From assembly GCA_021295955.1 (NCBI GenBank), contig JAGWBJ010000003.1:124001-188000 (forward strand): DNA of 64,000 bases. The letters run 5' to 3'. Of the stretch, positions 1 through 64,000 are shown in pieces. How positions within the stretch are numbered: the stretch's first letter is position 1; every line of letters begins with the position of its first letter. The translations under genes and the position numbers were made by a program. Below the pieces are notes generated by a model. It saw nothing but the letters and a program-made list of their open reading frames with translations, searched no databases and was not told the origin of the DNA. Source of the DNA: Dehalococcoidia bacterium (GTDB lineage Bacteria; Chloroflexota; Dehalococcoidia; Lucifugimonadales; JAGWBF01).

Positions 1-1
1 C

Positions 2-463
2 GTGGGCCTCCAGAACGCCGTCTCCGCCGGGGAGCTGAGGCTCCAGTCCACGGACCCCCACGTCCAGCCCCACCTGGACTACCGGTACCTGTCGGACCCG
101 TGGGACAGGGAGCGGACCCGCAAGGCCCTTCGCCTGGCGGCGAGGATCGCCGAACACGAGACCTACAGGGACATCGCGGTGGAGCGCGTCTCTCCCACCG
201 ACGAGGAGCTGGCCGACGACGACGCGCTGGACCTGTGGATGCTCCGCAACGTGGGCACCCAGCACCACTCCTCGGGCACCTGCAAGATGGGGCCCGACTC
301 GGACTCCATGGCCGTGGTGGACCAGTTCTGCCGGGTGCGGGGCCTGGAGAACCTTCGGGTCGCCGACGCGTCGATAATGCCCGACGTGGTGCGGGCCAAC
401 ACCAACGCCACGACCATAATGATCGGCGAGCGCGTCGCCGACTGGATCAGGGAAGGCAGGTAG
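2..463 (+). CDS. GMC family FAD-dependent oxidoreductase, C-terminal fragment (cut by window edge)
   Basis: This is the last ~153 codons of a GMC (glucose-methanol-choline) oxidoreductase; the FAD-binding N-terminus lies left of the window. The C-terminal GMC domain is clear: a GTQHHSSGTCKMG segment carrying the active-site histidine region, then VRGLENLRVADASIMP and a closing ANTNATTIMIGERVAD block that contacts the flavin. Family members oxidise alcohols or aldehydes using FAD. The fragment closely resembles the C-termini of the two complete GMC genes at 17152-20261, so it is a third paralog. The next gene starts about 30 bp downstream on the same strand. The substrate cannot be read from the sequence. 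Confidence 0.93.
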   Translation: MGLQNAVSAGELRLQSTDPHVQPHLDYRYLSDPWDRERTRKALRLAARIAEHETYRDIAVERVSPTDEELADDDALDLWMLRNVGTQHHSSGTCKMGPDSDSMAVVDQFCRVRGLENLRVADASIMPDVVRANTNATTIMIGERVADWIREGR

Positions 464-493
464 TCCTTCCCCGTCTTTTGCGGGAGGGTGCCA

Positions 494-1591
494 ATGGCGG
501 GCGACGGTATTCGCATAGGGCTGATAGGGGCCAACGTCAACTACGGCTGGAGCCAGAGGGCGCACCTCCCGGCCCTTCTACGCCTTCCCGAGTACGAGCT
601 GGCGGCCGTGTGCACTTCCCGCAGGGAGACGGCCGAGGAGTCGGCGAAGCACTACGGCGCTCCCCTGGCCTTTCATGACTACCGGGAGATGGCGGCCCAC
701 CCTGACGTGGACCTGGTCTCCGTCTCCGTCCGGGTGCCCATGCACCACCCCATGGTGATGGCCGCCCTGGAGGCCGGAAAGCACGTCTTCTGCGAATGGC
801 CCCTGGGCATGGACCTCGACCAGGCGCGGGAGATGTCGGCCCTGGCGGCGTCCAGGGGAGTCCGCCACATGGTGGGGCTGCAGGCCCGGGGAGACCCGGC
901 CCTGATACACCTGCGTCAAGTCCTGGCCGACGGCTATGTCGGCGACGTGCTGTCCTGCAACATGACCATGTTTCTTCCGGGCGCCCTGCAGCGGGACTCG
1001 GGCCGGGCGTGGATGGCCGACGGGACCAAGGGGGGCCACACCCTCTCCATAGCCGCCGGCCACTCGGTGGACGTGGTCTGCTTCTGCGTGGGCGAATTCG
1101 TGGACGTGTCGGCCAAAGTCTCTACCCAGGTCTCGGAATGGACCCTCTCGGACACGGGAGAGAAGGTGGATGTGACGGCCCCGGACAACGTTCTCATCAG
1201 CGGGGTGTTGGACAACGGGGCGGTTGCCTCGGTGCACGTCGCCACCGTCCCCTGGCACGGCACCGGCTGGAGGATGGAGGTGTACGGGCGCGAGGGCACC
1301 GTGGTCGCAGCCTCGGAGCAGATGGTGCAGTACGCCGACGTGCGGCTGATGGGGGCCAGGGGAGGCGACGGCGCCATGCAGGAGATCCGGGTCCCCCCGG
1401 GGCTGGCCGCCGTCCCCGCCGATATTCCCCCCGGCCCTCCTTTCAACGTGGCCCAGCTCTACCGGCGCCTGGCCGGGGCCATCCGCGGCGAAGGCAGCCC
1501 GGACCCCGATTTCCGGCTGGCCGTGACCCGACACCATCTGCTGGACGCGGTGCAGCGTTCGTCGGACCAGGGCGCCCGCGTCTCGGTGTAG
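494..1591 (+). CDS. Gfo/Idh/MocA family NAD(P)-dependent oxidoreductase
   Basis: A ~365-residue soluble dehydrogenase. The N-terminus carries a Rossmann nucleotide-binding segment (IGLIGANVNYGWSQRAHLPAL), followed by the family-typical VSVSVRVPMHHPMVMAALEAGKHVFCEWPLG stretch, in which the EKP-like motif reads EWP. The C-terminal half is the alpha/beta Gfo/Idh/MocA substrate domain. Such enzymes oxidise or reduce sugars, inositols or related polyols. I chose ATG at 494 because the GGGAGGG ribosome site at 482-488 is correctly spaced for it; an in-frame GTG at 488 overlaps that site. It sits between a GMC oxidoreductase and a conserved hypothetical gene on the same strand, so a small catabolic operon is likely. 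Substrate unknown. Confidence 0.88.
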   Translation: MAGDGIRIGLIGANVNYGWSQRAHLPALLRLPEYELAAVCTSRRETAEESAKHYGAPLAFHDYREMAAHPDVDLVSVSVRVPMHHPMVMAALEAGKHVFCEWPLGMDLDQAREMSALAASRGVRHMVGLQARGDPALIHLRQVLADGYVGDVLSCNMTMFLPGALQRDSGRAWMADGTKGGHTLSIAAGHSVDVVCFCVGEFVDVSAKVSTQVSEWTLSDTGEKVDVTAPDNVLISGVLDNGAVASVHVATVPWHGTGWRMEVYGREGTVVAASEQMVQYADVRLMGARGGDGAMQEIRVPPGLAAVPADIPPGPPFNVAQLYRRLAGAIRGEGSPDPDFRLAVTRHHLLDAVQRSSDQGARVSV

Positions 1592-1616
1592 TGGAGCAGG
1601 TCGAGAGTCGACGAGC

Positions 1617-2309
1617 ATGAGCACCCTCAGCCAGATGCCCAAGCCCGACGCCGAGCGGTTCAGGAAGGGCCGGAAGCTGTACCTGGTCCCTCTGTTCGTC
1701 GTCCCGATGGAGGTTCCCGACGACCTGGGCCAGATGCTGGACAGGTATTGGACGGGCTCCAACGGGCACATCGCCAGTCTGGAGTCGGCCCTGGGCCCCG
1801 TGAGCCGCATATACCACGAGACGGTCTTCCTGCCGGGAGAAGAGGGGGCCAAACTGGTGGAGCAGATCAACCCCAGGGGCTACGGAATGCTGCGCCAGCG
1901 TCTCGATGCGGGAGCCCACCTGGAGGCCCTGGAGGAGCAGGTCCTGGTGGAGGAGAGCACCGACTGGCAACGGTGCCTCACCGTGGGGCTGGTGAGCCAG
2001 AAGGTGACGGCGTTGGCCATGCAGTCGTACATAGACGTCACCGGCAAGCGTTACGAGAGCATGGCCTCCAAGATAGACGAGACCCTCGAGGAAGACGAGT
2101 CCGCCATCCTGCTGGTGGGGGACAACCACAGGGTCCAGTTTCCCTCGGACATCGAGGTGTTCTACGTCTCGCCGCCGGCCCTCAACGAGATCCGCCGCTG
2201 GATCGACGACCAGATGAATGAGCGCTCCCCGGCCGCCGAGGAGTCCGGTGACCCTCCTCCCACTCCGGCGGAGGCCGGAGCCGAGGGAGACGCCGAGGCC
2301 CCGGGGTGA
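1617..2309 (+). CDS. Conserved-looking hypothetical protein, 230 aa
   Basis: I do not recognise this family. The protein is soluble and acidic, with no signal peptide or membrane span. The first ~195 residues look like an ordered alpha/beta domain, including the segments YLVPLFVVPMEVPDD, IYHETVFLPGEEGAKLVE and ILLVGDNHRVQFPSDIEVFYV. The last ~30 residues are a low-complexity Pro/Ala/Glu tail, probably disordered. ATG at 1617 follows the stop of the Gfo/Idh/MocA gene by 25 bp, and the CoA-transferase gene begins ~45 bp after its stop, so it is probably co-transcribed with both. Coding is supported by normal codon usage and tight packing. Confidence 0.75.
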   Translation: MSTLSQMPKPDAERFRKGRKLYLVPLFVVPMEVPDDLGQMLDRYWTGSNGHIASLESALGPVSRIYHETVFLPGEEGAKLVEQINPRGYGMLRQRLDAGAHLEALEEQVLVEESTDWQRCLTVGLVSQKVTALAMQSYIDVTGKRYESMASKIDETLEEDESAILLVGDNHRVQFPSDIEVFYVSPPALNEIRRWIDDQMNERSPAAEESGDPPPTPAEAGAEGDAEAPG

Positions 2310-2355
2310 TTCCCGACGGCGGGTGTGGGCGTAGGGGCTCTCCTGGTACGGTCCC

Positions 2356-3615
2356 ATGAACGGGCCCCTTCACGGCCTGAAGGTCCTGGAGCTCAGCGAG
2401 ATCATAGCCGCGCCCTACGCCGCCATGCTGCTGGCGGACATGGGCGCGGACGTAGTCAAGGTGGAGCCGCCGTGGGGGGAGCCCTGGCGCCTGTTCCGGC
2501 AGTTCGTTCCGCTGGAAAGCCGCACCTTCATGGCGGTGAACCGGGGCAAGCGCAGCCTTCCGCTGGACCTTGCCAAGCCCGAGGGCCGGGAGATAGTACA
2601 CCGGCTGGCGGCCGGCGCCGACGTGGTCCTGGTCAACTACAGGCCCGATGTGCCTGCCCGTCTGGGGGTCGACTATGAGACCCTTCGCTCCCTGAACCCC
2701 CGGCTGGTCTACTGCGAGAACACCGCCTTCGGCAGGGGCGGCCCCATGGGCCACCTTCCCGGCTACGACATCATCGTCCAGGCCGCCTCTGGGCTTATGG
2801 CGTCGGAGGGCAAGGAGGCCGGGGGCGTGCCCCAGCACCTGTTCAACCCCGTCGTCGACGTCTGCACCGGCGTGGCCATGGCGTGGGCCGTTTGCGCGGC
2901 CCTGTACCACCGGGAGAGGACGGGCTTGGGCCAGCGGGTCGAGGCAGCCCTCCTGTCTACGGCCCTCGCCCTTCAGTTACAGCGTTTCCTCCGGGTGGAG
3001 GTGGAGGACGCCCAGGTCCAGGAGGAGCTGGTCCGCGACCTGAAGAGGGCCCAGTCGGGGAGCGAGGGCTACCGGGAGCTCCAGGACCTGTACCGGGGGT
3101 TCCACACCAACGCCCCTGACAACATCTACTATCGCACCTACAGGACGCGGGACGGTTTCCTGGCCGTCGGTTGCCTAAGCGAGTCCCTGCGGGGGAAGTT
3201 CCTGGAGGCGTTGGGTCTGGAGGACTCTCCGGACCCAACGGCCGCGGTCGAAGACCGTTGCGAAACCGGCGGCGGGGAGCTGGCGGCTCGGGCCGAGGCC
3301 CGGTTCCTGAAAAGGACTTCGGCCGAGTGGGTGGCCTTCCTGGAGGATGCGGGAGTCCCCTGCGCTCCGGTGAGGTTCACCGAGGAGCTCCTGGAGGACG
3401 GCCGGCTGGATGCCAACGGAATGGCCGTCGAGGTCGAGCACCACCTGGTGGGGAACCTGAAGATGGCCGGGGCCCTGGTACAGATGGAGGGGACCGCGCT
3501 GCGCCCCGGACCGGCCTCTCCCACCCTCGGCCAGCACACAGACGAGATACTCGGCGACCTGGGATACGACGAGGCCCGTATCCGGGAGCTGCGGGACAGG
3601 GGGATAACCCGGTAG
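2356..3615 (+). CDS. CaiB/BaiF (family III) CoA-transferase
   Basis: A 419-residue family III acyl-CoA transferase. The N-terminus (GLKVLELSEIIAAPYAAMLLADMGADVVKVEPP) is the family signature. The catalytic aspartate that forms the acyl anhydride with substrate is D138 in GYDIIVQAASGLM. Family enzymes move CoA between carboxylic acids, for example formyl-CoA:oxalate or carnitine-CoA systems, and are expanded in Chloroflexota that degrade organic acids. Length matches the family (~400 aa). It is the last gene of the + strand run starting at 494, and a strong rho-independent terminator follows at 3658. Acyl donor and acceptor cannot be deduced. Confidence 0.93.
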   Translation: MNGPLHGLKVLELSEIIAAPYAAMLLADMGADVVKVEPPWGEPWRLFRQFVPLESRTFMAVNRGKRSLPLDLAKPEGREIVHRLAAGADVVLVNYRPDVPARLGVDYETLRSLNPRLVYCENTAFGRGGPMGHLPGYDIIVQAASGLMASEGKEAGGVPQHLFNPVVDVCTGVAMAWAVCAALYHRERTGLGQRVEAALLSTALALQLQRFLRVEVEDAQVQEELVRDLKRAQSGSEGYRELQDLYRGFHTNAPDNIYYRTYRTRDGFLAVGCLSESLRGKFLEALGLEDSPDPTAAVEDRCETGGGELAARAEARFLKRTSAEWVAFLEDAGVPCAPVRFTEELLEDGRLDANGMAVEVEHHLVGNLKMAGALVQMEGTALRPGPASPTLGQHTDEILGDLGYDEARIRELRDRGITR

Positions 3616-3657
3616 GGCTCCCCGGCTCCGCCGGAGGTGACGGGCTTGCCTCTAGCG

Positions 3658-3695
3658 GAAGGGGCGGTCAGTGGGACCGCCCCTTCGTTCCTTTT
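3658..3695 (+). terminator. Rho-independent terminator after the CoA-transferase gene
   Basis: A perfect 12-bp inverted repeat (3658-3669 with 3675-3686, GAAGGGGCGGTC / GACCGCCCCTTC) encloses a 5-nt AGTGG loop and is followed by GTTCCTTTTT. It lies 42 bp after the CoA-transferase stop and just before the convergent gene ending at 3711, so it ends the + strand operon and may shield it from the opposing transcript. Confidence 0.9.
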
Positions 3696-3710
3696 TCCGG
3701 CCGACTTCGG

Positions 3711-4532
3711 CTAGTCCGCCGCCTCGGCGTTGGCCTTCTCCTTGGCGATCGCCCTCCGCTCCAGCTCCTCCAGCTTGAGGTTCAGAAGGCCCTGGTCCAG
3801 GTCGGCGACTATACCGGGGTACCCGGCCCTTTGGATCATGGCCGGCAGCTTCCCGGCCTTGAACTGGTCCAGGGTCCAGCGAAGGGTGTCCGGCACCAGG
3901 GTGGTGTCCCAGAAGATGCGGTGGTTCTTGTTCCTCGGCCCGTAATGGTAGTGAGGGGCGTTGACGAAGCAGTCGAAGGCCAACAACTCCACCTCCTGGC
4001 CCGCCTCGTCGCCGAGGACGTGGATGGCCAAGCCCCCGTCGTTGGCCAGGTTCCGGAACTCCAGCCCGAACCGGATGACGCCGGCGTCGATGATCTCGTC
4101 TCCACGGTTGTGTATCACCGTGCTCCGTTGGGTCCGCGCCATCTCCCGGGCGGTGACCTCCACCTGCTCCAGCGCACCGGCCACCGTGGGGCCGTCGATG
4201 GTCTCGGCAACCTCCTTGTAGCCGGCCCGGACGATCATTTGGGCAAGTCTCTCCCGGAACTGGGCGATGGTCCAGCCTATAGGGTTGCCCGCGGTGGTCA
4301 CGTCCAGGTTGTAGCGCTCGTTCTTCTTCTGAGGGCCGTAGTGGTAGTGGGGCACCACGTCGAAGCAATCGAACCGCAGAAGCTCCGTCTCCCTGCCGTT
4401 GACCTCGGCCATCACCTGGATGCACACGCCCTGATCGGGGTTGCTCGCCCCGACCTTGCCGCCGTCGATGTTACGGTGGTGAAGGGCGAACTCCACCGTA
4501 CCGGCGTTTATCCTGGTGCTTCCGATCTCCAT
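3711..4532 (-). CDS. Hypothetical protein with two tandem copies of a DCF-PHYHYGP domain
   Basis: A 273-residue soluble protein of a family I cannot name. It is an internal duplication: residues ~1-107 and ~138-240 are homologous. Each half contains DCF, three variable residues, PHYHYGP, two variable residues and KN (55-71 and 187-203), then a W-T-x-x-Q-F segment and a conserved RAGY (102-105 and 235-238). The paired His/Tyr motif could bind metal or ligand, but that is inference. A charged helix ends the protein. ATG at 4532 has a strong AAGGAGGGG site, and a sigma70-like promoter lies at 4581-4609, so the gene is expressed alone. Confidence 0.8.
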   Translation of the reverse strand: MEIGSTRINAGTVEFALHHRNIDGGKVGASNPDQGVCIQVMAEVNGRETELLRFDCFDVVPHYHYGPQKKNERYNLDVTTAGNPIGWTIAQFRERLAQMIVRAGYKEVAETIDGPTVAGALEQVEVTAREMARTQRSTVIHNRGDEIIDAGVIRFGLEFRNLANDGGLAIHVLGDEAGQEVELLAFDCFVNAPHYHYGPRNKNHRIFWDTTLVPDTLRWTLDQFKAGKLPAMIQRAGYPGIVADLDQGLLNLKLEELERRAIAKEKANAEAAD

Positions 4533-4580
4533 GGTCCCCTCCTTCGAGGCGTTTTTCCTGGCATCACTGTGGCAATAGTA

Positions 4581-4609
4581 ATTATAGGACTGGAAGACGG
4601 CTTCCGCAA
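4581..4609 (-). promoter_or_regulatory. Sigma70-type promoter for the duplicated-domain gene
   Basis: On the minus strand TTGCGG (4609-4604) is separated by exactly 17 bp from a perfect TATAAT (4586-4581), followed by the gene start at 4532. Predicted transcription start is near 4574, giving a leader of about 40 nt. Confidence 0.65.
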
Positions 4610-4649
4610 ACCAGGGACCCTCTACCCTCTGCGATCATCGCCATGAAAA

Positions 4650-4895
4650 TAACCCCTGGCGGTCCCTCCCACCCGTCGTTCCGGCGGAAGCCGGAACCCA
4701 GGGGCGGCTCGGACTCCCGCTTTCGGAGACTGTTGCATAACCGCCATACCCGCGAAAGCATGTCCTCGTACTTGATGCGGGGGCGAGTATCCAAATCCCG
4801 GCCTTTAGGCAAGGGCGCATCCAGTCGACCTTCTTGATTTGGCCCACACCCGGAGTTACGCAAGGGTCTCCTTTCGCGGGAGAGACGGAGTGAGC
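4650..4895. repeat. Interspersed palindromic repeat block (inverted copy of 33480-33605)
   Basis: The gap 4533-5058 holds no convincing gene. Much of it is a repeat built of short palindromes of the CCCGC-GAAA-GCGGG type. Read on the minus strand, ~4730-4885 matches 33480-33605 on the plus strand, including GGAGACC, TTGCGTAACTCC, CGACTGGATGCG, CCTAAAG and CTTTCGCGGGTATG blocks in the same order, with ~25 bp extra here. Short ORFs reported in this stretch are not credible. Confidence 0.7.
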
Positions 4896-5058
4896 CGAAT
4901 TCGGTTCTGCACTTCTCTCTGGAAAGGGGGCCGATACGATTCGGCAGCCAGGGGGAGAGGGCCCGGCAGCCGCACAGCGGCTCCTGTCCGACTGGGGGAA
5001 GGGCGCGTTGACGCGAGGGACTCGGGGAACCGCGGGCGCCGGACGCCCCGGCATTCTC

Positions 5059-6363
5059 CTACGCTGGGGCCAGCGCCTCGACTCCCCTGGAGTAGATGGT
5101 CCGCAGGTGTGCCGTGGCGAAGGTGCCTATCATCAGCCATATGAAGATCAGTCCGGTCCCGCTCAGGAGGAAGCGCGCCGTCATCCACGACAGGTCCATC
5201 AGGATCCCGTTCACGGCGTTGAACCCGCCCATGGCGCCCTGGGCGTGCCACGTGTTGGCGCTCATCACCCGCCCTCGAAGCCCGTCGGGCGTGATGAACT
5301 GGACCATACCGTGGCTGAGTGTCATGAACCCCGCCGTGGTGGCCCCCATGAACGCCGCGGCGGCCATGGCCGTGGGGACGCTGAAGGTGAAGCTCAACAT
5401 CATGGGGGCCGCCCCGCTCAGCAGCCCGAATCCCAGGAACAGCTTGCCCCTGATGCCCGCGTCCTGGACCCTTGCCAGGCTAAGGTTCCCTATCATGGAG
5501 CCGCTCCCCACGGCTATCATCAGGTAGGTGGGGCCCTCGAACACCCCCCGCTCGGACAGCATCTTCAGCTCGGTGCGGGAGAAGAAGGGGAACACCGACT
5601 CGAAGGCCATGGTCAGGGCGCAATGGAGCACCGTCAGGCCCACCAGGTATAGCAGCAACGGGTGTGTGTAGATGTACCTGACCCCCGCCACGAGGTTGAA
5701 CACCGCACCACGGCCTACGTCTATGATGCCCCGGGAGACGGTGCCGATGGTGGCCACCTGGTACCATCCCAACGCGTACAGGGCGGCGGGCATGAAGAAG
5801 GCCGGCTCGGGGTCGGCGAAGCGGATCACCGGCAGGGTCAACAGGGGGCCCATCATGCGGGACCCCTGCTGCATGAACTGGCTCAGCGCCACGGCGTTGA
5901 GCAGCCGCTCCCGGGGCACCAGGTTGGGCAGCAGGGCCTGGTTGGTGGGAAGCTCCGTCGCCCGGATGCAGCCGTTGAATACGGCCAGCACCAGGATGTG
6001 GTACTCGTTGATGAGGTAGCCATCCGAGTCTCCATTGAACAACAGGAAGGCCAGCAGCATGGTGTGGCCCAGGTTCAGTGCGTAGGTGACAGCGAGGACC
6101 CTGCGCCGGTCGAACCGGTCGGCCAGCAGGCCGGACAGGGGCGTGACCACCAGGCTGGGCAGGAGGGCCGCCATGGTCGCGAATCCAACCCAGGCGTTGG
6201 ACTCGGTCATCCGGTAGACCAGGGCGCCCCGGAGCACGATGAGCGCCCACGCCGCCGATTGGGAGGTGGCGGTGGCTATCCACAGGCGCCGGTAATCGGG
6301 GTAGGCCAGAGACGCGAAAAACCCCGGTTTGTCCGATGGCTGCCGGTTATCGTCTTGTTCCAC
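5059..6363 (-). CDS. MFS transporter (EntS/MFS_3-like exporter)
   Basis: A 434-residue integral membrane protein with about twelve hydrophobic segments. The N-terminus (YPDYRRLWIATATSQSAAWA) and the cytoplasmic loop GLLADRFDRRRVL between helices 2 and 3 are the major facilitator signature; the overall pattern resembles the MFS_3/enterobactin exporter branch. It is presumably an exporter of a small molecule by proton antiport, substrate unknown. The start is GTG at 6363, with only a weak ribosome site upstream. It is a single gene between repeat-rich gaps; the protoglobin gene lies upstream on the same strand. Confidence 0.9.
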   Translation of the reverse strand: MEQDDNRQPSDKPGFFASLAYPDYRRLWIATATSQSAAWALIVLRGALVYRMTESNAWVGFATMAALLPSLVVTPLSGLLADRFDRRRVLAVTYALNLGHTMLLAFLLFNGDSDGYLINEYHILVLAVFNGCIRATELPTNQALLPNLVPRERLLNAVALSQFMQQGSRMMGPLLTLPVIRFADPEPAFFMPAALYALGWYQVATIGTVSRGIIDVGRGAVFNLVAGVRYIYTHPLLLYLVGLTVLHCALTMAFESVFPFFSRTELKMLSERGVFEGPTYLMIAVGSGSMIGNLSLARVQDAGIRGKLFLGFGLLSGAAPMMLSFTFSVPTAMAAAAFMGATTAGFMTLSHGMVQFITPDGLRGRVMSANTWHAQGAMGGFNAVNGILMDLSWMTARFLLSGTGLIFIWLMIGTFATAHLRTIYSRGVEALAPA

Positions 6364-6494
6364 TCACACCGTCGGGTCGCCAGAGCTTGCCGGTCACGGG
6401 AAGAGTCCCCAGGGATTGTACCAGACCGCCCCAAGGCCAAACAACCGGACGCCTTCCGTCCAGAGGGAAGTGCCAAGCCGCCTCTTCCCTCCCC

Positions 6495-6627
6495 CTCTGT
6501 CTGCCGTCATTCCCGCATTCCCGCGCACGCGGGAAACCGTGCCTGGGCAGTGAAATCATGCCTGGGCATCGATGGACTCCCGCGAAAGCGGGAGTGACGG
6601 AGTCTGGCGGGAGTGACGGAGTCTGGA
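6495..6627. repeat. Palindromic intergenic repeat with a 19-bp tandem duplication
   Basis: The gap 6364-6683 has no gene. It contains GTCATTCCCGC-type palindromes (for example CCCGCGCACGCGGG and CTCCCGCGAAAGCGGGAG). It also has a tandem pair of GCGGGAGTGACGGAGTCTGG at 6588-6607 and 6607-6626. Related units occur at 4650-4895, 25255-25345, 33400-33650 and 38155-38345. Confidence 0.7.
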
Positions 6628-6683
6628 ATGTCGATTCTTGTGCCTGTCGCTCCTGTCCGGTACTCGCGGCGTCGGCGACGGGC

Positions 6684-7223
6684 TCACGGTGTGCCGTCGG
6701 GCTCGGTGATGTAGCCCGCCAGGAGCAAGACCAGCTCCACCATCAGTATTCTGTTCCAGGCCATGCTCGTCCGTAGGGCGAGCTCTGTGTCGTCCATCTC
6801 ACGGAGGAGCAGGTCCCCGATGGCGGACTGGACGAAGGAGATCGTCCCTATTATGTGCCGCGACGGCACCGGGCCCAGGTGCTCCCGGTGGGCCGGGGGA
6901 TAGCCGTGGCTTACCCCCATGGCCAGCAGGTAGCCTGCGAAGCGCTCGTCCAGGTCGGAGGCGGCTGTCTCCCTCAGCCACCTGATCAGCGTGTGCTTCC
7001 GCCGGGCCAGCCTCTCCTCGTCCACCTCGCCGGTCTCGGTCAGGAAGAACTTCCGGGCCTGGGGATAGCCCATGAAGTGGTCGTAGACCGCGTCTGTCAG
7101 GGCCTTGGCGTGCTCGTCGATCATGGGCGCGCTGGCCCGGATGAGCCCCTTGGCGTCCTCGTCGAGGCCCACGAAGGAGGCCATCTCCTCCATCCTCGCG
7201 GGCCAGTTGACCACGTACCTCAT
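6684..7223 (-). CDS. Protoglobin / globin-coupled-sensor-type globin, single domain
   Basis: A 179-residue stand-alone globin of the protoglobin type, with no signalling domain attached. Visible features are an N-terminal segment RMEEMASFVGLDEDAKGLI, the helix MIDEHAKALTDAVYDHFMGYPQARKFF, then RRKHTLIRWLRET and GVSHGYPPAHREHLGPVPSRHIIG. The heme-ligating histidine probably lies in the GVSH to RHIIG stretch, but I cannot assign it exactly. It ends with a hydrophobic helix (ILMVELVLLLAGYI). Family members bind O2, CO or NO and either sense or detoxify gases. ATG at 7223 follows GAAGGTCGG. It lies upstream of the MFS gene on the same strand, separated by repeats. Confidence 0.82.
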   Translation of the reverse strand: MRYVVNWPARMEEMASFVGLDEDAKGLIRASAPMIDEHAKALTDAVYDHFMGYPQARKFFLTETGEVDEERLARRKHTLIRWLRETAASDLDERFAGYLLAMGVSHGYPPAHREHLGPVPSRHIIGTISFVQSAIGDLLLREMDDTELALRTSMAWNRILMVELVLLLAGYITEPDGTP

Positions 7224-7364
7224 GGCCGACCTTCACCGGCGAGATGGGCGAGCAGGTCATGGCGGGAAGTGGCAGCGATGGGCGTCATGGTCCGTACCGA
7301 TGGTAGACCGGGCCGGAAGACGGTGTCAAGCCTGCCCCGGGCCGCCCGAAGCCGCCGCGTCAGC

Positions 7365-7394
7365 TTGACAATGACTCGCTTCCCGTCCAATACT
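7365..7394 (+). promoter_or_regulatory. Sigma70-type promoter for the small-ORF/amidase operon
   Basis: A perfect TTGACA at 7365-7370 is followed after 18 bp by AATACT (7389-7394). The predicted start point near 7401 lies only a few bases before the AAGGAGG site at 7405-7411, so the leader is very short. Confidence 0.6.
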
Positions 7395-7417
7395 GTGCTC
7401 ATCCAAGGAGGTTGCCG

Positions 7418-7621
7418 ATGTCTACTCAAGGTCCCGGGGGCATATCCATGGACGAGTTCAGGCTGATGGCCGAGAGGGCCGGCCTTGGCCTTACCCAGAG
7501 CGAGCTCGAGGAGCTGAAGCCTCTGTACGAGCTGTACCTTCCCCACATCGAGAAGCTCCACTCCGTGGAGCTGGGCGCCGAGGAGATAAGCCTGTCCTTC
7601 CAGGCCGACTGGCCCTCTTAG
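7418..7621 (+). CDS. Small GatC-like protein preceding an amidase
   Basis: A 67-residue acidic helical protein. The central part (GLGLTQSELEELKPLYELYLPHIEKLH) resembles GatC-type or AtzG-like small subunits that wrap around amidase-signature enzymes. ATG at 7418 is six bases after a full AAGGAGG; the TTG at 7412 would overlap that site. It precedes the amidase gene by 110 bp on the same strand. The same arrangement recurs at 13024-13218 with a second amidase, where a protein of similar size and pattern (FELTDEELALVRLEVDAY) overlaps the amidase start. I infer a small accessory subunit or chaperone of the amidase; the family name is not certain. Confidence 0.65.
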   Translation: MSTQGPGGISMDEFRLMAERAGLGLTQSELEELKPLYELYLPHIEKLHSVELGAEEISLSFQADWPS

Positions 7622-7731
7622 AGGCCCGCGTCGGGGAGACCGGCGTCCCGGGTCCCTTTGTCTTAGGGTCCAGACGCCATGGTCCCTTCTCCCGTCCGGT
7701 CGTAACCTAACGAATTGGGGGGTGAAAAGGA

Positions 7732-9138
7732 ATGGCCAGCGCCGACACCAACCTGTGCTATCTCACCATAGGGGAGGCCAGCGGCCTGATACGCCGCGGT
7801 GAGCTGTCCCCCGTCGAGCTGACGCGGGCGTTCCTCGACCGCATCGAGGCGGTGGACGGGAGGCTCCACGCCTTTATTACGGTCCTGGCCGACGAGGCCC
7901 TGGAGGAGGCCCGTGCGGCCGAGGCCGAGATACTCAAGGGGGAGTACCGGGGCGCCCTGCACGGAATCCCCCTGGCCCACAAGGACCTGTACGATACGGC
8001 CGGGGTGCGCACCACCTCGGGGTCCCGCGTGGACGAGCACCGGGTGCCCCCCGAGGACTCCACGGTAATCGCCCGATACCGTGAGGCCGGCAGCGTGTTG
8101 CTGGGCAAGCTCAGCATGCACGAGTTCGCCCTGGGCGGCCCGGACTTCACCACCCCCTTCCAGCCGGCCCGGAATCCCTGGAACCTGGAGCACATCCCCG
8201 GGGGCTCCAGCAGCGGCTCCGGCGCCGCGGTGGCCGCCGGGCTGTGCATGGGCGCCCTGGGCTCCTGCACCGGCGGCTCCATACGGGGCCCGGCGTTCCT
8301 GTGCGGCACCGTGGGGATGAAGGCCACCTACGGCCGCGTCAGCCGGGCGGGCGTCGTGACGCTGAGCTGGTCCCAGGACCACTGCGGCCCCCTGACTTGG
8401 ACGGTGGAGGACACCGCCCACATGCTGCAGGCCATCGCGGGCCACGACCCCAGGGACCCTACCAGCAGCAGGGCCCCGGTGCCGGACTACTCCCTCTCCC
8501 TGCGGGAGGACGTTCGCGGACTGGTGGTCGGGGTCCCCAGGGACTTCTTCTTCTCGCCGCACCCGGCGGTCAGCGGAGAGGTGCAGTCGATCGTCGAAAA
8601 GGTCCTGGTGGACCTGGAGGGTCTGGGGGCCAGCCTGGTGGAGGTGAGTATTCCCAGCCTGGAGTACGAGAGGGGAGTCAACTCGGTGATCATGCTGTCC
8701 GAGGCCTTCGCCTTCCACGAGAAGAACCTGCAGACCCGGGCCCACGACTTCGGCGAGATGGTGCGGGCCCGGTTCCGCCTGGGCGGTCTTCTGAACGCCA
8801 GCGACTACGTGCAGGCCCAGCGGGTCCGCCAGGTGATAAAGCGGGAGACGGCCGAGGTGATGAAGGGGGTGGATGTGCTGGTGACCCCCACCATGACCCA
8901 GCCGGCGGCCAGGATGGATGTGTACGACCCGGCGTCGACGATGCACGGTCCCAGCTTCACCGCGCCGTTTAACATAACCGGACTTCCGGCCATGTCTGTG
9001 CCCGCGGGGTTTACGGCCGACGGCCTGCCCGTGGGTATGCAGGTGGTGGGGAAGCCCTTCGACGAGCCGACGGTGCTGCGGGTTGGCCACACCTACGAGC
9101 GCCACGTCCGCTGGTACGAGCGCCGCCCGCCGATCTAG
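7732..9138 (+). CDS. Amidase-signature family amidase
   Basis: A 468-residue cytoplasmic amidase-signature hydrolase. The Ser-cisSer-Lys triad is visible: K84 in HKDLYDTAG, the glycine/serine-rich loop GGSSSGSGAAVAAG (157-170) with the cis-serine, and the nucleophile S183 in CTGGSIRGPA. The usual GTDTGGS is GSCTGGS here, with Cys for Asp. The family hydrolyses amide bonds of carboxamides, or the ammonia-producing step in GatA. It is not a true GatA, because no GatB is nearby. It follows a 67-aa GatC-like ORF under the same promoter and precedes an ICL/PEPM-family lyase, suggesting amide catabolism. Confidence 0.92.
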   Translation: MASADTNLCYLTIGEASGLIRRGELSPVELTRAFLDRIEAVDGRLHAFITVLADEALEEARAAEAEILKGEYRGALHGIPLAHKDLYDTAGVRTTSGSRVDEHRVPPEDSTVIARYREAGSVLLGKLSMHEFALGGPDFTTPFQPARNPWNLEHIPGGSSSGSGAAVAAGLCMGALGSCTGGSIRGPAFLCGTVGMKATYGRVSRAGVVTLSWSQDHCGPLTWTVEDTAHMLQAIAGHDPRDPTSSRAPVPDYSLSLREDVRGLVVGVPRDFFFSPHPAVSGEVQSIVEKVLVDLEGLGASLVEVSIPSLEYERGVNSVIMLSEAFAFHEKNLQTRAHDFGEMVRARFRLGGLLNASDYVQAQRVRQVIKRETAEVMKGVDVLVTPTMTQPAARMDVYDPASTMHGPSFTAPFNITGLPAMSVPAGFTADGLPVGMQVVGKPFDEPTVLRVGHTYERHVRWYERRPPI

Positions 9139-9192
9139 GACCGTCACTCTCCCCACTCACTCGTCATTCTCCCCGATGACAAGGAGGGACCC

Positions 9193-10068
9193 ATGAGACC
9201 CACGACAAAGCTGCGCCAGATGCTCCGGGAGCCCGGCATCATAGTGGCGCCGGGGGCCTATGATTGCCTCACTGCCAAGATCATCGAACGGGTGGGGTTT
9301 CCCGCCATATACATGACCGGCAGTGGCACCGCCGCTTCCCGCGTTGGCGAGGCGGACTTGGGCATGGCGACCATGACGGAGATGGTTGCCAACGCCGCCA
9401 ACATCGTCGCCAGGGTGGACCTACCGGTAATCGCCGACGCGGATACCGGCTACGGCGGCATCCTGAACATACACCGAACGGTGCGCCAGTACGAGCGGGC
9501 GGGGGTGGCCGCCATCCACATCGAGGACCAGGACGTCCCCAAGCGCTGCGGCCACCTGGATGACAAGGTGGTGATCCCTGCCGCGGACATGTGCCAGAAG
9601 ATCCGCGCGGCGGTGGACTCCCGCACCGACGACGACTTCGTGATTATTGTGCGGACCGACGCCCTGGCCGTCACGGGGCTGGAGGACACCCTGCGCCGTT
9701 GCCAGGAGTACGTCGAGGCGGGCGCCGACGTGCTGTTCATCGAGGCCATCCGCACGCCCGAGGAGATCGACCGGGTTACCCGCGAGTTCGACGTCCCCCT
9801 GCTGTACAACTTCGTGGAGAAGGGGAAGTCGCCGCTGATCCCCGCCCCCGAGCTGGCGGAGCTGGGGTTCAAGATCGTCATCTACCCCGGCGCGGCCATG
9901 TTCACCGTCTGCAAGGTCATCGGCGGCGTCATGGAGCACCTGAAGGTCCACGGCACCACCGAGGCGCTGCTGGACGACATGGTAAGCCCGGTGGAGTTCT
10001 TCGAGACCGTGGGCCTCTCTGAGATGCTGGACTTCGACGCCCGGTTCGCCCCGGTGGGGCAGCCGTAA
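9193..10068 (+). CDS. Isocitrate lyase/PEP mutase superfamily lyase
   Basis: A 291-residue TIM-barrel enzyme of the ICL/PEPM superfamily (methylisocitrate lyase, oxaloacetate decarboxylase or carboxyphosphonoenolpyruvate mutase-like). Mg-binding DADTGYG is at 82-88, the acidic IHIEDQ at ~109-113, and the lyase loop motif KRCGH at 117-121, where classical ICLs have KKCGH. The short length and missing ICL insertions exclude a true glyoxylate-shunt ICL. ATG at 9193 has a good AAGGAGGGA site. It is downstream of the amidase and probably co-transcribed. A paralog with the same motifs is at 31641-32606. Substrate is likely a 2-hydroxy or oxo dicarboxylate. Confidence 0.9.
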   Translation: MRPTTKLRQMLREPGIIVAPGAYDCLTAKIIERVGFPAIYMTGSGTAASRVGEADLGMATMTEMVANAANIVARVDLPVIADADTGYGGILNIHRTVRQYERAGVAAIHIEDQDVPKRCGHLDDKVVIPAADMCQKIRAAVDSRTDDDFVIIVRTDALAVTGLEDTLRRCQEYVEAGADVLFIEAIRTPEEIDRVTREFDVPLLYNFVEKGKSPLIPAPELAELGFKIVIYPGAAMFTVCKVIGGVMEHLKVHGTTEALLDDMVSPVEFFETVGLSEMLDFDARFAPVGQP

Positions 10069-10073
10069 CGCCC

Positions 10074-10287
10074 TTAAACCCCTAGGTCGTCCAGGAACTC
10101 CGAAACTGGCTCGACGCCGGTGACCATCAGGTGGTCTCGGGCGCGGGTACAGGGGACATAGAGCAGGTTTCGCTCAGTGTTGTAGACCTCCTCCGAGATC
10201 GAAGGCCGTGGTCTCGGCCGCCCCTTGCTGCTCGTTGGGCAGGCGGGCCAGGCTGGAGGTGAAGGTGTCGGCTATGCGGAACTGCAT
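10074..10287 (-). pseudogene. Internally deleted UvrD-type helicase: N-terminal and C-terminal ends fused
   Basis: From ATG at 10287 the minus strand encodes MQFRIADTFTSSLARLP and on to AAETTAFDL. This is the characteristic start of a large UvrD-like helicase family whose N-terminus resembles a RelE/ParE-type domain. After about 31 codons the reading frame shifts by one base, and the next ~41 codons encode the end of the same kind of protein: NTERNLLYVPCTRARDHLMV (helicase motif VI) and VSEFLDDLGV followed by TAA at 10076-10074. The middle of the gene, several hundred codons, is missing. Reading straight from the ATG stops after 37 codons. This is a deletion scar, not a functional gene. Confidence 0.75.
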
Positions 10288-10309
10288 TGTTCACTCTCGC
10301 CAAGTTCCT

Positions 10310-11209
10310 CTACTTCTGACCAGCAATCTGCCAATCTTGCCGAGCAGATTCGACTCTCTTCAGTCTTTCTTGCACACTTGCCAATCTCTCATGTAACGGT
10401 TTCACATCGGCCAAGTCAAAGTACTTGTTCAGGTAGTCCTGGGCTGCTTCGACGACGAAGATGCCTATCGGGCTGAGGAGTTCACCATCAGTATTGAGTC
10501 GGTCGTAATTGGGTTCAAAACCATCTCCCTTGGACAGCAGATGGTTCTTGACCAAGTCTACCCAGTCCCCGTGAATCGCGTGGGAGGGTATCCTCTCCAA
10601 CACTGTGTATGCGGGCCAGTCATACTTGAGAGCGGTAAGTTTGTCGCGGAAGTTGACGTCCCTTGCCTTCGAGTTGACCTCTCCTACTACCACTCCCGAC
10701 TGTTCGCATGTGTCCTTTATCGATTCGAGCATGCCCTGCTCGATGGCTAGTTGTTCTCCACCTCTGGCCTCTATTTTTCCCTGAATCATGTCATAGAGCT
10801 CTCGCTCGGCAACAAGGCTACTCTTGACGAACTTGTCGTAGGCCGCATCATCGTTCTTGAATAACAAGTATCGAAGATTGACCGCGGATTCTATAATGCA
10901 CCTATTCAGGGCCTGAACTGTCTCTCCGTGCTCAATGTCTGCTGACAATTTGACGACAGAAGTCATGAGCTTGGATATGCGAACGAGCAATGCCGCGCAG
11001 ATCGCCTGATTTCGGTCGAACTCGATAGCCTCCGCTGTCTGGCCGAAATAAGCGCCACTTGTGACACAGATCAGCCCACCCGCTTCTTTGTACAGCTCAT
11101 ATATTAACGCTCCGAATTGGTCATTTGTTCGGCACACCTCGATCACACGGTCCGTTACCTCGACTGGCGATCCTACGAGATTTCCCAGTTCATAGTTGAG
11201 TTCCGTCAC
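10310..11209 (-). CDS. Hypothetical protein, HEPN/DUF5677-like, in a low-GC remnant island
   Basis: A 299-residue, mostly helical soluble protein whose base composition is clearly more AT-rich than its neighbours, which suggests transfer. The core (VQALNRCIIESAVNLRYLLF) resembles the DUF5677/HEPN-like family, in which an R-x-x-x-E-type helix precedes a conserved L-R-Y-L-L. That is a weak resemblance. It ends with a coiled-coil-like LHERLASVQERLKRVESARQ. The start is GTG at 11209 with a poor ribosome site. It lies between a methyltransferase-like remnant and the deleted helicase, all on the minus strand, so it may be the surviving member of a lost defence cluster. Confidence 0.6.
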   Translation of the reverse strand: MTELNYELGNLVGSPVEVTDRVIEVCRTNDQFGALIYELYKEAGGLICVTSGAYFGQTAEAIEFDRNQAICAALLVRISKLMTSVVKLSADIEHGETVQALNRCIIESAVNLRYLLFKNDDAAYDKFVKSSLVAERELYDMIQGKIEARGGEQLAIEQGMLESIKDTCEQSGVVVGEVNSKARDVNFRDKLTALKYDWPAYTVLERIPSHAIHGDWVDLVKNHLLSKGDGFEPNYDRLNTDGELLSPIGIFVVEAAQDYLNKYFDLADVKPLHERLASVQERLKRVESARQDWQIAGQK

Positions 11210-11232
11210 AACACTCTAGCTCCGTATCGCCA

Positions 11233-11421
11233 TCACCCCACCCGGAACACCTTCATCATCTCGTCGCCCAGGTGGTGGATTATCTTGACGGCTATGCGGC
11301 CGGACTTGTGCTTGGGGAAGGGGCGGGAGGTGGCGCTGTTCAGGGTGGCCCAGGCGTCTGCTACTCTGTTTGGAGAGGCCCAGTCGTCGATTATCGGCCG
11401 GTCAAAGAATGGGTTTTCCAT
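11233..11421 (-). pseudogene. C-terminal remnant of a restriction-modification protein (Mod-like)
   Basis: A 62-codon ORF. The last ~50 residues (DDWASPNRVADAWATLNS, then TSRPF, GRIAVKIIHHLGDEMMKVF) look like the closing segment of large site-specific DNA-methyltransferase or type III-like proteins, where an IAVKVIN-x-x-GDEV-x-KVF tail is common. The first residues, MENPFFDRPI, resemble the start of type III-like helicase/restriction subunits, so this may be a fusion of two gene ends created by deletion. Base composition is mixed. Assignment is from memory of these families. Confidence 0.4.
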
Positions 11422-11535
11422 GGTTCGCCTCTCCGGTCGGGTCGACGATCAAATCGGCTTTGGGGTCATTGTCCTTAGGATAGGCGAAGAGACGTGCCAG
11501 TTCCAGTGGGTCTGTGCCGCGGGCCGGTGCGGTGC
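11422..11535 (-). pseudogene. Possible fragment of a DNA methyltransferase gene
   Basis: Upstream of the 62-codon remnant, the minus strand keeps a short open stretch reading TDPLELARLFAYPKDNDPKA and then DLIVDPTGEAN before stopping within the next ORF. It has no start codon and is not long enough to be a gene. It looks like coding sequence of a larger protein and lies in line with the other remnants of this island. Low confidence. Confidence 0.3.
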
Positions 11536-11590
11536 GGGCGCAGTTCTGAGGGCCACAGGTTGGGAGCAGGCCCCCCTGTCCCCTAGCCCC

Positions 11591-13024
11591 CTACCCCTGG
11601 TCGACCAGGGCCGGGCGGCGGCCCCGGGCGGGAGACACGGCCTCGTAGGCCCGGCCCACCCGGAACAGGGTCGACTCGTCGAAGGGGCGGCCGATGATCT
11701 GAAGCCCGATGGGCAGGCCGGCACCGCTGAAGCCGCAGGGCACGCTGATGGCCGGGAAGCCGGTGGCGTTGCTGGGCTGCGTGCACCGGGACACGATCCC
11801 CGATCCCGGGCCCCTGACGGGTTGCTCCACGTCGCCGATGCGCAGGGTCTCTTGGTCGATGCGGTGGGCCGGGTTGGGCATGGTGGGCGTCACGATGAAG
11901 TCCACCTGCTGCAGCACCCTGGCGTGCTCCTCCTTCAGGAGGCGTTGGACCTTGAGGGCCTTGGCGTAGTGGGTGCCCAGGACGAACTGGCCCCCCAGGG
12001 TGCGGTACAGGACGGTGGGGCCGTAGTCCTCCCGGTTGGACTTCAGGTAGGGCTCGTGGGCAACCATGCTGTCGGCCATGAAGGAGAAGCGCATGGCGCC
12101 GTGGTATCTCAGCGAGGCTATGCTCACCTCCACGGGCTCCGCGCCCAGCTCCTCCAGCGCGGCGATGGCCCGGCGCACGGTCTGCTCCACCTCGGGGTCC
12201 AGCAGATCGAAGTAGTAGTTCGACGGGATGCCCATTTTGAGGCCCTTGACTCCCTTTTCCAGGTCGGCGGTGAAGTCGGGCACCAGGACGGGCACCGTGC
12301 TGGGCTCCAGCGGGTCGTAGCCCGCCATGGCCTGGAGGACGAGGGCGCTGTCCTCCACCGAGCGGGTCAGGGGCCCGATGTGGTCGCCGTTGAAGCTGGT
12401 GACCAGCAGGCCACGCTGGCTGACGCGGCCGAAGGTCTGCTTCAGCCCGACGATGCCGCAGTAGGAGCCTGGCCCCCGCACGGAGCCCCCCAGGTCGGTG
12501 CCCAGGGAGGCGAAGGTCACGCAGGCCGCCGCGTTTGCTCCGCCTCCGCCGCTGGAGCCCCCGGCCACGTGGTCCAGGTTCCAGGGGTTATGGACCGCTC
12601 CGTAGTGGGCGTTGATGGACGTGGGCCCGGCGGCGAACTCCTCCAGGTTCTCCTTGCCCAGTACTATCGCCCCGGCGTCCTTGCATAGCCGCACGACGTG
12701 GGCGTCCTCCTCGGGCACGTGGTCGGCCAGCACCTTCGAGCCGACGGTGGTGCGGATGCCGCCGGTGGCGATGTTGTCCTTGATGCCGATGGGGATGCCG
12801 TGCAGCGGCCCCCGGTAGTCGCCTCTGGCCAGGGCTTCCTCGGCCTCCCTGGCCTGCCTGCGCGCCTCGTCGTGGAGGATGGTGATGAAGGAGTTGATGG
12901 TCGGCTGTAGCCGGTCGGCCATGGCCAGCGCGGCCTCGGTGACCTCCACGGGAGAGACCTCTCCGGCCCTGATTCTTGGCGCCAGCTCGGATATGGTGAG
13001 TTTGGCAAGCTGTGTGTCGGTCAT
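11591..13024 (-). CDS. Amidase-signature family amidase (second copy)
   Basis: A 477-residue amidase-signature enzyme. Catalytic residues: K82 in GIKDNIATGG, cis-Ser within GGSSGGGGANAA (155-166), and nucleophile S181 in GTDLGGSVRGPGSYCG. It is distinct from the amidase at 7732-9138 and closer to indole-acetamide or aryl-acylamidase-type sequences, though the substrate is unknown. The ATG at 13024 overlaps the stop of the preceding 64-aa ORF in an ATGA arrangement, so the two are translationally coupled. This strengthens the idea that the small protein is a dedicated partner. No GatB is nearby. Confidence 0.92.
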   Translation of the reverse strand: MTDTQLAKLTISELAPRIRAGEVSPVEVTEAALAMADRLQPTINSFITILHDEARRQAREAEEALARGDYRGPLHGIPIGIKDNIATGGIRTTVGSKVLADHVPEEDAHVVRLCKDAGAIVLGKENLEEFAAGPTSINAHYGAVHNPWNLDHVAGGSSGGGGANAAACVTFASLGTDLGGSVRGPGSYCGIVGLKQTFGRVSQRGLLVTSFNGDHIGPLTRSVEDSALVLQAMAGYDPLEPSTVPVLVPDFTADLEKGVKGLKMGIPSNYYFDLLDPEVEQTVRRAIAALEELGAEPVEVSIASLRYHGAMRFSFMADSMVAHEPYLKSNREDYGPTVLYRTLGGQFVLGTHYAKALKVQRLLKEEHARVLQQVDFIVTPTMPNPAHRIDQETLRIGDVEQPVRGPGSGIVSRCTQPSNATGFPAISVPCGFSGAGLPIGLQIIGRPFDESTLFRVGRAYEAVSPARGRRPALVDQG

Positions 13025-13218
13025 CAGGACTGTCCCCCTTCCTGGGCCCTTAGCAGCCGTCCCGAGGGCACGGCGGACAGGTCCAAGTCGCCCAGGGCCT
13101 CCACCTCCCGCGTGTAGGCGTCCACCTCCAGCCGCACCAGGGCCAGCTCTTCGTCGGTCAGCTCGAAGCCCTGATAGTCTCGGATCATCGCCCTGAGCGT
13201 CTCGTCTGTGATGTGCAT
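13024..13218 (-). CDS. Small GatC-like protein translationally coupled to amidase
   Basis: A 64-residue acidic protein with helical segments (TDETLRAMIRDYQ and FELTDEELALVRLEVDAYTR). It resembles GatC/AtzG-type small subunits in size, position and helix-turn-helix pattern rather than in strong sequence identity. Its TGA overlaps the amidase ATG by one base. A counterpart lies before the amidase at 7732. ATG at 13218 is preceded by AGGAGGTTG. I infer an obligate accessory subunit. Confidence 0.65.
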   Translation of the reverse strand: MHITDETLRAMIRDYQGFELTDEELALVRLEVDAYTREVEALGDLDLSAVPSGRLLRAQEGGQS

Positions 13219-13312
13219 GGATACAACCTCCTGCGGTCCCGGCGGACGCTGGGAGTGTAATTCAGGGGGACAGCCAAGTCAATCGGGCACCGTCCGCTCT
13301 AGGACTTCCTCC

Positions 13313-13373
13313 CCCCTCATCCTAACCTTCTCCCGCCAGGGGAGAAGGGACTTTGGGCATACCCTGGTCCGCG
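13313..13373. repeat. 61-bp repeat, copy 1, in gene-free gap 13219-13602
   Basis: An exact 61-bp copy of 13442-13502, containing the hairpin CTTCTCCC-GCCAG-GGGAGAAG. Together with an inverted module at ~13381-13429 it forms a composite that reappears, reverse-complemented, at 47391-47502. The gap 13219-13602 otherwise holds only the upstream regions of the two divergent genes. Confidence 0.85.
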
Positions 13374-13441
13374 GCCCCAGGACTTCCTCTTCCTCGATGG
13401 GAGAGGATTGCAGTGAGGGTGAAGGGGCGCCGTCACAACTT

Positions 13442-13502
13442 CCCCTCATCCTAACCTTCTCCCGCCAGGGGAGAAGGGACTTTGGGCATACCCTGGTCCG
13501 CG
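13442..13502. repeat. 61-bp repeat, copy 2
   Basis: Identical over 61 bp to 13313-13373. It ends about 100 bp before the dehydrogenase start at 13603 and contains the same GGGAGAAG hairpin. It is probably a mobile or REP-like intergenic element, not an operator. Confidence 0.85.
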
Positions 13503-13602
13503 CCAGGGGCTGAGCTTGCCGCGTCCGTGAGGATGGAGTATCTTGTATCAGACCTGTCCCACACCGGGAGCGGCGCCGCACTTCACCTAGGAGTTTCCGA
13601 CC

Positions 13603-14574
13603 ATGAAGGCAGCACACCTGGCCGGGCCCAAGCGCTTCGAGATGGTGGACGCGGAGATGCCCGTCGCCCGGGACGGGGAGTGCCTCATCAGGCTGGAGTG
13701 CGTGTCCATATGCGGCAGCGACATCCGGCACGGGTACGGGGACTTCCATCCCGAGGAGGAGTACCCTCTCATCCTGGGCAAGCCCTGCCACGAGTGCGCC
13801 GGGACGGTGGTGGAGAGCCGCACCGACGAGTTCAGGGAGGGACAGCGGGTTATCGTGCTGCCTGAATCGGACAAAGGGGGACTCGTCGAGTACATCGCCT
13901 CGGCCCCCGGCCGTATGATAGGCCTGCCCGACCACGGAGACCTCAGCAACTGGGTCATGTGCCAGCCTTCGGGCACCGTCCTCTACTCGTGCCAGCAGAT
14001 GGGCAGCGTGCTGGGCAAGAACGTGGTGATCATGGGCCAGGGAGCCATCGGCCTCTCCTTCACGATGCTGACGGCCAAGCAGGGGGCCCTGAAGGTCATC
14101 GCCGTGGACCCTCTGGACAACCGCCTGGAGCTGGCCAGGGAGCTGGGCGCAACCCACACCGTCAACCCCGACCGGGAGAACGTGCTGGAGGCGGTGGCCG
14201 AGCTGACCCGGGGGGAGGGCGCCGACGTGACCGTCGAGGCCGCGGGCTACCCGGACACCCTGGACCTGGCGTTCCGGCTGGTGCGCCAACACGGCAGGGT
14301 GGTGATATTCGGGATGCAGTCCGATGATATCCTGCCCGTGGACACGAGGCCGTGGATGCAGCTACAGCCCACCATCATCCCCACCACCGGGGCCCGCACG
14401 GCGAACCCCACGCTGCACATCGAGAGCATAGTCGAGCTCACGGACCGGGGCTGGATAGACCCATCCAGGATGATAACCCACCGCATGGGCTTCAACGCCG
14501 AGGACGTCAACCGGGCCTACCAGATGTACGAGGAGCACTCGGACGGCGTCGTCAAGGTGGTCATGTCCCTGTAG
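13603..14574 (+). CDS. Zinc-type medium-chain dehydrogenase (alcohol/polyol dehydrogenase-like)
   Basis: A 323-residue MDR-superfamily NAD(P)-dependent dehydrogenase. Catalytic-zinc ligands are C37 in ICGSD and H63-E64 in PCHECAG, followed by a Rossmann GxGxxG (MGQGAIGL). The four-cysteine structural-zinc lobe of classical alcohol dehydrogenases is absent, explaining the short length. It likely oxidises a secondary alcohol, polyol or amino alcohol. The start ATG is preceded by TAGGAG. Convergent with the sarcosine-oxidase-like gene downstream; no operon partner on the same strand. Confidence 0.9.
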   Translation: MKAAHLAGPKRFEMVDAEMPVARDGECLIRLECVSICGSDIRHGYGDFHPEEEYPLILGKPCHECAGTVVESRTDEFREGQRVIVLPESDKGGLVEYIASAPGRMIGLPDHGDLSNWVMCQPSGTVLYSCQQMGSVLGKNVVIMGQGAIGLSFTMLTAKQGALKVIAVDPLDNRLELARELGATHTVNPDRENVLEAVAELTRGEGADVTVEAAGYPDTLDLAFRLVRQHGRVVIFGMQSDDILPVDTRPWMQLQPTIIPTTGARTANPTLHIESIVELTDRGWIDPSRMITHRMGFNAEDVNRAYQMYEEHSDGVVKVVMSL

Positions 14575-14645
14575 GCGCCGCGCCAGGGAAGCGCCGTTCT
14601 GGGCCCGTCCCGGGCCCGTCCCAAGAAAGGCCCGGAGAGCCCGGA

Positions 14646-15794
14646 CTACCCTTCGGTGGAGCGGGAGGCGAAGCGCCGGAGCCCGAATAGGCCCAGGTCG
14701 TGCTCGGTGTGTCCCTTGGTCGCCAGGTCCGCCAATATCTCCCCGACGACGCTGCAGAACTTGAAGCCGTGGCCCGAGAATCCGGCGGCGATGGACACCT
14801 GGGGCAGGTCGGGGTGGACGTCCAGGATGAAGTGCTCGTCGGGCGTGTTGGTGAATATGCAGGTCTTCAGCATGGTGGCCGGCCCCGAGGCCTGGGGGAA
14901 GTAGCGGTCGGTGAAGTCCCGAAGGACCTTTTCGTCGACGGCGTTGGGCTGCCGGTCCATGGTGTCTGGGTCGACGGCCTCGGATAGGTGGTGGAACCGC
15001 CCCACCTTGAACCCTGGCACCCCGAACACCGGGAACCCGTAGTACCGCTCGGTCTCGGACACGGCCACGTTGAACACGGGAAACACCGAGGGCGTGAACA
15101 GGTCGGGCCGGAGGGGTTGGAACCAGCCCAGCACCTGTCTCTCGGGCGTCAGGAGCCTGTCCAGCTCCGGCAGCAGCCGCCCCGTCCAGGAGCCGCCGCA
15201 GACGACCAGCCGCCCCGCGGAGTAGGCGCCCCGCTCCGTCCGCACCTCCACTCCCTCGCCCCTGGGCTCCCAGGACAGCGCGCGCTCACGGCCGTGCACC
15301 TCGCCCCCGGCCTCGACGGCCGCGTTCACGTGGGCGACGATGCACTTCTCGGGTATCAGGAACCCGCCGTCGGGCTGGTAGTTGGCCAGCGTATCCTCGG
15401 GAAGGTTGTACCCGGGGAACCGCTGGGTCACCTCCTTGTTGGTCAGCACCTGGTGGGGGAGGTTGTGGGTCTCGCACGACGCCACGGAGCCCCGCACCAC
15501 CGACCCTCCCGCCGGCCCGGCGTCCACCGAGCCGGTGGTGACCAGCAGGGTATCTTGCGCTTCCTTCTCCAGGCCTCGCCACAGCTCGAAGGCCCGGCGG
15601 AGCAGAGGCACGTACGAGGGGTCCTCGTAGTAGGCCAGGCGGATGATGCGCGTGACTCCATGGGAGGAGCCCATGTCGTGGGGAATGTCGTACCGCTCCA
15701 GGCCCAGCACCTTCAGGCCGCGGCGGGCCAGGTGGTACAGGGCGGCGCTGCCCATTCCCCCCACGCCCAGTACGATGGCGTCATACGAGGGCAT
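14646..15794 (-). CDS. Monomeric sarcosine oxidase / N-methyltryptophan oxidase-like FAD enzyme
   Basis: A 382-residue DAO-family flavoprotein. The N-terminal FAD-binding motif is GVGGMGSAALYHLARRG (10-26). The MSOX-specific motif MGSSHGVTRIIRLAYYEDP follows at 41-59. C312 in LKTCIFTNTPDEHFILD corresponds to the cysteine that covalently binds FAD in monomeric sarcosine oxidase. A late GFSGHGFKF matches the C-terminal flavin-contact segment. It oxidatively demethylates N-methyl amino acids, giving formaldehyde and H2O2. Length matches the family (~390 aa). It is divergent from the VOC gene at 15940. Confidence 0.92.
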   Translation of the reverse strand: MPSYDAIVLGVGGMGSAALYHLARRGLKVLGLERYDIPHDMGSSHGVTRIIRLAYYEDPSYVPLLRRAFELWRGLEKEAQDTLLVTTGSVDAGPAGGSVVRGSVASCETHNLPHQVLTNKEVTQRFPGYNLPEDTLANYQPDGGFLIPEKCIVAHVNAAVEAGGEVHGRERALSWEPRGEGVEVRTERGAYSAGRLVVCGGSWTGRLLPELDRLLTPERQVLGWFQPLRPDLFTPSVFPVFNVAVSETERYYGFPVFGVPGFKVGRFHHLSEAVDPDTMDRQPNAVDEKVLRDFTDRYFPQASGPATMLKTCIFTNTPDEHFILDVHPDLPQVSIAAGFSGHGFKFCSVVGEILADLATKGHTEHDLGLFGLRRFASRSTEG

Positions 15795-15939
15795 TTCTCA
15801 CTCCGTATCGTCGGGGTGTGGCCGCTTGTCGAACAAAAGGCTATGCCACCGACGCCGGGAAGTCAAGGAGCGCCGGGGCTGGCGTACGCCGCCGGGAACG
15901 TGCTATCGTGTACCCGAAATAACGGCGGGAGGACACGAC

Positions 15940-16362
15940 ATGGCCAAGATAAAGCATATCGCCATCGCCACCCAGGACGCGGACAAGACCGCCCGGTTCT
16001 ACATCGACGTCATGGGGCTCAAGGAGGCGGGGAAGATAGACAGCGCCAACGCCTCGGGATACTACCTGACCGACGGCAACGTCAACATGGCCATACTGAA
16101 CTTCAAGAACGACCAGGTGGCCGGCCCCGAGTACGGCGTCGGATACAGCGGCATCCATCACATCGGCTTCGAGGTGGAGGACCTGGATGAGGTGTCCGGC
16201 AGGCTGGAGGAGGCGGGTTCCAGTCCCCGGGACGAGATCAACAAGGCCCTGGGCGTCGGCATGGACGGCCCCCGTCACGCCAACGTGGAGGTCAAGTACG
16301 GGGGCCCCGACGGGGTGATCATCGACGTGTCCCAGACGGGCTGGGTCGGCACAGGGGGCTAG
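15940..16362 (+). CDS. VOC (glyoxalase/bleomycin resistance/dioxygenase) superfamily protein
   Basis: A 140-residue vicinal-oxygen-chelate protein. It starts KIKHIAIATQDADKTARFYID, with the first metal-ligand histidine at ~5, and has the second half-repeat at GIHHIGFEVEDLDEV with another conserved His. The two beta-alpha-beta-beta-beta modules are complete. Such proteins include methylmalonyl-CoA epimerases, glyoxalases and ring-cleaving dioxygenases; this one is closest in pattern to epimerase/glyoxalase-like members. ATG at 15940 follows GGGAGGA; the open frame further upstream is non-coding. Divergent from the sarcosine-oxidase-like gene. Confidence 0.88.
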   Translation: MAKIKHIAIATQDADKTARFYIDVMGLKEAGKIDSANASGYYLTDGNVNMAILNFKNDQVAGPEYGVGYSGIHHIGFEVEDLDEVSGRLEEAGSSPRDEINKALGVGMDGPRHANVEVKYGGPDGVIIDVSQTGWVGTGG

Positions 16363-16401
16363 GACGTCAGCCTTCCCCCGTCTGGATGAGCTGGGCCGGG
16401 C

Positions 16402-17115
16402 CTAGGCCAGATGCCGGTTGAAGAAGGCGATGGTCCTGGGCCAGGACTCCTCCACGGCGGCCGGGCGGTGGTCGGCGGGGTTGGTGTGGTCCATGAAGGA
16501 GTGTCCGGCCCCCTGGTAGTTGTGGAACTCGTGGTCCTTGCCCAGCCGTGTCAGCTCCGCGTCAAGCTTGCGCATGTCGTCCTGTGAGGGGTTGGCGTCG
16601 GTCACTCCGAAGTGGAACAGGACGGCTCCCTGTATCTCCTTGGACCTGTCGAAGGGCGTCGTGGTGACCCCTTCGCCCCACGGGACCATGATGTTGCCAC
16701 CGTAGTAGGGCACCGACGCCCGGAAGGCGGAGTTGGCCGCGGCCATCAGCCAGACGATCCGTCCGCCCATGCAGAACCCGACTATGCCCAGCTTCTCGCC
16801 CTGGATGGACCTGTGGCCCTGGAGGAAGTCCACGGTGGCGTTGACGTCCACCTCTATCTGACCGTCGTGGAGGCGCTCCCACGGGGGGGCCGAGCGCAGG
16901 GGGCTGTCGGCGGGGATCCGGTGGAACAGGTCGGGGGCCGCCGCGGCGAAGCCGTCCCCCGCCAGCTTGTCGGCCATGTCCCTGGTGAACTGGTCCACCC
17001 CGGAGCCGTGGTGTATCACCACGACCGCCGGAAAGGGACCGGGCCCACCGGGCACGCTTACGTACATGTCCATCTTGTCCCCGTCTGCCTGAATGCTCTC
17101 CCAGAACGATGGCAT
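16402..17115 (-). CDS. Dienelactone hydrolase family protein
   Basis: A 237-residue alpha/beta-hydrolase of the dienelactone hydrolase family. The catalytic triad is visible: C115 in GFCMGG, D173 in GVTDANP and H205 in GAGHSFMD. N-terminal VVVIHHGSG supplies the oxyanion hole region. DLH opens dienelactones in chlorocatechol degradation, and relatives hydrolyse other lactones or esters. ATG at 17115 has an AAGGAGGG site. It is followed on the same strand by two GMC oxidoreductase genes upstream (17152-20261), only 36 bp away, so the three probably form one catabolic operon. Confidence 0.92.
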   Translation of the reverse strand: MPSFWESIQADGDKMDMYVSVPGGPGPFPAVVVIHHGSGVDQFTRDMADKLAGDGFAAAAPDLFHRIPADSPLRSAPPWERLHDGQIEVDVNATVDFLQGHRSIQGEKLGIVGFCMGGRIVWLMAAANSAFRASVPYYGGNIMVPWGEGVTTTPFDRSKEIQGAVLFHFGVTDANPSQDDMRKLDAELTRLGKDHEFHNYQGAGHSFMDHTNPADHRPAAVEESWPRTIAFFNRHLA

Positions 17116-17151
17116 AGCGCCCTCCTTAGTTCCCGGTTACTGGGCCCGCGG

Positions 17152-18717
17152 CTACTGGGTCCTCATCAGGTCCGCCACCCGCTCGCCGATCATGAGGCTG
17201 GTGGCGTTGGTGTTGGCCCGGATTACGTCGGGCATTATGGAGGCGTCGGCCACGCGCAGCCCCTCGACGCCGTGGACCCGGCCGTGCTGGTCCACCACCG
17301 CCATGGGGTCCGACGACGGCCCCATCTTGCAAGTTCCCGACACGTGGTAACAGGTCCGGGCGTTTCGCAGGAGCCAGGCGTCCAGGGAGGCGTCCGAGGC
17401 CAGGTCGTTGTCGGTGGGGGTGATCCGCCCCGCCACGACCTTTCCGAGCTGCGGCCCCTCCGCCATGCGCACGTGCAGGCGGACCGAGTCCCGCATCCGC
17501 TTGATGTCGAAGGGGTCGGCCAGGTACCTGAAGTCCATGTGCGGCTGCGTGTGAGGGTCCTTGGAGGTGAGGGAGAGCTCTCCGGCCCCCACGGCGAGGT
17601 AGAGGCCGCAGTTGATGGACACGCCCTCTCCCTCCAAAGCGCTGCCGCCGTACTTGACCCTGGAGGCGAAGTTGGAGGGGTTGATGACCATGTCCTCCGG
17701 GAGGTCCGAGCCTTCGGACGTGTAGCGCAGGATGACGTGCTGACGGGTCCCCTCGGGGTGAAGCTGGACGCCCTCGCGCACCGCCAGCGCCACGGGCACG
17801 GCGGAGTGGTCCCGCATGTTCCGGCCCACTCCGGGGGAGGGATGGACCACCGGAATGCCCAGGGCCCGCAGGCTATCGGCGGGACCTACTCCGGAGAGCA
17901 TCAGGAGCTGGGCGGACCCGACTGCGCCGGCGGAGAGGACGATCTCTCCGCCCTCGACGGTGAACGTCTCGCCGCCGCTCTCCACCTCCACCCCCACCGC
18001 CCTGTTGCCGTCGAACAGGACCCGGGTGACGTGGGCGTTGGCCCGGATGGTGAAGTTGAGGCGGTGGCGGTTGGGGTTGATGTAGGTGAGGGCCGTGCTC
18101 TGACGGACGCCGTCCACGTTGTTCTCGCACCGGGGGCTCAGGCCGGTGTGCCGGGGGTGGTTGACGTCGGGGTGCTCGGGGAAGCCGGCGGCCAAAGCGG
18201 CTTCGTAGAAGGCCTCGGAGAAGGGGTACCAGTCCTCTCTCTTGTGCCGGTGGACGCGTATGGGGCCGTCGGAGCCGTGGTACTTGGCCTCTACCCCCGC
18301 CGTGCCCACGTCGTCGTCGGTTTCCATCTTCCTGAAGTATGGCAGGACCCGTTCGAAGGACCACAGGTCGTTGCCGGCGGCCGCCCATGCGTCGTAGTCG
18401 GCGGGGACTCCCCGGAAGAACATTGGGCCCGGGCCGTTGTGGGCGCTGCACCCTCCCATGATCTTGGCCCTGGGCACCAGCATGGGCTCTTCCAACTGGG
18501 GCGTGGCGATGCCCACGTAGTTCCAGCTATGGCCCGCGTCCTTCTGAAAGGCGGCCTCCGTGGTGCTGTACTTGAGGTCGTCGGGCAGGTACTCGAAGTC
18601 CGGGTAGTCGGGGCCCGCCTCCAGCAGGAGGACGGACCGCCCCGGGTCCTCGGACAACCTGGTTGCCAGGACGCCCCCGCCGGAGCCCGCCCCAACCACG
18701 ATCACGTCGTATTTCAC
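17152..18717 (-). CDS. GMC family FAD-dependent oxidoreductase
   Basis: A 521-residue GMC oxidoreductase. The ADP-binding motif VIVVGAGSGGGVLATRLSE is followed by a glutamate-ended strand LLLEAGPDYP. GMC signature 1 lies in VPRAKIMGGCSAHNGPGPMF, and signature 2 in GAVGSAQLLMLSGVGP. C-terminal catalytic region: CYHVSGTCKMG and ADASIMPDVIRANTNATSLM. It oxidises an alcohol with O2 or a carrier. I chose GTG at 18717, which overlaps the TAG of the upstream GMC gene by one base and is preceded by GGAGGG; the longer open frame into that gene is artefact. Middle gene of the three-gene operon with DLH. Confidence 0.93.
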   Translation of the reverse strand: MKYDVIVVGAGSGGGVLATRLSEDPGRSVLLLEAGPDYPDFEYLPDDLKYSTTEAAFQKDAGHSWNYVGIATPQLEEPMLVPRAKIMGGCSAHNGPGPMFFRGVPADYDAWAAAGNDLWSFERVLPYFRKMETDDDVGTAGVEAKYHGSDGPIRVHRHKREDWYPFSEAFYEAALAAGFPEHPDVNHPRHTGLSPRCENNVDGVRQSTALTYINPNRHRLNFTIRANAHVTRVLFDGNRAVGVEVESGGETFTVEGGEIVLSAGAVGSAQLLMLSGVGPADSLRALGIPVVHPSPGVGRNMRDHSAVPVALAVREGVQLHPEGTRQHVILRYTSEGSDLPEDMVINPSNFASRVKYGGSALEGEGVSINCGLYLAVGAGELSLTSKDPHTQPHMDFRYLADPFDIKRMRDSVRLHVRMAEGPQLGKVVAGRITPTDNDLASDASLDAWLLRNARTCYHVSGTCKMGPSSDPMAVVDQHGRVHGVEGLRVADASIMPDVIRANTNATSLMIGERVADLMRTQ

Positions 18718-20261
18718 TAGCGGCCCTCCTTGATGAAGTCGGCGATGCGCTCGCCGATGAGTATGGTGGTGGCGTTGGTGTTGGCCCGGGTGACGTTCGG
18801 CATGATGGAGGCGTCCGCTACCCGCAGGCCCTCCAGCCCGTGTACCCGGCCGTACTGGTCCACCACGGCTATGGGGTCCGAGGCGGGTCCCATCTTGCAC
18901 GTGCCGCTCAGGTGCTGCGACGTGGCCACGTTGTTGCGCATCCAGGCGTCCAGGGTGTCGTCGGACTCAAGGTCGGCGTCGGTGGGCTCCAGGCGCTCCT
19001 TGACTATGTTCCTGTAAGCCTCCTGCTGCACCACGTCCAGTATGATGCGCACCCCGTCCCGCATACGGCTCACGTCGGCCGGGTCTTCCAGGAACCGGTA
19101 GACCAGGCTGGGTTGGACGTGGGGGTCCGTCGACGCCAGCTTCACCTCGCCGGAGCCGGCGGCCAGCTCCAGCACCGCGGAGAGGCGGAAGTCCTCGCCG
19201 GGATAGGTCAGGTCCCCCATGGGCGTGGAGAAGGAGTTCGCGACGGTCTGCATGTCGTTCCGCAGGTCGGAGCCCGGAGCCGTGTAGCGGAGGCCCACCT
19301 GGGACCTGGGGGCGCTGTAGTCCATGGGGAAGCCGTCCCTGGCGCTGAAACGGACGGGCACCTGCGGGTGGTCCCGGTAGTTCTGGCCGACCCCGGGAAG
19401 GCCGTGGACCAGGGGAACACCCACCTCGGCCAGGTGCTCCGGCGGTCCCACCCCCGACAGCATGAGGAGCTGGGGAGAGGCGATGGAGCCGCTGGACAGG
19501 ACTATATGCTCACCCTCCACCGTGAACCTCTCGCCGTTGCTCTCCACCTCTACGCCCGCGGCCCGCTTTCCCTCGAAGATGATGCGGCGTGCCAGAACGT
19601 TGGGGCGAATGGTCAGGTTCAGCCGGTGGCGTACCGGGTTGATGTAGGCCAGGGCCGTGCTTATGCGCAGCCCGTCCACGTTGTTCATGGGTATGGGCCC
19701 GACCCCGGTGGAGTCGGGGTTGTTCATGTCCTCGTCGGCCGGGAACCCGGCGGCGATGCACGCCTCGTAGAAGGCGGTCTGCAAAGGCTCCCACGTCTCC
19801 CTCTTGTGGCGGCGCACCGTGGTGGGCCCGTCGGTGCCGTGGAAGTCGTCGTGGATGTCCTGGTCCGTCTCCATCTTGCGGAAGTAGGGAAGGAGCTTGA
19901 CGTAGCTCCACTCGTCGTTGCCCTGGGCGGCCCACGAGTCGTAGTCCTCGGGCAGCCCCCGGAGGAAGACCTGGCCGTTGATGGCACTGGTGCCGCCCAT
20001 CACCTTGCCCCTGGGCACCAGCATGTCCCCCGGCCGGTCGTGCCTGGGTTGCCCTACGAAGGCCCAGTTGTGGCCCCCGGTCTGCAGGGACGCCAGCTCC
20101 GAGCTGTAGCCGTCCTTCAGATCGTCGGGGAGCTGGTCCACGTGGGGGTAGTCGGGCCCCGCCTCCAGAATGAGCACTGACCTGCCGGGGTCCTCGGACA
20201 GGCGGGCGGCCAGAGCGCACCCGGCGGACCCGGCGCCTATGATGACGACGTCGTATCTCAT
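18717..20261 (-). CDS. GMC family FAD-dependent oxidoreductase (tandem paralog)
   Basis: A 514-residue GMC oxidoreductase, paralogous to the next gene and to the fragment at 2-463. Landmarks: VVIIGAGSAGCALAARLSED, LILEAGPDYP, signature 1 VPRGKVMGGTSAINGQVF, signature 2 SIASPQLLMLSGVGPP, C-terminal SQHLSGTCKMG and ADASIMPNVTRANTNATTIL. ATG at 20261 is preceded by GGGAGGG. It is first in a minus-strand operon GMC-GMC-DLH, with a possible extended -10 promoter at 20344-20352. Two alcohol oxidases together may act on related substrates or form a hetero-oligomer (inference). Confidence 0.94.
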   Translation of the reverse strand: MRYDVVIIGAGSAGCALAARLSEDPGRSVLILEAGPDYPHVDQLPDDLKDGYSSELASLQTGGHNWAFVGQPRHDRPGDMLVPRGKVMGGTSAINGQVFLRGLPEDYDSWAAQGNDEWSYVKLLPYFRKMETDQDIHDDFHGTDGPTTVRRHKRETWEPLQTAFYEACIAAGFPADEDMNNPDSTGVGPIPMNNVDGLRISTALAYINPVRHRLNLTIRPNVLARRIIFEGKRAAGVEVESNGERFTVEGEHIVLSSGSIASPQLLMLSGVGPPEHLAEVGVPLVHGLPGVGQNYRDHPQVPVRFSARDGFPMDYSAPRSQVGLRYTAPGSDLRNDMQTVANSFSTPMGDLTYPGEDFRLSAVLELAAGSGEVKLASTDPHVQPSLVYRFLEDPADVSRMRDGVRIILDVVQQEAYRNIVKERLEPTDADLESDDTLDAWMRNNVATSQHLSGTCKMGPASDPIAVVDQYGRVHGLEGLRVADASIMPNVTRANTNATTILIGERIADFIKEGR

Positions 20262-20343
20262 TACCCTCCCATCGGGGCCCTCCCGTTGGGCCCGGCCGGC
20301 CCCGTTGTCCCAAAAAGGGCGGGGGCCACGGGGCTAGGCCCTC

Positions 20344-20352
20344 ATTATAGCA
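20344..20352 (-). promoter_or_regulatory. Extended -10 promoter for the GMC-GMC-DLH operon
   Basis: The minus strand reads TGCTATAAT (20352-20344), a perfect TATAAT with the TGn extension. No good -35 is visible, as is usual for extended -10 promoters. The predicted leader to the ATG at 20261 is ~75 nt and contains GC-rich inverted repeats. Confidence 0.45.
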
Positions 20353-20484
20353 AACGGCCAAGGGTGGGGGACTATCAAGACGCCGGCGTGCCGTGGTGAA
20401 GACCGGGCCTGCGGCGCCCGTTTTTCTATATAATAATGGGGGCAGGCCCCCGGGACCGTACCCGGGGCTGCGAGTCGACGGACT

Positions 20485-21453
20485 ATGAAGATATGCTCCC
20501 TTCTTCCCAGCGGCACCGAGATCGCCTTTGCCCTGGGTCTCGGCGACCAGGTGGTGGGCGTCACGGACATCTGTGACTACCCGCCCGAGGCCGCGTCCAG
20601 GCCCGCGGTCAGCCGCAGTCTCGTGGACCCGTCGGTCCTGTCCAGCGACGAGGTGGAGCGGCGCATGAAGGAGCTTGCCGCCGAGGGCAGGCCCACCCAC
20701 GAGGTGGATACGGGCTGGCTGGAGAGGGAGAGACCGGACCTGGTGCTGACCCAGGACGTGTGCGCCCTATGCGACGTGGACGCCTCCCAGGTGCGGGAGG
20801 CCGTGGCCGGGTGCAGCATTCACCCCAACGTGGTGGTCCTGAGCCCCAGGACCATATCGGGCATCTTCGCGTCCATCCGGGAAGTGGGGCAAGCGGCGGG
20901 TGTGTCAGCCAGGGCGGAGAGCCTGGTCTCGGACCTGCAAGCCCGCCTCTACCGGACCACGGCCGCGGCGGCCAGGGCCCCGAGGAAGCCCGAGGTGTTC
21001 TCCCTAGAGGGAGTGAACCCGCTGGTCGTCGGCGGCCACTGGATCCCCGAGATGAAGCTGTTGGCCGGCGGAAGGGACCGGTGGTTCTCGCCGGGGTGTC
21101 CCGCGGCCCGCCTGGAGTGGTCGCAGGTGCTGGAGGCCGACCCGGAGGTGCTGCTCCTAGCCCTCTGCTCCTCCGACCTGGCCCGGGGCCTGAGGGAGGC
21201 GGGATGGCTTGCCGGGCAGGATGGCTTTTGGGACCTGAGGGCCGTTGGCAGCGGCGAGGTCTACATGATCGAGCACGTGTACTTCAGCAGGCCCGGTCCC
21301 CGGGTCATAGACGGAATCGAGATACTGGCCCAGCTAATGCACCCGGACCTGTTTTCCGGGCTCGTGCCCCCGGAGACCGTGCTGAAGCTGGAGCCGGATC
21401 CCTCCCCGGGCGCCCCCGGGGACCTGGCCGCCCGGTTTCGGCCTTACGGCTAA
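20485..21453 (+). CDS. BtuF/TroA-like periplasmic-binding-fold protein, cobalamin/iron-siderophore type
   Basis: A 322-residue class III substrate-binding fold protein. It begins directly with KICSLLPSGTEIAFALGLGDQVVGVTDICDYP, the BtuF/FecB-like core, without signal peptide or lipobox. The middle has the long connecting helix typical of the fold, and PGCPAARLEWSQVLEADPEVLLL matches the second lobe. Homologues bind corrinoids or Fe-siderophores for ABC uptake, but this one seems cytoplasmic, and no permease or ATPase is adjacent. A cobalamin-handling or sensing role is possible. ATG at 20485; a TATAAT at 20429-20434 may drive it, without a convincing -35. Confidence 0.78.
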   Translation: MKICSLLPSGTEIAFALGLGDQVVGVTDICDYPPEAASRPAVSRSLVDPSVLSSDEVERRMKELAAEGRPTHEVDTGWLERERPDLVLTQDVCALCDVDASQVREAVAGCSIHPNVVVLSPRTISGIFASIREVGQAAGVSARAESLVSDLQARLYRTTAAAARAPRKPEVFSLEGVNPLVVGGHWIPEMKLLAGGRDRWFSPGCPAARLEWSQVLEADPEVLLLALCSSDLARGLREAGWLAGQDGFWDLRAVGSGEVYMIEHVYFSRPGPRVIDGIEILAQLMHPDLFSGLVPPETVLKLEPDPSPGAPGDLAARFRPYG

Positions 21454-21482
21454 CGTCGGCTTGGTTTGGGGGGTTGTGATGT

Positions 21483-21503
21483 GACCAATCATGCTACTTG
21501 GTC
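21483..21503. other. Inverted repeat GACCAA-N9-TTGGTC at left edge of R-M cassette
   Basis: GACCAA (21483-21488) and TTGGTC (21498-21503) form an inverted repeat 105 bp before the methyltransferase start. A related perfect palindrome, ATTGGTCTGACCAAT, lies just past the endonuclease at 23773-23787. It may be a regulator site or the cassette ends. Confidence 0.45.
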
Positions 21504-21607
21504 ATTGTGCCCTGGATGTAGCGCAGTAAGCGCCTGCCATTTGCTACTTGACGTTAGGGCTTAGACTGATGGGGAGCAGACGTCACCTGAGTTACAGATG
21601 AGGGGCT

Positions 21608-22882
21608 ATGGCAGTGCCGAGAACCAAACTCGAGAGGTCTATGAGCGGACAGTCCACGTTCCTAAGCAACATGAGCCTTCCGGTGCACGGGTGGTATAGA
21701 TTCCCGGCCGGTTTTTCGGCGAAATGGGCGAGGAGTGTCATAGATAAGCATCGGGAGAGTACAGACCGATTAGCCTTGCTAGACCCCTTCGCGGGTGTTG
21801 GCACAACTGTCCTCTCAGGCGAGGACGCCGGTGTGAAAGCCTACGGAGTGGAAGCCCAACCGTTCATCCAGAAAATCGCTGCGGCCAAACTTCTGTGGCA
21901 CACTGACACGGTCGCGTTCCGTGACGCAGCGCAAGCTGTGGTAGGCCAAGCCAGCGGTAGAAGTCCCAGGCGGTACCTTTATCCCAAGCTGATCCACGGG
22001 TGTTTCGGCGAAGAAGCGTTGAGTGATCTTAACAACCTTAGACATACTTGGGAAGAAATGGACGACGGTGGTCCCGTAGCAAAGCTGACTTGGCTGGCCT
22101 TAGTTGGGATTCTGAGGTCCTGCTCCTCTGCTGGAACGGCTCCTTGGCAATACGTTCTGCCTTCCAAGACAAAGAGCAAGGTCTTGGCTCCATACGACGC
22201 GTTCAACTTGCAAGTCCGAAAGATGTTGGCAGATATGACCCTCTGGCAGATGACCGATGTGCGATGCGACGCCAACATCTTTCTCGATGATGCCCGTCTT
22301 CTGAATACCATTGCAGATGACTCCGTTGGGCTTGTCATAACTTCTCCGCCATATGCCAACAACTACGATTACGGTGATGCAACAAGGTTGGAAATGTCCT
22401 TCTTTGGAGAGGTAACTGGCTGGGGAGACCTTCACGAAAAAGCCCGGAAGCACCTGATAAGGTCTTGCTCCCAACACGCTTCTATAGAAAAACTTGATCT
22501 TAACCGCTTGTTGGATGAACTGGTTGGCACCACTCTTGTAGGTGAAATATCGTCGGTCTGCGATGCGCTTGCCGAGCAACGCCTCTACCACGGCGGGAAA
22601 AAGGACTATCATCTCATGGTTGCCGCCTACTTTGCCGATATGCGGAAGGCGTGGCGATCTCTTCGTCGTGTTTGTGCCAGCGGTGCTAGGGCATGCTTCG
22701 TTGTGGGAGATTCGGCTCCGTATGGAGTATATGTTCCAACCGACAGATGGCTTGGTGAATTAGCTCTTGACGCTGGGTTTCGGGATTATAGCTTTGAGAA
22801 AATAAGAGACCGCAACGTAAAGTGGAAGAACCGCAAACACGATGTGCCTCTAAAAGAGGGCTTCTTGTGGGTGCAGGGGTAG
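21608..22882 (+). CDS. DNA (cytosine-N4 or adenine-N6) methyltransferase of a type II-like R-M system
   Basis: A 424-residue SAM-dependent DNA amino-methyltransferase. The SAM-binding motif I is DPFAGVGTT (59-67) and the catalytic motif IV is SPPYANNYDY (from residue 246); SPPY favours N4-cytosine specificity, though N6-adenine cannot be excluded. Motif I precedes motif IV by ~180 residues, leaving room for a target-recognition region between them. The gene is visibly lower in GC than its neighbours, a sign of transfer. ATG at 21608 follows GATGAGGGG. The stop is three bases before the start of the probable restriction endonuclease, so the two form one operon and protect host DNA against that enzyme. 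Confidence 0.88.
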   Translation: MAVPRTKLERSMSGQSTFLSNMSLPVHGWYRFPAGFSAKWARSVIDKHRESTDRLALLDPFAGVGTTVLSGEDAGVKAYGVEAQPFIQKIAAAKLLWHTDTVAFRDAAQAVVGQASGRSPRRYLYPKLIHGCFGEEALSDLNNLRHTWEEMDDGGPVAKLTWLALVGILRSCSSAGTAPWQYVLPSKTKSKVLAPYDAFNLQVRKMLADMTLWQMTDVRCDANIFLDDARLLNTIADDSVGLVITSPPYANNYDYGDATRLEMSFFGEVTGWGDLHEKARKHLIRSCSQHASIEKLDLNRLLDELVGTTLVGEISSVCDALAEQRLYHGGKKDYHLMVAAYFADMRKAWRSLRRVCASGARACFVVGDSAPYGVYVPTDRWLGELALDAGFRDYSFEKIRDRNVKWKNRKHDVPLKEGFLWVQG

Positions 22883-22885
22883 GGG

Positions 22886-23749
22886 ATGGCGCAATCACCA
22901 ACCCATAGATTCGGACAAATCATCGGAAACCTGTTGGAGACGGCCATATTCCCCCGCTTGAAGGAATTTGCCGATACCCACGGGCTATACCTGGATCACA
23001 AGGGAAAGAGAGCTTGTCGCTCGGGAGTCAGGTGCACGTGGATGGACAACAATGGCAACAAGCATGACTTGGACTATGTGCTGGAGCGTGGAGGGAGTTC
23101 TTCTGCTCTCGGTGCTCCGGTAGCGTTCATCGAAATCGCCTGGCGAAGGTATACGAAACATTCGAGGAACAAAGCTCAGGAAATCCAAGGGGCGATAGAG
23201 CCGTTAGCCGAGACATACTGTCGATCACTCCCGTTCAAGGGTGCAGTGTTGGCTGGCGAGTTCACCGAGGGTGCACTGCGACAACTAAGATCATTGGGGT
23301 TTGGTATCGTCTATTTCCCGTACAACGCAGTAGTTGAGGCATTCGGTAAAGTCGGGATAGATGCTTCAACCGACGAATCGACACCCGACTACGTTGTTTT
23401 GAACAAGATAGAGCAGTGGGATAGGCTCTCTCCTCGCCGAAAGAAGTTGGTAGTTAAGGCTCTCGTAGAGAACAACGACACTGAGATCACCGAATTCCTC
23501 GCGGCGTTGACAGAAACCGTTTGCCGGAGGATTGTAGAGATAGTGATCCTTCCATTGCATGGTCAAGAGTTACTAGCCACGTCAATTGGGGAAGCGATGG
23601 CGTTCCTCAAGACCTACAATGAAGCGGTAGCCCAAGTGCGCTTTGAACGGTATGAAATCCGTCTACGTTTCAGGAACGGTAACGAAATCACTGGTAGATT
23701 CAACGACAGGCCTAGCGCCATTGAATTCCTAGAGGCCTACGAGAACTGA
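22886..23749 (+). CDS. Probable type II restriction endonuclease (PD-(D/E)XK-like)
   Basis: A 287-residue protein, tightly coupled to the methyltransferase. Residues 59-95 give a plausible nuclease core: KHDLDYVLE (D61/D63), then FIEIAWRRYTKHSRNKAQ, with E83 and a basic residue (R87 or K91) as the remaining catalytic site. The E-I-A-W-R-R-Y form is a known variation on PD-(D/E)XK in restriction enzymes. The rest is mixed alpha/beta without recognisable domains, ending with a small beta-hairpin domain (ERYEIRLRFRNGNEITGRF). Low GC, like the methyltransferase. Function is inferred from the motif and the gene pair; the recognition sequence is unknown. Confidence 0.72.
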   Translation: MAQSPTHRFGQIIGNLLETAIFPRLKEFADTHGLYLDHKGKRACRSGVRCTWMDNNGNKHDLDYVLERGGSSSALGAPVAFIEIAWRRYTKHSRNKAQEIQGAIEPLAETYCRSLPFKGAVLAGEFTEGALRQLRSLGFGIVYFPYNAVVEAFGKVGIDASTDESTPDYVVLNKIEQWDRLSPRRKKLVVKALVENNDTEITEFLAALTETVCRRIVEIVILPLHGQELLATSIGEAMAFLKTYNEAVAQVRFERYEIRLRFRNGNEITGRFNDRPSAIEFLEAYEN

Positions 23750-23772
23750 CAATGGTATCCAATTAGCCCGGT

Positions 23773-23787
23773 ATTGGTCTGACCAAT
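23773..23787. other. Palindrome ATTGGTCTGACCAAT at right edge of R-M cassette
   Basis: A 15-bp perfect palindrome around a central T, 23 bp after the endonuclease stop. It shares the GACCAA/TTGGTC half-sites with the inverted repeat upstream of the methyltransferase. The 10-mer TGACCAATCA is present at both places (21482-21491 and 23780-23789). Confidence 0.45.
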
Positions 23788-23909
23788 CAGTTACCCGTAG
23801 TCAGTAGGAATGGGTTGGCGGCTCCCAGTCCCCTGCTATTCTGACGTCCATGGGAACAGAATCAAACTGCACAAGCGCTACCCCCTCGATTCTGAACGTT
23901 GACTGAATA

Positions 23910-25151
23910 CTAGCCCCCCTCCTCCGGGGGCCCGGACATCTCCCGCAGGTTGAGGAGCCTCCCCGAGACCAGGGCCAGCACGGCGACCCCGGCGCTGAGC
24001 ACCGCTCCCAGCTTCGCCGGCTCCTGGAACGGTGGGCCGTCGAACGCCTTGCCCGCCACGAAGAGGGCCACGGTCAGGCCGATTGCCGAGACCAATCCGG
24101 TCACTATCGCGTGCTTCGCCGCCATCCCTGCGGGGAGGGGGAAGCCCAGCCTGGCGCCTCCCAGGGAGAAGAGGGAGATGCCCACCGTCTTCCCCGCTAT
24201 CAGCGCCAGGAGCACCGTCCACGTTACGCCGTTGATGCTGGAGAAGGCCACGCCGGCGTTGGCAAAGGTGAAGAAGAAGAGCCCGAAGTCCACGGGTCCC
24301 TTCAGGTGTCTGTCGAACAGGTCCAGGGGGTTTTGGTCGTGGGCGGGCGAGGCGCCCGGGGAGCCGGACCACGCCTCGGGGCTAGGGGAAGACTCCCGAT
24401 GGTGGCTGGGACCCGGCAGGAAGGGTACGATGACCACCAGGGCCAGGGCGGGCTCCAGGCCGGCCTTGACCAGGCCGATCCAGCTCAGCCCGCCGCCAAC
24501 GAGGATGTAGGGTATCCACGATGCGATCCTCAGACGCCGGAAAGCAAAGGCCACGGCCATGCCGGATACGACGAGCAGCAGCCAGCCGCCGGAGAAGGCG
24601 TGCTCGGGGTAGAAGACGGCGATAATGCCCAGGCCGATGGCGTCGTCGGCCACCGCCAGCAGCAGCAGAAAGGAGACCGCGGGATGGAGCGGGCCGAACA
24701 CTATCCGGGCGACCAGCCAGGCAACGGCGATGTCCGTCGCGGTGGGAATGGCCCACCCGTTTGCGACCGTGGAGAACTCGTCGGAGCCCCCGTATATGAT
24801 GAAGGCTATCAGGAAGTAGGCGCTGGCGGGGACCAGCACTCCCCCAAGGGTGGCCAGGATCGGGTTCACGGCCTTCTGGGGCGGGTTCAGAGGCCCCCCC
24901 GGGGCCACCGACTCGGTGATCTCCCTGGCGGCGATGCCGAAGAACAGGACCATGAACATCCCGTTGATCAGGAAATGGACCGTCACCTCGTGTGCGAACA
25001 GACTGGCGTCGTGCCCGAAGGGGGCGTAGTGGACGATGTCCTGGTACAGGTCGAGGTCCACGTTGGCCAGCACAAGGCTCGCCACCACTCCCAGGATCAG
25101 GGGGACCGAGTACTCCTGCGCGACGGCCGTAAGCCGTCTTACCTCATTCAA
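23910..25151 (-). CDS. nhaA: Na+/H+ antiporter NhaA
   Basis: A 413-residue membrane protein with about twelve hydrophobic helices. Signature residues of NhaA are present: D140 in IPTATDIAVAW (equivalent to E. coli D133) and the adjacent pair D169-D170 in LAVADDAIGLG (equivalent to D163-D164), which bind Na+ and H+. It expels Na+ in exchange for protons, supporting pH and salt homeostasis. The central loop after helix 8 is hydrophilic and longer than in E. coli. I accept TTG at 25151, five bases after AAGGAG. Single gene, divergent from ligA, with a TATAAT box at 25192-25187. Confidence 0.94.
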   Translation of the reverse strand: MNEVRRLTAVAQEYSVPLILGVVASLVLANVDLDLYQDIVHYAPFGHDASLFAHEVTVHFLINGMFMVLFFGIAAREITESVAPGGPLNPPQKAVNPILATLGGVLVPASAYFLIAFIIYGGSDEFSTVANGWAIPTATDIAVAWLVARIVFGPLHPAVSFLLLLAVADDAIGLGIIAVFYPEHAFSGGWLLLVVSGMAVAFAFRRLRIASWIPYILVGGGLSWIGLVKAGLEPALALVVIVPFLPGPSHHRESSPSPEAWSGSPGASPAHDQNPLDLFDRHLKGPVDFGLFFFTFANAGVAFSSINGVTWTVLLALIAGKTVGISLFSLGGARLGFPLPAGMAAKHAIVTGLVSAIGLTVALFVAGKAFDGPPFQEPAKLGAVLSAGVAVLALVSGRLLNLREMSGPPEEGG

Positions 25152-25177
25152 GTTTGCTCCTTGGCGCGCGTTCGTAG

Positions 25178-27475
<2,298 letters not shown>

Positions 27476-27487
27476 GGTCATCCAATA

Positions 27488-28045
27488 ATGCGGCTCATCG
27501 TAGGCCTGGGCAACCCCGGTAGGAGATACGCCAACAGCCGCCACAACGTGGGGTTTCGCTGCGTGGAGCACATGGCCCGAGAGTGGAATGTGCCCTTCAG
27601 AGAACGGCGCAAGCTGGCGGCCCTGGGCCGGGGCTCGGTGGACGGGCACGAGGTGGTCCTCGCCAAGCCCAGGACCTTCATGAACGACAGCGGCGCCGCC
27701 GTGGCCTACCTGCTCACGCGTTTCGCATCCACTCCCCGGGACCTGGTCGTAGTATACGACGAGATGGACCTACCCCTGGGCAGAGTACGACTCCGCAGAG
27801 GCGGCAGCGCCGCTGGACACAACGGCGTCCGGTCGGTCATCGACGCCATCGCAAGCCAGGAGTTCCCCAGGATCAGGATGGGCATAGGCAAGGCCCCAGA
27901 GGGCGTCACCGGCATGGACCACGTCCTGAAGCCTCTGAGAGCAGACGAGCGCCGGGTCATCGGCGAGTCGGTGACGATAGTAGAGCAGGCGGTGCGGTGC
28001 TTGTTGGATGAAGGGATCGAAACGGCGATGGGCAGGTTCAACTGA
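27488..28045 (+). CDS. pth: Peptidyl-tRNA hydrolase
   Basis: A 185-residue Pth that recycles peptidyl-tRNA released from stalled ribosomes. Signature MRLIVGLGNPGRRYANSRHN contains N9 and the catalytic H19, followed by VGF. KPRTFMNDSG carries the substrate-binding asparagine, and VVYDEMDLPLG the catalytic aspartate. GGSAAGHNGVRS contacts the acceptor stem. Length matches bacterial Pth (~190 aa). It starts 12 bp after ligA and is probably co-transcribed with it. Confidence 0.97.
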   Translation: MRLIVGLGNPGRRYANSRHNVGFRCVEHMAREWNVPFRERRKLAALGRGSVDGHEVVLAKPRTFMNDSGAAVAYLLTRFASTPRDLVVVYDEMDLPLGRVRLRRGGSAAGHNGVRSVIDAIASQEFPRIRMGIGKAPEGVTGMDHVLKPLRADERRVIGESVTIVEQAVRCLLDEGIETAMGRFN

Positions 28046-28059
28046 CCGGCCATCGATGC

Positions 28060-30117
28060 ATGGCCCGCGGCCCCGGCCCGACGACGCGGCTCAGGGCCCT
28101 GGCAGCGGGCGGGGTGTACTTGTTTGCCGCCGCGTCGGTGCTGCTGGGCGCCTGCTCGGATGGCGGGCGGACCCCGGCAGGAGAGACCTCCGCGCCTCCC
28201 ACGCCGCCGGCGGTCTCGTCTCCGCGCGCGGAGGCACGACCGTCTCCCAGTTCTCCATCCACCGACCCTCCCACGGTTGGCCGGGCGGCGACGCCGGCGC
28301 CCACCTCCCCCGACCCCGACACGACCCGGACGCCCGCCGCCGCCCGGCCGTCTCCGACGTCCGTCGAGCCCGCGGACGTCCCCGTGACCGCCGGCGCCTT
28401 CCCGGTCCCCCCGGAGAGGGACCTGTACCATCTGACGGCGTCCCTGGTCCTCAAGAGCGGTGACCCCATACCGCGGGTCGTCAACTCCGAGCCCGTCAGC
28501 TACGCCGAGGGGCGGGTGGACACGTTCTGGCTGACGGACCTCAGCGACGTCAGCAACTACCAGAGCCAGGCCACGCTGGCCCTGGTGACCCCCCACGCCT
28601 ACTGGTACGTGGAGGAGGGGCTTCGGGTGTCTCGGGACGACCTGGAGAGGGCGGCCGAGGCCTTCGAGGGGCAGATATACCCCAGGATCACCGCCGCGTT
28701 CGGCACCGAGTGGGTGCCGGGAGTGGACAACGATCCCCACCTCACCATCCTTCACGCCCGGCTGAGCGGGGCGGGGGGCTACTTCTCCTCCGTGAACCAG
28801 TACCCGACGGTGGTCCGTGAGCACAGCAACCAGCGGGAGATGGTATACATGTCGTCGGGCCTGAGGATCGGCTCCCCCCAGTACCTGGCCGTCTTGGCCC
28901 ACGAGCTGCAGCACGCCATCCATTGGAACGCCGACCCCTCCGAGGAGACGTGGGTGAACGAAGGCCTGGCGGAGGTGGCGACCTCCGTCGCCGGATACGA
29001 GACACTGAGCCCCCACGCCTTTCTGCGGTCCTCAGGCGGCTCGCTGGTCAACTGGCCCCTGGACGGCCCCACCACCGTCCACTACGGCGCGGGCAACCTG
29101 TTCTTCGAGTATCTGACAGGCCGCTATGGGACGGTGGAGGACATCGCCCTTCTGCTGACGGAGCCGTCGGACGGCATCCAGGGTGTGGACGCCTACCTGG
29201 CCAAGCTGGGCTACGACGTTGCCTTTCGGGACGTCTTTGGCGACTGGACCGTGGCCAACTACCTGGACGCTCCCACCGGACCCTACGGCTACCCGGACCG
29301 GGAGGTGGGCGTCCGCGCCACCGGGCGGATGGACGAGCCCGGGACACGGACGTCATCCATCGACCAGTACTCGGCCGAGTACACGGCCGTTGACATAATC
29401 AAGGGGGATGTGGTCGTCCGCTTCCAGGGAGACACGGGAGTCCCCCTGGTGCCGGAGCTGCCCGAGAGTGGCGGCTGCTGGTGGAGTAACCGCGGCGACT
29501 CCATCAGCTCCACGCTGACGTGGGAGGTGTACCTGTCCTCGGACGAGGACGCCGTGCTGCGGTACGGCGTCTGGTTCGACATCGAGGAGGACTGGGACTA
29601 CGGCTACCTGCAGGTCTCCACCGACGGCGGAGAGACCTGGGACATCGTCGCGACGCCCGCGTCCTCGGCGCACAACCCCGTGGGCAACAGCTACGGTCCG
29701 GGCTATACGGGGCGGAGCGACGGCTGGATCGACCAGCAGGTGGACCTGGGCGCCTACTCCGGGGGAGTTGTGTTGGTACGCTTCAGCCACGTGACCGACG
29801 ACGCCATCAACGGCCTGGGGTTCTGCGTCGCCGGCCTGTCTTTTGGGGGTGGGCCGCCGCTGGACCGGGACGGCCGCTGGGAGCCCGACGGGTTCGCCTG
29901 GGTCGACGGCCCCGTCCCCCAGGAGTACATCGTGCGGGTCATAGAGGTGGGCGACCAGGTCCGGGTGCGGGAGATTCCCCTGGACAGGTACAACCGTGGC
30001 GAGCTGCCCGTCACGGGCCTGGAGGACCTGGACGACCTCGTGGTGGTGGTCGCGGCCCTGGCCCCCGAGACCCTGACCCCGGCCCCCTACACGCTGACCG
30101 TCGACCGGCCCTCGTGA
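28060..30117 (+). CDS. Secreted lipoprotein metallopeptidase with HExxH (immune inhibitor A-like)
   Basis: A 685-residue exported protein. The first ~34 residues are a lipoprotein signal ending in VLLGAC, so it should be anchored outside the membrane. Residues ~35-110 are a Pro/Ser/Thr-rich spacer. The catalytic centre is LAHELQHAIH, with zinc histidines at 281 and 285, and NEGLAE at 300-305 provides the third ligand glutamate, a gluzincin arrangement. The C-terminal part has beta-rich segments (WEVYLSSDEDAVLRYGVWFD and LQVSTDGGETWDIVA), resembling the MAM/immune-inhibitor-A-like or carbohydrate-binding domains of M6-type peptidases. It probably digests external protein. It follows pth by 14 bp and may be read through from it. 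Confidence 0.82.
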   Translation: MARGPGPTTRLRALAAGGVYLFAAASVLLGACSDGGRTPAGETSAPPTPPAVSSPRAEARPSPSSPSTDPPTVGRAATPAPTSPDPDTTRTPAAARPSPTSVEPADVPVTAGAFPVPPERDLYHLTASLVLKSGDPIPRVVNSEPVSYAEGRVDTFWLTDLSDVSNYQSQATLALVTPHAYWYVEEGLRVSRDDLERAAEAFEGQIYPRITAAFGTEWVPGVDNDPHLTILHARLSGAGGYFSSVNQYPTVVREHSNQREMVYMSSGLRIGSPQYLAVLAHELQHAIHWNADPSEETWVNEGLAEVATSVAGYETLSPHAFLRSSGGSLVNWPLDGPTTVHYGAGNLFFEYLTGRYGTVEDIALLLTEPSDGIQGVDAYLAKLGYDVAFRDVFGDWTVANYLDAPTGPYGYPDREVGVRATGRMDEPGTRTSSIDQYSAEYTAVDIIKGDVVVRFQGDTGVPLVPELPESGGCWWSNRGDSISSTLTWEVYLSSDEDAVLRYGVWFDIEEDWDYGYLQVSTDGGETWDIVATPASSAHNPVGNSYGPGYTGRSDGWIDQQVDLGAYSGGVVLVRFSHVTDDAINGLGFCVAGLSFGGGPPLDRDGRWEPDGFAWVDGPVPQEYIVRVIEVGDQVRVREIPLDRYNRGELPVTGLEDLDDLVVVVAALAPETLTPAPYTLTVDRPS

Positions 30118-30153
30118 CCTCCCGGCGGCCGTGACCGGGTAAGGCCCCCGCTG

Positions 30154-30912
30154 CTACACCAGCCCCGCGTTGTCAAGAAAGGCCGTCAGCATCTCCCGGG
30201 ACTGGGCTTCGTATGTGGGAGAATAGGCGGCGAACTCCCGAAGGTGCGTCTCGGCTTCCAGCGCGGGATCGAACAGGGGGCCCATCTTCCTGTAGTCCTC
30301 CGCCAGCTCCCGGTCCCAGACTCGCAGCTCGTCCAGGGTGAGCTGTGGCTCGAACTGGAACCCGTAGGAGATGCCTGACCGAAAGGCGAGGCTCTGCCTC
30401 CTGAACGTCCCGTCCCGGCAGAGCATGTATCCGAAGGCCAGCTCGACGGCGCCGGCGGGAACGGTGAAGCACTCGCCGTGGAGGGTCGGGACCAGGGGTA
30501 CCCGGATCTTGCCGAACACCGGGTCGCGGCTCCCTTCCCAGGTGACCCAGATCTTGCGAAGGCCGAACTCGTAGCCGCCCGTCGGCTCCACCTGGCCGCC
30601 CAGGGACCGCGCCATGAGCTGGGCGCCCAGGCACACCCCGAAGACCGGGACCCCGGAGGCCATGGCGTCGGCGAGGAACCTACGCTCTAGGCGCAGCGCC
30701 GGATAGGGGTCGTTGGCCGACAGGGGGCCTCCAAGGGCGATGATGAGGTCGAGTTCCTCCAGGGGCGGCGAACCGAACTCGGCGAAATCCGGCGCACCTG
30801 CGAAGACATCGAGAGGTCGGAGCTCGAAGCCCCGTTGCACCAGGGCCGAGGTGTAGTTTTCGGCCAGGGTTTCGGGCTCGGCGTGACGTATTATCAGCGC
30901 CAGCTTTGGCAT
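30154..30912 (-). CDS. Class I glutamine amidotransferase-like protein lacking the catalytic His/Glu
   Basis: A 252-residue GATase1-fold protein, similar to the GMP-synthase-like single-domain group. The nucleophile elbow GVCLGAQLMARSLGG is intact (Cys ~94). However, the position where the triad has FHPE reads FQFEPQLT, so the catalytic His and Glu are replaced by Glu and Gln. A GECFTVPAGAVELA segment matches the conserved HGD-x-F-x-x-P-x-GA region. It either uses another base, does not hydrolyse glutamine, or acts as a binding protein. Last gene of the minus-strand operon starting with the Sec-glutaredoxin. It ends 36 bp from the convergent metalloprotease gene. Confidence 0.82.
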   Translation of the reverse strand: MPKLALIIRHAEPETLAENYTSALVQRGFELRPLDVFAGAPDFAEFGSPPLEELDLIIALGGPLSANDPYPALRLERRFLADAMASGVPVFGVCLGAQLMARSLGGQVEPTGGYEFGLRKIWVTWEGSRDPVFGKIRVPLVPTLHGECFTVPAGAVELAFGYMLCRDGTFRRQSLAFRSGISYGFQFEPQLTLDELRVWDRELAEDYRKMGPLFDPALEAETHLREFAAYSPTYEAQSREMLTAFLDNAGLV

Positions 30913-30986
30913 CTACTTCCCGCCGTCGTTCTGGCGAAGGCCGGGACAGTTCCGCCTTCATGGAGAACCAGGGAGGCGGGCCCCCT

Positions 30987-31571
30987 TTAGCTCAGGTGCT
31001 TGGAAAGCATGGTCCGTATCTCGGACACCGAGTGGCGCATCCATTCGCCGAACCGCTCCTGGTTCAGGGGGCGGGCCAGGGCGCGGACCCGCTGCTCGTC
31101 GGCGTCGGGGTTCTCCCGTTTGACGCGCTCCTGGATCTCGTCCATCTCGCGCTCGGCCACGGCGGGGCGTTCGATCCAGTGGTCGATGTACTCGTGGTCA
31201 CCGGTGTAGAACACCACCGCCGGTATGGAGGCGTACTTTCCCTCTTTCAGGAACTCGTTCATGATGTCCATGTGGGAGTCCCTGGGGAACACCCGCATCT
31301 CGAACCCGCCCGCCTCGGCGATGCGGGCGGCCACGGGCATGCCCCGGTACACGTCGGGGCACCAGTCCTCGCCGATGACCATCATCTTGGCCGGGCCTCC
31401 CGCCTGTTCGGCGGCATGGCGGAAGAACTCCGCGTCTTCGTCGGCAAGGTGGAAGGAGTCGTACAGCTTCTCGAACCAGCTCTTGTTGACCTTGATCTGG
31501 TCCACGTACTCCCGGTAGGTGAACCCGCTGGCGAACCTCTCCGGAGTCACCACGCTAGTCTCTCTGACCAT
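30987..31571 (-). CDS. Thioredoxin-fold protein with a single active-site cysteine (WCPD)
   Basis: A 194-residue protein of the thioredoxin-like family (Thioredoxin_9-like). The active-site strand is MMVIGEDWCPDVYRG: one cysteine remains where CxxC would be, the second position being Val. The cis-proline loop appears as ASIPAVVFY. The N-terminal helices (YREYVDQIKVNKSWFEKLYDSF) and the C-terminal charged helix are typical of the subgroup. A monocysteine enzyme would act by a glutathione- or bacillithiol-type mechanism or with a resolving partner. ATG at 31571 follows GGAGGAGG. It lies in the operon with the Sec-glutaredoxin, ICL-like lyase and GATase-like protein. Confidence 0.8.
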   Translation of the reverse strand: MVRETSVVTPERFASGFTYREYVDQIKVNKSWFEKLYDSFHLADEDAEFFRHAAEQAGGPAKMMVIGEDWCPDVYRGMPVAARIAEAGGFEMRVFPRDSHMDIMNEFLKEGKYASIPAVVFYTGDHEYIDHWIERPAVAEREMDEIQERVKRENPDADEQRVRALARPLNQERFGEWMRHSVSEIRTMLSKHLS

Positions 31572-31640
31572 GTCTCCTCCTCCTTGGTTGGATTGGTATG
31601 GACTGTGACCGATGGTGAGTGCCGGGCGGCGTCGCGGCGG

Positions 31641-32606
31641 TCACCGCCGGGCGCCGAACCCCTCGGTGGTGCTGTACCGCTCCCTGACCATCTGCTCGGG
31701 CAGGTACTTCTCCTCCAGCTTCTGGTAGTGCTCGAAGTCGCCCATGGTGTGGTGGTTCTCGGTGGGGTGGCCCCTGGTCAGGCGTTCCAGGCTTAGCTGC
31801 GCCTGCTCCTGGTTGTCCGCCAGGTCCTTGAGGAAGTCCCACTCGGCGTACATGGCCGCGTGGATGGCCCCCAGGCTTATGAAGATGAACTTGTAGCCCA
31901 TGTCGGCAAGGTCCTTGAACGAGGGCGGGTTCTCCAGCACCGACCAGCTCAGGGAGGAGGAATAGTTGAATGCCATGGGCGTGTCGGGGAAAGAGCCCCT
32001 GATCTCCCGGGCGAACACCTCGGCGTCGGCAAGGTCCGTGCCCGGGAACTCGGACCACACCATGTCGGCCCCGGCGTCGGCGTACCGCTTGCCCCTGTCG
32101 ACGGCCTCCTCCAGGCTGCCGCCCACGGCGCTGACGGCGTCGGTGCGGGCGATTATGAAGAAGTCGGGGTCGGACTTGGCCTCGACGGCGGCCCTTATCT
32201 TGAGGACCGCCTCATCCACGGGTATGCAGTACTTCCCGGCCAGGTGGCCGCAGCGCTTGGGGAGCCGCTGGTCCTCGATGTGTATGCCGGCGACGCCGGT
32301 CCGCTCGTACTCCTGCACGGTCCGCTGGGTGATCAGGGCGTTGCCGTAGCCGTCATCGGCGTCGGAGATGACCGGAAGGTCCGTCGCCGAGACCATGTTC
32401 TTGGCCCAGCCCGTCATCTCGGTCATGGTGGGGAACCCCAGGTCGGCCCTGCCCAGGTGGCCCAGCGCCGACGAGAGCCCGCTCATGTATACGCACTTGA
32501 GCCCCACGGCCTGGGCTATCTTGGCCTGGAGGGGGGTGAACATGCCCGTGGTGAACACGTACGGCTCCGAAGCCAGAAGCCTGCGAAACTCGGCGCTCTT
32601 GCTCAT
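31641..32606 (-). CDS. Isocitrate lyase/PEP mutase superfamily lyase (second copy)
   Basis: A 321-residue ICL/PEPM-superfamily enzyme, clearly paralogous to 9193-10068. Motifs: VISDADDGYGNA (80-90; the first paralog has DADTGYG), IHIEDQ and PKRCGH at ~116-121. It is probably a C-C lyase on a hydroxy-acid or a carboxyvinyl compound. I chose ATG at 32606, which follows GAGGAGGGACC; the longer frame is less likely. The operon order is Sec-glutaredoxin, this gene, thioredoxin-like, GATase-like, with gaps of 69-76 bp. Specificity cannot be read from the sequence. Confidence 0.88.
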   Translation of the reverse strand: MSKSAEFRRLLASEPYVFTTGMFTPLQAKIAQAVGLKCVYMSGLSSALGHLGRADLGFPTMTEMTGWAKNMVSATDLPVISDADDGYGNALITQRTVQEYERTGVAGIHIEDQRLPKRCGHLAGKYCIPVDEAVLKIRAAVEAKSDPDFFIIARTDAVSAVGGSLEEAVDRGKRYADAGADMVWSEFPGTDLADAEVFAREIRGSFPDTPMAFNYSSSLSWSVLENPPSFKDLADMGYKFIFISLGAIHAAMYAEWDFLKDLADNQEQAQLSLERLTRGHPTENHHTMGDFEHYQKLEEKYLPEQMVRERYSTTEGFGARR

Positions 32607-32682
32607 AGTCCCGGTCCCTCCTCGTTGCTGGTTGGCGGCCCCTTGGGTTCCCGGGACGGCCACGCCGCCCCTAGGCCAGCGC

Positions 32683-32895
32683 TCACCCCACCTCCCCTTC
32701 GAAGCCTATCTCCACACGGCCGTCGGGGTGGATGATGGTCGGCGCCGAGTCCGAGTACTCCAGGAGCTGGTCCAGCCACTCCTGGTTGTCGTCCACCTGC
32801 CGCTCTTCGTAGTCGATCCCCTGGAGAGCCCACGACTCTCGCAGCTTGATGCAGGTAGGTCATGTGGCCAGTGTGTATACGATGGGCTTGTCCAT
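32683..32895 (-). CDS. Selenocysteine-containing glutaredoxin (in-frame UGA; U-P-T-C active site)
   Basis: A 70-codon ORF read through an in-frame TGA at 32862-32860. The reading is MDKPIVYTLAT-U-PTC, then IKLRESWALQGIDYEER, QVDDNQEWLDQLLEY, SDSAPTIIHPDGRVEIGF and EGEVG, ending with TGA at 32685. The TGA is codon 12, exactly the N-terminal Cys of the glutaredoxin CPTC motif. The rest of the fold is intact: a first beta strand, the SAPT cis-proline loop and a closing beta hairpin. GGAGG lies six bases before ATG, and a promoter TTGCCA-N17-TACCAT lies at 32993-32965. A bSECIS-like stem-loop is positioned right after the TGA. It would be a cytosolic thiol-disulfide oxidoreductase with a selenol nucleophile. 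A nonsense mutation is the alternative, but is less likely given full conservation. Confidence 0.88.
32821..32862 (-). promoter_or_regulatory. Candidate bacterial SECIS element for the UGA of the glutaredoxin
   Basis: On the minus strand, 19 nt after the TGA (32862-32860), GAGAGUC (32840-32834) pairs with GGCUCUC (32830-32824) around a 3-nt GUG loop. CUG (32844-32842) pairs with CAG (32823-32821) across one bulged C. The result is a 10-bp stem whose apical loop begins with G about 26 nt after the UGA. Bacterial SECIS elements lie immediately downstream, with the apical loop 16-37 nt from the UGA and a G in the first loop positions, so this satisfies the model. It is inside the coding sequence, as expected for SelB. 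Confidence 0.75.
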
Positions 32896-32964
32896 GGGGA
32901 GCCTCCCGAGGGGGTCGAGGTTGGCGATGGAGAGGGGCCCGTCAAGGCCCCCTGCTCGTAACGC

Positions 32965-32993
32965 ATGGTAGCATGGGGCTAAGGGCGTGGCAA
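32965..32993 (-). promoter_or_regulatory. Promoter of the Sec-glutaredoxin operon
   Basis: TTGCCA (32993-32988) and TACCAT (32970-32965) are separated by exactly 17 bp, with a TGC extension directly before the -10. The predicted transcription start is near 32958, giving a leader of ~60 nt to the ATG at 32895. Confidence 0.65.
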
Positions 32994-33000
32994 GTGCGCC

Positions 33001-33300
33001 GGTATCCCGACCGTCCACGGGTGAAGGGGTGACTATAGCCCGACTAGCTCGATGCGGCTTTCGTACCTCAGGCTCGTCGAGGGCGCGGTCCAGGCTGGTG
33101 CATTGCTGCAAACATCGGGCGAGCTAGACCCTGTTCTAGTAAAGGTCCTCTCGCCTGAGACTGACGCCTTTCGCCCACCTCGCCGTGGGATGGACGGGCC
33201 ACACCTCGTCGAGACTGGGCCTGGGAGTCGTCTGGTCTTCCATCATTTGACGCTATTGTAGTCAGTTCGTACAAACCCGTCGAGCATGTCGATGGAGGAG
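33001..33300. other. Gene-free stretch with a nested hairpin at 33118-33155
   Basis: No credible gene is seen between the glutaredoxin promoter and the repeat block. A nested structure stands out: GGCGAG (33118-33123) pairs with CTCGCC (33150-33155) and encloses CTAGA-CCCTGT-TCTAG (33124-33139). It may be an RNA element, but there is no terminator-like U-run. Confidence 0.3.
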
Positions 33301-33399
33301 GGAGGTTGCGTCATTCCTCAGAGAATAGCGGTTTTCATCCTTCGCGGTGCCGGTCTCAGCCGGCATGGTGGATTGCCATGAGAATAACCGCGCAACGCC

Positions 33400-33650
33400 C
33401 CTCTCCGTCATGCCCGCGAAAGCGGGCAGCCACGTACCCCCCCGGAATCCAGGGGTGGGGCGGCCTAGACTGCCGCTTTAGGAGACCTTTGCGTAACTCC
33501 AGGCGTGGGCCCAATTACGAGGGGCGACTGGATGCGCTCGCGCCTAAAGCCCCCGGACTTGGATACCCGCTTTCGCGGGTATGACGGTTACGCAAAGAGC
33601 CTCCTCGCGCCGGGAGTGACGGAGGGGGTGCTGCGAGCCGATTATCGTGG
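33400..33650. repeat. Interspersed palindromic repeat block (partner of 4650-4895)
   Basis: Contains CCCGCGAAAGCGGG and ACCCGCTTTCGCGGGT palindromes plus a conserved stretch 33480-33605 that matches ~4885-4730 on the opposite strand, block by block. It occupies most of the gap before the glycosyltransferase gene, and no gene is seen between it and 33774. Confidence 0.75.
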
Positions 33651-33773
33651 CAATGACACTTGGAAAGGTCGGAAGGAGCGAGATCACTTCTCTCATGGAA
33701 GACTCGTGGGGTATAGCGGACCGCCCACACCGTGTGAGGCGTTCCGAAGGGCCCGTACCCCGGTGTCCGCTCC

Positions 33774-35123
33774 TTAGCTCAGGGACTTCAGCAGCCTGAT
33801 CTCGTCGGACAGCAGCCTTGGAGTGAGGAAGTTGGCCCGTATGTGCTCGTGGCCGCTCTGGCCCATCTTGCGGGCCTTAGCCGGTTGTTGAAGGAGGTGC
33901 AAGACCTTTTCTGCGCACTCTTCCACGCTATCTACCAGGTAGCCGTCACGACCGTCTTCGAGCTGTAGGGGTATCCCACCGGCGCGGCCCGCCACGACGG
34001 GGCTCCCCTTCCAGAGGGCCTCGGACACGACCAGTCCGAACCCTTCCCGTATGGACTTCTGGACCACCACGTCGGAGTAGCGTTGGAAGGCGTTGACTTC
34101 GATGCTGCTGGCCGCGGTGTAGTTGGTGAACAGGTAGATGTCGGTGTCGCCCCGGGTGGCCTCGACCACCTGGCCGTATATCTGCCAGCCCTCGGGGTCG
34201 TCCATGGCCAGGTGCCCCAACATGGCGAGTTGGAGGCCCGGCGCCTGCTCTCTGACCATCCTGTACGCCCGTATCACGCCCATGGGGTCTTTCCACGGGT
34301 CGAAGCGCGACACCTGAGTGACCAGGGGCCTGTCCGGGTCGATGCCCAGCCAGTTGACGATTCTCCTGCACAGGTCCCTGCTCAGGGGGAGGTTCTTGGG
34401 GCTCAGTGGGTCGATGGCCGGGGGTATCAGGGATACCTTCTCCCGGGGAAGGTCGGGGGAGACGTACTCGTCCATGGTGAACACCATGGCGTCGTAGGCG
34501 TCGGTGTACGGCCGCAGGAAGTCCCAGACGGCCGGACTGGGCGCCGACGTGTCGATGTGGCAGCGCCACACCCATCTGGCCCCCGCGCCGCCGTGGAGCG
34601 CCCTGATGGGTAGGGGTTGCGGGTCGTGGACGACCACGAAGTCGTAGCCGTCATCCAGGCGCCGGGAGTTCCGCAGGTTGGTGGCCAGATAGGCGTCCCG
34701 GCCGGCGTCGTCCAGCTCGTACGATCCGCCCTGGAGGGCGTTGTGGAAGCCCTTGGTCACGTTGAAGAAGGGGTCGTCGCCGCGGATGGTCTTCCACTGG
34801 GCGTCGATGCCCAGGCTCCTTAGAAGGGGCACGTGAGACCGGAGCAGCTCGGCCACGCCCCCTCCGTATGCCGTGGAGTTCAGGTGGAGCACCCGGGCCC
34901 CCTGCAGGTCCGACGCCAGCGCCTTCAGGGCGTCCACCGTGTCCCGTCCGGCGGTGGCCGCGTAGCTCTCGATGGACAGGTCCCCGACACGTACACTCTC
35001 CAGCCCCTTGCCGGCGAGCTCGTTCGAAACCTCCATGGACGACTCGTGGGAAGCTCCGTTGTCCCTGGGGACGGGACTGGCGGCAACTGTGACGCCGTCG
35101 GTCCCGGTTACGGCTTCCGACAC
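33774..35123 (-). CDS. TreT-like GT4 glycosyltransferase (trehalose synthase type)
   Basis: A 449-residue GT-B glycosyltransferase. The pattern fits trehalose glycosyltransferring synthase TreT, which joins NDP-glucose and glucose to trehalose: LHLNSTAYGGGVAELLRSHV (donor-domain start), YDFVVVHDPQPLPI, WVWRCHIDTSAPSPAVW, then the C-terminal QVSRFDPWKDPMGVI and EGFGLVVSEALWKGSPVVAG, with the GT4 E-x7-E motif. The ~55 N-terminal residues before homology are low complexity; the GTG at 35123 has an AAGGGG site, but a downstream start is possible. It probably makes a compatible solute or a storage/protective sugar. Divergent from the aldolase gene. Confidence 0.87.
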   Translation of the reverse strand: MSEAVTGTDGVTVAASPVPRDNGASHESSMEVSNELAGKGLESVRVGDLSIESYAATAGRDTVDALKALASDLQGARVLHLNSTAYGGGVAELLRSHVPLLRSLGIDAQWKTIRGDDPFFNVTKGFHNALQGGSYELDDAGRDAYLATNLRNSRRLDDGYDFVVVHDPQPLPIRALHGGAGARWVWRCHIDTSAPSPAVWDFLRPYTDAYDAMVFTMDEYVSPDLPREKVSLIPPAIDPLSPKNLPLSRDLCRRIVNWLGIDPDRPLVTQVSRFDPWKDPMGVIRAYRMVREQAPGLQLAMLGHLAMDDPEGWQIYGQVVEATRGDTDIYLFTNYTAASSIEVNAFQRYSDVVVQKSIREGFGLVVSEALWKGSPVVAGRAGGIPLQLEDGRDGYLVDSVEECAEKVLHLLQQPAKARKMGQSGHEHIRANFLTPRLLSDEIRLLKSLS

Positions 35124-35357
35124 TCAACACCCCTTTTCCCTGACCGTCTACCCCTACTGCAAGAATCAAGATACCATACCACACAAGTCAACAAGGACCG
35201 CAACGACGCCGCAACGGGGATTCGTGCGTTCTGACGCAAGGCGGAGGCCAGTGGCCGGCGTCTCGGTCAACCCATGTTGACCGGGGTCTCGCCTCGATGG
35301 TAGCCTGGCCTATGCCGGGCGCCGGCCGGGCGCCGTACGCGCCGTCGAGGAGGTAGG

Positions 35358-36119
35358 ATGGCCGAGATGAGGCAGAACCGGGTCAAGAGGGTCCTGAGGG
35401 AAGGTGGGTGCGCCACCGTGCTGGGCGGGGGGCCCAACACCCCCGACATCATCGACTACATGGGAGAGTCGGGCTTCGACGGCATGTGGCTGGAGACGGA
35501 GCACGGCTCCCTGACCTGGGAGCAGGTGGCCCACATGACCCGCGCCTGCGACCTCTGGGGCGTCACCTCCGTCTGCCGGGTCAACAGCAACGAGCCCTGG
35601 CTCATCACCAGGGCGCTGGACGTGGGCGCCACGGGCATCGTGGTGCCCCATGTCAATAGCAAGGGGGAGGCCGAGCGGGCGGCCAAGTCCGCCAAGTACG
35701 GGCCCGAGGGATATCGGGGGATGTACACCGGGCGGCAGTCCTACGGCGTTGCCGACTACTTCCGGAGGTCCAACGAGGAGACCCTGGTGGTGGCCCTCCT
35801 GGAGGAGACGGAGGCCGTCGACAACCTGGACGAGATACTGTCGGTGGACGGCATAGACGTCTATTTCATGGCCCCGTCGGACTTGGCCCAGACCATGGGA
35901 CATACGGGCCAGCCGCGCCACCCGGAGGTGCTGGCTGTCATCGACCGGTGCATCGAGCGCATCACGGCGGCGGGCAGGGTGGCCGGAGCCCTGGTGTCCG
36001 ACGACACGGTGGAGGGATACATCGAGAAGGGAGCGCGCTTCTTTCTGACGAGCTGGCTCCCGTGGCTCACCGGCGGCGCGAACGGGTTCCTCGCCAAGGT
36101 CCGGGCCAAGGGCGGTTGA
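35358..36119 (+). CDS. HpcH/HpaI aldolase family protein
   Basis: A 253-residue TIM-barrel aldolase of the HpcH/HpaI (2,4-dihydroxyhept-2-ene-1,7-dioate aldolase / citrate lyase) family. Motifs: GFDGMWLETEHGSLTWEQV, R-V-N (CRVNSNEPW), metal-binding LLEETEAVDNLDEIL and YFMAPSDLAQTMG. It cleaves or forms C-C bonds of hydroxy-oxo acids with a divalent metal. ATG at 35358 is preceded by GAGGAGG. It is followed on the same strand by an NAD-dependent epimerase, ~90 bp later. Confidence 0.9.
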   Translation: MAEMRQNRVKRVLREGGCATVLGGGPNTPDIIDYMGESGFDGMWLETEHGSLTWEQVAHMTRACDLWGVTSVCRVNSNEPWLITRALDVGATGIVVPHVNSKGEAERAAKSAKYGPEGYRGMYTGRQSYGVADYFRRSNEETLVVALLEETEAVDNLDEILSVDGIDVYFMAPSDLAQTMGHTGQPRHPEVLAVIDRCIERITAAGRVAGALVSDDTVEGYIEKGARFFLTSWLPWLTGGANGFLAKVRAKGG

Positions 36120-36207
36120 GCCGTGACCCCGGCCTGCTCCTTAGGCCGTAGGCCGGACGGTCAAGTGACAACGTGACGGGCCCCGCGGGCCCGGAAAGGC
36201 GGACAAC

Positions 36208-37188
36208 GTGGCTACTCTGGTGACCGGCGGGACGGGTTTCGTCGCCAGCAACATCGTGAAGACCCTGGCCCAGCGAGGGCACGAGGTCGTGTGTTTCGAC
36301 CTGGTGCCGCCCAACGACATGGTGAAGGCGTACCACTCGGAGCACTCCTCATCCATCACCTACGTTCAGGGGGACATCCTGAAGCCCGGGGACCTGGAGG
36401 GGGCGGCCGCCGGTCGCAACGTCACCAAGATCGTCCACGCCGCCGTGTTCACCGGCATCCGCCGGGACATCGAGCGGGACCGCAGCCGCTCCATCGTGGA
36501 CATCAACGTGACCGGCACGGCCAACCTGCTGGACTTGGCCACGACCCTGTCCATGGAGAGGTTTCTTTACGTGAGCTCCGGCTCGGTATACGGCGAGGGG
36601 CTCGACCCCGGCGGCGTCCTTCAGGAGGAGATCCAGCTCCACCCGCACACGCTGTACGCCTCGACCAAGTACGCCAGCGAGCTCCTCACCCGCCGCTACG
36701 GGGAGCTGCACGGGTTCCGGACCGTGAGCACGCGCCTGAGCTCCCCCTACGGCCCCATGGAGAGGGTCACCGGCCACCGGGCCGTGATGTCCGTCCTGTA
36801 CGAGTGGACGCGGGACGTGGTCCGCGGCGACTCCATACGTCTCGGCGACCGCACCGCCAGCCGTGACTACACCTACGTGGCCGACACCGCCTCGGCGATA
36901 TGCTCCATACTAGACCACGCGTCCCTGTCTTACGGCGAGTACAACATCGCCTCCGGCTATGCTCCTACGCTGGAGGAGATCGCCCGGGCCATGAAGGAGG
37001 CCAGGCCGTCGGTACAGATCGTCGACGACCCCGCCCACCAGGAGCAGAGCCTCCGCCCGGACACGGCCCGGGGCTGTATGGACGTGACGCGCCTGCGGGA
37101 GGACGTGGGGTTCCGGCCGGCCTACGACCTGGTGTCGGGCATCAGGGAGTACCTGGAGTGGCGGGAGGCCTCGGGCTTCCGGGACTGA
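36208..37188 (+). CDS. NAD-dependent epimerase/dehydratase (extended SDR)
   Basis: A 326-residue extended SDR. The NAD-binding motif is TGGTGFVASNIVKTL (6-20), and the catalytic tyrosine/lysine are in YASTKYASELL, preceded by FLYVSSGSVYGEG with the catalytic serine. The C-terminal RDYTYVADTASAI is the sugar-nucleotide binding region. Such enzymes epimerise or dehydrate NDP-sugars, although SAR202-type homologues often act on other substrates. The start is GTG at 36208. It follows the aldolase gene and ends 19 bp before a convergent SDR. Confidence 0.9.
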   Translation: MATLVTGGTGFVASNIVKTLAQRGHEVVCFDLVPPNDMVKAYHSEHSSSITYVQGDILKPGDLEGAAAGRNVTKIVHAAVFTGIRRDIERDRSRSIVDINVTGTANLLDLATTLSMERFLYVSSGSVYGEGLDPGGVLQEEIQLHPHTLYASTKYASELLTRRYGELHGFRTVSTRLSSPYGPMERVTGHRAVMSVLYEWTRDVVRGDSIRLGDRTASRDYTYVADTASAICSILDHASLSYGEYNIASGYAPTLEEIARAMKEARPSVQIVDDPAHQEQSLRPDTARGCMDVTRLREDVGFRPAYDLVSGIREYLEWREASGFRD

Positions 37189-37207
37189 CCGCTCTACGTC
37201 CGGGGCC

Positions 37208-38116
37208 CTACGCCTGGGGCGGAGGGGCTGGGGCCGGGTTGGGCAGCTCGATGCCTATGGTGGCCGGGAACACCCGGACCAGGTCCTCCACGCTCCACCG
37301 CCCCTCGGCATGGATGGTCTTCACGGCCTCCGGCTCGTTGAGGAGGCTCACCAGTCCCCCGGCAACGTGGAAGACGTGTCCGTTGACGTGGCCCGCCTCC
37401 TCCGACGCCAGCCAGACGGTGAACGGCGCCAGGTCGTCGGCGTCTCCCCGCACCGCCTCGGTGGCGTCTCCGCCGCCTCCCGATATCCCCCGTTGGGACC
37501 GCAGGTCCCGCGCCGCGCCGGGTACGCTGACGATCATGCGGGTGGAGGCGCTGGGGGAGATGGCGTTGGCCGTGACGCCGTAGCGGCCCATGTCCCTGGC
37601 CACCACCCGAGTGAACCCGGCGATGCCGTCTTTGGCCGCTCCATAGTTGGCCTGCCCCGAGTTGCCGTAGAGGCCCGAAGTGGAGCTGAAGGTGATGACC
37701 CGTCCGGAGCGCTGCTGGCGGAACAGGATGCAGGCGTGCTTGACCACGGCGAAGGTGCCCTTCAGGTGCACGGCGATGACGTCGTCCCACACCATGCGGT
37801 CCCGGAGTATTCCGTGGCACGTGACGACGACGTCCAGCTTGCCAAAGGCATCGATGGCGGCTTGGACCGCGGCCTCGCCGCCCTCCATGGTTGCCACGGA
37901 CTCGTGGCAGGCCACGGCGATGCCGCCGGCCTCGGTTATCTCTCTGACCACCTGGTCCGCAGGGGTGGCGTCGGACCCCGTTCCATCTATGTTTACCCCC
38001 GGGTCGACGACGACGACCTTGGCCCCCTGCGCGGCCATGAGCAGGGCGATACCCCTCCCGATGCCCCTTCCGGAGCCGGTGACGATGGCTACCTTGTCCT
38101 GGACCAGACCCTCCAC
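37208..38116 (-). CDS. Short-chain dehydrogenase/reductase (MaoC/hotdog cluster)
   Basis: A 302-residue classical SDR with an extended C-terminus. TGSGRGIGRGIALLMA is the nucleotide-binding motif, and the catalytic Ser-Tyr-Lys are in TFSSTSGLYGNSGQANYGAAKDGI. The pattern resembles peroxisomal-type 3-hydroxyacyl-CoA dehydrogenases (multifunctional-enzyme-2-like). The start is GTG at 38116 after GGAGGTGA. A near-identical stretch, 37687-37960, is shared with the SDR at 38355-39257, showing recent duplication or gene conversion. With the two hotdog proteins downstream of that paralog, it suggests a fatty acyl-CoA pathway. Confidence 0.9.
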   Translation of the reverse strand: MEGLVQDKVAIVTGSGRGIGRGIALLMAAQGAKVVVVDPGVNIDGTGSDATPADQVVREITEAGGIAVACHESVATMEGGEAAVQAAIDAFGKLDVVVTCHGILRDRMVWDDVIAVHLKGTFAVVKHACILFRQQRSGRVITFSSTSGLYGNSGQANYGAAKDGIAGFTRVVARDMGRYGVTANAISPSASTRMIVSVPGAARDLRSQRGISGGGGDATEAVRGDADDLAPFTVWLASEEAGHVNGHVFHVAGGLVSLLNEPEAVKTIHAEGRWSVEDLVRVFPATIGIELPNPAPAPPPQA

Positions 38117-38154
38117 GGTGGGTCACCTCCCATATCGGGCTTCACCTCTATAGT

Positions 38155-38345
38155 CATTCCCGTATCGCGCCCCTCGTCGTCACTCCCGTATTGCGCCCCT
38201 CATCGTCGCTCCCGCGAAAGCGGGAGTCCACGCACCCCCACTCCACCCCTGGATTCCTGCCCCTGTGTCAGGGCACGAGGGCGGGCTCTTCGCCGGAAAG
38301 ACGGGTTGGGGGGACCCAATGTCATTCCGGGCCGGAGGCGAGGCA
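38155..38345. repeat. Palindromic intergenic repeat between the two SDR genes
   Basis: Contains a tandem of GTC(A/G)(C/T)TCCCGTATTGCGCCCCTC-like units (38153-38209) and GCTCCCGCGAAAGCGGGAG, related to the palindromes at 6495 and 33400. It fills the spacer between the SDR paralogs; no gene is seen. Confidence 0.6.
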
Positions 38346-38354
38346 TCCTGGCTC

Positions 38355-39257
38355 TCAGGACGTTGGCGCAGGGGCCGGGTTGCCGATGCCCCGGGTAAGG
38401 TAGTCCCGGGCCAGGGGCGCGAGGACGTCCAGGGACCACTGGCCGTCGTTGTATATGCAGCGTTCCGGCCTGGGCTGGGACATCAGGGCCACGTCGCCCC
38501 CGTAGACCAGGAAGGTCTGGCCGTTGACGTTGGAGGCGTAGTCGCTGGCCAGGTACACCACGAACGGCGCCACGTCGTCTGGGTCGGCGGTGCCCAGGTC
38601 CTCCTCGCCGGCGATGCCTGCCACGCCCCCCTGGGCCCTGATGGCGCTGGCCGAGGCCGGTATGTTGCCGATCATGCGCGTCTGCGCCCGGGGCGCGATG
38701 GAGTTGGCGGTCACCCCGTAGCGTCCCATGTCCCGGGCCACGACCTTTGTGAACCCGGCGATGCCCGACTTGGCGGCGCCGTAGTTGGCCTGTCCCGAGT
38801 TGCCCACCAACCCCGATTCGGAGGTGAAGGTGATGACCCGTCCGGACCGCTGCTGGCGGAACAGGATGCAGGCGTGCTTGACCACGGCGAAGGTGCCCTT
38901 CAGGTGCACGGCGATGACGTCGTCCCTGAACACCATTCGGTCCCGGAGTATTCCGTGACAGGTCACGACGACATCCAGCTTGCCAAAGGCATCGATGGCG
39001 GCCTGGACCGCCGCCTCGCCGCCCTCCATGGTTGCCACGGACTCGTGGCAGGCCGCGGCGACCCCGCCGGCCTCGGTTATCTCTCTGACTACCTGGTCCG
39101 CCGGGGTGGCGTCGGCCCCCGTGCCGTCCACGTTCACGCCGGGGTCGACGACCACAACCTTGGCCCCCTGGGCGGCCATGAGCATCGCCACGCCCCGGCC
39201 GATGCCCCGTCCGGCGCCGGTCACGACGGCCACCTTGTCTTTCACCACGTCGGGCAT
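38355..39257 (-). CDS. Short-chain dehydrogenase/reductase (tandem paralog)
   Basis: A 300-residue SDR, paralog of the next gene (37208-38116). VTGAGRGIGRGVAMLMAAQG is the cofactor site, and SESGLVGNSGQANYGAAKSG carries the catalytic Tyr and Lys. Its C-terminus differs (VYGGDVALMSQPRPERCIYND), so the two may act on different acyl-CoAs. ATG at 39257 follows GAGGAG, and the longer frame to 39290 is unlikely. Two hotdog-fold dehydratase genes lie directly upstream on the same strand, so all are probably co-transcribed. Confidence 0.9.
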   Translation of the reverse strand: MPDVVKDKVAVVTGAGRGIGRGVAMLMAAQGAKVVVVDPGVNVDGTGADATPADQVVREITEAGGVAAACHESVATMEGGEAAVQAAIDAFGKLDVVVTCHGILRDRMVFRDDVIAVHLKGTFAVVKHACILFRQQRSGRVITFTSESGLVGNSGQANYGAAKSGIAGFTKVVARDMGRYGVTANSIAPRAQTRMIGNIPASASAIRAQGGVAGIAGEEDLGTADPDDVAPFVVYLASDYASNVNGQTFLVYGGDVALMSQPRPERCIYNDGQWSLDVLAPLARDYLTRGIGNPAPAPTS

Positions 39258-39311
39258 ATCACGCTCCTCGTTGCCGGGACCCGTCGGCACGGGGCCTCTC
39301 CATGGACTCCC

Positions 39312-39740
39312 CTATGCGCCTTGTCGGGACAGCCGCAGGGTGGCGGCGCCCTTGGTGGTGGTCTCTCCCTTGCCGTTCTCCAGCCAGATGTCGCAGTCCA
39401 CCAAGTGCTCGCCGTCCTGGACGTACTTGCGCGTCACGGTGCCTTTGCACACCAACGTGTCCCCGGGAACGTCCATGCCTCGGTACTGGCACGACAGCTT
39501 CTTGAGGGCGCCGTCCTCGCCCGCCCAGCCGGTTACGAGCTGGGCCAGGAAGGCGTTCTTAAGGGCCCCGTGGATGATGGGGCCCGGAAGCTCGTTGGCT
39601 TGGGCGTAGTCCTTGTCGTAGTGGATCTCGTAGAAGTCCCCCGACGCTCCCGCGTACTGCACAAGCTGGCGGGTCGTGGGGCGCTTGATCAGGGCCGGTA
39701 TCTCGGCCCCCTCCTCAACGTCGTTCCAGAATACTCCCAT
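39312..39740 (-). CDS. MaoC-like hotdog-fold dehydratase (hydratase 2)
   Basis: A 142-residue MaoC-like protein. The R-hydratase motif appears as YAGASGDFYEIHYDKDYAQ, containing the Asp and His of the active site, followed by GPIIHGALKNAFLAQL. It hydrates trans-enoyl-CoA in fatty acid or hydroxy acid metabolism. ATG at 39740 is preceded by GGGGGAAG; TTG at 39752 is less likely. It pairs with the larger hotdog protein at 39768-40223; such pairs often form a heterodimer. Confidence 0.88.
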   Translation of the reverse strand: MGVFWNDVEEGAEIPALIKRPTTRQLVQYAGASGDFYEIHYDKDYAQANELPGPIIHGALKNAFLAQLVTGWAGEDGALKKLSCQYRGMDVPGDTLVCKGTVTRKYVQDGEHLVDCDIWLENGKGETTTKGAATLRLSRQGA

Positions 39741-39767
39741 TGCTTCCCCCAAGGCCTGGTCGAACGG

Positions 39768-40223
39768 CTAGTAGTAGATCAGGGTGTTTCGCTGGGTGGC
39801 CACCGTCTCGCCAAGCTGGTTGGTGTAGGTGAACTCCAGGACGGTGAACAGCATCGTCCCCAGCCTCCCGGACCTCTCCCACAGGTCGGCGATGCGCACC
39901 ACGCCCGTGATACGGTCCCCCACTCGCACGGGCTCGAAGTACTCCCAATCGCTCCCCCCGTCCAGCAGCCTGTCGAAGGGCGCATCGGGTAGGGTGGGAC
40001 GCTCCAGTCGAAGGGAGCGCAGGAAAGTCGGCGGCGCTGCCAGTCCCCCCAGCCGGGTCTTGCGGGCGGCCGCCTCGTCGTTGTACAGGGGACTGGGGTC
40101 CCCCACCGCCTCGGCAAACCGGGCTACGGCGCCCTTCTCCACCTCGAGGGTCGCCGGTCCCGATTGGAGGCCCAGCGCCCGCTGGCGCACCTCGTCAGTA
40201 AGGAAGGTGTTCTCCGAGGACAT
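39768..40223 (-). CDS. FAS1-like hotdog dehydratase (MaoC N-terminal domain type)
   Basis: A 151-residue hotdog protein of the FAS1-like dehydratase (MaoC N-terminal) type. It lacks the classical active-site pair of hydratase 2 and likely serves as the substrate-binding half of a heterodimer with the adjacent MaoC protein. Visible segments are VEKGAVARFAEAVGDPSPLYNDEAAA and DGGSDWEYFEPVRVGDRITG. The start is ATG at 40223; the open frame beyond it is not coding. Confidence 0.85.
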   Translation of the reverse strand: MSSENTFLTDEVRQRALGLQSGPATLEVEKGAVARFAEAVGDPSPLYNDEAAARKTRLGGLAAPPTFLRSLRLERPTLPDAPFDRLLDGGSDWEYFEPVRVGDRITGVVRIADLWERSGRLGTMLFTVLEFTYTNQLGETVATQRNTLIYY

Positions 40224-40302
40224 TAGACTCCCTGGCGGACCCCCTGGCTTCGTACCGCCTGGAGTGTACAAGGGGGCCCCAGGGGTGTCAAGGTAGCGCC
40301 GG

Positions 40303-42489
<2,187 letters not shown>

Positions 42490-42687
42490 CGGGTATAGGA
42501 GCACGGCCTATGGGCTGCGCGTATACTGTACTTGCCATCCGTCGGCGGGACAAGGGGCGGCTGCCACTCCAGACCGAGTGTGGACAGACCGATTCGGGTT
42601 GACTATCATGGTTCGCAAAGGGCCCCCGGCGGGCCCCGAAGGCGGCCTGGAACACCGAGGGGAAACAGGGCCACGGAGGTAGCGAGG

Positions 42688-44637
42688 GTGGTAGAACAGA
42701 CGGGCAACATCGACGCACTGCTCCAGGAGGAGCGCAGGTTCCCTCCTCCTGAGGAGTTTGCGCGGAAGGCGAATATCCGGGACCCGGGAGTCTACGACGA
42801 GGCCGACAGGGACTTCGAGGGGTTCTGGGCCCGCTTCGCCGAGGAGCTGCACTGGTTCAAGAAGTGGGACAAGGTGCTGGAATGGGACCCGCCCTTCGTC
42901 AAGTGGTTCGTTGGCGGCAAGACCAACGTCGCCTACAACTGCCTGGACAGGCACCTGGGCGCACGCAGGAACAAGGCCGCCCTGGTGTGGGAAGGGGAGC
43001 CCGGCGACTGGAAGGTGTACACCTACTGGGACCTTCACCGGGAGGTGTGCAAGGCCGCCAACGCCCTGAAGAGTCTGGGAGTACGCAAGGGCGACCGGGT
43101 TACCATCTACCTGCCCATGGTCCCCGAGCTGGCCATCGCCGTGCTGGCCTGCGCCCGCATCGGCGCTCCCCACAGCGTCGTCTTCGGGGGCTTCAGCATC
43201 GAGGCCCTGCGGGACCGCATCAACGACTCCCAGGCCAAGGTGCTAATCACCGCTGACGGGGGATACCGCCGGGGCAACGTTCTGGCCCTGAAGGGGAACG
43301 CCGACGCCTCCCTGGAGGGCGCACCCACGGTGGAGAAGGTGCTGGTGGTGCGGCGCACCGGCACCGCCGACGACCAGATGGTCGCCGGCAGGGACGTGTG
43401 GTGGCACGATCTCGTCGACGCCCAGTCCGCCAAGTGCGACGCCGAGCCCATGGACGCCGAGGACATCCTGTACCTGCTGTACACCAGCGGCACCACCGGC
43501 AAGCCCAAGGGCATCGTCCACACCACCGCGGGCTACATGGTGGGGACCTACGCCACCGCCAAATGGGTGTTCGACCTTAAAGAAGACGACGTCTACTGGT
43601 GCACCGCGGACATCGGCTGGGTGACGGGCCACAGCTACATCGTGTACGGCCCCCTTGCCAACGGCGCCACGACGGTCATGTACGAGGGCTCTCCGGACTA
43701 TCCCGACCGGGACCGTTTCTGGGCCATAGTGGAGAAGTACGGGGCCACCATCTGCTACACGGCGCCCACGGCTATCCGGACCTTCATGCGCTGGGGCGAA
43801 GAGTTCCCCAAGAGGCGCGATTTGTCCTCTCTGCGGCTGTTGGGCAGCGTCGGAGAGCCCATCAACCCCGAGGCGTGGATGTGGTACTGGCAGAACATCG
43901 GCGGCGGCAGGTGCCCCGTGGTGGACACCTGGTGGCAGACGGAGACGGGGCAGATACTGATAGCCCCGCTGCCCGGCATCACCACACTCAAGCCAGGCTC
44001 GGCCACCAGGCCCTTCCCGGGCATCCAAGCCGAGGTCGTGGACGAGGCCGGGGTTCCGGTGGGCGCCGGCCAGGGCGGCTACCTGGTCCTGCAGAGGCCG
44101 TGGCCCGGAATGCTCCGGACCATATACGGCGACCCCGACCGGTACGTGGAGCAGTATTGGTCCCGCTATCCCGACACGTACTTCACCGCCGACGGCTGCA
44201 AGAGAGACGAGGACGGCTACTTCTGGCTCCTGGGCCGCGTCGACGACGTCATCAACGTGTCCGCCCACCGCATCTCCACCATGGAGGTGGAGAGCGCCCT
44301 GGTGGACCATGAGGCCGTGGCCGAGGCGGCCTCCATCGGCAGGAGTCACGACGTGAAAGGCCAGGCCGTCGTAGCCTTCGTCACCCTCAAGGAGAGTGTA
44401 CCGGCCTCCGACGCCTTGGTCGCCGAGCTGAAGCAGCACGTGGCCACCAAGATAGGGGCCATCGCGAGGCCCGACGACATATTTTTCACGGCCGAGCTCC
44501 CCAAGACCCGCAGCCAGAAGATCATGCGCCGCCTCTTGCGGGACGTGGCCGAGGGGAGGGCCCTGGGGGACACCACGACCCTGGCCGACCCGGCGGTGGT
44601 GGAGTCGCTGAAGGCCCAGTACGACGACGACGAGTAG
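42688..44637 (+). CDS. acs: Acetyl-CoA synthetase
   Basis: A 649-residue AMP-forming acyl-CoA ligase. It activates acetate (or propionate) via acetyl-AMP to acetyl-CoA. Motifs: A3 [21 protein letters not shown]4/A5 [11 protein letters not shown]8 [20 protein letters not shown] and A10 [12 protein letters not shown], in which the acetylatable lysine is present and the usual Gly is Gln. The N-terminal ACS domain ([25 protein letters not shown]) is typical. Start GTG at 42688 follows GGAGGT by seven bases, and the frame upstream is not homologous. Single gene. Confidence 0.96.
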
Positions 44638-44670
44638 CGTCCGGCTGCCGTGGCGTGGCCCTGCCCCCGA

Positions 44671-44679
44671 TGCTATAAT
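44671..44679 (+). promoter_or_regulatory. Extended -10 promoter upstream of the tandem repeat and CoxL-like gene
   Basis: TGCTATAAT, with perfect TATAAT at 44674-44679 and the TGn extension. No clear -35. The start point would lie near 44686, so the transcript begins just before the 15-bp tandem repeats. Confidence 0.5.
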
Positions 44680-44707
44680 CAGGTCAAACCCAACGTGACC
44701 CCGGGGG

Positions 44708-44791
44708 CGTAGAAGCCCGGGACGTAGAAGCCCGGGACGTAGAAGCCCGGGACGTAGAAGCCCGGGACGTAGAAGCCCGGGACGTAGAGGG
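44708..44791. repeat. 15-bp tandem repeat (five copies plus partial) in the leader of the CoxL-like gene
   Basis: Five perfect copies of CGTAGAAGCCCGGGA (44708-44782) are followed by a partial CGTAGAGGG (44783-44791). Each unit contains CCCGGG. The repeat lies between the promoter and the first start codon. It is open in the frame of the downstream gene (R-R-S-P-G repeats) but contains no start codon. The last partial unit provides the AGAGGG ribosome site. Confidence 0.95.
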
Positions 44792-47095
44792 TTGACCTTG
44801 GACTCTAACGTAGTGCTGTCCCAGGTGGATTACGACGTAGTCGGCACCAGGCCCGTACGCCCAGACGGTGTGGACAAGGTGACGGGCAGGGCCCAGTACG
44901 GGGCGGACATAAGGCTGATGGGCCTCCTGCACGGGACCGTGGTCCGAAGCCCCCATGCCCATGCCCGGATCAAGTCCATCGATACCAGCGCGGCGGAGGC
45001 GCACCCCGGGGTCAGGGCCGTCGTCACCGGCAAGGACCTCCCCCAGGACGGCTCTCCCGAGGTCCAGGTCCCCGGCTGGCGGTACAACCGGTACAAGAGC
45101 AGCAACATACTGGCCGGCGACAAGGTGCTATACGAGGGGCACGCCGTCGCCGCCGTAGCGGCCATCGATCCCAACACCGCCGAGGAGGCCGCCGCTCTCA
45201 TAAAGGTGGAGTACGAGGAGCTGCCCCCGGTGATGACCGTGCGGCAGGCCATGGAGCCCGACGCTCCCCTGCTCCACGACGACCTGTTCACCGACGAGCT
45301 GGGGGAGACAGCCGACAAGCCCAGCAACGTGGCCCAGCACTTCCGCTTCGAGATGGGAGACCTGGCGAAGGGGTTCGCCGAGGCGGACCTGATAGTGGAG
45401 CGGGAGTTCGAGACGGCCTCGGTGCACCAGGGCTACATCGAGCCCCACTCGGCCACGGCCCTGTGGAACATGGACGGCCGGCTGAACGTCTGGTGCTGCA
45501 CCCAGGGGCCCTTCTCGGTGAGGGACGACCTCTCCCAGCTACTGGCCCTTCCCGTGTCCCACATCAAGGTGACTCCGATGGAGATAGGCGGCGGGTTCGG
45601 CGGCAAGATACCCGTCTATCTGGAGCCCCTGGCCGCGCTGCTGTCCAAGAAGAGCGGAGCGCCCGTCAAGCTGACCATGACCCGCGCCGACGTCTTCCAG
45701 TCCTCAGGCCCGGCCCCGGGCTCCTGGATGAAAATCAAGGTGGGGGTCACCAAGGACGGTAAGGTCACCGCCTGCCAGGCCTCCATCGCCATGGAGGGCG
45801 GCGGCTATCCCGGCGCCAGCGTCGCCCCGGCCGTCAACTGCGCCTTCGCCTGCTACGACTACGCCAACGGGCAGGTGGACGGGTACGACGTGGTCGTGAA
45901 CAAGGCCAAGACGGCCGCCTATCGCGCCCCCGGCGCCCCCCAGGCTGCCTTCGCCGTGGAGACGGTGATGGACGAGGTCTGCAGGAAGCTCAATATGGAC
46001 CCGCTGGAGTTCCGGCTCCTCAACGCGTCGAAGGAGGGCACCCGCAGGGTCGAGGGCCCCATCTTCGCGCGGGTGGGCAACGTGGAGGTGCTGGAGGCGG
46101 CCAAGGGCCACGACCACTACAACACTCCTCTGGACAAGGGACCCAAGGACGGTAAGTACCGGGGCCGCGGCGTCGCGTCGGGCTTCTGGTTCAACATCGG
46201 GTTCCAGTCTAGCTGTACGATAACCGTCAACTCCGACGGTAAGGTGAGCCTCATCGAGGGGTCGGTGGACATCGGCGGGACCAGGGCCTCCATCGCCATG
46301 CAGGCGGCGGAGGTGCTGGGCATCCCCTACGAGGACGTCAAGCCCACGGTGGTCGATACCGACTCCATCGGCTACACGGCCCTCACGGGGGGGAGCCGCG
46401 TCGCCTTCGCCAGCGGCTGGGCGGCCATCGAGGCGGCCGAGGACGTAAAGCGGCAGATGGTGGAGCGCGCCGCCAAGATATGGGACACCTCCGTGGATGA
46501 GGTGGAGTACGTGGATGGTGGCGTGTCCCACCGCTCGGACCCCGAGCTCAGGATGACCTTCCGGGAGCTGGCGGGGCAGTTCGTCGAGGCCATGAGCCAG
46601 GGCGGGTCCATCATCGGACGGGCCAGCGTGGACCCCAGGGGCGCGGGCAACGCCTTTGCCACCCACATGGTGGACGTGGAGGTCGACCCCGACACCGGCA
46701 AGGTGGACGTGCTCCGCTACACGGCGGTCCAGGACGCGGGCAAGGCCATCCATCCCAGCTACGTCGAGGGCCAGATGCAGGGCGGCGCGGTGCAGGGCAT
46801 CGGCTGGGCGTTGAACGAGGAGTACTTCTTCAACGACCGGGGCCGGATGATGAACTCCAGCCTGCTGGACTACCGGATGCCCACCAGCCTGGACCTGCCC
46901 ATGATCGACACGGTCATCGTGGAGGTGGCCAACCCGGGCCACCGGTTCGGCGCCCGGGGCGTGGGAGAGGTGCCCATCGTGCCCCCCATGGCCGCGGTGG
47001 CCAACGCCATCCACGACGCCATAGGCGTCCGCATGGATGCTCTGCCGATGAGCCCGGGTAAGATTCTCGAGGCCCGTTGGAAGAACGGGGGATAG
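44792..47095 (+). CDS. Xanthine dehydrogenase/CO dehydrogenase-type molybdopterin-binding large subunit (CoxL-like)
   Basis: A 767-residue molybdenum hydroxylase large subunit. The N-terminal domain starts RPDGVDKVTGRAQYGADI, the family signature. Mo-cofactor contacts include IGGGFGGKIPVY, AYRAPGAPQAAFAVE and GVGEVPIVPPMAAVANA. The active-site loop AYRAPGAPQ is of the aldehyde or aromatic hydroxylase type; the AYRCSFR of true CO dehydrogenase is absent. The enzyme normally works with FAD and 2Fe-2S subunits, which are not adjacent. The start is TTG at 44792 or TTG at 44798; the latter is better spaced after AGAGGG. A moaD-like gene follows immediately. Confidence 0.9.
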   Translation: MTLDSNVVLSQVDYDVVGTRPVRPDGVDKVTGRAQYGADIRLMGLLHGTVVRSPHAHARIKSIDTSAAEAHPGVRAVVTGKDLPQDGSPEVQVPGWRYNRYKSSNILAGDKVLYEGHAVAAVAAIDPNTAEEAAALIKVEYEELPPVMTVRQAMEPDAPLLHDDLFTDELGETADKPSNVAQHFRFEMGDLAKGFAEADLIVEREFETASVHQGYIEPHSATALWNMDGRLNVWCCTQGPFSVRDDLSQLLALPVSHIKVTPMEIGGGFGGKIPVYLEPLAALLSKKSGAPVKLTMTRADVFQSSGPAPGSWMKIKVGVTKDGKVTACQASIAMEGGGYPGASVAPAVNCAFACYDYANGQVDGYDVVVNKAKTAAYRAPGAPQAAFAVETVMDEVCRKLNMDPLEFRLLNASKEGTRRVEGPIFARVGNVEVLEAAKGHDHYNTPLDKGPKDGKYRGRGVASGFWFNIGFQSSCTITVNSDGKVSLIEGSVDIGGTRASIAMQAAEVLGIPYEDVKPTVVDTDSIGYTALTGGSRVAFASGWAAIEAAEDVKRQMVERAAKIWDTSVDEVEYVDGGVSHRSDPELRMTFRELAGQFVEAMSQGGSIIGRASVDPRGAGNAFATHMVDVEVDPDTGKVDVLRYTAVQDAGKAIHPSYVEGQMQGGAVQGIGWALNEEYFFNDRGRMMNSSLLDYRMPTSLDLPMIDTVIVEVANPGHRFGARGVGEVPIVPPMAAVANAIHDAIGVRMDALPMSPGKILEARWKNGG

Positions 47096-47377
47096 ATGAC
47101 TGCGGTCTTCATACCCACCATGCTGCAGCCCCTGAGCGGGGGCGTAAAGCAGGTCGACATCGAGGCCAGGAACGTCCGGCAGCTCATAGACGAGCTGGAG
47201 ACGCTCTATCCGGGGATGAAGGAGCGGCTGGTGGAGGATGGACGGCTGCGCCCCAACGTGTCCGTGGCCGTGGACGGAGAGGTTGCCCGCATGGGCCTCC
47301 TGGAGAAGGTGGGTGAGGCCCGGGAGGTCCATTTCGTCCCCGCCATCGGCGGAGGTTCCAGTCCCTCTCCCCCCTAG
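47096..47377 (+). CDS. MoaD/ThiS-family sulfur carrier with six residues after the terminal glycines
   Basis: A 93-residue ubiquitin-fold sulfur carrier. It starts at the base after the CoxL-like stop, so the pair is co-translated, consistent with molybdopterin supply for that enzyme. The fold is complete, ending EVHFVPAIGGG. Functional MoaD ends with a C-terminal Gly-Gly that is adenylated, but here SSPSPP follows before the stop. The extension is encoded by CCCTCTCCCCC, which belongs to the dispersed repeat beginning there. The tail may have been added by repeat insertion and would need removal for sulfur transfer. Confidence 0.88.
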   Translation: MTAVFIPTMLQPLSGGVKQVDIEARNVRQLIDELETLYPGMKERLVEDGRLRPNVSVAVDGEVARMGLLEKVGEAREVHFVPAIGGGSSPSPP

Positions 47378-47390
47378 TCCCCTCTCTCCC

Positions 47391-47502
47391 CCTCACCCTC
47401 ACCTCAATCCTCTCCCATCAAGGGAGAGGAAGTCATGGAGGCACCAACCAGGGTCTCTTCGAAGTCCCTTCTCCCCTGGTGGGAGAAGGTTAGGATGAGG
47501 GG
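47391..47502. repeat. Composite dispersed repeat downstream of moaD
   Basis: Two modules: CTCACCC...AATCCTCTCCC hairpin (47391-47433) and an inverted CCTAACCTTCTCCC-ACC-GGGGAGAAGG hairpin (47462-47502). The second matches 13313-13353 in reverse complement with one difference over 41 bp. The first matches the inverted module at 13381-13429. Confidence 0.8.
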
Positions 47503-47520
47503 AGTTGTTCCAACACCCTG

Positions 47521-47868
47521 CTAGGTTGAGGGTGACTCCTCCTCCAATGCAACAAGAATAGCTTGCAGTACCGAGTCCGTTTCTTCCAAGAGCTGATTGT
47601 TCCAGAACCTTAGCACCAGAACCCCTCTTGCTTCCAGCGAGCTTGTGCGTTCATCATCGTATTCGGACTGCTCTTGATGATGTCCGCCATCTATCTCGAC
47701 GACCAGCTTTTTGGCCAAGCATACAAAATCAACAATGTACTGGCCTATGGGAGTCTGTCTGCGAAACTTGTATCCTGCAAGTTCGCGATTGCGGAGAAGT
47801 CTCCACAAAGCTCTTTCTGAGTCAGTCGATTGTTTTCTCAGTCGTCGGGCTCTTGACGTAACGCTCAT
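47521..47868 (-). CDS. DUF559 (Vsr-like) endonuclease-domain protein flanked by repeats
   Basis: A 115-residue DUF559 protein. The core fold is RRLRKQSTDSERALWRLLRNRELAGYKFRRQTPIGQYIVDF, then LVVEIDGGHHQEQSEYDDERT and VLRFWNNQLLE. Aspartate and glutamate in VDF and VEIDG correspond to the PD-(D/E)XK/Vsr-like nuclease site. Such genes are widespread, often single and in repeats, with an unknown role in DNA repair or mobility. I chose ATG at 47868. Direct copies of a CTCACCCTCACCT-containing repeat lie on both sides (47391-47433 and 47867-47910), so the gene may be part of a mobile unit. GC is lower than the genome. Confidence 0.85.
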   Translation of the reverse strand: MSVTSRARRLRKQSTDSERALWRLLRNRELAGYKFRRQTPIGQYIVDFVCLAKKLVVEIDGGHHQEQSEYDDERTSSLEARGVLVLRFWNNQLLEETDSVLQAILVALEEESPST

Positions 47869-47910
47869 CACCCTCACCTAGGTCCTCTCCAGTCAAGGGA
47901 GAGGATGCCT
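47867..47910. repeat. Direct copy of the repeat flanking the DUF559 gene
   Basis: ATCACCCTCACCT...GTCCTCTCC-AGTCA-AGGGAGAGGATGCC matches 47391-47433 at about 36 of 43 positions in the same orientation. It overlaps the DUF559 start codon region. Confidence 0.7.
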
Positions 47911-47987
47911 CAGTAGTGTCCCAGCCGACACACTGGGAACACTCCCGAGGCCCAAGGGGGACACCTTTGAAAACACCCTCTTGGAGG

Positions 47988-49241
47988 TCAGGCGCTGGGC
48001 CCCTCGTACCTCTTGAACACGAGACAGGCGTTCTGTCCGCCGAAGCCGAAGGCGTTGGACAGGACGACGCGCACGTCCTTCTCCCGCGCCTTGTTGGGTA
48101 CGTAGTCCAGGTCGCACTCCGGGTCTGGGAACTCGTAGTTCACCGTGGGGTGTATCACACCGTCGGTGATGGACCTGATGCAGGGCACCGCCTCCAGGGC
48201 TCCCGCGGCGCCCAACGAGTGGCCGATCATGGACTTGGTGGAGCTGACTGGTATGTCCCCGGCCAGGCCTCCGAAGAGGCGCTTGATGGCCGCGCTCTCC
48301 ACGGCGTCGTTCAGGGGCGTCGACGTCCCGTGGGCGTTGATGTAGTCCACCTCGTCGAGGGCCACCCCCGCGTCCTCCAGGGCCATGGCCATGGCCGCGA
48401 CGGTGCTCTGCCCGGACTCCTCGGGTTGCACCTGGTGGTAGGCGTCGCTGCTGCACCCGAACCCCGCGACCTCGCACAGTATGGTGGCTCCCCGGGCTAG
48501 GGCGTGCTCCTCCGCCTCCAGCACCAACACCACCGCGCCCTCGGCCGGAACGAACCCGTCCCGCTCGGCGTCGAAGGGCCTGCTGGCCCTCTCAGGCTCG
48601 TCGTTTCGAGTGCTCAGGGCCTTCATCACGGCGAAGCCGCCCAGCCCGAGCTGGCTGATTCCCGCTTCGGTCCCGCCGGTGAGCATGATGTCGGCGGCGC
48701 CCCGGCGGATTACCTCCAGGGCCTCGCCGATGGCCTGGTTGGAGGCGGCGCAGGCGGTGGTGACCGTGGAGTTGTAGCCCCTGGCGCCCACCGTGCGGCT
48801 CACGTTGGCCGCGGCCATGTTGGGCAGGATCATCGGGAAGAAGTAGGGGGAGATGCGCATCCCGCCCTTCTCCACCAGCACCCGACAGGTCGCTTCGATG
48901 GTGGGGAACCCGCCGTTGCCGTTGCCAAGCATGACGCCGGCCCGGTGGGCGTTTTCCGCCGATAGCTCGAGGGCGGCGTCGTCCACGGACATCAGCGCGG
49001 CGGCGACTCCAAGCTGGGAGAAGCGGGCCATGCGCCTGGCCTCTTTGCCGGTCATGAACTGGCCGGGGTCGAAGCCCTTCAGCTCCCCGGCGATCCTGCA
49101 CGTGAAGTCGGTGGGGTCGCACAGGGTCATGGGCCCTATGCCGGATACCCCCGCCACAAGGTTCTTCCAGAACTCTTCGGCGGTCAGCCCCAGGGGCGTG
49201 ACCGCTCCCAGTCCCGTGACGACTGCTCTGCGTCTACCCAC
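47988..49241 (-). CDS. fabF: Beta-ketoacyl-ACP synthase II
   Basis: A 417-residue condensing enzyme of fatty acid synthesis. The catalytic cysteine is in TTACAASNQAIGEAL, the two histidines in NAHGTSTPLNDAVE and KSMIGHSLGAAGALEA, and the lysine in SSTKSMIGH; NAFGFGGQNACLVF closes the fold. It elongates acyl-ACP with malonyl-ACP. Starts four bases after the folC stop, so fabF, folC and the SDR gene at 50665 form one operon on the minus strand. No other fab genes are present here. Confidence 0.95.
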   Translation of the reverse strand: MGRRRAVVTGLGAVTPLGLTAEEFWKNLVAGVSGIGPMTLCDPTDFTCRIAGELKGFDPGQFMTGKEARRMARFSQLGVAAALMSVDDAALELSAENAHRAGVMLGNGNGGFPTIEATCRVLVEKGGMRISPYFFPMILPNMAAANVSRTVGARGYNSTVTTACAASNQAIGEALEVIRRGAADIMLTGGTEAGISQLGLGGFAVMKALSTRNDEPERASRPFDAERDGFVPAEGAVVLVLEAEEHALARGATILCEVAGFGCSSDAYHQVQPEESGQSTVAAMAMALEDAGVALDEVDYINAHGTSTPLNDAVESAAIKRLFGGLAGDIPVSSTKSMIGHSLGAAGALEAVPCIRSITDGVIHPTVNYEFPDPECDLDYVPNKAREKDVRVVLSNAFGFGGQNACLVFKRYEGPSA

Positions 49242-49244
49242 GGT

Positions 49245-50657
49245 TCACCTACGGTCTTCCGCTCCGACAGCCGCGTTGCGCCGTCGGGCTAGGTCGGGAT
49301 ACAGCTCCGGCTCGATTCCCATGATCGCCTCCCGGGACTCGGCCGCCACGAAGAGGGAGCCGGTGGCCAGCACCAGGGAGCCCGGCCGGGAGTCCGACAT
49401 CGCCCGGGCAAGGGCCTCGTCGACCCCTTCCACCGTGCTCACTTCCAGGCCGGTCCTCGCCTGGCGGAACGCCTCGGCCACCTCCCCCGCAGGCCTGGAC
49501 CTGGGATGCCGGGAGCGGGTGGCGATGATTCGGAGGGGCGTTTCGGGACAGGTCCCGCCGATGGCGGCCAGCTCGCGGACTATCGCTTCCATGTTCTTGT
49601 CCTCGGAGACTCCGACGACCAGGGAGACCCGTTCGAAGTCCAGGTACTCCCGCAGCGACCGCCTGAGGCGGGCGGCGGAGTCGTCGTTGTGCGCCCCGTC
49701 GCACACCACCAGGGGCGAGGAGCTCAGGACCTCCATGCGGCAGGGCCAGGATACATCGGCGAACCCCCGGGCCATGGCGTCGGGAGAGACGGGGACGCCA
49801 GCCTCCCGCAACACCTCCAAGACCCCCACCGCCACGGCGGCGTTCTCCTGCTGGTGCGCGCCGAGCAGCGGTATCGTAAACCGATATTCCCCCAGGCGGC
49901 CTCGGACCGTCAGGCCCTGGCCCCAGCTACCGTGGGAGTCCCTGGCCCAGGTCACGTCCTCGCCGACCACAATCAGCCGCGCCCCTCTCCGGCGGCATAC
50001 GGACTTGATGACGGCCATGGCGCCGGGGGCCTGGGGGGCAGCGACCACCGTGACCCCGTCCTTGATTATACCCGCTTTCTCCGCCGCGATGGCTTCGATG
50101 GTGTCTCCCAGGACCGAGGTGTGGTCCAGGCTCAGCGAGGTGATGGCGCACGCGGTGGGGTCTACCAGGTTGGTCGTGTCCAGCCTGCCGCCCAGGCCGA
50201 CCTCCACCACCTGTACGTCGGCCCGGGCGCTGAAGTGGAGGAAGGCCATGGCGGTCAGCGCCTCGAACATCGTAACGTGGCCGTGCCCGGCGTTTTCGCC
50301 CACCCACTCCAGGGCCGGCCACACGCCCTCCACCAGACCGGCGAACTCGGCCTCGGGCACGGGATTGGAGTCCAGCCTGATCCGCTCCCGGAAGGTGTGT
50401 AGGTGAGGCGACGTGAACAGGCCGGTGCGGTATCCCTGGCGCGATAGGACGCTGGAGCACATGGCGGCAGTGCTTCCCTTGCCCTTGGTGCCCGCCACGT
50501 GCACGGTGGGCAGGCCTAGGTGAGGGTCGCCAAGCCGGGAGAGGAGCCCCCGGATCCGGGATAGGTCGTACCGGACCCTGGTCCCCTTGGAGGAGGCCAC
50601 CCGCTCGTAGTCGATCAGGCCTAGAAGGCGGTCGAGGGCGTCCCGATACTCGATCAA
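49245..50657 (-). CDS. folC: Folylpolyglutamate synthase / dihydrofolate synthase
   Basis: A 470-residue Mur-ligase-family enzyme that adds glutamate to folates. The P-loop is HVAGTKGKGSTAAMC, followed by RTGLFTSPHLHTFRERI (folate binding) and VVEVGLGGRLDTTNLV. The C-terminal glutamate-binding domain begins around ...VVCDGAHNDDSAARL. I chose TTG at 50657, preceded by AGGAATGGG and seven bases after the preceding gene; GTG at 50708 would overlap that gene by 44 bp. Same operon as the NDUFA9-like SDR upstream and fabF downstream. Confidence 0.94.
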   Translation of the reverse strand: MIEYRDALDRLLGLIDYERVASSKGTRVRYDLSRIRGLLSRLGDPHLGLPTVHVAGTKGKGSTAAMCSSVLSRQGYRTGLFTSPHLHTFRERIRLDSNPVPEAEFAGLVEGVWPALEWVGENAGHGHVTMFEALTAMAFLHFSARADVQVVEVGLGGRLDTTNLVDPTACAITSLSLDHTSVLGDTIEAIAAEKAGIIKDGVTVVAAPQAPGAMAVIKSVCRRRGARLIVVGEDVTWARDSHGSWGQGLTVRGRLGEYRFTIPLLGAHQQENAAVAVGVLEVLREAGVPVSPDAMARGFADVSWPCRMEVLSSSPLVVCDGAHNDDSAARLRRSLREYLDFERVSLVVGVSEDKNMEAIVRELAAIGGTCPETPLRIIATRSRHPRSRPAGEVAEAFRQARTGLEVSTVEGVDEALARAMSDSRPGSLVLATGSLFVAAESREAIMGIEPELYPDLARRRNAAVGAEDRR

Positions 50658-50664
50658 CCCATTC

Positions 50665-51615
50665 CTAGCCGTCTCCGATATGGGCCGGCATGGAGCCGGT
50701 GAGGGCACTCTTCAGGGCGTCCCGGAAGCCTATCCTCTTGACGTAGTCAATGTTGCCGGCCACCGGCCTGGGCCGGAAGCCGAATGTCTCCTCCACCGTG
50801 TTCAGTCCGGCGACGTTGGGAATGGCCATGGAGCGGAGCTGGTCCTGGGTCGCGGGGGCTCTCCCGGTAAGGGCCGCCATGGCCTTGACGGCCAGGCGCA
50901 TGATGCGCTGGGGGACGTGGACCTTGAGGCGGCGAACGTTGCAGGTCCGGGCTATGGTGTCCACCAGGTCGTCCATCGGCAGGTGTTCGGGCCCGCCCAG
51001 CTCGATCACCCTGCCGATGAGGTCTTCCCGCCCGGTAGTCTCCGCGAGGCAGCGGGCCATCTCGTCCACGGCCAGGGGCTGGAACCTGTTTCTGCCCGTG
51101 CCGGGAATCGGGACGATGGGGAAAGCCTTGGCCAGGCTGGCCAGGAGGTTTACGAACTCGTCCCCTGGCCCGAAGATGACCGACGGGCGCAATATGGTGT
51201 AGGGCAGTCCGCTGCGTATGACCGCCTGTTCTCCCTGCCATTTGCTGTACAGGTAGGCGTAGGCCGGGTCTTCGCGGGCTCCCAGGGCGCTCTGGTGAAT
51301 GAAGTGACTCACACCCACGCCGGCGGCGGCCTCCACCACGTTTTCCGTCCCCCTGTGATTGATCCCGTCCAGGGTGAGGGTGCCCCTCTCCCGTATGATC
51401 GCCACCAGGTGCACGACCACGTCCACGTCGTAGAAGGCCGCCCGCAGGGCCGCGGGGTCGCGGACGTCTCCGTAGTGCACGTCCAAGCCGCTGCCCAGGA
51501 CCCTCTCGCTGCCGGGTGTGCGTACGAAGCACCGGACCTCCACGCCCCTGGATAGCAGGGCCTTAACCACCTCCCTGCCCACGAACCCGGTGGCCCCGGT
51601 GACGAGTGCGACCAT
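50665..51615 (-). CDS. NAD(P)H-binding atypical SDR, NDUFA9/complex-I-associated type
   Basis: A 316-residue atypical SDR. The cofactor motif is TGATGFVGREVVKALLSRG (6-24), and further conserved segments are VDVVVHLVAIIRERG, YLYSKWQGEQAVI and LRPSVIFGPGDEFVN, which are characteristic of the NDUFA9-like/ubiquinone-associated group. Possible roles are quinone biosynthesis or complex I assembly, but this is uncertain. ATG at 51615 was chosen from homology. It is first in the operon before folC and fabF. Confidence 0.88.
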   Translation of the reverse strand: MVALVTGATGFVGREVVKALLSRGVEVRCFVRTPGSERVLGSGLDVHYGDVRDPAALRAAFYDVDVVVHLVAIIRERGTLTLDGINHRGTENVVEAAAGVGVSHFIHQSALGAREDPAYAYLYSKWQGEQAVIRSGLPYTILRPSVIFGPGDEFVNLLASLAKAFPIVPIPGTGRNRFQPLAVDEMARCLAETTGREDLIGRVIELGGPEHLPMDDLVDTIARTCNVRRLKVHVPQRIMRLAVKAMAALTGRAPATQDQLRSMAIPNVAGLNTVEETFGFRPRPVAGNIDYVKRIGFRDALKSALTGSMPAHIGDG

Positions 51616-51652
51616 GGAGCTTTCGCCTGCCTCCCCGCGCCTTCGAGAACGC

Positions 51653-51670
51653 GCGCCGCCTTGGCGGCGC
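51653..51670. other. Perfect GC-rich hairpin between the SDR and thioredoxin-like genes
   Basis: GCGCCGCC (51653-51660), TT, GGCGGCGC (51663-51670). It lies between the SDR start and the end of the upstream gene on the same strand. It could be a terminator or a translation-level element, but no U-run follows. Confidence 0.4.
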
Positions 51671-51753
51671 AATGCGCAGCCTATCAGACGCCCTATGGGG
51701 TGTCAACGAAGGGGCTGGCGCCGGGGCGGTGTGGGACGGACCCCGACGGGGTC

Positions 51754-52950
51754 TCAGTCGCCGAAGGTGAAGGTGTATAGGACGAACTGGTCCGAGTCCA
51801 CGTGCAGCTCCAGCTCGTGGGTGGACACCTCGGGGCCGCGGACCACGTTGTACATCCTGGCGTCCTGGGCCTCGAAATACGTGCGCCCCGACTCGTCGAC
51901 CAGGATGTCGTCGCCCCGCAGCCCCTCGGGTATGGGCCCGCCGTCGAGCACCGCGAACACGGGGAAGGGCGGGCCGCCGTCGGGACGGATGACGGCGTTG
52001 ACGCTGGCCGCCTTGTAGCTCAGGGCCACGTAGTCTTCCAGGTTCTGGGTGTTCCGCCCGTGCCGCACGCTTTCGGTGTTGAAGTACCACCCTCCGTGCA
52101 GGAAGAACTGTCCCTCTTCCCTGGATCCGTCATCCTGGTAGAACCCGTCGCGGTCCCCTGCCGCCAGCTGGTTTCCCAGGTACTCACCCCCGGCCCATCC
52201 CAGGCCGGCGTACAGCTCCCTGGTGGTGCGGGTGCGCGAGCCGCGCGTCTCGATGGTCCCGCCGACGTCGATCCCGGAGATGTCGTACCCTGCCCTGGCA
52301 AGCGCCCCCTGTATCATCCTCTCGGTCTCTTCGTAGGCGCCCTCGCCGATGTGGTCGTAGATAATCCGGCCGTGGTGGTCTATGAGGAACTTGTGGGGCC
52401 AGTACCGGTTGTTGTAGGACCACCACGTCTTGAAGTCGTTGTCCATGGCCACGGGCCACGTGACGCTCTCTCGCACTATGGCTTCACGGACGCCGTCCTC
52501 CCGCTTCTCGAATTCGAACTCGGGAGAGTGGACTCCGACGATGACCAGGCCCCGGCTGGCGTACTTGCTGTTCCAGTCCCGTATGTATGGCAGGGTCCTG
52601 AGGCAGTTGATGCAGGTGTAGGTCCAGAAGTCGATAAGCACGACCCGACCGCGGAGCTCTTCCATGGTCAGCGGCGGGGTGTTGAGCCACTTGACTATGC
52701 CGGTGAACTCGGGAGCGTCGGGCCACGGTCCCGGCGCCAGGGTCGCCGCCGCCGTCGGGGGCGGAGTCGACGTTGGGGCCGGAGTGGACTCCGCCGGTTT
52801 GGATGTCGCGGACCCTGAAGCGGGTGACGCGGACGTTGGGGACGGTGCGGGCTCGTCCGTCCCCCCGCACGCGGCGGCAGCCGCAACCAGCAGGACCACC
52901 AGCGCGATCGCCGGAAGCAGCAGTGTTCGAGTCAGGGAGCGTCGCATCAT
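51754..52950 (-). CDS. Secreted thioredoxin-like lipoprotein, DipZ C-terminal type (CINC)
   Basis: A 398-residue exported protein. The N-terminal hydrophobic segment ends in AAAAACGG, a lipobox-like site, followed by a Ser/Pro/Thr-rich linker to ~100. The thioredoxin domain begins VVLIDFWTYTCINCLRTLPYIRDW, with CINC as the redox pair, and continues VIVGVHSPEFEFEKRED. The last ~150 residues form a beta-rich domain (YLGNQLAAGDRDGFYQD...YFNTESVRHGRNTQNLEDYVAL), typical of the C-terminal part of DipZ-like proteins. It likely catalyses disulfide exchange in the cell envelope. Start ATG at 52950. It is next to two related genes. Confidence 0.88.
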   Translation of the reverse strand: MMRRSLTRTLLLPAIALVVLLVAAAAACGGTDEPAPSPTSASPASGSATSKPAESTPAPTSTPPPTAAATLAPGPWPDAPEFTGIVKWLNTPPLTMEELRGRVVLIDFWTYTCINCLRTLPYIRDWNSKYASRGLVIVGVHSPEFEFEKREDGVREAIVRESVTWPVAMDNDFKTWWSYNNRYWPHKFLIDHHGRIIYDHIGEGAYEETERMIQGALARAGYDISGIDVGGTIETRGSRTRTTRELYAGLGWAGGEYLGNQLAAGDRDGFYQDDGSREEGQFFLHGGWYFNTESVRHGRNTQNLEDYVALSYKAASVNAVIRPDGGPPFPVFAVLDGGPIPEGLRGDDILVDESGRTYFEAQDARMYNVVRGPEVSTHELELHVDSDQFVLYTFTFGD

Positions 52951-52991
52951 CGGTCCACCTGCATATACGGCTGGCGGGGCCGGACAGATTT

Positions 52992-53951
52992 CTAGTTCAG
53001 CACCGCCAGGAGGCCCATTTCCAGCTCTTCCGCCGAAGCGAACCCCTCGTACTTGGATGAGATGAGCCCGTCCCGGTCCAGAATGAAGACCCAGGACTCG
53101 TTGAGGTACCCCTCCGCCTGGGTTATCCCCCACTCCTCCACGATGGGGGAGTACCGGGCATTGTCCAGGTCCCCCTGTATGGCCGCGGGGTTGTCGTAGA
53201 CCTCCACGTGAATGAAGTTGGCGTCGTCCCGGTACTTGTCCTTGACGATGCTGACGGTCTCGGCCTGGGGGCCGCAGGTCGGGCTGGTGCAGGTCCCAGG
53301 GCTGGAGAAGACTATCATGGTCGGGTCGGCGTTGGCAACGGCCTGGTCGATGGTGGAGGTGTAGAGCTGAGGGTCGGGAGTTGACCATGTGGTGAGCTCT
53401 TCCAGGCTCACGTCCCTCAGGGTCTTGTTGTCCCCGCGGGGCGGCGGCGAACCCAGGCTGGGGGTGTGGGTGTCTTGCCTTACCAGCAACGGGACGCGCG
53501 CCGCCCGTCCGTTCTCGCCGTCCGGCAGCGTGACCTCCAGGTCCCACCTGCCGGGCCTGTCGAACTCAAGGCTTGTGGCGTAGCTGGCGCGAACGCCGTA
53601 GGGCCAGACGAAGTGCCTCGCGCTGGCCGACCCTCCCGCCACGGGAGCGGACCCGTCCTCCGGCAGGTAGCGGGACGTGACCGAGACCTGGGGCGCGGTG
53701 ACGAAGCCCGTCGGTCCTTCCAGCAGGAAGGAAATGCGGTTGGAGCCCAGGCCAACGTCCGTGGTGGCCAGGATGGGCGTGACCTCCGGCTGGGATGCTT
53801 CCGTGTCGACGGCCGTGGGGGCGCCGGCGTCCTCGGGCGCCCCGGGCTCCTCGGGGTCGTTCCAGGGCTGCAGGACCAGGATGGGCAACAAGACGAGCAG
53901 GGCGGCGACGGCCACCACTCCCATCAGGATGGGGAGCAGGTTTCTCGTCAC
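52992..53951 (-). CDS. Membrane-anchored thioredoxin-fold protein with CX4C motif
   Basis: A 319-residue protein anchored by one N-terminal helix (LLPILMGVVAVAALLVLLPIL). The middle has an immunoglobulin-like beta domain (~60-160), then a linker, then a thioredoxin fold whose active site is SSPGTCTSPTCGPQAE, where two cysteines are separated by four residues. The remainder of the fold (NFIHVEVYDNPAAIQGDL, WVFILDRDGLISSKYEGFASAEELE) is normal. It may be an extracytoplasmic redox or metallochaperone protein. Lies between two DipZ-like genes and is probably in the same operon. Confidence 0.78.
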   Translation of the reverse strand: MTRNLLPILMGVVAVAALLVLLPILVLQPWNDPEEPGAPEDAGAPTAVDTEASQPEVTPILATTDVGLGSNRISFLLEGPTGFVTAPQVSVTSRYLPEDGSAPVAGGSASARHFVWPYGVRASYATSLEFDRPGRWDLEVTLPDGENGRAARVPLLVRQDTHTPSLGSPPPRGDNKTLRDVSLEELTTWSTPDPQLYTSTIDQAVANADPTMIVFSSPGTCTSPTCGPQAETVSIVKDKYRDDANFIHVEVYDNPAAIQGDLDNARYSPIVEEWGITQAEGYLNESWVFILDRDGLISSKYEGFASAEELEMGLLAVLN

Positions 53952-54028
53952 AGGCTTCTCCCATCGGAGGTCGGAGTCATCGCAATCATGATGGAGACGT
54001 TATTCTTTCGGATGTCGTGACGGCCGGT

Positions 54029-55312
54029 TCACGGCCCTTCGGCGTACGAGCCGAAGGTGAAGGCGAATACGCTGAAACGGTCGGAGTCGCTGCTGAGCTC
54101 CAGGTCGTGGCCGCCGTACTCCTCCAGCCGCACCAGATTGTACATGCGGGGCTCGTTTATCTCGAAGAACGTTCTCCCGTCGTCTTCCGACTGCACGTGG
54201 GAACCCCGGGCGTCCTCGGGGACCGGCTCCGAGTCCATGGTCAGGTAAACGCGGACCGGCTCGCCGTCGTCGAAGTCGGTCACCACGTTGACGCTGGTGC
54301 CATGGAAGCGCAGGGCTATGAAGTCCTCCAGGTTGTCGGTCTGACGCCCGTGGGTGAGGCTCTCGGCCCCCTTGATCCACGAGCCGTTCAGGTACAGGAA
54401 GTGGTTGCGGTACTCCTCGGAGGGCGTGTAGTCCGACGGCATGTCGAGGGGGGCGGAGTAGTACTCCTGGTTGGCGATGTACGCCCCCCGCACGGCGAAG
54501 TTCCGCACGTACCCCGCGTACAGCTCCCTGGTCTGGCCCGTCCCGTCCCTTTGGTACGCACGGCTGTCGGGGTCGGGGCCGGGGTCGGCGCCCGGGGCGA
54601 TGTCCGACACGTCGGCGCCGGCCTCCGTCAGCAGCTCGCGGATCAGCTCCTCGGTCTCGTCGTAGGCGCCCTCGCCGAAGTGGCTGTACCGGATGATGCC
54701 GTCCCTGTCGATGAGGTACTTGGCCGGCCACGCCCGGTTGTTGTATGCGAGCCAGGTGCTGAACTCGTTGTCCTGGACCACCGGGTATTCTATGCCGTGC
54801 TCCTCGATGGACTTCTCGATGTTGCCCCTCAGCTTCTCGAACTCGAACTCGGGAGAGTGCACTCCCACGATGGTGAGCCCCAGGTCTGCATACCGGTCGT
54901 GCCAGGCCGTCAGGTAGGGCAGGGTGCGGATGCAGTTGACACAGGTGTAGGTCCAGAAGTCGATGAGTACCACTCCGCCCCGCAGGCTTTCGATGGTGAA
55001 CGGCTCGGTCTGTATCCAGCCGGAGACCCCCTCCAGCTCCGGCGCTGGGCTCCCCACCGTCCCGGGCGTCGGGGTGATGGTCGGGCGTACGGCGTCCTCC
55101 GCCTCCTCGGTAGCCTCGGGCTCCGGGGTGGCGGTCGCCGGCGACAGCGGGGTGGGGGTCGGCTGAGCGGTCGCCGTGGGCTCGGGCGTGTGGGTGGGCG
55201 CCGTGGTGGCAGTGGGCTCCGACCGGGCACATCCCGCGGCCAGGGCGGCAAGCGCCAGCAGTGCTACGATTCCCATGGCCAGGGCCGGGAGATGTCGTCC
55301 CATGTAGTGCAT
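54029..55312 (-). CDS. Secreted thioredoxin-like lipoprotein, DipZ C-terminal type (CVNC)
   Basis: A 427-residue paralog of 51754-52950. Signal peptide with lipobox ALAAGCARS, then a long Thr/Pro-rich linker to ~110. Thioredoxin domain: VVLIDFWTYTCVNCIRTLPYLTAWHDRYAD, CVNC redox pair, then VGVHSPEFEFEKLRGN. C-terminal beta-rich domain: NHFLYLNGSWIKGAESLTHGRQTDN and PRMYNLVRLEEYGGHDLELSS. It is probably an extracytoplasmic thiol-disulfide oxidoreductase or cytochrome c maturation factor. First gene of the minus-strand trio. Confidence 0.88.
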   Translation of the reverse strand: MHYMGRHLPALAMGIVALLALAALAAGCARSEPTATTAPTHTPEPTATAQPTPTPLSPATATPEPEATEEAEDAVRPTITPTPGTVGSPAPELEGVSGWIQTEPFTIESLRGGVVLIDFWTYTCVNCIRTLPYLTAWHDRYADLGLTIVGVHSPEFEFEKLRGNIEKSIEEHGIEYPVVQDNEFSTWLAYNNRAWPAKYLIDRDGIIRYSHFGEGAYDETEELIRELLTEAGADVSDIAPGADPGPDPDSRAYQRDGTGQTRELYAGYVRNFAVRGAYIANQEYYSAPLDMPSDYTPSEEYRNHFLYLNGSWIKGAESLTHGRQTDNLEDFIALRFHGTSVNVVTDFDDGEPVRVYLTMDSEPVPEDARGSHVQSEDDGRTFFEINEPRMYNLVRLEEYGGHDLELSSDSDRFSVFAFTFGSYAEGP

Positions 55313-55478
55313 GTCGTCTCCGTCCGAGTCCGGGTCGGCGTTCGTTCCAAGGGCGCCGTGGGACTAAGGATACCACGGGGCCATAGCCAGTCCATTAGCT
55401 ACTACGCCAACCGGACCCGCTTGTATCTCTCCTGCGCGGCCCTTGTCGCGGCCTCCAGGGGGATTCGCCCGGTGCGTG

Positions 55479-55507
55479 TTGTCGCGTCCCCCTGCGCCGC
55501 GTATACT
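55479..55507 (+). promoter_or_regulatory. Sigma70-type promoter of the amidohydrolase-HyuAB operon
   Basis: TTGTCG (55479-55484), 17-bp spacer, TATACT (55502-55507). It lies 87 bp before the first gene at 55594. Nothing else coding is seen in the gap 55313-55593. Confidence 0.55.
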
Positions 55508-55593
55508 ACTCCCATCGGCGAACGGGTGGGACAAGGACCAACGAGCATCCCCCAAAGGCCCCCGACCACTCATCGGATGCGCAAGGGGAAGGC

Positions 55594-56589
55594 GTGAAAG
55601 TAGATATACATTGCCACTACGTGCCCAACAAGGCCATCGAGCGCCTGGAGAAGGACCCGTCCAGCTACGGGGTGCGCTTGGCCGAGGCCGTTAGCGGCGG
55701 CCGGTGCCTGTGTTTCGACTACGGGCTCCGCGTGCGGCCCTTTTCCCTGTTCCCGGACCTCCTGGACCTGGACAGGCGTGTCGGTGAGATGGACCGCTTG
55801 GGCATAGACCGGCAGGTGATCTCGGTGTGGACCGACGCCTTCGGATACGGCCTGCCGCCCTCCCTGGCAACCCGCTGGATCAGGGCCATCAACGACTCCC
55901 TGTTCGAGGAGATACAGCGCCACCCCGGGCGGCTGTCGGCGATGGCCGCCGTCCCCCTCCAGGACGCGGACCTCGCCGCGCGGGAGCTGGAGTACGGCGT
56001 CAGGGAGCTGGGAGCCAGCGGCGCGGTCATCGCCGCCAACGTGGTGGGGACCAACCTGGGCGATGCTCCCCTGGACAGCTTTTGGGCCGCGGCGGTGGAG
56101 CTGGACGTTCCGGTGTTCATACATCCCGACGAGCCCGTGCCGCCTCCCCGGGCCGCCAAGTATAACCTCAACCCCCTGGTCCACTACACCTACGACACGA
56201 CCATCACGGTGGGTTCCCTGATCTTCGGTGGGGTGCTGGACCGGTTCCCCGGCCTGAACCTGGTCCTGTCCCACGGCGGCGGCTACTTTCCGTACCAGGC
56301 GGGTCGTTTCGACCGGATCTATCGCAACATGACCCCCGAGGCCGCCCCGGGGCAGCCTCCTTCCCACTACCTACGGCGGTTCCACTACGACACGATACTT
56401 CACTACGCCCCCGCGCTGAGATACCTGAGGGACCGGGTGGGAAGCGACCGGCTGCTGCTGGGCAGCGACTACCCCTTCCCGCCGGCCGACCTGGATCCCC
56501 TGGGAAGCCTGAGGGACGCGGAGTTTTCCTCCGAGGAGATCGAGGACGTCGGCGGCAACAACGCACGCCGGCTGTTCAAGCTGGCCTAG
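55594..56589 (+). CDS. Amidohydrolase-superfamily (ACMSD-like) metal-dependent hydrolase/decarboxylase
   Basis: A 331-residue TIM-barrel metal enzyme of the amidohydrolase_2 group, resembling ACMSD. Metal ligands: VDIHCHYVP near the N-terminus, VFIHPDEP, NLVLSHGGGYFPY and the terminal aspartate in LLGSDYPFP. It may be a decarboxylase or hydrolase for aromatic or ring-cleaved acids. The start is GTG at 55594 after AAGGGGAAGG. First gene of a four-gene + strand cluster with an alpha/beta-hydrolase-fold protein and HyuA/HyuB. Confidence 0.9.
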   Translation: MKVDIHCHYVPNKAIERLEKDPSSYGVRLAEAVSGGRCLCFDYGLRVRPFSLFPDLLDLDRRVGEMDRLGIDRQVISVWTDAFGYGLPPSLATRWIRAINDSLFEEIQRHPGRLSAMAAVPLQDADLAARELEYGVRELGASGAVIAANVVGTNLGDAPLDSFWAAAVELDVPVFIHPDEPVPPPRAAKYNLNPLVHYTYDTTITVGSLIFGGVLDRFPGLNLVLSHGGGYFPYQAGRFDRIYRNMTPEAAPGQPPSHYLRRFHYDTILHYAPALRYLRDRVGSDRLLLGSDYPFPPADLDPLGSLRDAEFSSEEIEDVGGNNARRLFKLA

Positions 56590-56680
56590 CGGAGGGCGTC
56601 CAAGAGCCTGTCCCGCGGCCGGCCGATGCCCACCCGGCCAAGGCTCACGTGGGCCCATGCTCACGCGGTAAGGAGGAGTC

Positions 56681-57505
56681 ATGCCCAGGATATGGATCGA
56701 CCCTACATTGGAGATGGCGTACGAAGACGACGACTTTACCGACCCCTGGAAGAAGTCCGAGGTGGTGGTGTACCAGCACTGCAACACCGGCAGCAGCCGC
56801 ATGTACTACGCGTGGGTGCCCACCATAGCCCGGCACTACCGGTTCATACGGGTGAACCGCAGGGGCCAGGGAGGGTCGACGGTGCCGCCTCCCGGCCGCC
56901 ACTGGACCCTCAAGGAGTGGTCCGACGAGATGGGCACCTTCCTGGACCGCATGGGCATCGAGAAAGTCCACGTCATCGGGGAGGCCACCGGCTCCTACGT
57001 CTGCCTCCAGTACGCCTATGACCACCCGGACCGAGTCCACAGCCTCACGATGATAAACGTTGTGCCCAACGAGGAGGACTCCAAGCTGGCCGAGCGGCCG
57101 GGCATGCGGGACTGGGGGCCTCTTCTGGAGAGGGGCTTCGAGGACTGGATCTTGGGAAGCAACCCGGAGCGGTTCGACGCGGACGTGGTCGACCCCGAGC
57201 TGGTCCGTTGGCACGCGGAGGAGAAGCTGAGGCAGCCCCATGGAGTGTCCGTCGAGGTCATGCAGGGCATGGGCGCCCACATCCTCCAGGATGTGCCCCA
57301 GATGTTCGTCAACCTGAAGGTCCCCTCCCTGGTCATCACGGGGGAGTCGGGCGTCATTCATAACCCGGAAACTGCCAGGCGCGTCCAGGAGATGGTCCCC
57401 GATTGCAAGGTGGCGGTCGTCGACGGCGTCTTCGGGTACGTTGCCCACGCGGCGCCGGAGCGGTGCGCCGAGGCATGGCTGGAGTTCGCCCGGGGCCTGG
57501 GGTAG
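56681..57505 (+). CDS. Alpha/beta-hydrolase-fold protein with alanine at the nucleophile position
   Basis: A 274-residue alpha/beta-hydrolase-fold protein. The fold is clear: VVVYQHCNTGSS (oxyanion region), RHYRFIRVNRRGQGGS, WSDEMGTFLDRMGIEKVHVIG, then the nucleophile elbow GEATGSYVCLQYAY. The position of the catalytic serine in G-x-S-x-G is alanine here. A C-terminal histidine (YVAHAAPER) and an acid (VITGESG) persist. This recalls the non-catalytic NDRG proteins, so it may not be a hydrolase. ATG at 56681 follows AAGGAGG. hyuA follows three bases later. Confidence 0.8.
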   Translation: MPRIWIDPTLEMAYEDDDFTDPWKKSEVVVYQHCNTGSSRMYYAWVPTIARHYRFIRVNRRGQGGSTVPPPGRHWTLKEWSDEMGTFLDRMGIEKVHVIGEATGSYVCLQYAYDHPDRVHSLTMINVVPNEEDSKLAERPGMRDWGPLLERGFEDWILGSNPERFDADVVDPELVRWHAEEKLRQPHGVSVEVMQGMGAHILQDVPQMFVNLKVPSLVITGESGVIHNPETARRVQEMVPDCKVAVVDGVFGYVAHAAPERCAEAWLEFARGLG

Positions 57506-57508
57506 ACG

Positions 57509-59560
57509 TTGCGGCTGGGCATCGACATCGGGGGAACGTTCACCGACCTGACGGGTCTGGACGAGGCCACTGGGGAGATGTTTCATCTCAAGACCCTTAC
57601 CGACTCGGAGCAGCCGGTCCGGGCGGTCTGGGAGGCCCTCCAGGGAGCGGGCATCGATCCCTCGATTCTGACTAGGCTCTCCCACGGGACTACCATCGGC
57701 ATCAACGCCATCGTCGAGCGTAAGGGCGCGCCCACCGCCATCGTTACCACACGGGGGTTCCGGGATATCCTGGAGCTGAGACGCAGCGCCCGTACCCACG
57801 TGCTGGACCCGCTGATGGACAAGCCCTACACCTTCGTGCCCCGCCGTTGGAGGGTGGAGGTGAACGAGCGGATCGCCTGGGACGGGAGCGTGTCCCGCCC
57901 GCTGGACCCGGCCGAGCTGGAGACGGTCCTGGAGGACCTGGCGTCCCGGGGCATCGAGTCGGTGGCCGTGTGCTTCCTCCACTCCTACGCCAATCCCGTT
58001 CACGAACGCCAGGCCGGGGAGGTGCTGACCCGAGGCTTTCCCGGGCTGTACCACACCCTTTCTTCAGAGATCGTGCCGGCCCTGGGCGAGTACGAACGCA
58101 CCAGCACGGCGGCGCTGAACGCCTACGTGCATCCCGTGGTGCACAGGTACCTGACTGACCTGGAGGGTAACCTCAGAGAGCGCGGCCTTGGGACGCCTCT
58201 CCAGGTCATGCAGTCCAACGGCGGAGTCATGACGGCCCGGGAGGCGGCCCGGCACCCGGTGCACATCCTGGAGTCTGGCCCGGCGGCGGGCTCCATCGCC
58301 GGCGCCCACGTCGCCGAGCTCTTGGGCCTGGAAAACGTGGTGACCTTCGACATGGGCGGCACCACGACGAAGGCGTCGGTGATCGAGGCCGGCCGGCCCC
58401 TGTCCACGGTGGAGTACGAGCTGTTCGAGGAGCCGAACAAACCCGGGAGCGGCTGGCCGATTCGCGTCCCCATGATAGACATCGTGGAGGTGGGGGCCGG
58501 CGGCGGCACCATCGCCTGGCTGGACCACGGCAACAACCTCCAGGTAGGCCCTCAGAGCGCCGGGGCCCAGCCCGGTCCCGTGTGCTACGGCCGGGGCGGA
58601 GACCTGCCCACGGTGACCGATGCCTACGTCGTGCTGGGCAGGCTGGGGTCCCTCCTGGGCGGCGGGCTGCCCCTGGACGTGGAGGCCGCCGGACGCGCCA
58701 TCGGCGAGAGGGTGGCGGAACCCCTGGGGATGACGGTGGAGGAGGCTGCCGCCGGGGTCCTGGAGATAAACGATACCCGGGCCGCGGACCTTCTCCGGGA
58801 GATGACCATCTCCAGGGGCCGCGACCCCCGGGACTTCACCCTGGTCGCCTTTGGCGGAGCCGGCCCTCTCGTGGCGGCTTACGTGGCCAGGGAGGTGGGC
58901 ATGGAGGTCGCGGTGGTCCCCCCGGCGCCCGGCAACTTCTCCGCCGCGGGCCTCCTCCTGGCCGACGTGGTCCACGACGCCATGCGCACGTACACGGTAG
59001 CCCTGGACGAAGCGGACCCGGACCGGGTCAGATCCCTGCTGCAGGAGATGTCCCGCGACCTGGTGGAAAACCTGGAGCGCCAGGGGATTGGCGAGGGCCG
59101 ACGGCGGTTCGAGCTCGGGGCCGACATGCGCTACACCGGCCAGTTCCACGTGATAAACGTACCCATCTCCAGCGCGATGGTCGACCAGGGCTCTTTCGAA
59201 GAGATGGCCCGGGCTTTCCACCAGGAGCATCAACGGCTCTTCACCTATCAGCTCCCCCAGGAGCCTCTGGAGCTCGTGAACCTGTGGGTCCGGGCCGTCG
59301 GCGTCCTGGAGCGGCCGGTGCCGCCACGGCTGGGCCCAGGCGAGGCTGATGCGGCCCTCCTGGGGACCCGCCGGATATACTTTAGCGAACAGGACTGCCG
59401 CGTGGCCTGCCCCATCTACGACAGGGCCGGCCTGGCCGCAGGAGCGTCCCTGACCGGGCCCGCCATCCTGGAGGAGACCACGTCGACGACGTTGGTGCCT
59501 CCCGGGTGCGGCGCTTCGGTGGACGCCTACGGGAACATACTCATCAGGACGCGGGCATGA
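57509..59560 (+). CDS. Hydantoinase/oxoprolinase subunit A
   Basis: A 683-residue ATP-dependent hydantoinase/5-oxoprolinase A subunit. Signature RLGIDIGGTFTDLTGLDEA (ATP-binding, actin-like), SHGTTIGINAIVERKG and later VVTFDMGGTTTKASVIE. It opens cyclic imides or lactams, or supports acetone carboxylase-like reactions, together with HyuB. The start TTG at 57509 lies three bases after the preceding stop, so translation is coupled. Its TGA overlaps the ATG of hyuB in ATGA. Confidence 0.93.
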   Translation: MRLGIDIGGTFTDLTGLDEATGEMFHLKTLTDSEQPVRAVWEALQGAGIDPSILTRLSHGTTIGINAIVERKGAPTAIVTTRGFRDILELRRSARTHVLDPLMDKPYTFVPRRWRVEVNERIAWDGSVSRPLDPAELETVLEDLASRGIESVAVCFLHSYANPVHERQAGEVLTRGFPGLYHTLSSEIVPALGEYERTSTAALNAYVHPVVHRYLTDLEGNLRERGLGTPLQVMQSNGGVMTAREAARHPVHILESGPAAGSIAGAHVAELLGLENVVTFDMGGTTTKASVIEAGRPLSTVEYELFEEPNKPGSGWPIRVPMIDIVEVGAGGGTIAWLDHGNNLQVGPQSAGAQPGPVCYGRGGDLPTVTDAYVVLGRLGSLLGGGLPLDVEAAGRAIGERVAEPLGMTVEEAAAGVLEINDTRAADLLREMTISRGRDPRDFTLVAFGGAGPLVAAYVAREVGMEVAVVPPAPGNFSAAGLLLADVVHDAMRTYTVALDEADPDRVRSLLQEMSRDLVENLERQGIGEGRRRFELGADMRYTGQFHVINVPISSAMVDQGSFEEMARAFHQEHQRLFTYQLPQEPLELVNLWVRAVGVLERPVPPRLGPGEADAALLGTRRIYFSEQDCRVACPIYDRAGLAAGASLTGPAILEETTSTTLVPPGCGASVDAYGNILIRTRA

Positions 59561-61617
59561 GGGCCGGCGCTGGGGGCGGAGACTCCATCACCGTCGAGGT
59601 GGTGCGCAACCGCCTGGAGTCCATCGTGCGGGAGATGGGCGAGGTGATCCTACGCACCTCCCGCTCCTCCGTCGCCCACCACGGGCGCGACTTCTCCTGC
59701 GGCATATTCGACGCCCGGGCCGAGATGCTGGCCCTTGGCACCTCCATTGCAATACACATCTTCCCGGTGGGCTTCCAGCTCCGTGCCTTGCTCGCCCGCT
59801 TTGGCGACGACATCCTTACTGGGGACATCTTCGTGGGCAACGACCCAAGGGACGGAGGACTGCACCCCAACGACGTGCTGCTGGCAGTGCCGGTGTTCTA
59901 CGACGGCCAAATGGTGGCCTTCTCCACCACGCGGGTCCACCACTATGATGTGGGTGGCATGGTCCCCGGCAGCATATCGGGCAACGCCACGGAGATGTAC
60001 CAGGAGGGACTGCGCATACCCATCATACGCATGGGCCGGGGCAACGAGATCGATCCCAATATCATGGACCTGATCTTGAACAACGTGCGCGTGCCCGTCG
60101 AGATGCGGGGCGACCTGCTGGCCCAGCTTGCCGGGTGCCGGGTGGGCGCCCAGCGCATCACGTCGATGGTCGAAAGGTATGGTAAGGAGCGGGTGCGGAG
60201 TATCTGGAGCGGCGTGCTGGACTCGTACGAGCGCAGGTGCAGGGCGCTCATATCCCGGCTCCCCAACCGGACGTTGGTCCACGAGGGGTACCTGGACAGC
60301 GACGGGGTCGCCCCCGGCCATCTGCGCATCAGGACCGTGGTCCGGATCGAGGACGGCGGGGTCACCGTGGACTACACGGGAAGCTCTCCCCAGACGGGAG
60401 GGCCCAACAACGTGACGCTGCCCATGGGTGCCTCTTACGGGTTCATGGGGGTGAAGGCCGCCTTGGACCCCAGCGGTCCCATCAACTCCGGGTATCTGCG
60501 CCCCATCGAGACCATCGTTCCCGAGGGGACGATACTCAACGCCAGGCCCCCCGCCGCCGCCGGCGGCCAGCAGGAGGTGGGCCAGGCCGCCATTTCGGCC
60601 ATGGTGGCGTTGGCCGAGGTCGTGCCCGAACGGGTCTCCTCCGAGGAGGGGTCCTCCACGCACCACATGACTTGCTCCGGCACCGATACCCGCTTCGGGC
60701 GTCCTAGGCCCTTCATATTCTATGGGTCCGACCCCGGAGGGGGAGGCGCTAGGGCCGACAGAGACGGCATGGACTACGTGAGGCCCATCCGGTCGGGCAA
60801 CACCAACGCCCGGGGCATCGAGGTGCTGGAGAGGGCCTATCCCCTGACGTTCCTGGGGATGTCGCTGCGATGCGACTCGGGAGGCCCGGGCCGGTTCCGC
60901 GGGGGCCTGGGCACGGTCCGGGAGTACCGTATCCCCTCGGATGGCACCTTCTCACTGATGGGAGAGCACGCCATGATCCCCCCCGCCGGGGTCTTCGGGG
61001 GTTACCCGGGGGCGCTTGCGCGTTTCGAAGTCCTGCGGAGCGGGGAGACCGTCCCCGTCTCCCCGGTGCACGGCAGCAAGGCAACCGCCTTTCCCCTGAA
61101 GGCGGGGGACGTGCTGCGGGTCTGCAGCCAGGGGGCCGGCGGATGGGGCGACCCCCTGGAGCGGGAGCCTGATAGTGTGTTGGACGACGTCCTGGACGGG
61201 CGGGTGTCCCGCGCTCAGGCGGCCGGCGTGTACGGGGTCGTCCTCGATGCCCCGGGGGAGACGGTCGACACGACGGCGACCATCCGGAAACGCAGGGACC
61301 TGGCCTCGGCCCGCTTGTATCTGAGGGCTGCCCGGGGCGGCGACCCCGAGTTCCACGGGGGAGTGAGGATAGCCTGGGTGGGCAGTGCCGTGGCCCGGCG
61401 CATCGGTGCCCCGCCCATCGGTCCACACCGTCTGGCCGAGGCCTTTGCCGGGCCCTTTTCCAATAAACTCAAGCCGGCGCCCTTCAGGTTCAGCGTCGCC
61501 CTGCGGGGCCACTTGGCCGAGGACGCCATCGAGCTGGACAGGGAGGCCTGGGAGGATCTGGGCCTGAGCGAGGGCGACAGTCTTCTCGTCAGGAGTCTCT
61601 GGTCACCGGACTGCTAG
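59557..61617 (+). CDS. Hydantoinase/oxoprolinase subunit B with C-terminal extension
   Basis: A 686-residue HyuB. The family core is complete: VEVVRNRLESIVREMGEV, SRSSVAHHGRDFSCGIFDA, GDIFVGNDPRDGGLHPNDV, SGSGN-like VPGSISGNATEMY and GGGARADRDGMDYV, ending near YGVVLDAPGETVDTTATI. About 110 further residues follow, including GHLAEDAIELDREAWEDLG and LSEGDSLLVRSLW, an additional small domain not usual in HyuB (~560-590 aa). I chose ATG at 59557, which overlaps the hyuA stop. Its TAG overlaps the convergent higA-like stop in CTAG. Works with HyuA. Confidence 0.92.
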   Translation: MRAGAGGGDSITVEVVRNRLESIVREMGEVILRTSRSSVAHHGRDFSCGIFDARAEMLALGTSIAIHIFPVGFQLRALLARFGDDILTGDIFVGNDPRDGGLHPNDVLLAVPVFYDGQMVAFSTTRVHHYDVGGMVPGSISGNATEMYQEGLRIPIIRMGRGNEIDPNIMDLILNNVRVPVEMRGDLLAQLAGCRVGAQRITSMVERYGKERVRSIWSGVLDSYERRCRALISRLPNRTLVHEGYLDSDGVAPGHLRIRTVVRIEDGGVTVDYTGSSPQTGGPNNVTLPMGASYGFMGVKAALDPSGPINSGYLRPIETIVPEGTILNARPPAAAGGQQEVGQAAISAMVALAEVVPERVSSEEGSSTHHMTCSGTDTRFGRPRPFIFYGSDPGGGGARADRDGMDYVRPIRSGNTNARGIEVLERAYPLTFLGMSLRCDSGGPGRFRGGLGTVREYRIPSDGTFSLMGEHAMIPPAGVFGGYPGALARFEVLRSGETVPVSPVHGSKATAFPLKAGDVLRVCSQGAGGWGDPLEREPDSVLDDVLDGRVSRAQAAGVYGVVLDAPGETVDTTATIRKRRDLASARLYLRAARGGDPEFHGGVRIAWVGSAVARRIGAPPIGPHRLAEAFAGPFSNKLKPAPFRFSVALRGHLAEDAIELDREAWEDLGLSEGDSLLVRSLWSPDC

Positions 61618-61871
61618 TCCGTGAGCCTTTCGGCGGCTGGCCCCGGCGAGTAAGCGGCCACCATCTCCAGCCTTCGAGACAGCCGGTCTTCCGTAGTCTC
61701 CAGGTCATATTGGCCTTGCAGTCCCATCCAGAACTCCGGCGAGTTCCCAAAGAAGCGGGAGAACAGCAGGGCGGTCTCCGCAGTGATCGGCCGGCGTCCG
61801 TGGACTACGGAGTGAATCCTACGGGCATCTACGCCGATGGCCTTGGCCAACCGGTACTGGGTGATGTTCAT
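61614..61871 (-). CDS. HigA-like XRE antitoxin, start unclear (possible remnant)
   Basis: The sequence matches HigA-family antitoxins: MNITQYRLAKAIGVDARRIH, GRRPITAETALLFSRFFG, NSPEFWMGLQ. The helix-turn-helix begins at the ATG at 61871, but homology extends upstream (PIRPGEVLNEEFLRT) to ~61935 in the same open frame, where no ATG, GTG or TTG is found. The best ribosome site, AAAGGAG, is near 61950. Either a rare start is used or the 5' end is damaged. The HigB toxin, normally directly upstream, is absent; ligD occupies that place. It is probably an orphan that binds DNA as a dimer. Confidence 0.6.
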   Translation of the reverse strand: MNITQYRLAKAIGVDARRIHSVVHGRRPITAETALLFSRFFGNSPEFWMGLQGQYDLETTEDRLSRRLEMVAAYSPGPAAERLTD

Positions 61872-61984
61872 CGTGCGTAGAAACTCTTCGTTCAGGACTT
61901 CGCCAGGGCGTATGGGGGTAGCTTCTGCGAGTCTTGCGTCTCCTTTGTTGACGTAGGGCCCTCCTGCTTCAGCGGGGTCGTTCG

Positions 61985-64000
61985 CTATACCGCGGCTTCC
62001 AGGAGCCGCCGCAGGTCGTGCTTGGCTGCCTGGATGCCGGCCCACAGGTCGCCCACCTCCCTGAGCCGCCCCGGCGCCGTCTCGATAGTGAAGTCCGTGG
62101 GGTAGACCCGGTCCAGCTCCTCCCACCGCAGGGGGGTGGACACCGGTGCGTTGGCCGCAGGCCTAAGGGAGTAGATGGAGGCCATGTTCTTCGTGCGGAC
62201 GTTCTGGTTGTGGTCCAGGAATATCTTCCCGGAGCGCTTGTTCACCGTCCACTCCATGGTCACGTCCTGTGGCAGGTGCTGCATGAGGAACCGGCCTATG
62301 AGCTGGCACGTGCTGCGGGTCACCGGGTAGTCGTACTGCCGCAGTACGGGCACGTAGATGTGGAGGCCCGTCTTCCCCGACGTCTTGACGAAGGATGACA
62401 GGGAGAGCTGGTCGAGGATGTCCTTCAGCTCCCGGGCCACCTCCACCGTTTTGGAGAAGGCCCGGCGGTTCAGCCCGGGCTCGTCCCCAGACTTCTCCCT
62501 GCCCGAGTAGATGTAGGGGTCCAGGTCGAAGACGATGAAGTCCGGGTAGTTGAGGACGCTGGCGTCTATGGCCTCCTTGGAACCGGTGAAGGTGGTGGGG
62601 AGGTGGGCCGCGTCGGGGAGCTGGGTGACCCGGGACAGCCACGGGTGCAGCTCGATGCTGGCAAGCTGGGCGAGCCAGACCAGGGTGGGCAGGTTGTTGG
62701 CCATTATGAAGTCGCCGTCCCCTTCGTTGTGGGAGGAGTACAGGCGTACCGTGTCCACGAACTCGGGGCGCCCCGCCCCCGATCTAAAGACGCGGTCCGA
62801 GTGCTTCTGGTAGAAGCTGCCTTCGTGTATGCCGTTGGGGTAGCGGGTGAACGTCAGGGGACGGTCCTTCAGGTGGGGCAGCAGAAGGTGGCTGGTCTCC
62901 AGGTAATGCCGGACCAGGTGCCGCTTGGTGTAGGGCCCCCCGGCGTCGGCACCGGGCCACAGCACCTTGTTCAGGTTGGTCAGCCCGATGCGGTGGCCCG
63001 CGACCGTCAGGAGTAGCTTGTCCTGCCTCCCGGAGAGCTGCTCGAGCAGGGCTGGTACGTCGTCGACGTCCTGCGCCGGGTGGTCCCCCGGGGCCGTGGC
63101 GGGGGCCAATGTCACCGTCTCCTCGACGCTCCGGATGACGGACATGGCGTCCACGTCGGTACGGAGGCCGAGAAAGACCGGGGCGCGCAGACGGCCGGTG
63201 TGGGTCCACTCGGCGAACTTGACCCTAGCCACAAGGAGTGGCTGTGCCCAGGCGGCCTCGGCGGCGTCCAGCTCGGGGTCGGGTGCGAAGGGGTTCGCGT
63301 CTGCCGCTATGGCGTCGAGGGAGGTCTTCAGGGCCTTCAGGGAGCGGGCGTCGAAGCCGCTGCCCACCCTGCCGGCGTACTTGAGAACGCCGGCGTCGTA
63401 GTATCCCACCACCAGGGAGCCGAAGGTGGAGGCCCGGGAGCCGGCCCCCGGGGTGTAGCCGCCGATAACGAACTCCTGCTCTCGTACACCCTTCACCTTG
63501 AGCCACGAGGCGCTGCGGCGCCCGGGTTCGTAGATGCTGTCGCGTTTCTTGGCCACCATGCCCTCGAGCCCCAGGCCAGAGGCGGCGCGGTAGAAGGTCT
63601 TGCCCTCGCCGTCGATGTACTCCACCTGCCGGACGTGGTCGCCTCCGATCAGCACCTGGCCTAGCACCGTCTTGCGCTGGAATAGGGGGGCCCGGCGCAG
63701 GTCCCTTCCGTCGACGTAGAGCACGTCGAAGGGGTAGTAGGCCAGGGATACGTCTTCGGCGGGACGGTCCGCAGCCCTGGGTTCCAGGTGCATCGTTTGC
63801 TGGAGCAACCCGAAGTTGGGACGCCCTTTCGAGTCCAGGGCCACCAGCTCTCCGTCCAGCACCAGCTCCCCCTCGGGCTGGGCCTCCAGCTCTTGGACTA
63901 TCATCGGGACCGCGGTGGTCAGGTCGTGGCCGTTGCGGCTCAGGAGGGTAACGCTGCCCTCCTGGATGAACGCCAGCACCCGGTGTCCGTCCAGCTTGGG
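61985..64000 (-). CDS. ligD: LigD-like ATP-dependent DNA ligase fused to a primase/polymerase domain (5' end off window)
   Basis: At least 670 residues; the start lies right of the window. At the edge is PKLDGHRVLAF, containing the adenylated lysine of the ligase motif I (K-x-D-G). Downstream are GELVLDGELVALD, PFDVLYVDGRDL, LEGMVAKKRDSIYEPG, WLKVKG (motif V) and an OB domain with FAEWTHTGRLRAPVFLGLR. After ~residue 310 comes a LigD-type polymerase/primase domain: NLNKVLWPGADAGGPYTKRHL, IVFDLDPYI, SGKTGLHIYVP, GKIFLDHNQN. It joins double-strand breaks by NHEJ with Ku. The order is LIG-POL, unlike mycobacterial POL-PE-LIG. Ku is not in the window. Confidence 0.93.
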   Translation of the reverse strand, partial: PKLDGHRVLAFIQEGSVTLLSRNGHDLTTAVPMIVQELEAQPEGELVLDGELVALDSKGRPNFGLLQQTMHLEPRAADRPAEDVSLAYYPFDVLYVDGRDLRRAPLFQRKTVLGQVLIGGDHVRQVEYIDGEGKTFYRAASGLGLEGMVAKKRDSIYEPGRRSASWLKVKGVREQEFVIGGYTPGAGSRASTFGSLVVGYYDAGVLKYAGRVGSGFDARSLKALKTSLDAIAADANPFAPDPELDAAEAAWAQPLLVARVKFAEWTHTGRLRAPVFLGLRTDVDAMSVIRSVEETVTLAPATAPGDHPAQDVDDVPALLEQLSGRQDKLLLTVAGHRIGLTNLNKVLWPGADAGGPYTKRHLVRHYLETSHLLLPHLKDRPLTFTRYPNGIHEGSFYQKHSDRVFRSGAGRPEFVDTVRLYSSHNEGDGDFIMANNLPTLVWLAQLASIELHPWLSRVTQLPDAAHLPTTFTGSKEAIDASVLNYPDFIVFDLDPYIYSGREKSGDEPGLNRRAFSKTVEVARELKDILDQLSLSSFVKTSGKTGLHIYVPVLRQYDYPVTRSTCQLIGRFLMQHLPQDVTMEWTVNKRSGKIFLDHNQNVRTKNMASIYSLRPAANAPVSTPLRWEELDRVYPTDFTIETAPGRLREVGDLWAGIQAAKHDLRRLLEAAV

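Follow-up and report, generated by a model that had tools for sequence, protein, structure and literature searches.

A probable double selenoprotein of glutaredoxin-like fold, encoded near a Thioredoxin_9 gene in Dehalococcoidia

Described relatives and the window protein

The UXX-star proteins (NCBIfam models NF041212, NF041114, NF041211 and NF047338) share with the protein considered here a glutaredoxin-like domain of ~70 residues that carries selenocysteine (Sec, U) or Cys close to the C-terminal stop; as read from the model lengths, which place the counterpart of our residue 71 at position 68 of 70, 'XX-star' denotes two residues and then the stop. A review (PMC13188914) lists UXX-star family 1 with two Sec residues, suggests that UXX-star Sec may serve as metal-binding ligands and cites Haft and Gwadz (2023) and Haft and Tolstoy (2025), the key papers on these proteins; the exact subfamily treated below, or its pairing with Thioredoxin_9, may have been described already, and we claim no priority. 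The Sec-glutaredoxin of Clostridium oremlandii, cGrx1, has a UxxC motif at the same place as our protein, but its profile alignment (PDB 7c10, a chain of 84 residues) stops before residue 71 and no counterpart of a tail Sec is seen there; NrdH-redoxins, mycoredoxins and YruB-type glutaredoxins share the fold and a CxxC motif. In animal thioredoxin reductase a flexible C-terminal Sec lies beside an N-terminal redox pair, a resemblance to be taken as analogy only, protein and fold being unrelated.

The gene analysed lies in a window of 64,000 nucleotides (the whole stretch of DNA studied) whose source assembly is fragmentary, at 87.7% completeness and 7% contamination. The original prediction proposed a complete 70-residue selenocysteine glutaredoxin, ending at a TGA (32685-32683). 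Direct reading of the minus strand from 32895 to 32686 confirms its frame, MDKPIVYTLAT-TGA-PTCIKL...EGEVG, with a TGA (32862-32860) at position 1 of a CxxC motif. The GGAGG 6 nt upstream of the ATG and the promoter TTGCCA-N17-TACCAT (32965..32993, minus strand) are also where it had placed them, the latter a sigma-70-like site known by consensus match only (9/12, with an extended -10 TG); 2 sites of promoter grade were found within 2.5 kb, against 0.4 expected. The frame does not end at 32685-32683, however: it continues as U-A-L-A-TAG to 32671, giving a gene of 74 codons plus TAG (32671..32895, minus strand; stop at 32671..32673, a position kept among homologs). Translated with TGA as U, the product is MDKPIVYTLATUPTCIKLRESWALQGIDYEERQVDDNQEWLDQLLEYSDSAPTIIHPDGRVEIGFEGEVGUALA. 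It matches Pfam Glutaredoxin (PF00462) at 9.6e-8, with 32.6 bits against a gathering cut-off of 22.9, and the codon changes that separate the gene, past the TGA, from its close homologs fall mostly at third positions (for example 14/13/34 at first, second and third against L014). Together with the order-wide homologs described below, the Pfam match and this third-position bias argue that the frame is conserved beyond chance.

The structure is predicted with confidence (pLDDT 94); the solved folds closest to it are cGrx1 (top, TM 0.77), BC3987 and NrdH-type glutaredoxins; cGrx1 is also the top PDB sequence match (7c10, 1.4e-9). Among NCBIfam models NF041212 ("Uxx-star family glutaredoxin-like (seleno)protein") ranks first, and all 43 aligned members of the family match it at E <= 1e-5. 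The window protein nevertheless stays below every UXX-star cut-off (43.7 bits vs 66 for NF041212; 31.9 vs 100 and 28.7 vs 72 for others), as it does below those of TIGR02194, TIGR02200 and TIGR02196 for the NrdH-redoxin, mycoredoxin and YruB types. Nine of ten individually scanned relatives are likewise below the NF041212 cut-off of 66 (38-50 bits, one relative with Cys at residue 71 scoring 35); only L113, from a distant clade ending GCNYG, passes, as UXX-star family 2 (121 vs 100 bits). The ending differs too: by the model lengths, UXX-star proteins have Sec or Cys, two residues and a stop, whereas three residues follow U71 in the window protein and in 64 of the 65 genes with TGA at codon 71 (hereafter Sec71); L016 and the majority of the Acidobacteriota homologs have a tail of two. 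A conserved Thioredoxin_9 neighbour is a further difference. The protein thus stands near the UXX-star proteins and the Sec-glutaredoxins, to both of which it is related, and falls outside named UXX-star membership by the cut-offs. What survives of the proposed Sec glutaredoxin is the Sec at residue 12; with 74 residues, a probable second Sec and this proximity to UXX-star, it is not a complete classical glutaredoxin of 70.

Codons 12 and 71 among the homologs

In a sample of 197 genomes from the same order, relatives were found in 101; flanking DNA was retrieved for 90 matches, one of them the window gene itself, and 88 loci could be scored at both codons. Homologs across the order are 46-68% identical, with Cys or TGA at codon 12. 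The Sec71 form occurs in about 60 of the 197 genomes, 17 of which also have TGA at codon 12, so the gene is no isolated case. At E <= 1e-8, 7 of 400 genomes sampled phylum-wide gave a match, none of them outside the class. Named records with homologs comprise Dehalococcoidia, the SAR202 cluster, other Chloroflexota MAGs and Acidobacteriota (with Cys at both positions), the last including the isolate Silvibacterium bohemicum S15 (L199); many of the Chloroflexota records are marine, sponge-associated or from groundwater, to judge by isolate names. Scanning contigs with the single window protein as query gave no match, but a tighter family alignment did.

Codon 71 (32683..32685, minus strand) is TGA in 65 of the 88 loci and TGC or TGT in 23; TAA and TAG do not occur there. 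Every aligned homolog extends 2-4 residues beyond it, usually to end G-U-x-I-G-stop, or, in the Cys71 forms, G-C-Y-I-G, G-C-N-Y-G and similar. The window's own tail, ALA, is atypical against the usual x-I-G/A/E. True stops of the Sec71 genes are TGA in 37 cases, TAG in 19 and TAA in 9. To judge from these alignments, the TGA that had been read as the end of the gene is almost certainly a Sec codon too.

Codon 12 (32860..32862, minus strand), position 1 of the UPTC motif, is TGC or TGT at 70 of the 88 loci, TGA at 17 and TGG at one; homologs with Cys or Sec here were what the original prediction had called for in its support. Besides the window's, 16 genomes contribute TGA12 loci, among them L014, whose product shares 68% identity with that of the window gene; all 17 loci also carry TGA71, which would make them double selenoproteins, and 48 loci have TGA71 without TGA12. 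The tail Sec is the more conserved of the two. Three independent lines give good support to Sec at codon 12: the exchange of Cys codons and TGA, a complete Sec machinery and, in part of the family, a covarying hairpin. The tree suggests at least ~7 changes for codon 12 and 2 for codon 71; as few of its forks have good support, any count of Sec gains is provisional.

Several loci depart from the common pattern. In L103 (G065:C26:8800-13000) codon 12 is TGG (WPTC) and U71 is kept, its genus mates having TGA12; its Thioredoxin_9 match holds two stops, and decay or poor assembly is possible. Where codon 12 is Sec within the lineages f41 and f4, the second motif Cys is mostly replaced by Ser or Gly (UPAS, UNAS, UPVG: L036, L043, L046-L050, L053, L054), L026 retaining UPTC. 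L118 and L119 (G568, G573), from another family of the class, have CPTS and a tail G-TGA-EIT, lack the Thioredoxin_9 neighbour and are a further Sec71 lineage.

Absence of selA, selB or tRNA-Sec would have told against Sec. All are present in the window's genome: selA (530 bits), selB (364 bits) and selD (380 bits), and a tRNA-Sec with UCA anticodon. The selD gene (L071:1501-2421; G000:C6:52470-53390) itself encodes a selenoprotein, with an in-frame TGA in the active-site motif GUAAK. Of the Sec71 genomes tested, 57 of 61 have selA, the four without it being incomplete assemblies; since it is also found in 15 of 19 genomes whose only forms are Cys71, the machinery is consistent with Sec and does not discriminate.

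Hairpins downstream of the two TGA codons

After codon 71 the window can form a candidate SECIS element, GGGGCGGC-GTG-GCCGTCCC (32653..32671, minus strand), an 8-bp stem with its loop at +20 nt that extends beyond the stop codon (-15.7 kcal/mol, z -3.2, equalled by 0/200 shuffles). Hairpins of 6-8 bp with the loop around 17-21 nt downstream follow TGA71 in the majority of Sec71 rows: 51/65 of these have a 6-bp stem without mismatch, against 0/23 Cys71 rows and about 5% of shuffles, and mean folding energy after codon 71 is -11.8 kcal/mol for Sec71 vs -3.8 for Cys71. In the majority spacer class, which has 35 rows, 7 of 7 pairs covary, a score that 0/500 shuffles reach and no slid register approaches. 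RNAalifold found no structure in the mixed U71 alignment because its two spacer lengths are out of register; the majority class alone was resolved.

For U12 the candidate is GAGAGTC-GTG-GGCTCTC (32824..32840, minus strand), 7 bp with the loop at +27 nt, which in its minimal 21 nt folds at -8.8 kcal/mol (z -2.1 vs shuffles). Over 15 distinct U12 sequences its covariation score was reached by 0/500 shuffles, protein constraint notwithstanding, although it folds only modestly better than synonymous shuffles (mean z -0.85). Covariation downstream of the UGA is strong at U71, while at U12 it does not extend to all clades: the U12 hairpin does not form in the f7 clade or in L052, where either another hairpin must be used or the U12 assignment must be incomplete. 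Embedded in 41-45 nt of the surrounding GC-rich DNA, the window's hairpins fold no better than shuffles; the isolated ones do, so covariation is the stronger evidence. An Rfam scan of the window gave no SECIS match, which does not weigh against a SECIS reading.

These patterns bear on how the two TGA codons are read. That UGA12 alone is Sec and UGA71 an ordinary stop is improbable: a single gene would not tell, TGA being the commonest true stop in the set and the window's ALA tail unusual, but a terminator would hardly be TGA 65 times and never TAA or TAG, nor be replaced by Cys in 23 homologs that read on to a stop 2-4 codons later, nor be the only form of the codon followed by a covarying hairpin within a conserved G-U/C-x-I tail. 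Codon 12 might instead be a Cys codon spoiled by a pseudogene lesion or a sequencing error, as the Cys12 forms among the nearest loci (L015, L019), the draft state of the MAG and the TGG of L103 could suggest. We think this very improbable, as did the original prediction for a pseudogene: the same TGA recurs in 16 other genomes, one of them with a protein 68% identical, change downstream is biased to third positions, and the hairpin shows compensatory changes. The TGG of L103 could also hint that TGA is reassigned genome-wide, to Trp or another amino acid, to which we give practically no credence; neighbouring window genes (28060-30117, 31641-32606 and 35358-36119) end in TGA, so it still serves as a stop, the aligned residue elsewhere is Cys, and tRNA-Sec is present together with selA, selB and selD. 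The comparative evidence covers the frame, the exchange of Cys and Sec at both codons, the machinery, the U71 hairpin and the gene pairing described below, and we infer from it that Sec is incorporated at both positions: the gene very probably encodes a thioredoxin-fold (glutaredoxin-like) double selenoprotein of 74 residues. SelB and tRNA-Sec(UCA) would decode UGA12 and UGA71 as directed by hairpins about 20-27 nt downstream, that of U71 sitting mostly beyond the real stop codon.

The Thioredoxin_9 neighbour and a possible redox role

A Thioredoxin_9 gene lies downstream in all 65 Sec71 loci, counting the window, and adjoins the selenoprotein gene directly except in the window itself. There it is one gene further on (30987..31571, minus strand; PF14595 at 2.4e-26, with a single-Cys WCPDV motif), separated by a prpB-like gene of the PEP mutase/isocitrate lyase superfamily (31641..32606, minus strand; PF13714 at 2.7e-36, TIGR02317 at 194 bits, below cut-off); no such gene is near the selenoprotein gene in other loci. 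The Thioredoxin_9 neighbours mostly have WCPDV or WCGDV, with one Cys, and no other neighbour at the loci is near-universal. In Acidobacteriota (among L174-L199), where the homolog has Cys at both positions and ends GCFI-stop, the gene just upstream, in the same orientation, encodes a Thioredoxin_9 relative. Conservation of the pair even with the gene order reversed is good evidence that the two proteins are functionally coupled.

A C-terminal-selenol thiol/disulfide oxidoreductase paired with the Thioredoxin_9 protein is the likely role. In such an enzyme U12 would be the N-terminal attacking selenol of UPTC: Cys or Sec at this position would attack a substrate disulfide or selenylsulfide, to be resolved by C15 or by the tail Sec. 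U71, in its short flexible tail, would form a second redox centre, joined as a selenylsulfide or diselenide to U12 or C15, and electrons would probably be exchanged with the Thioredoxin_9 protein encoded alongside, a partnership that, like the redox role of the tail, we infer. Residue 71 as resolving residue fits the ten sampled loci in which C15 is replaced by Ser or Gly, since all ten carry U71, related rows among them not being independent; the tail Sec may be the sole resolving residue in the f41 and f4 Sec12 lineages that lack the second Cys. The main rival on function, that the two Sec serve to bind or pass on a metal or metalloid instead of exchanging disulfides, has the suggestion made for UXX-star Sec (PMC13188914) and the stronger conservation of the tail Sec on its side. 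We regard it as unlikely, given that the CxxC motif, the nearest folds (cGrx1, BC3987, NrdH) and the pairing with a thioredoxin-family protein all point to thiol/disulfide chemistry, and that no other gene is near-universal at the loci.

More broadly, and on balance only tentatively, although we find the case for it almost as strong as that against, these genes could form an uncurated, order-wide Dehalococcoidia/SAR202 family with a U-x-I-G tail, repeatedly upgraded to two Sec (in one lineage with loss of the classical second Cys, as U-P-A-S plus tail U), that serves a selenium-based electron relay with a dedicated single-Cys Thioredoxin_9 protein. Normal gene calling would silently cut the C-terminal Sec off every Sec71 member and lose two-Sec members, the window gene included, altogether, and current family models leave the Sec71 form unnamed; present in about 60 of 197 genomes of the order, this form would count as a common selenoprotein among bacteria of marine, sponge-associated and groundwater habitats. 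Its bacterial SECIS-like element would be one located mostly past the stop codon. The natural Cys/Cys, Cys/Sec and Sec/Sec series, with its fixed thioredoxin-like neighbour, would offer a direct test of what a C-terminal Sec tail does, and Silvibacterium bohemicum S15, being in culture, lends itself to tests of the pair.
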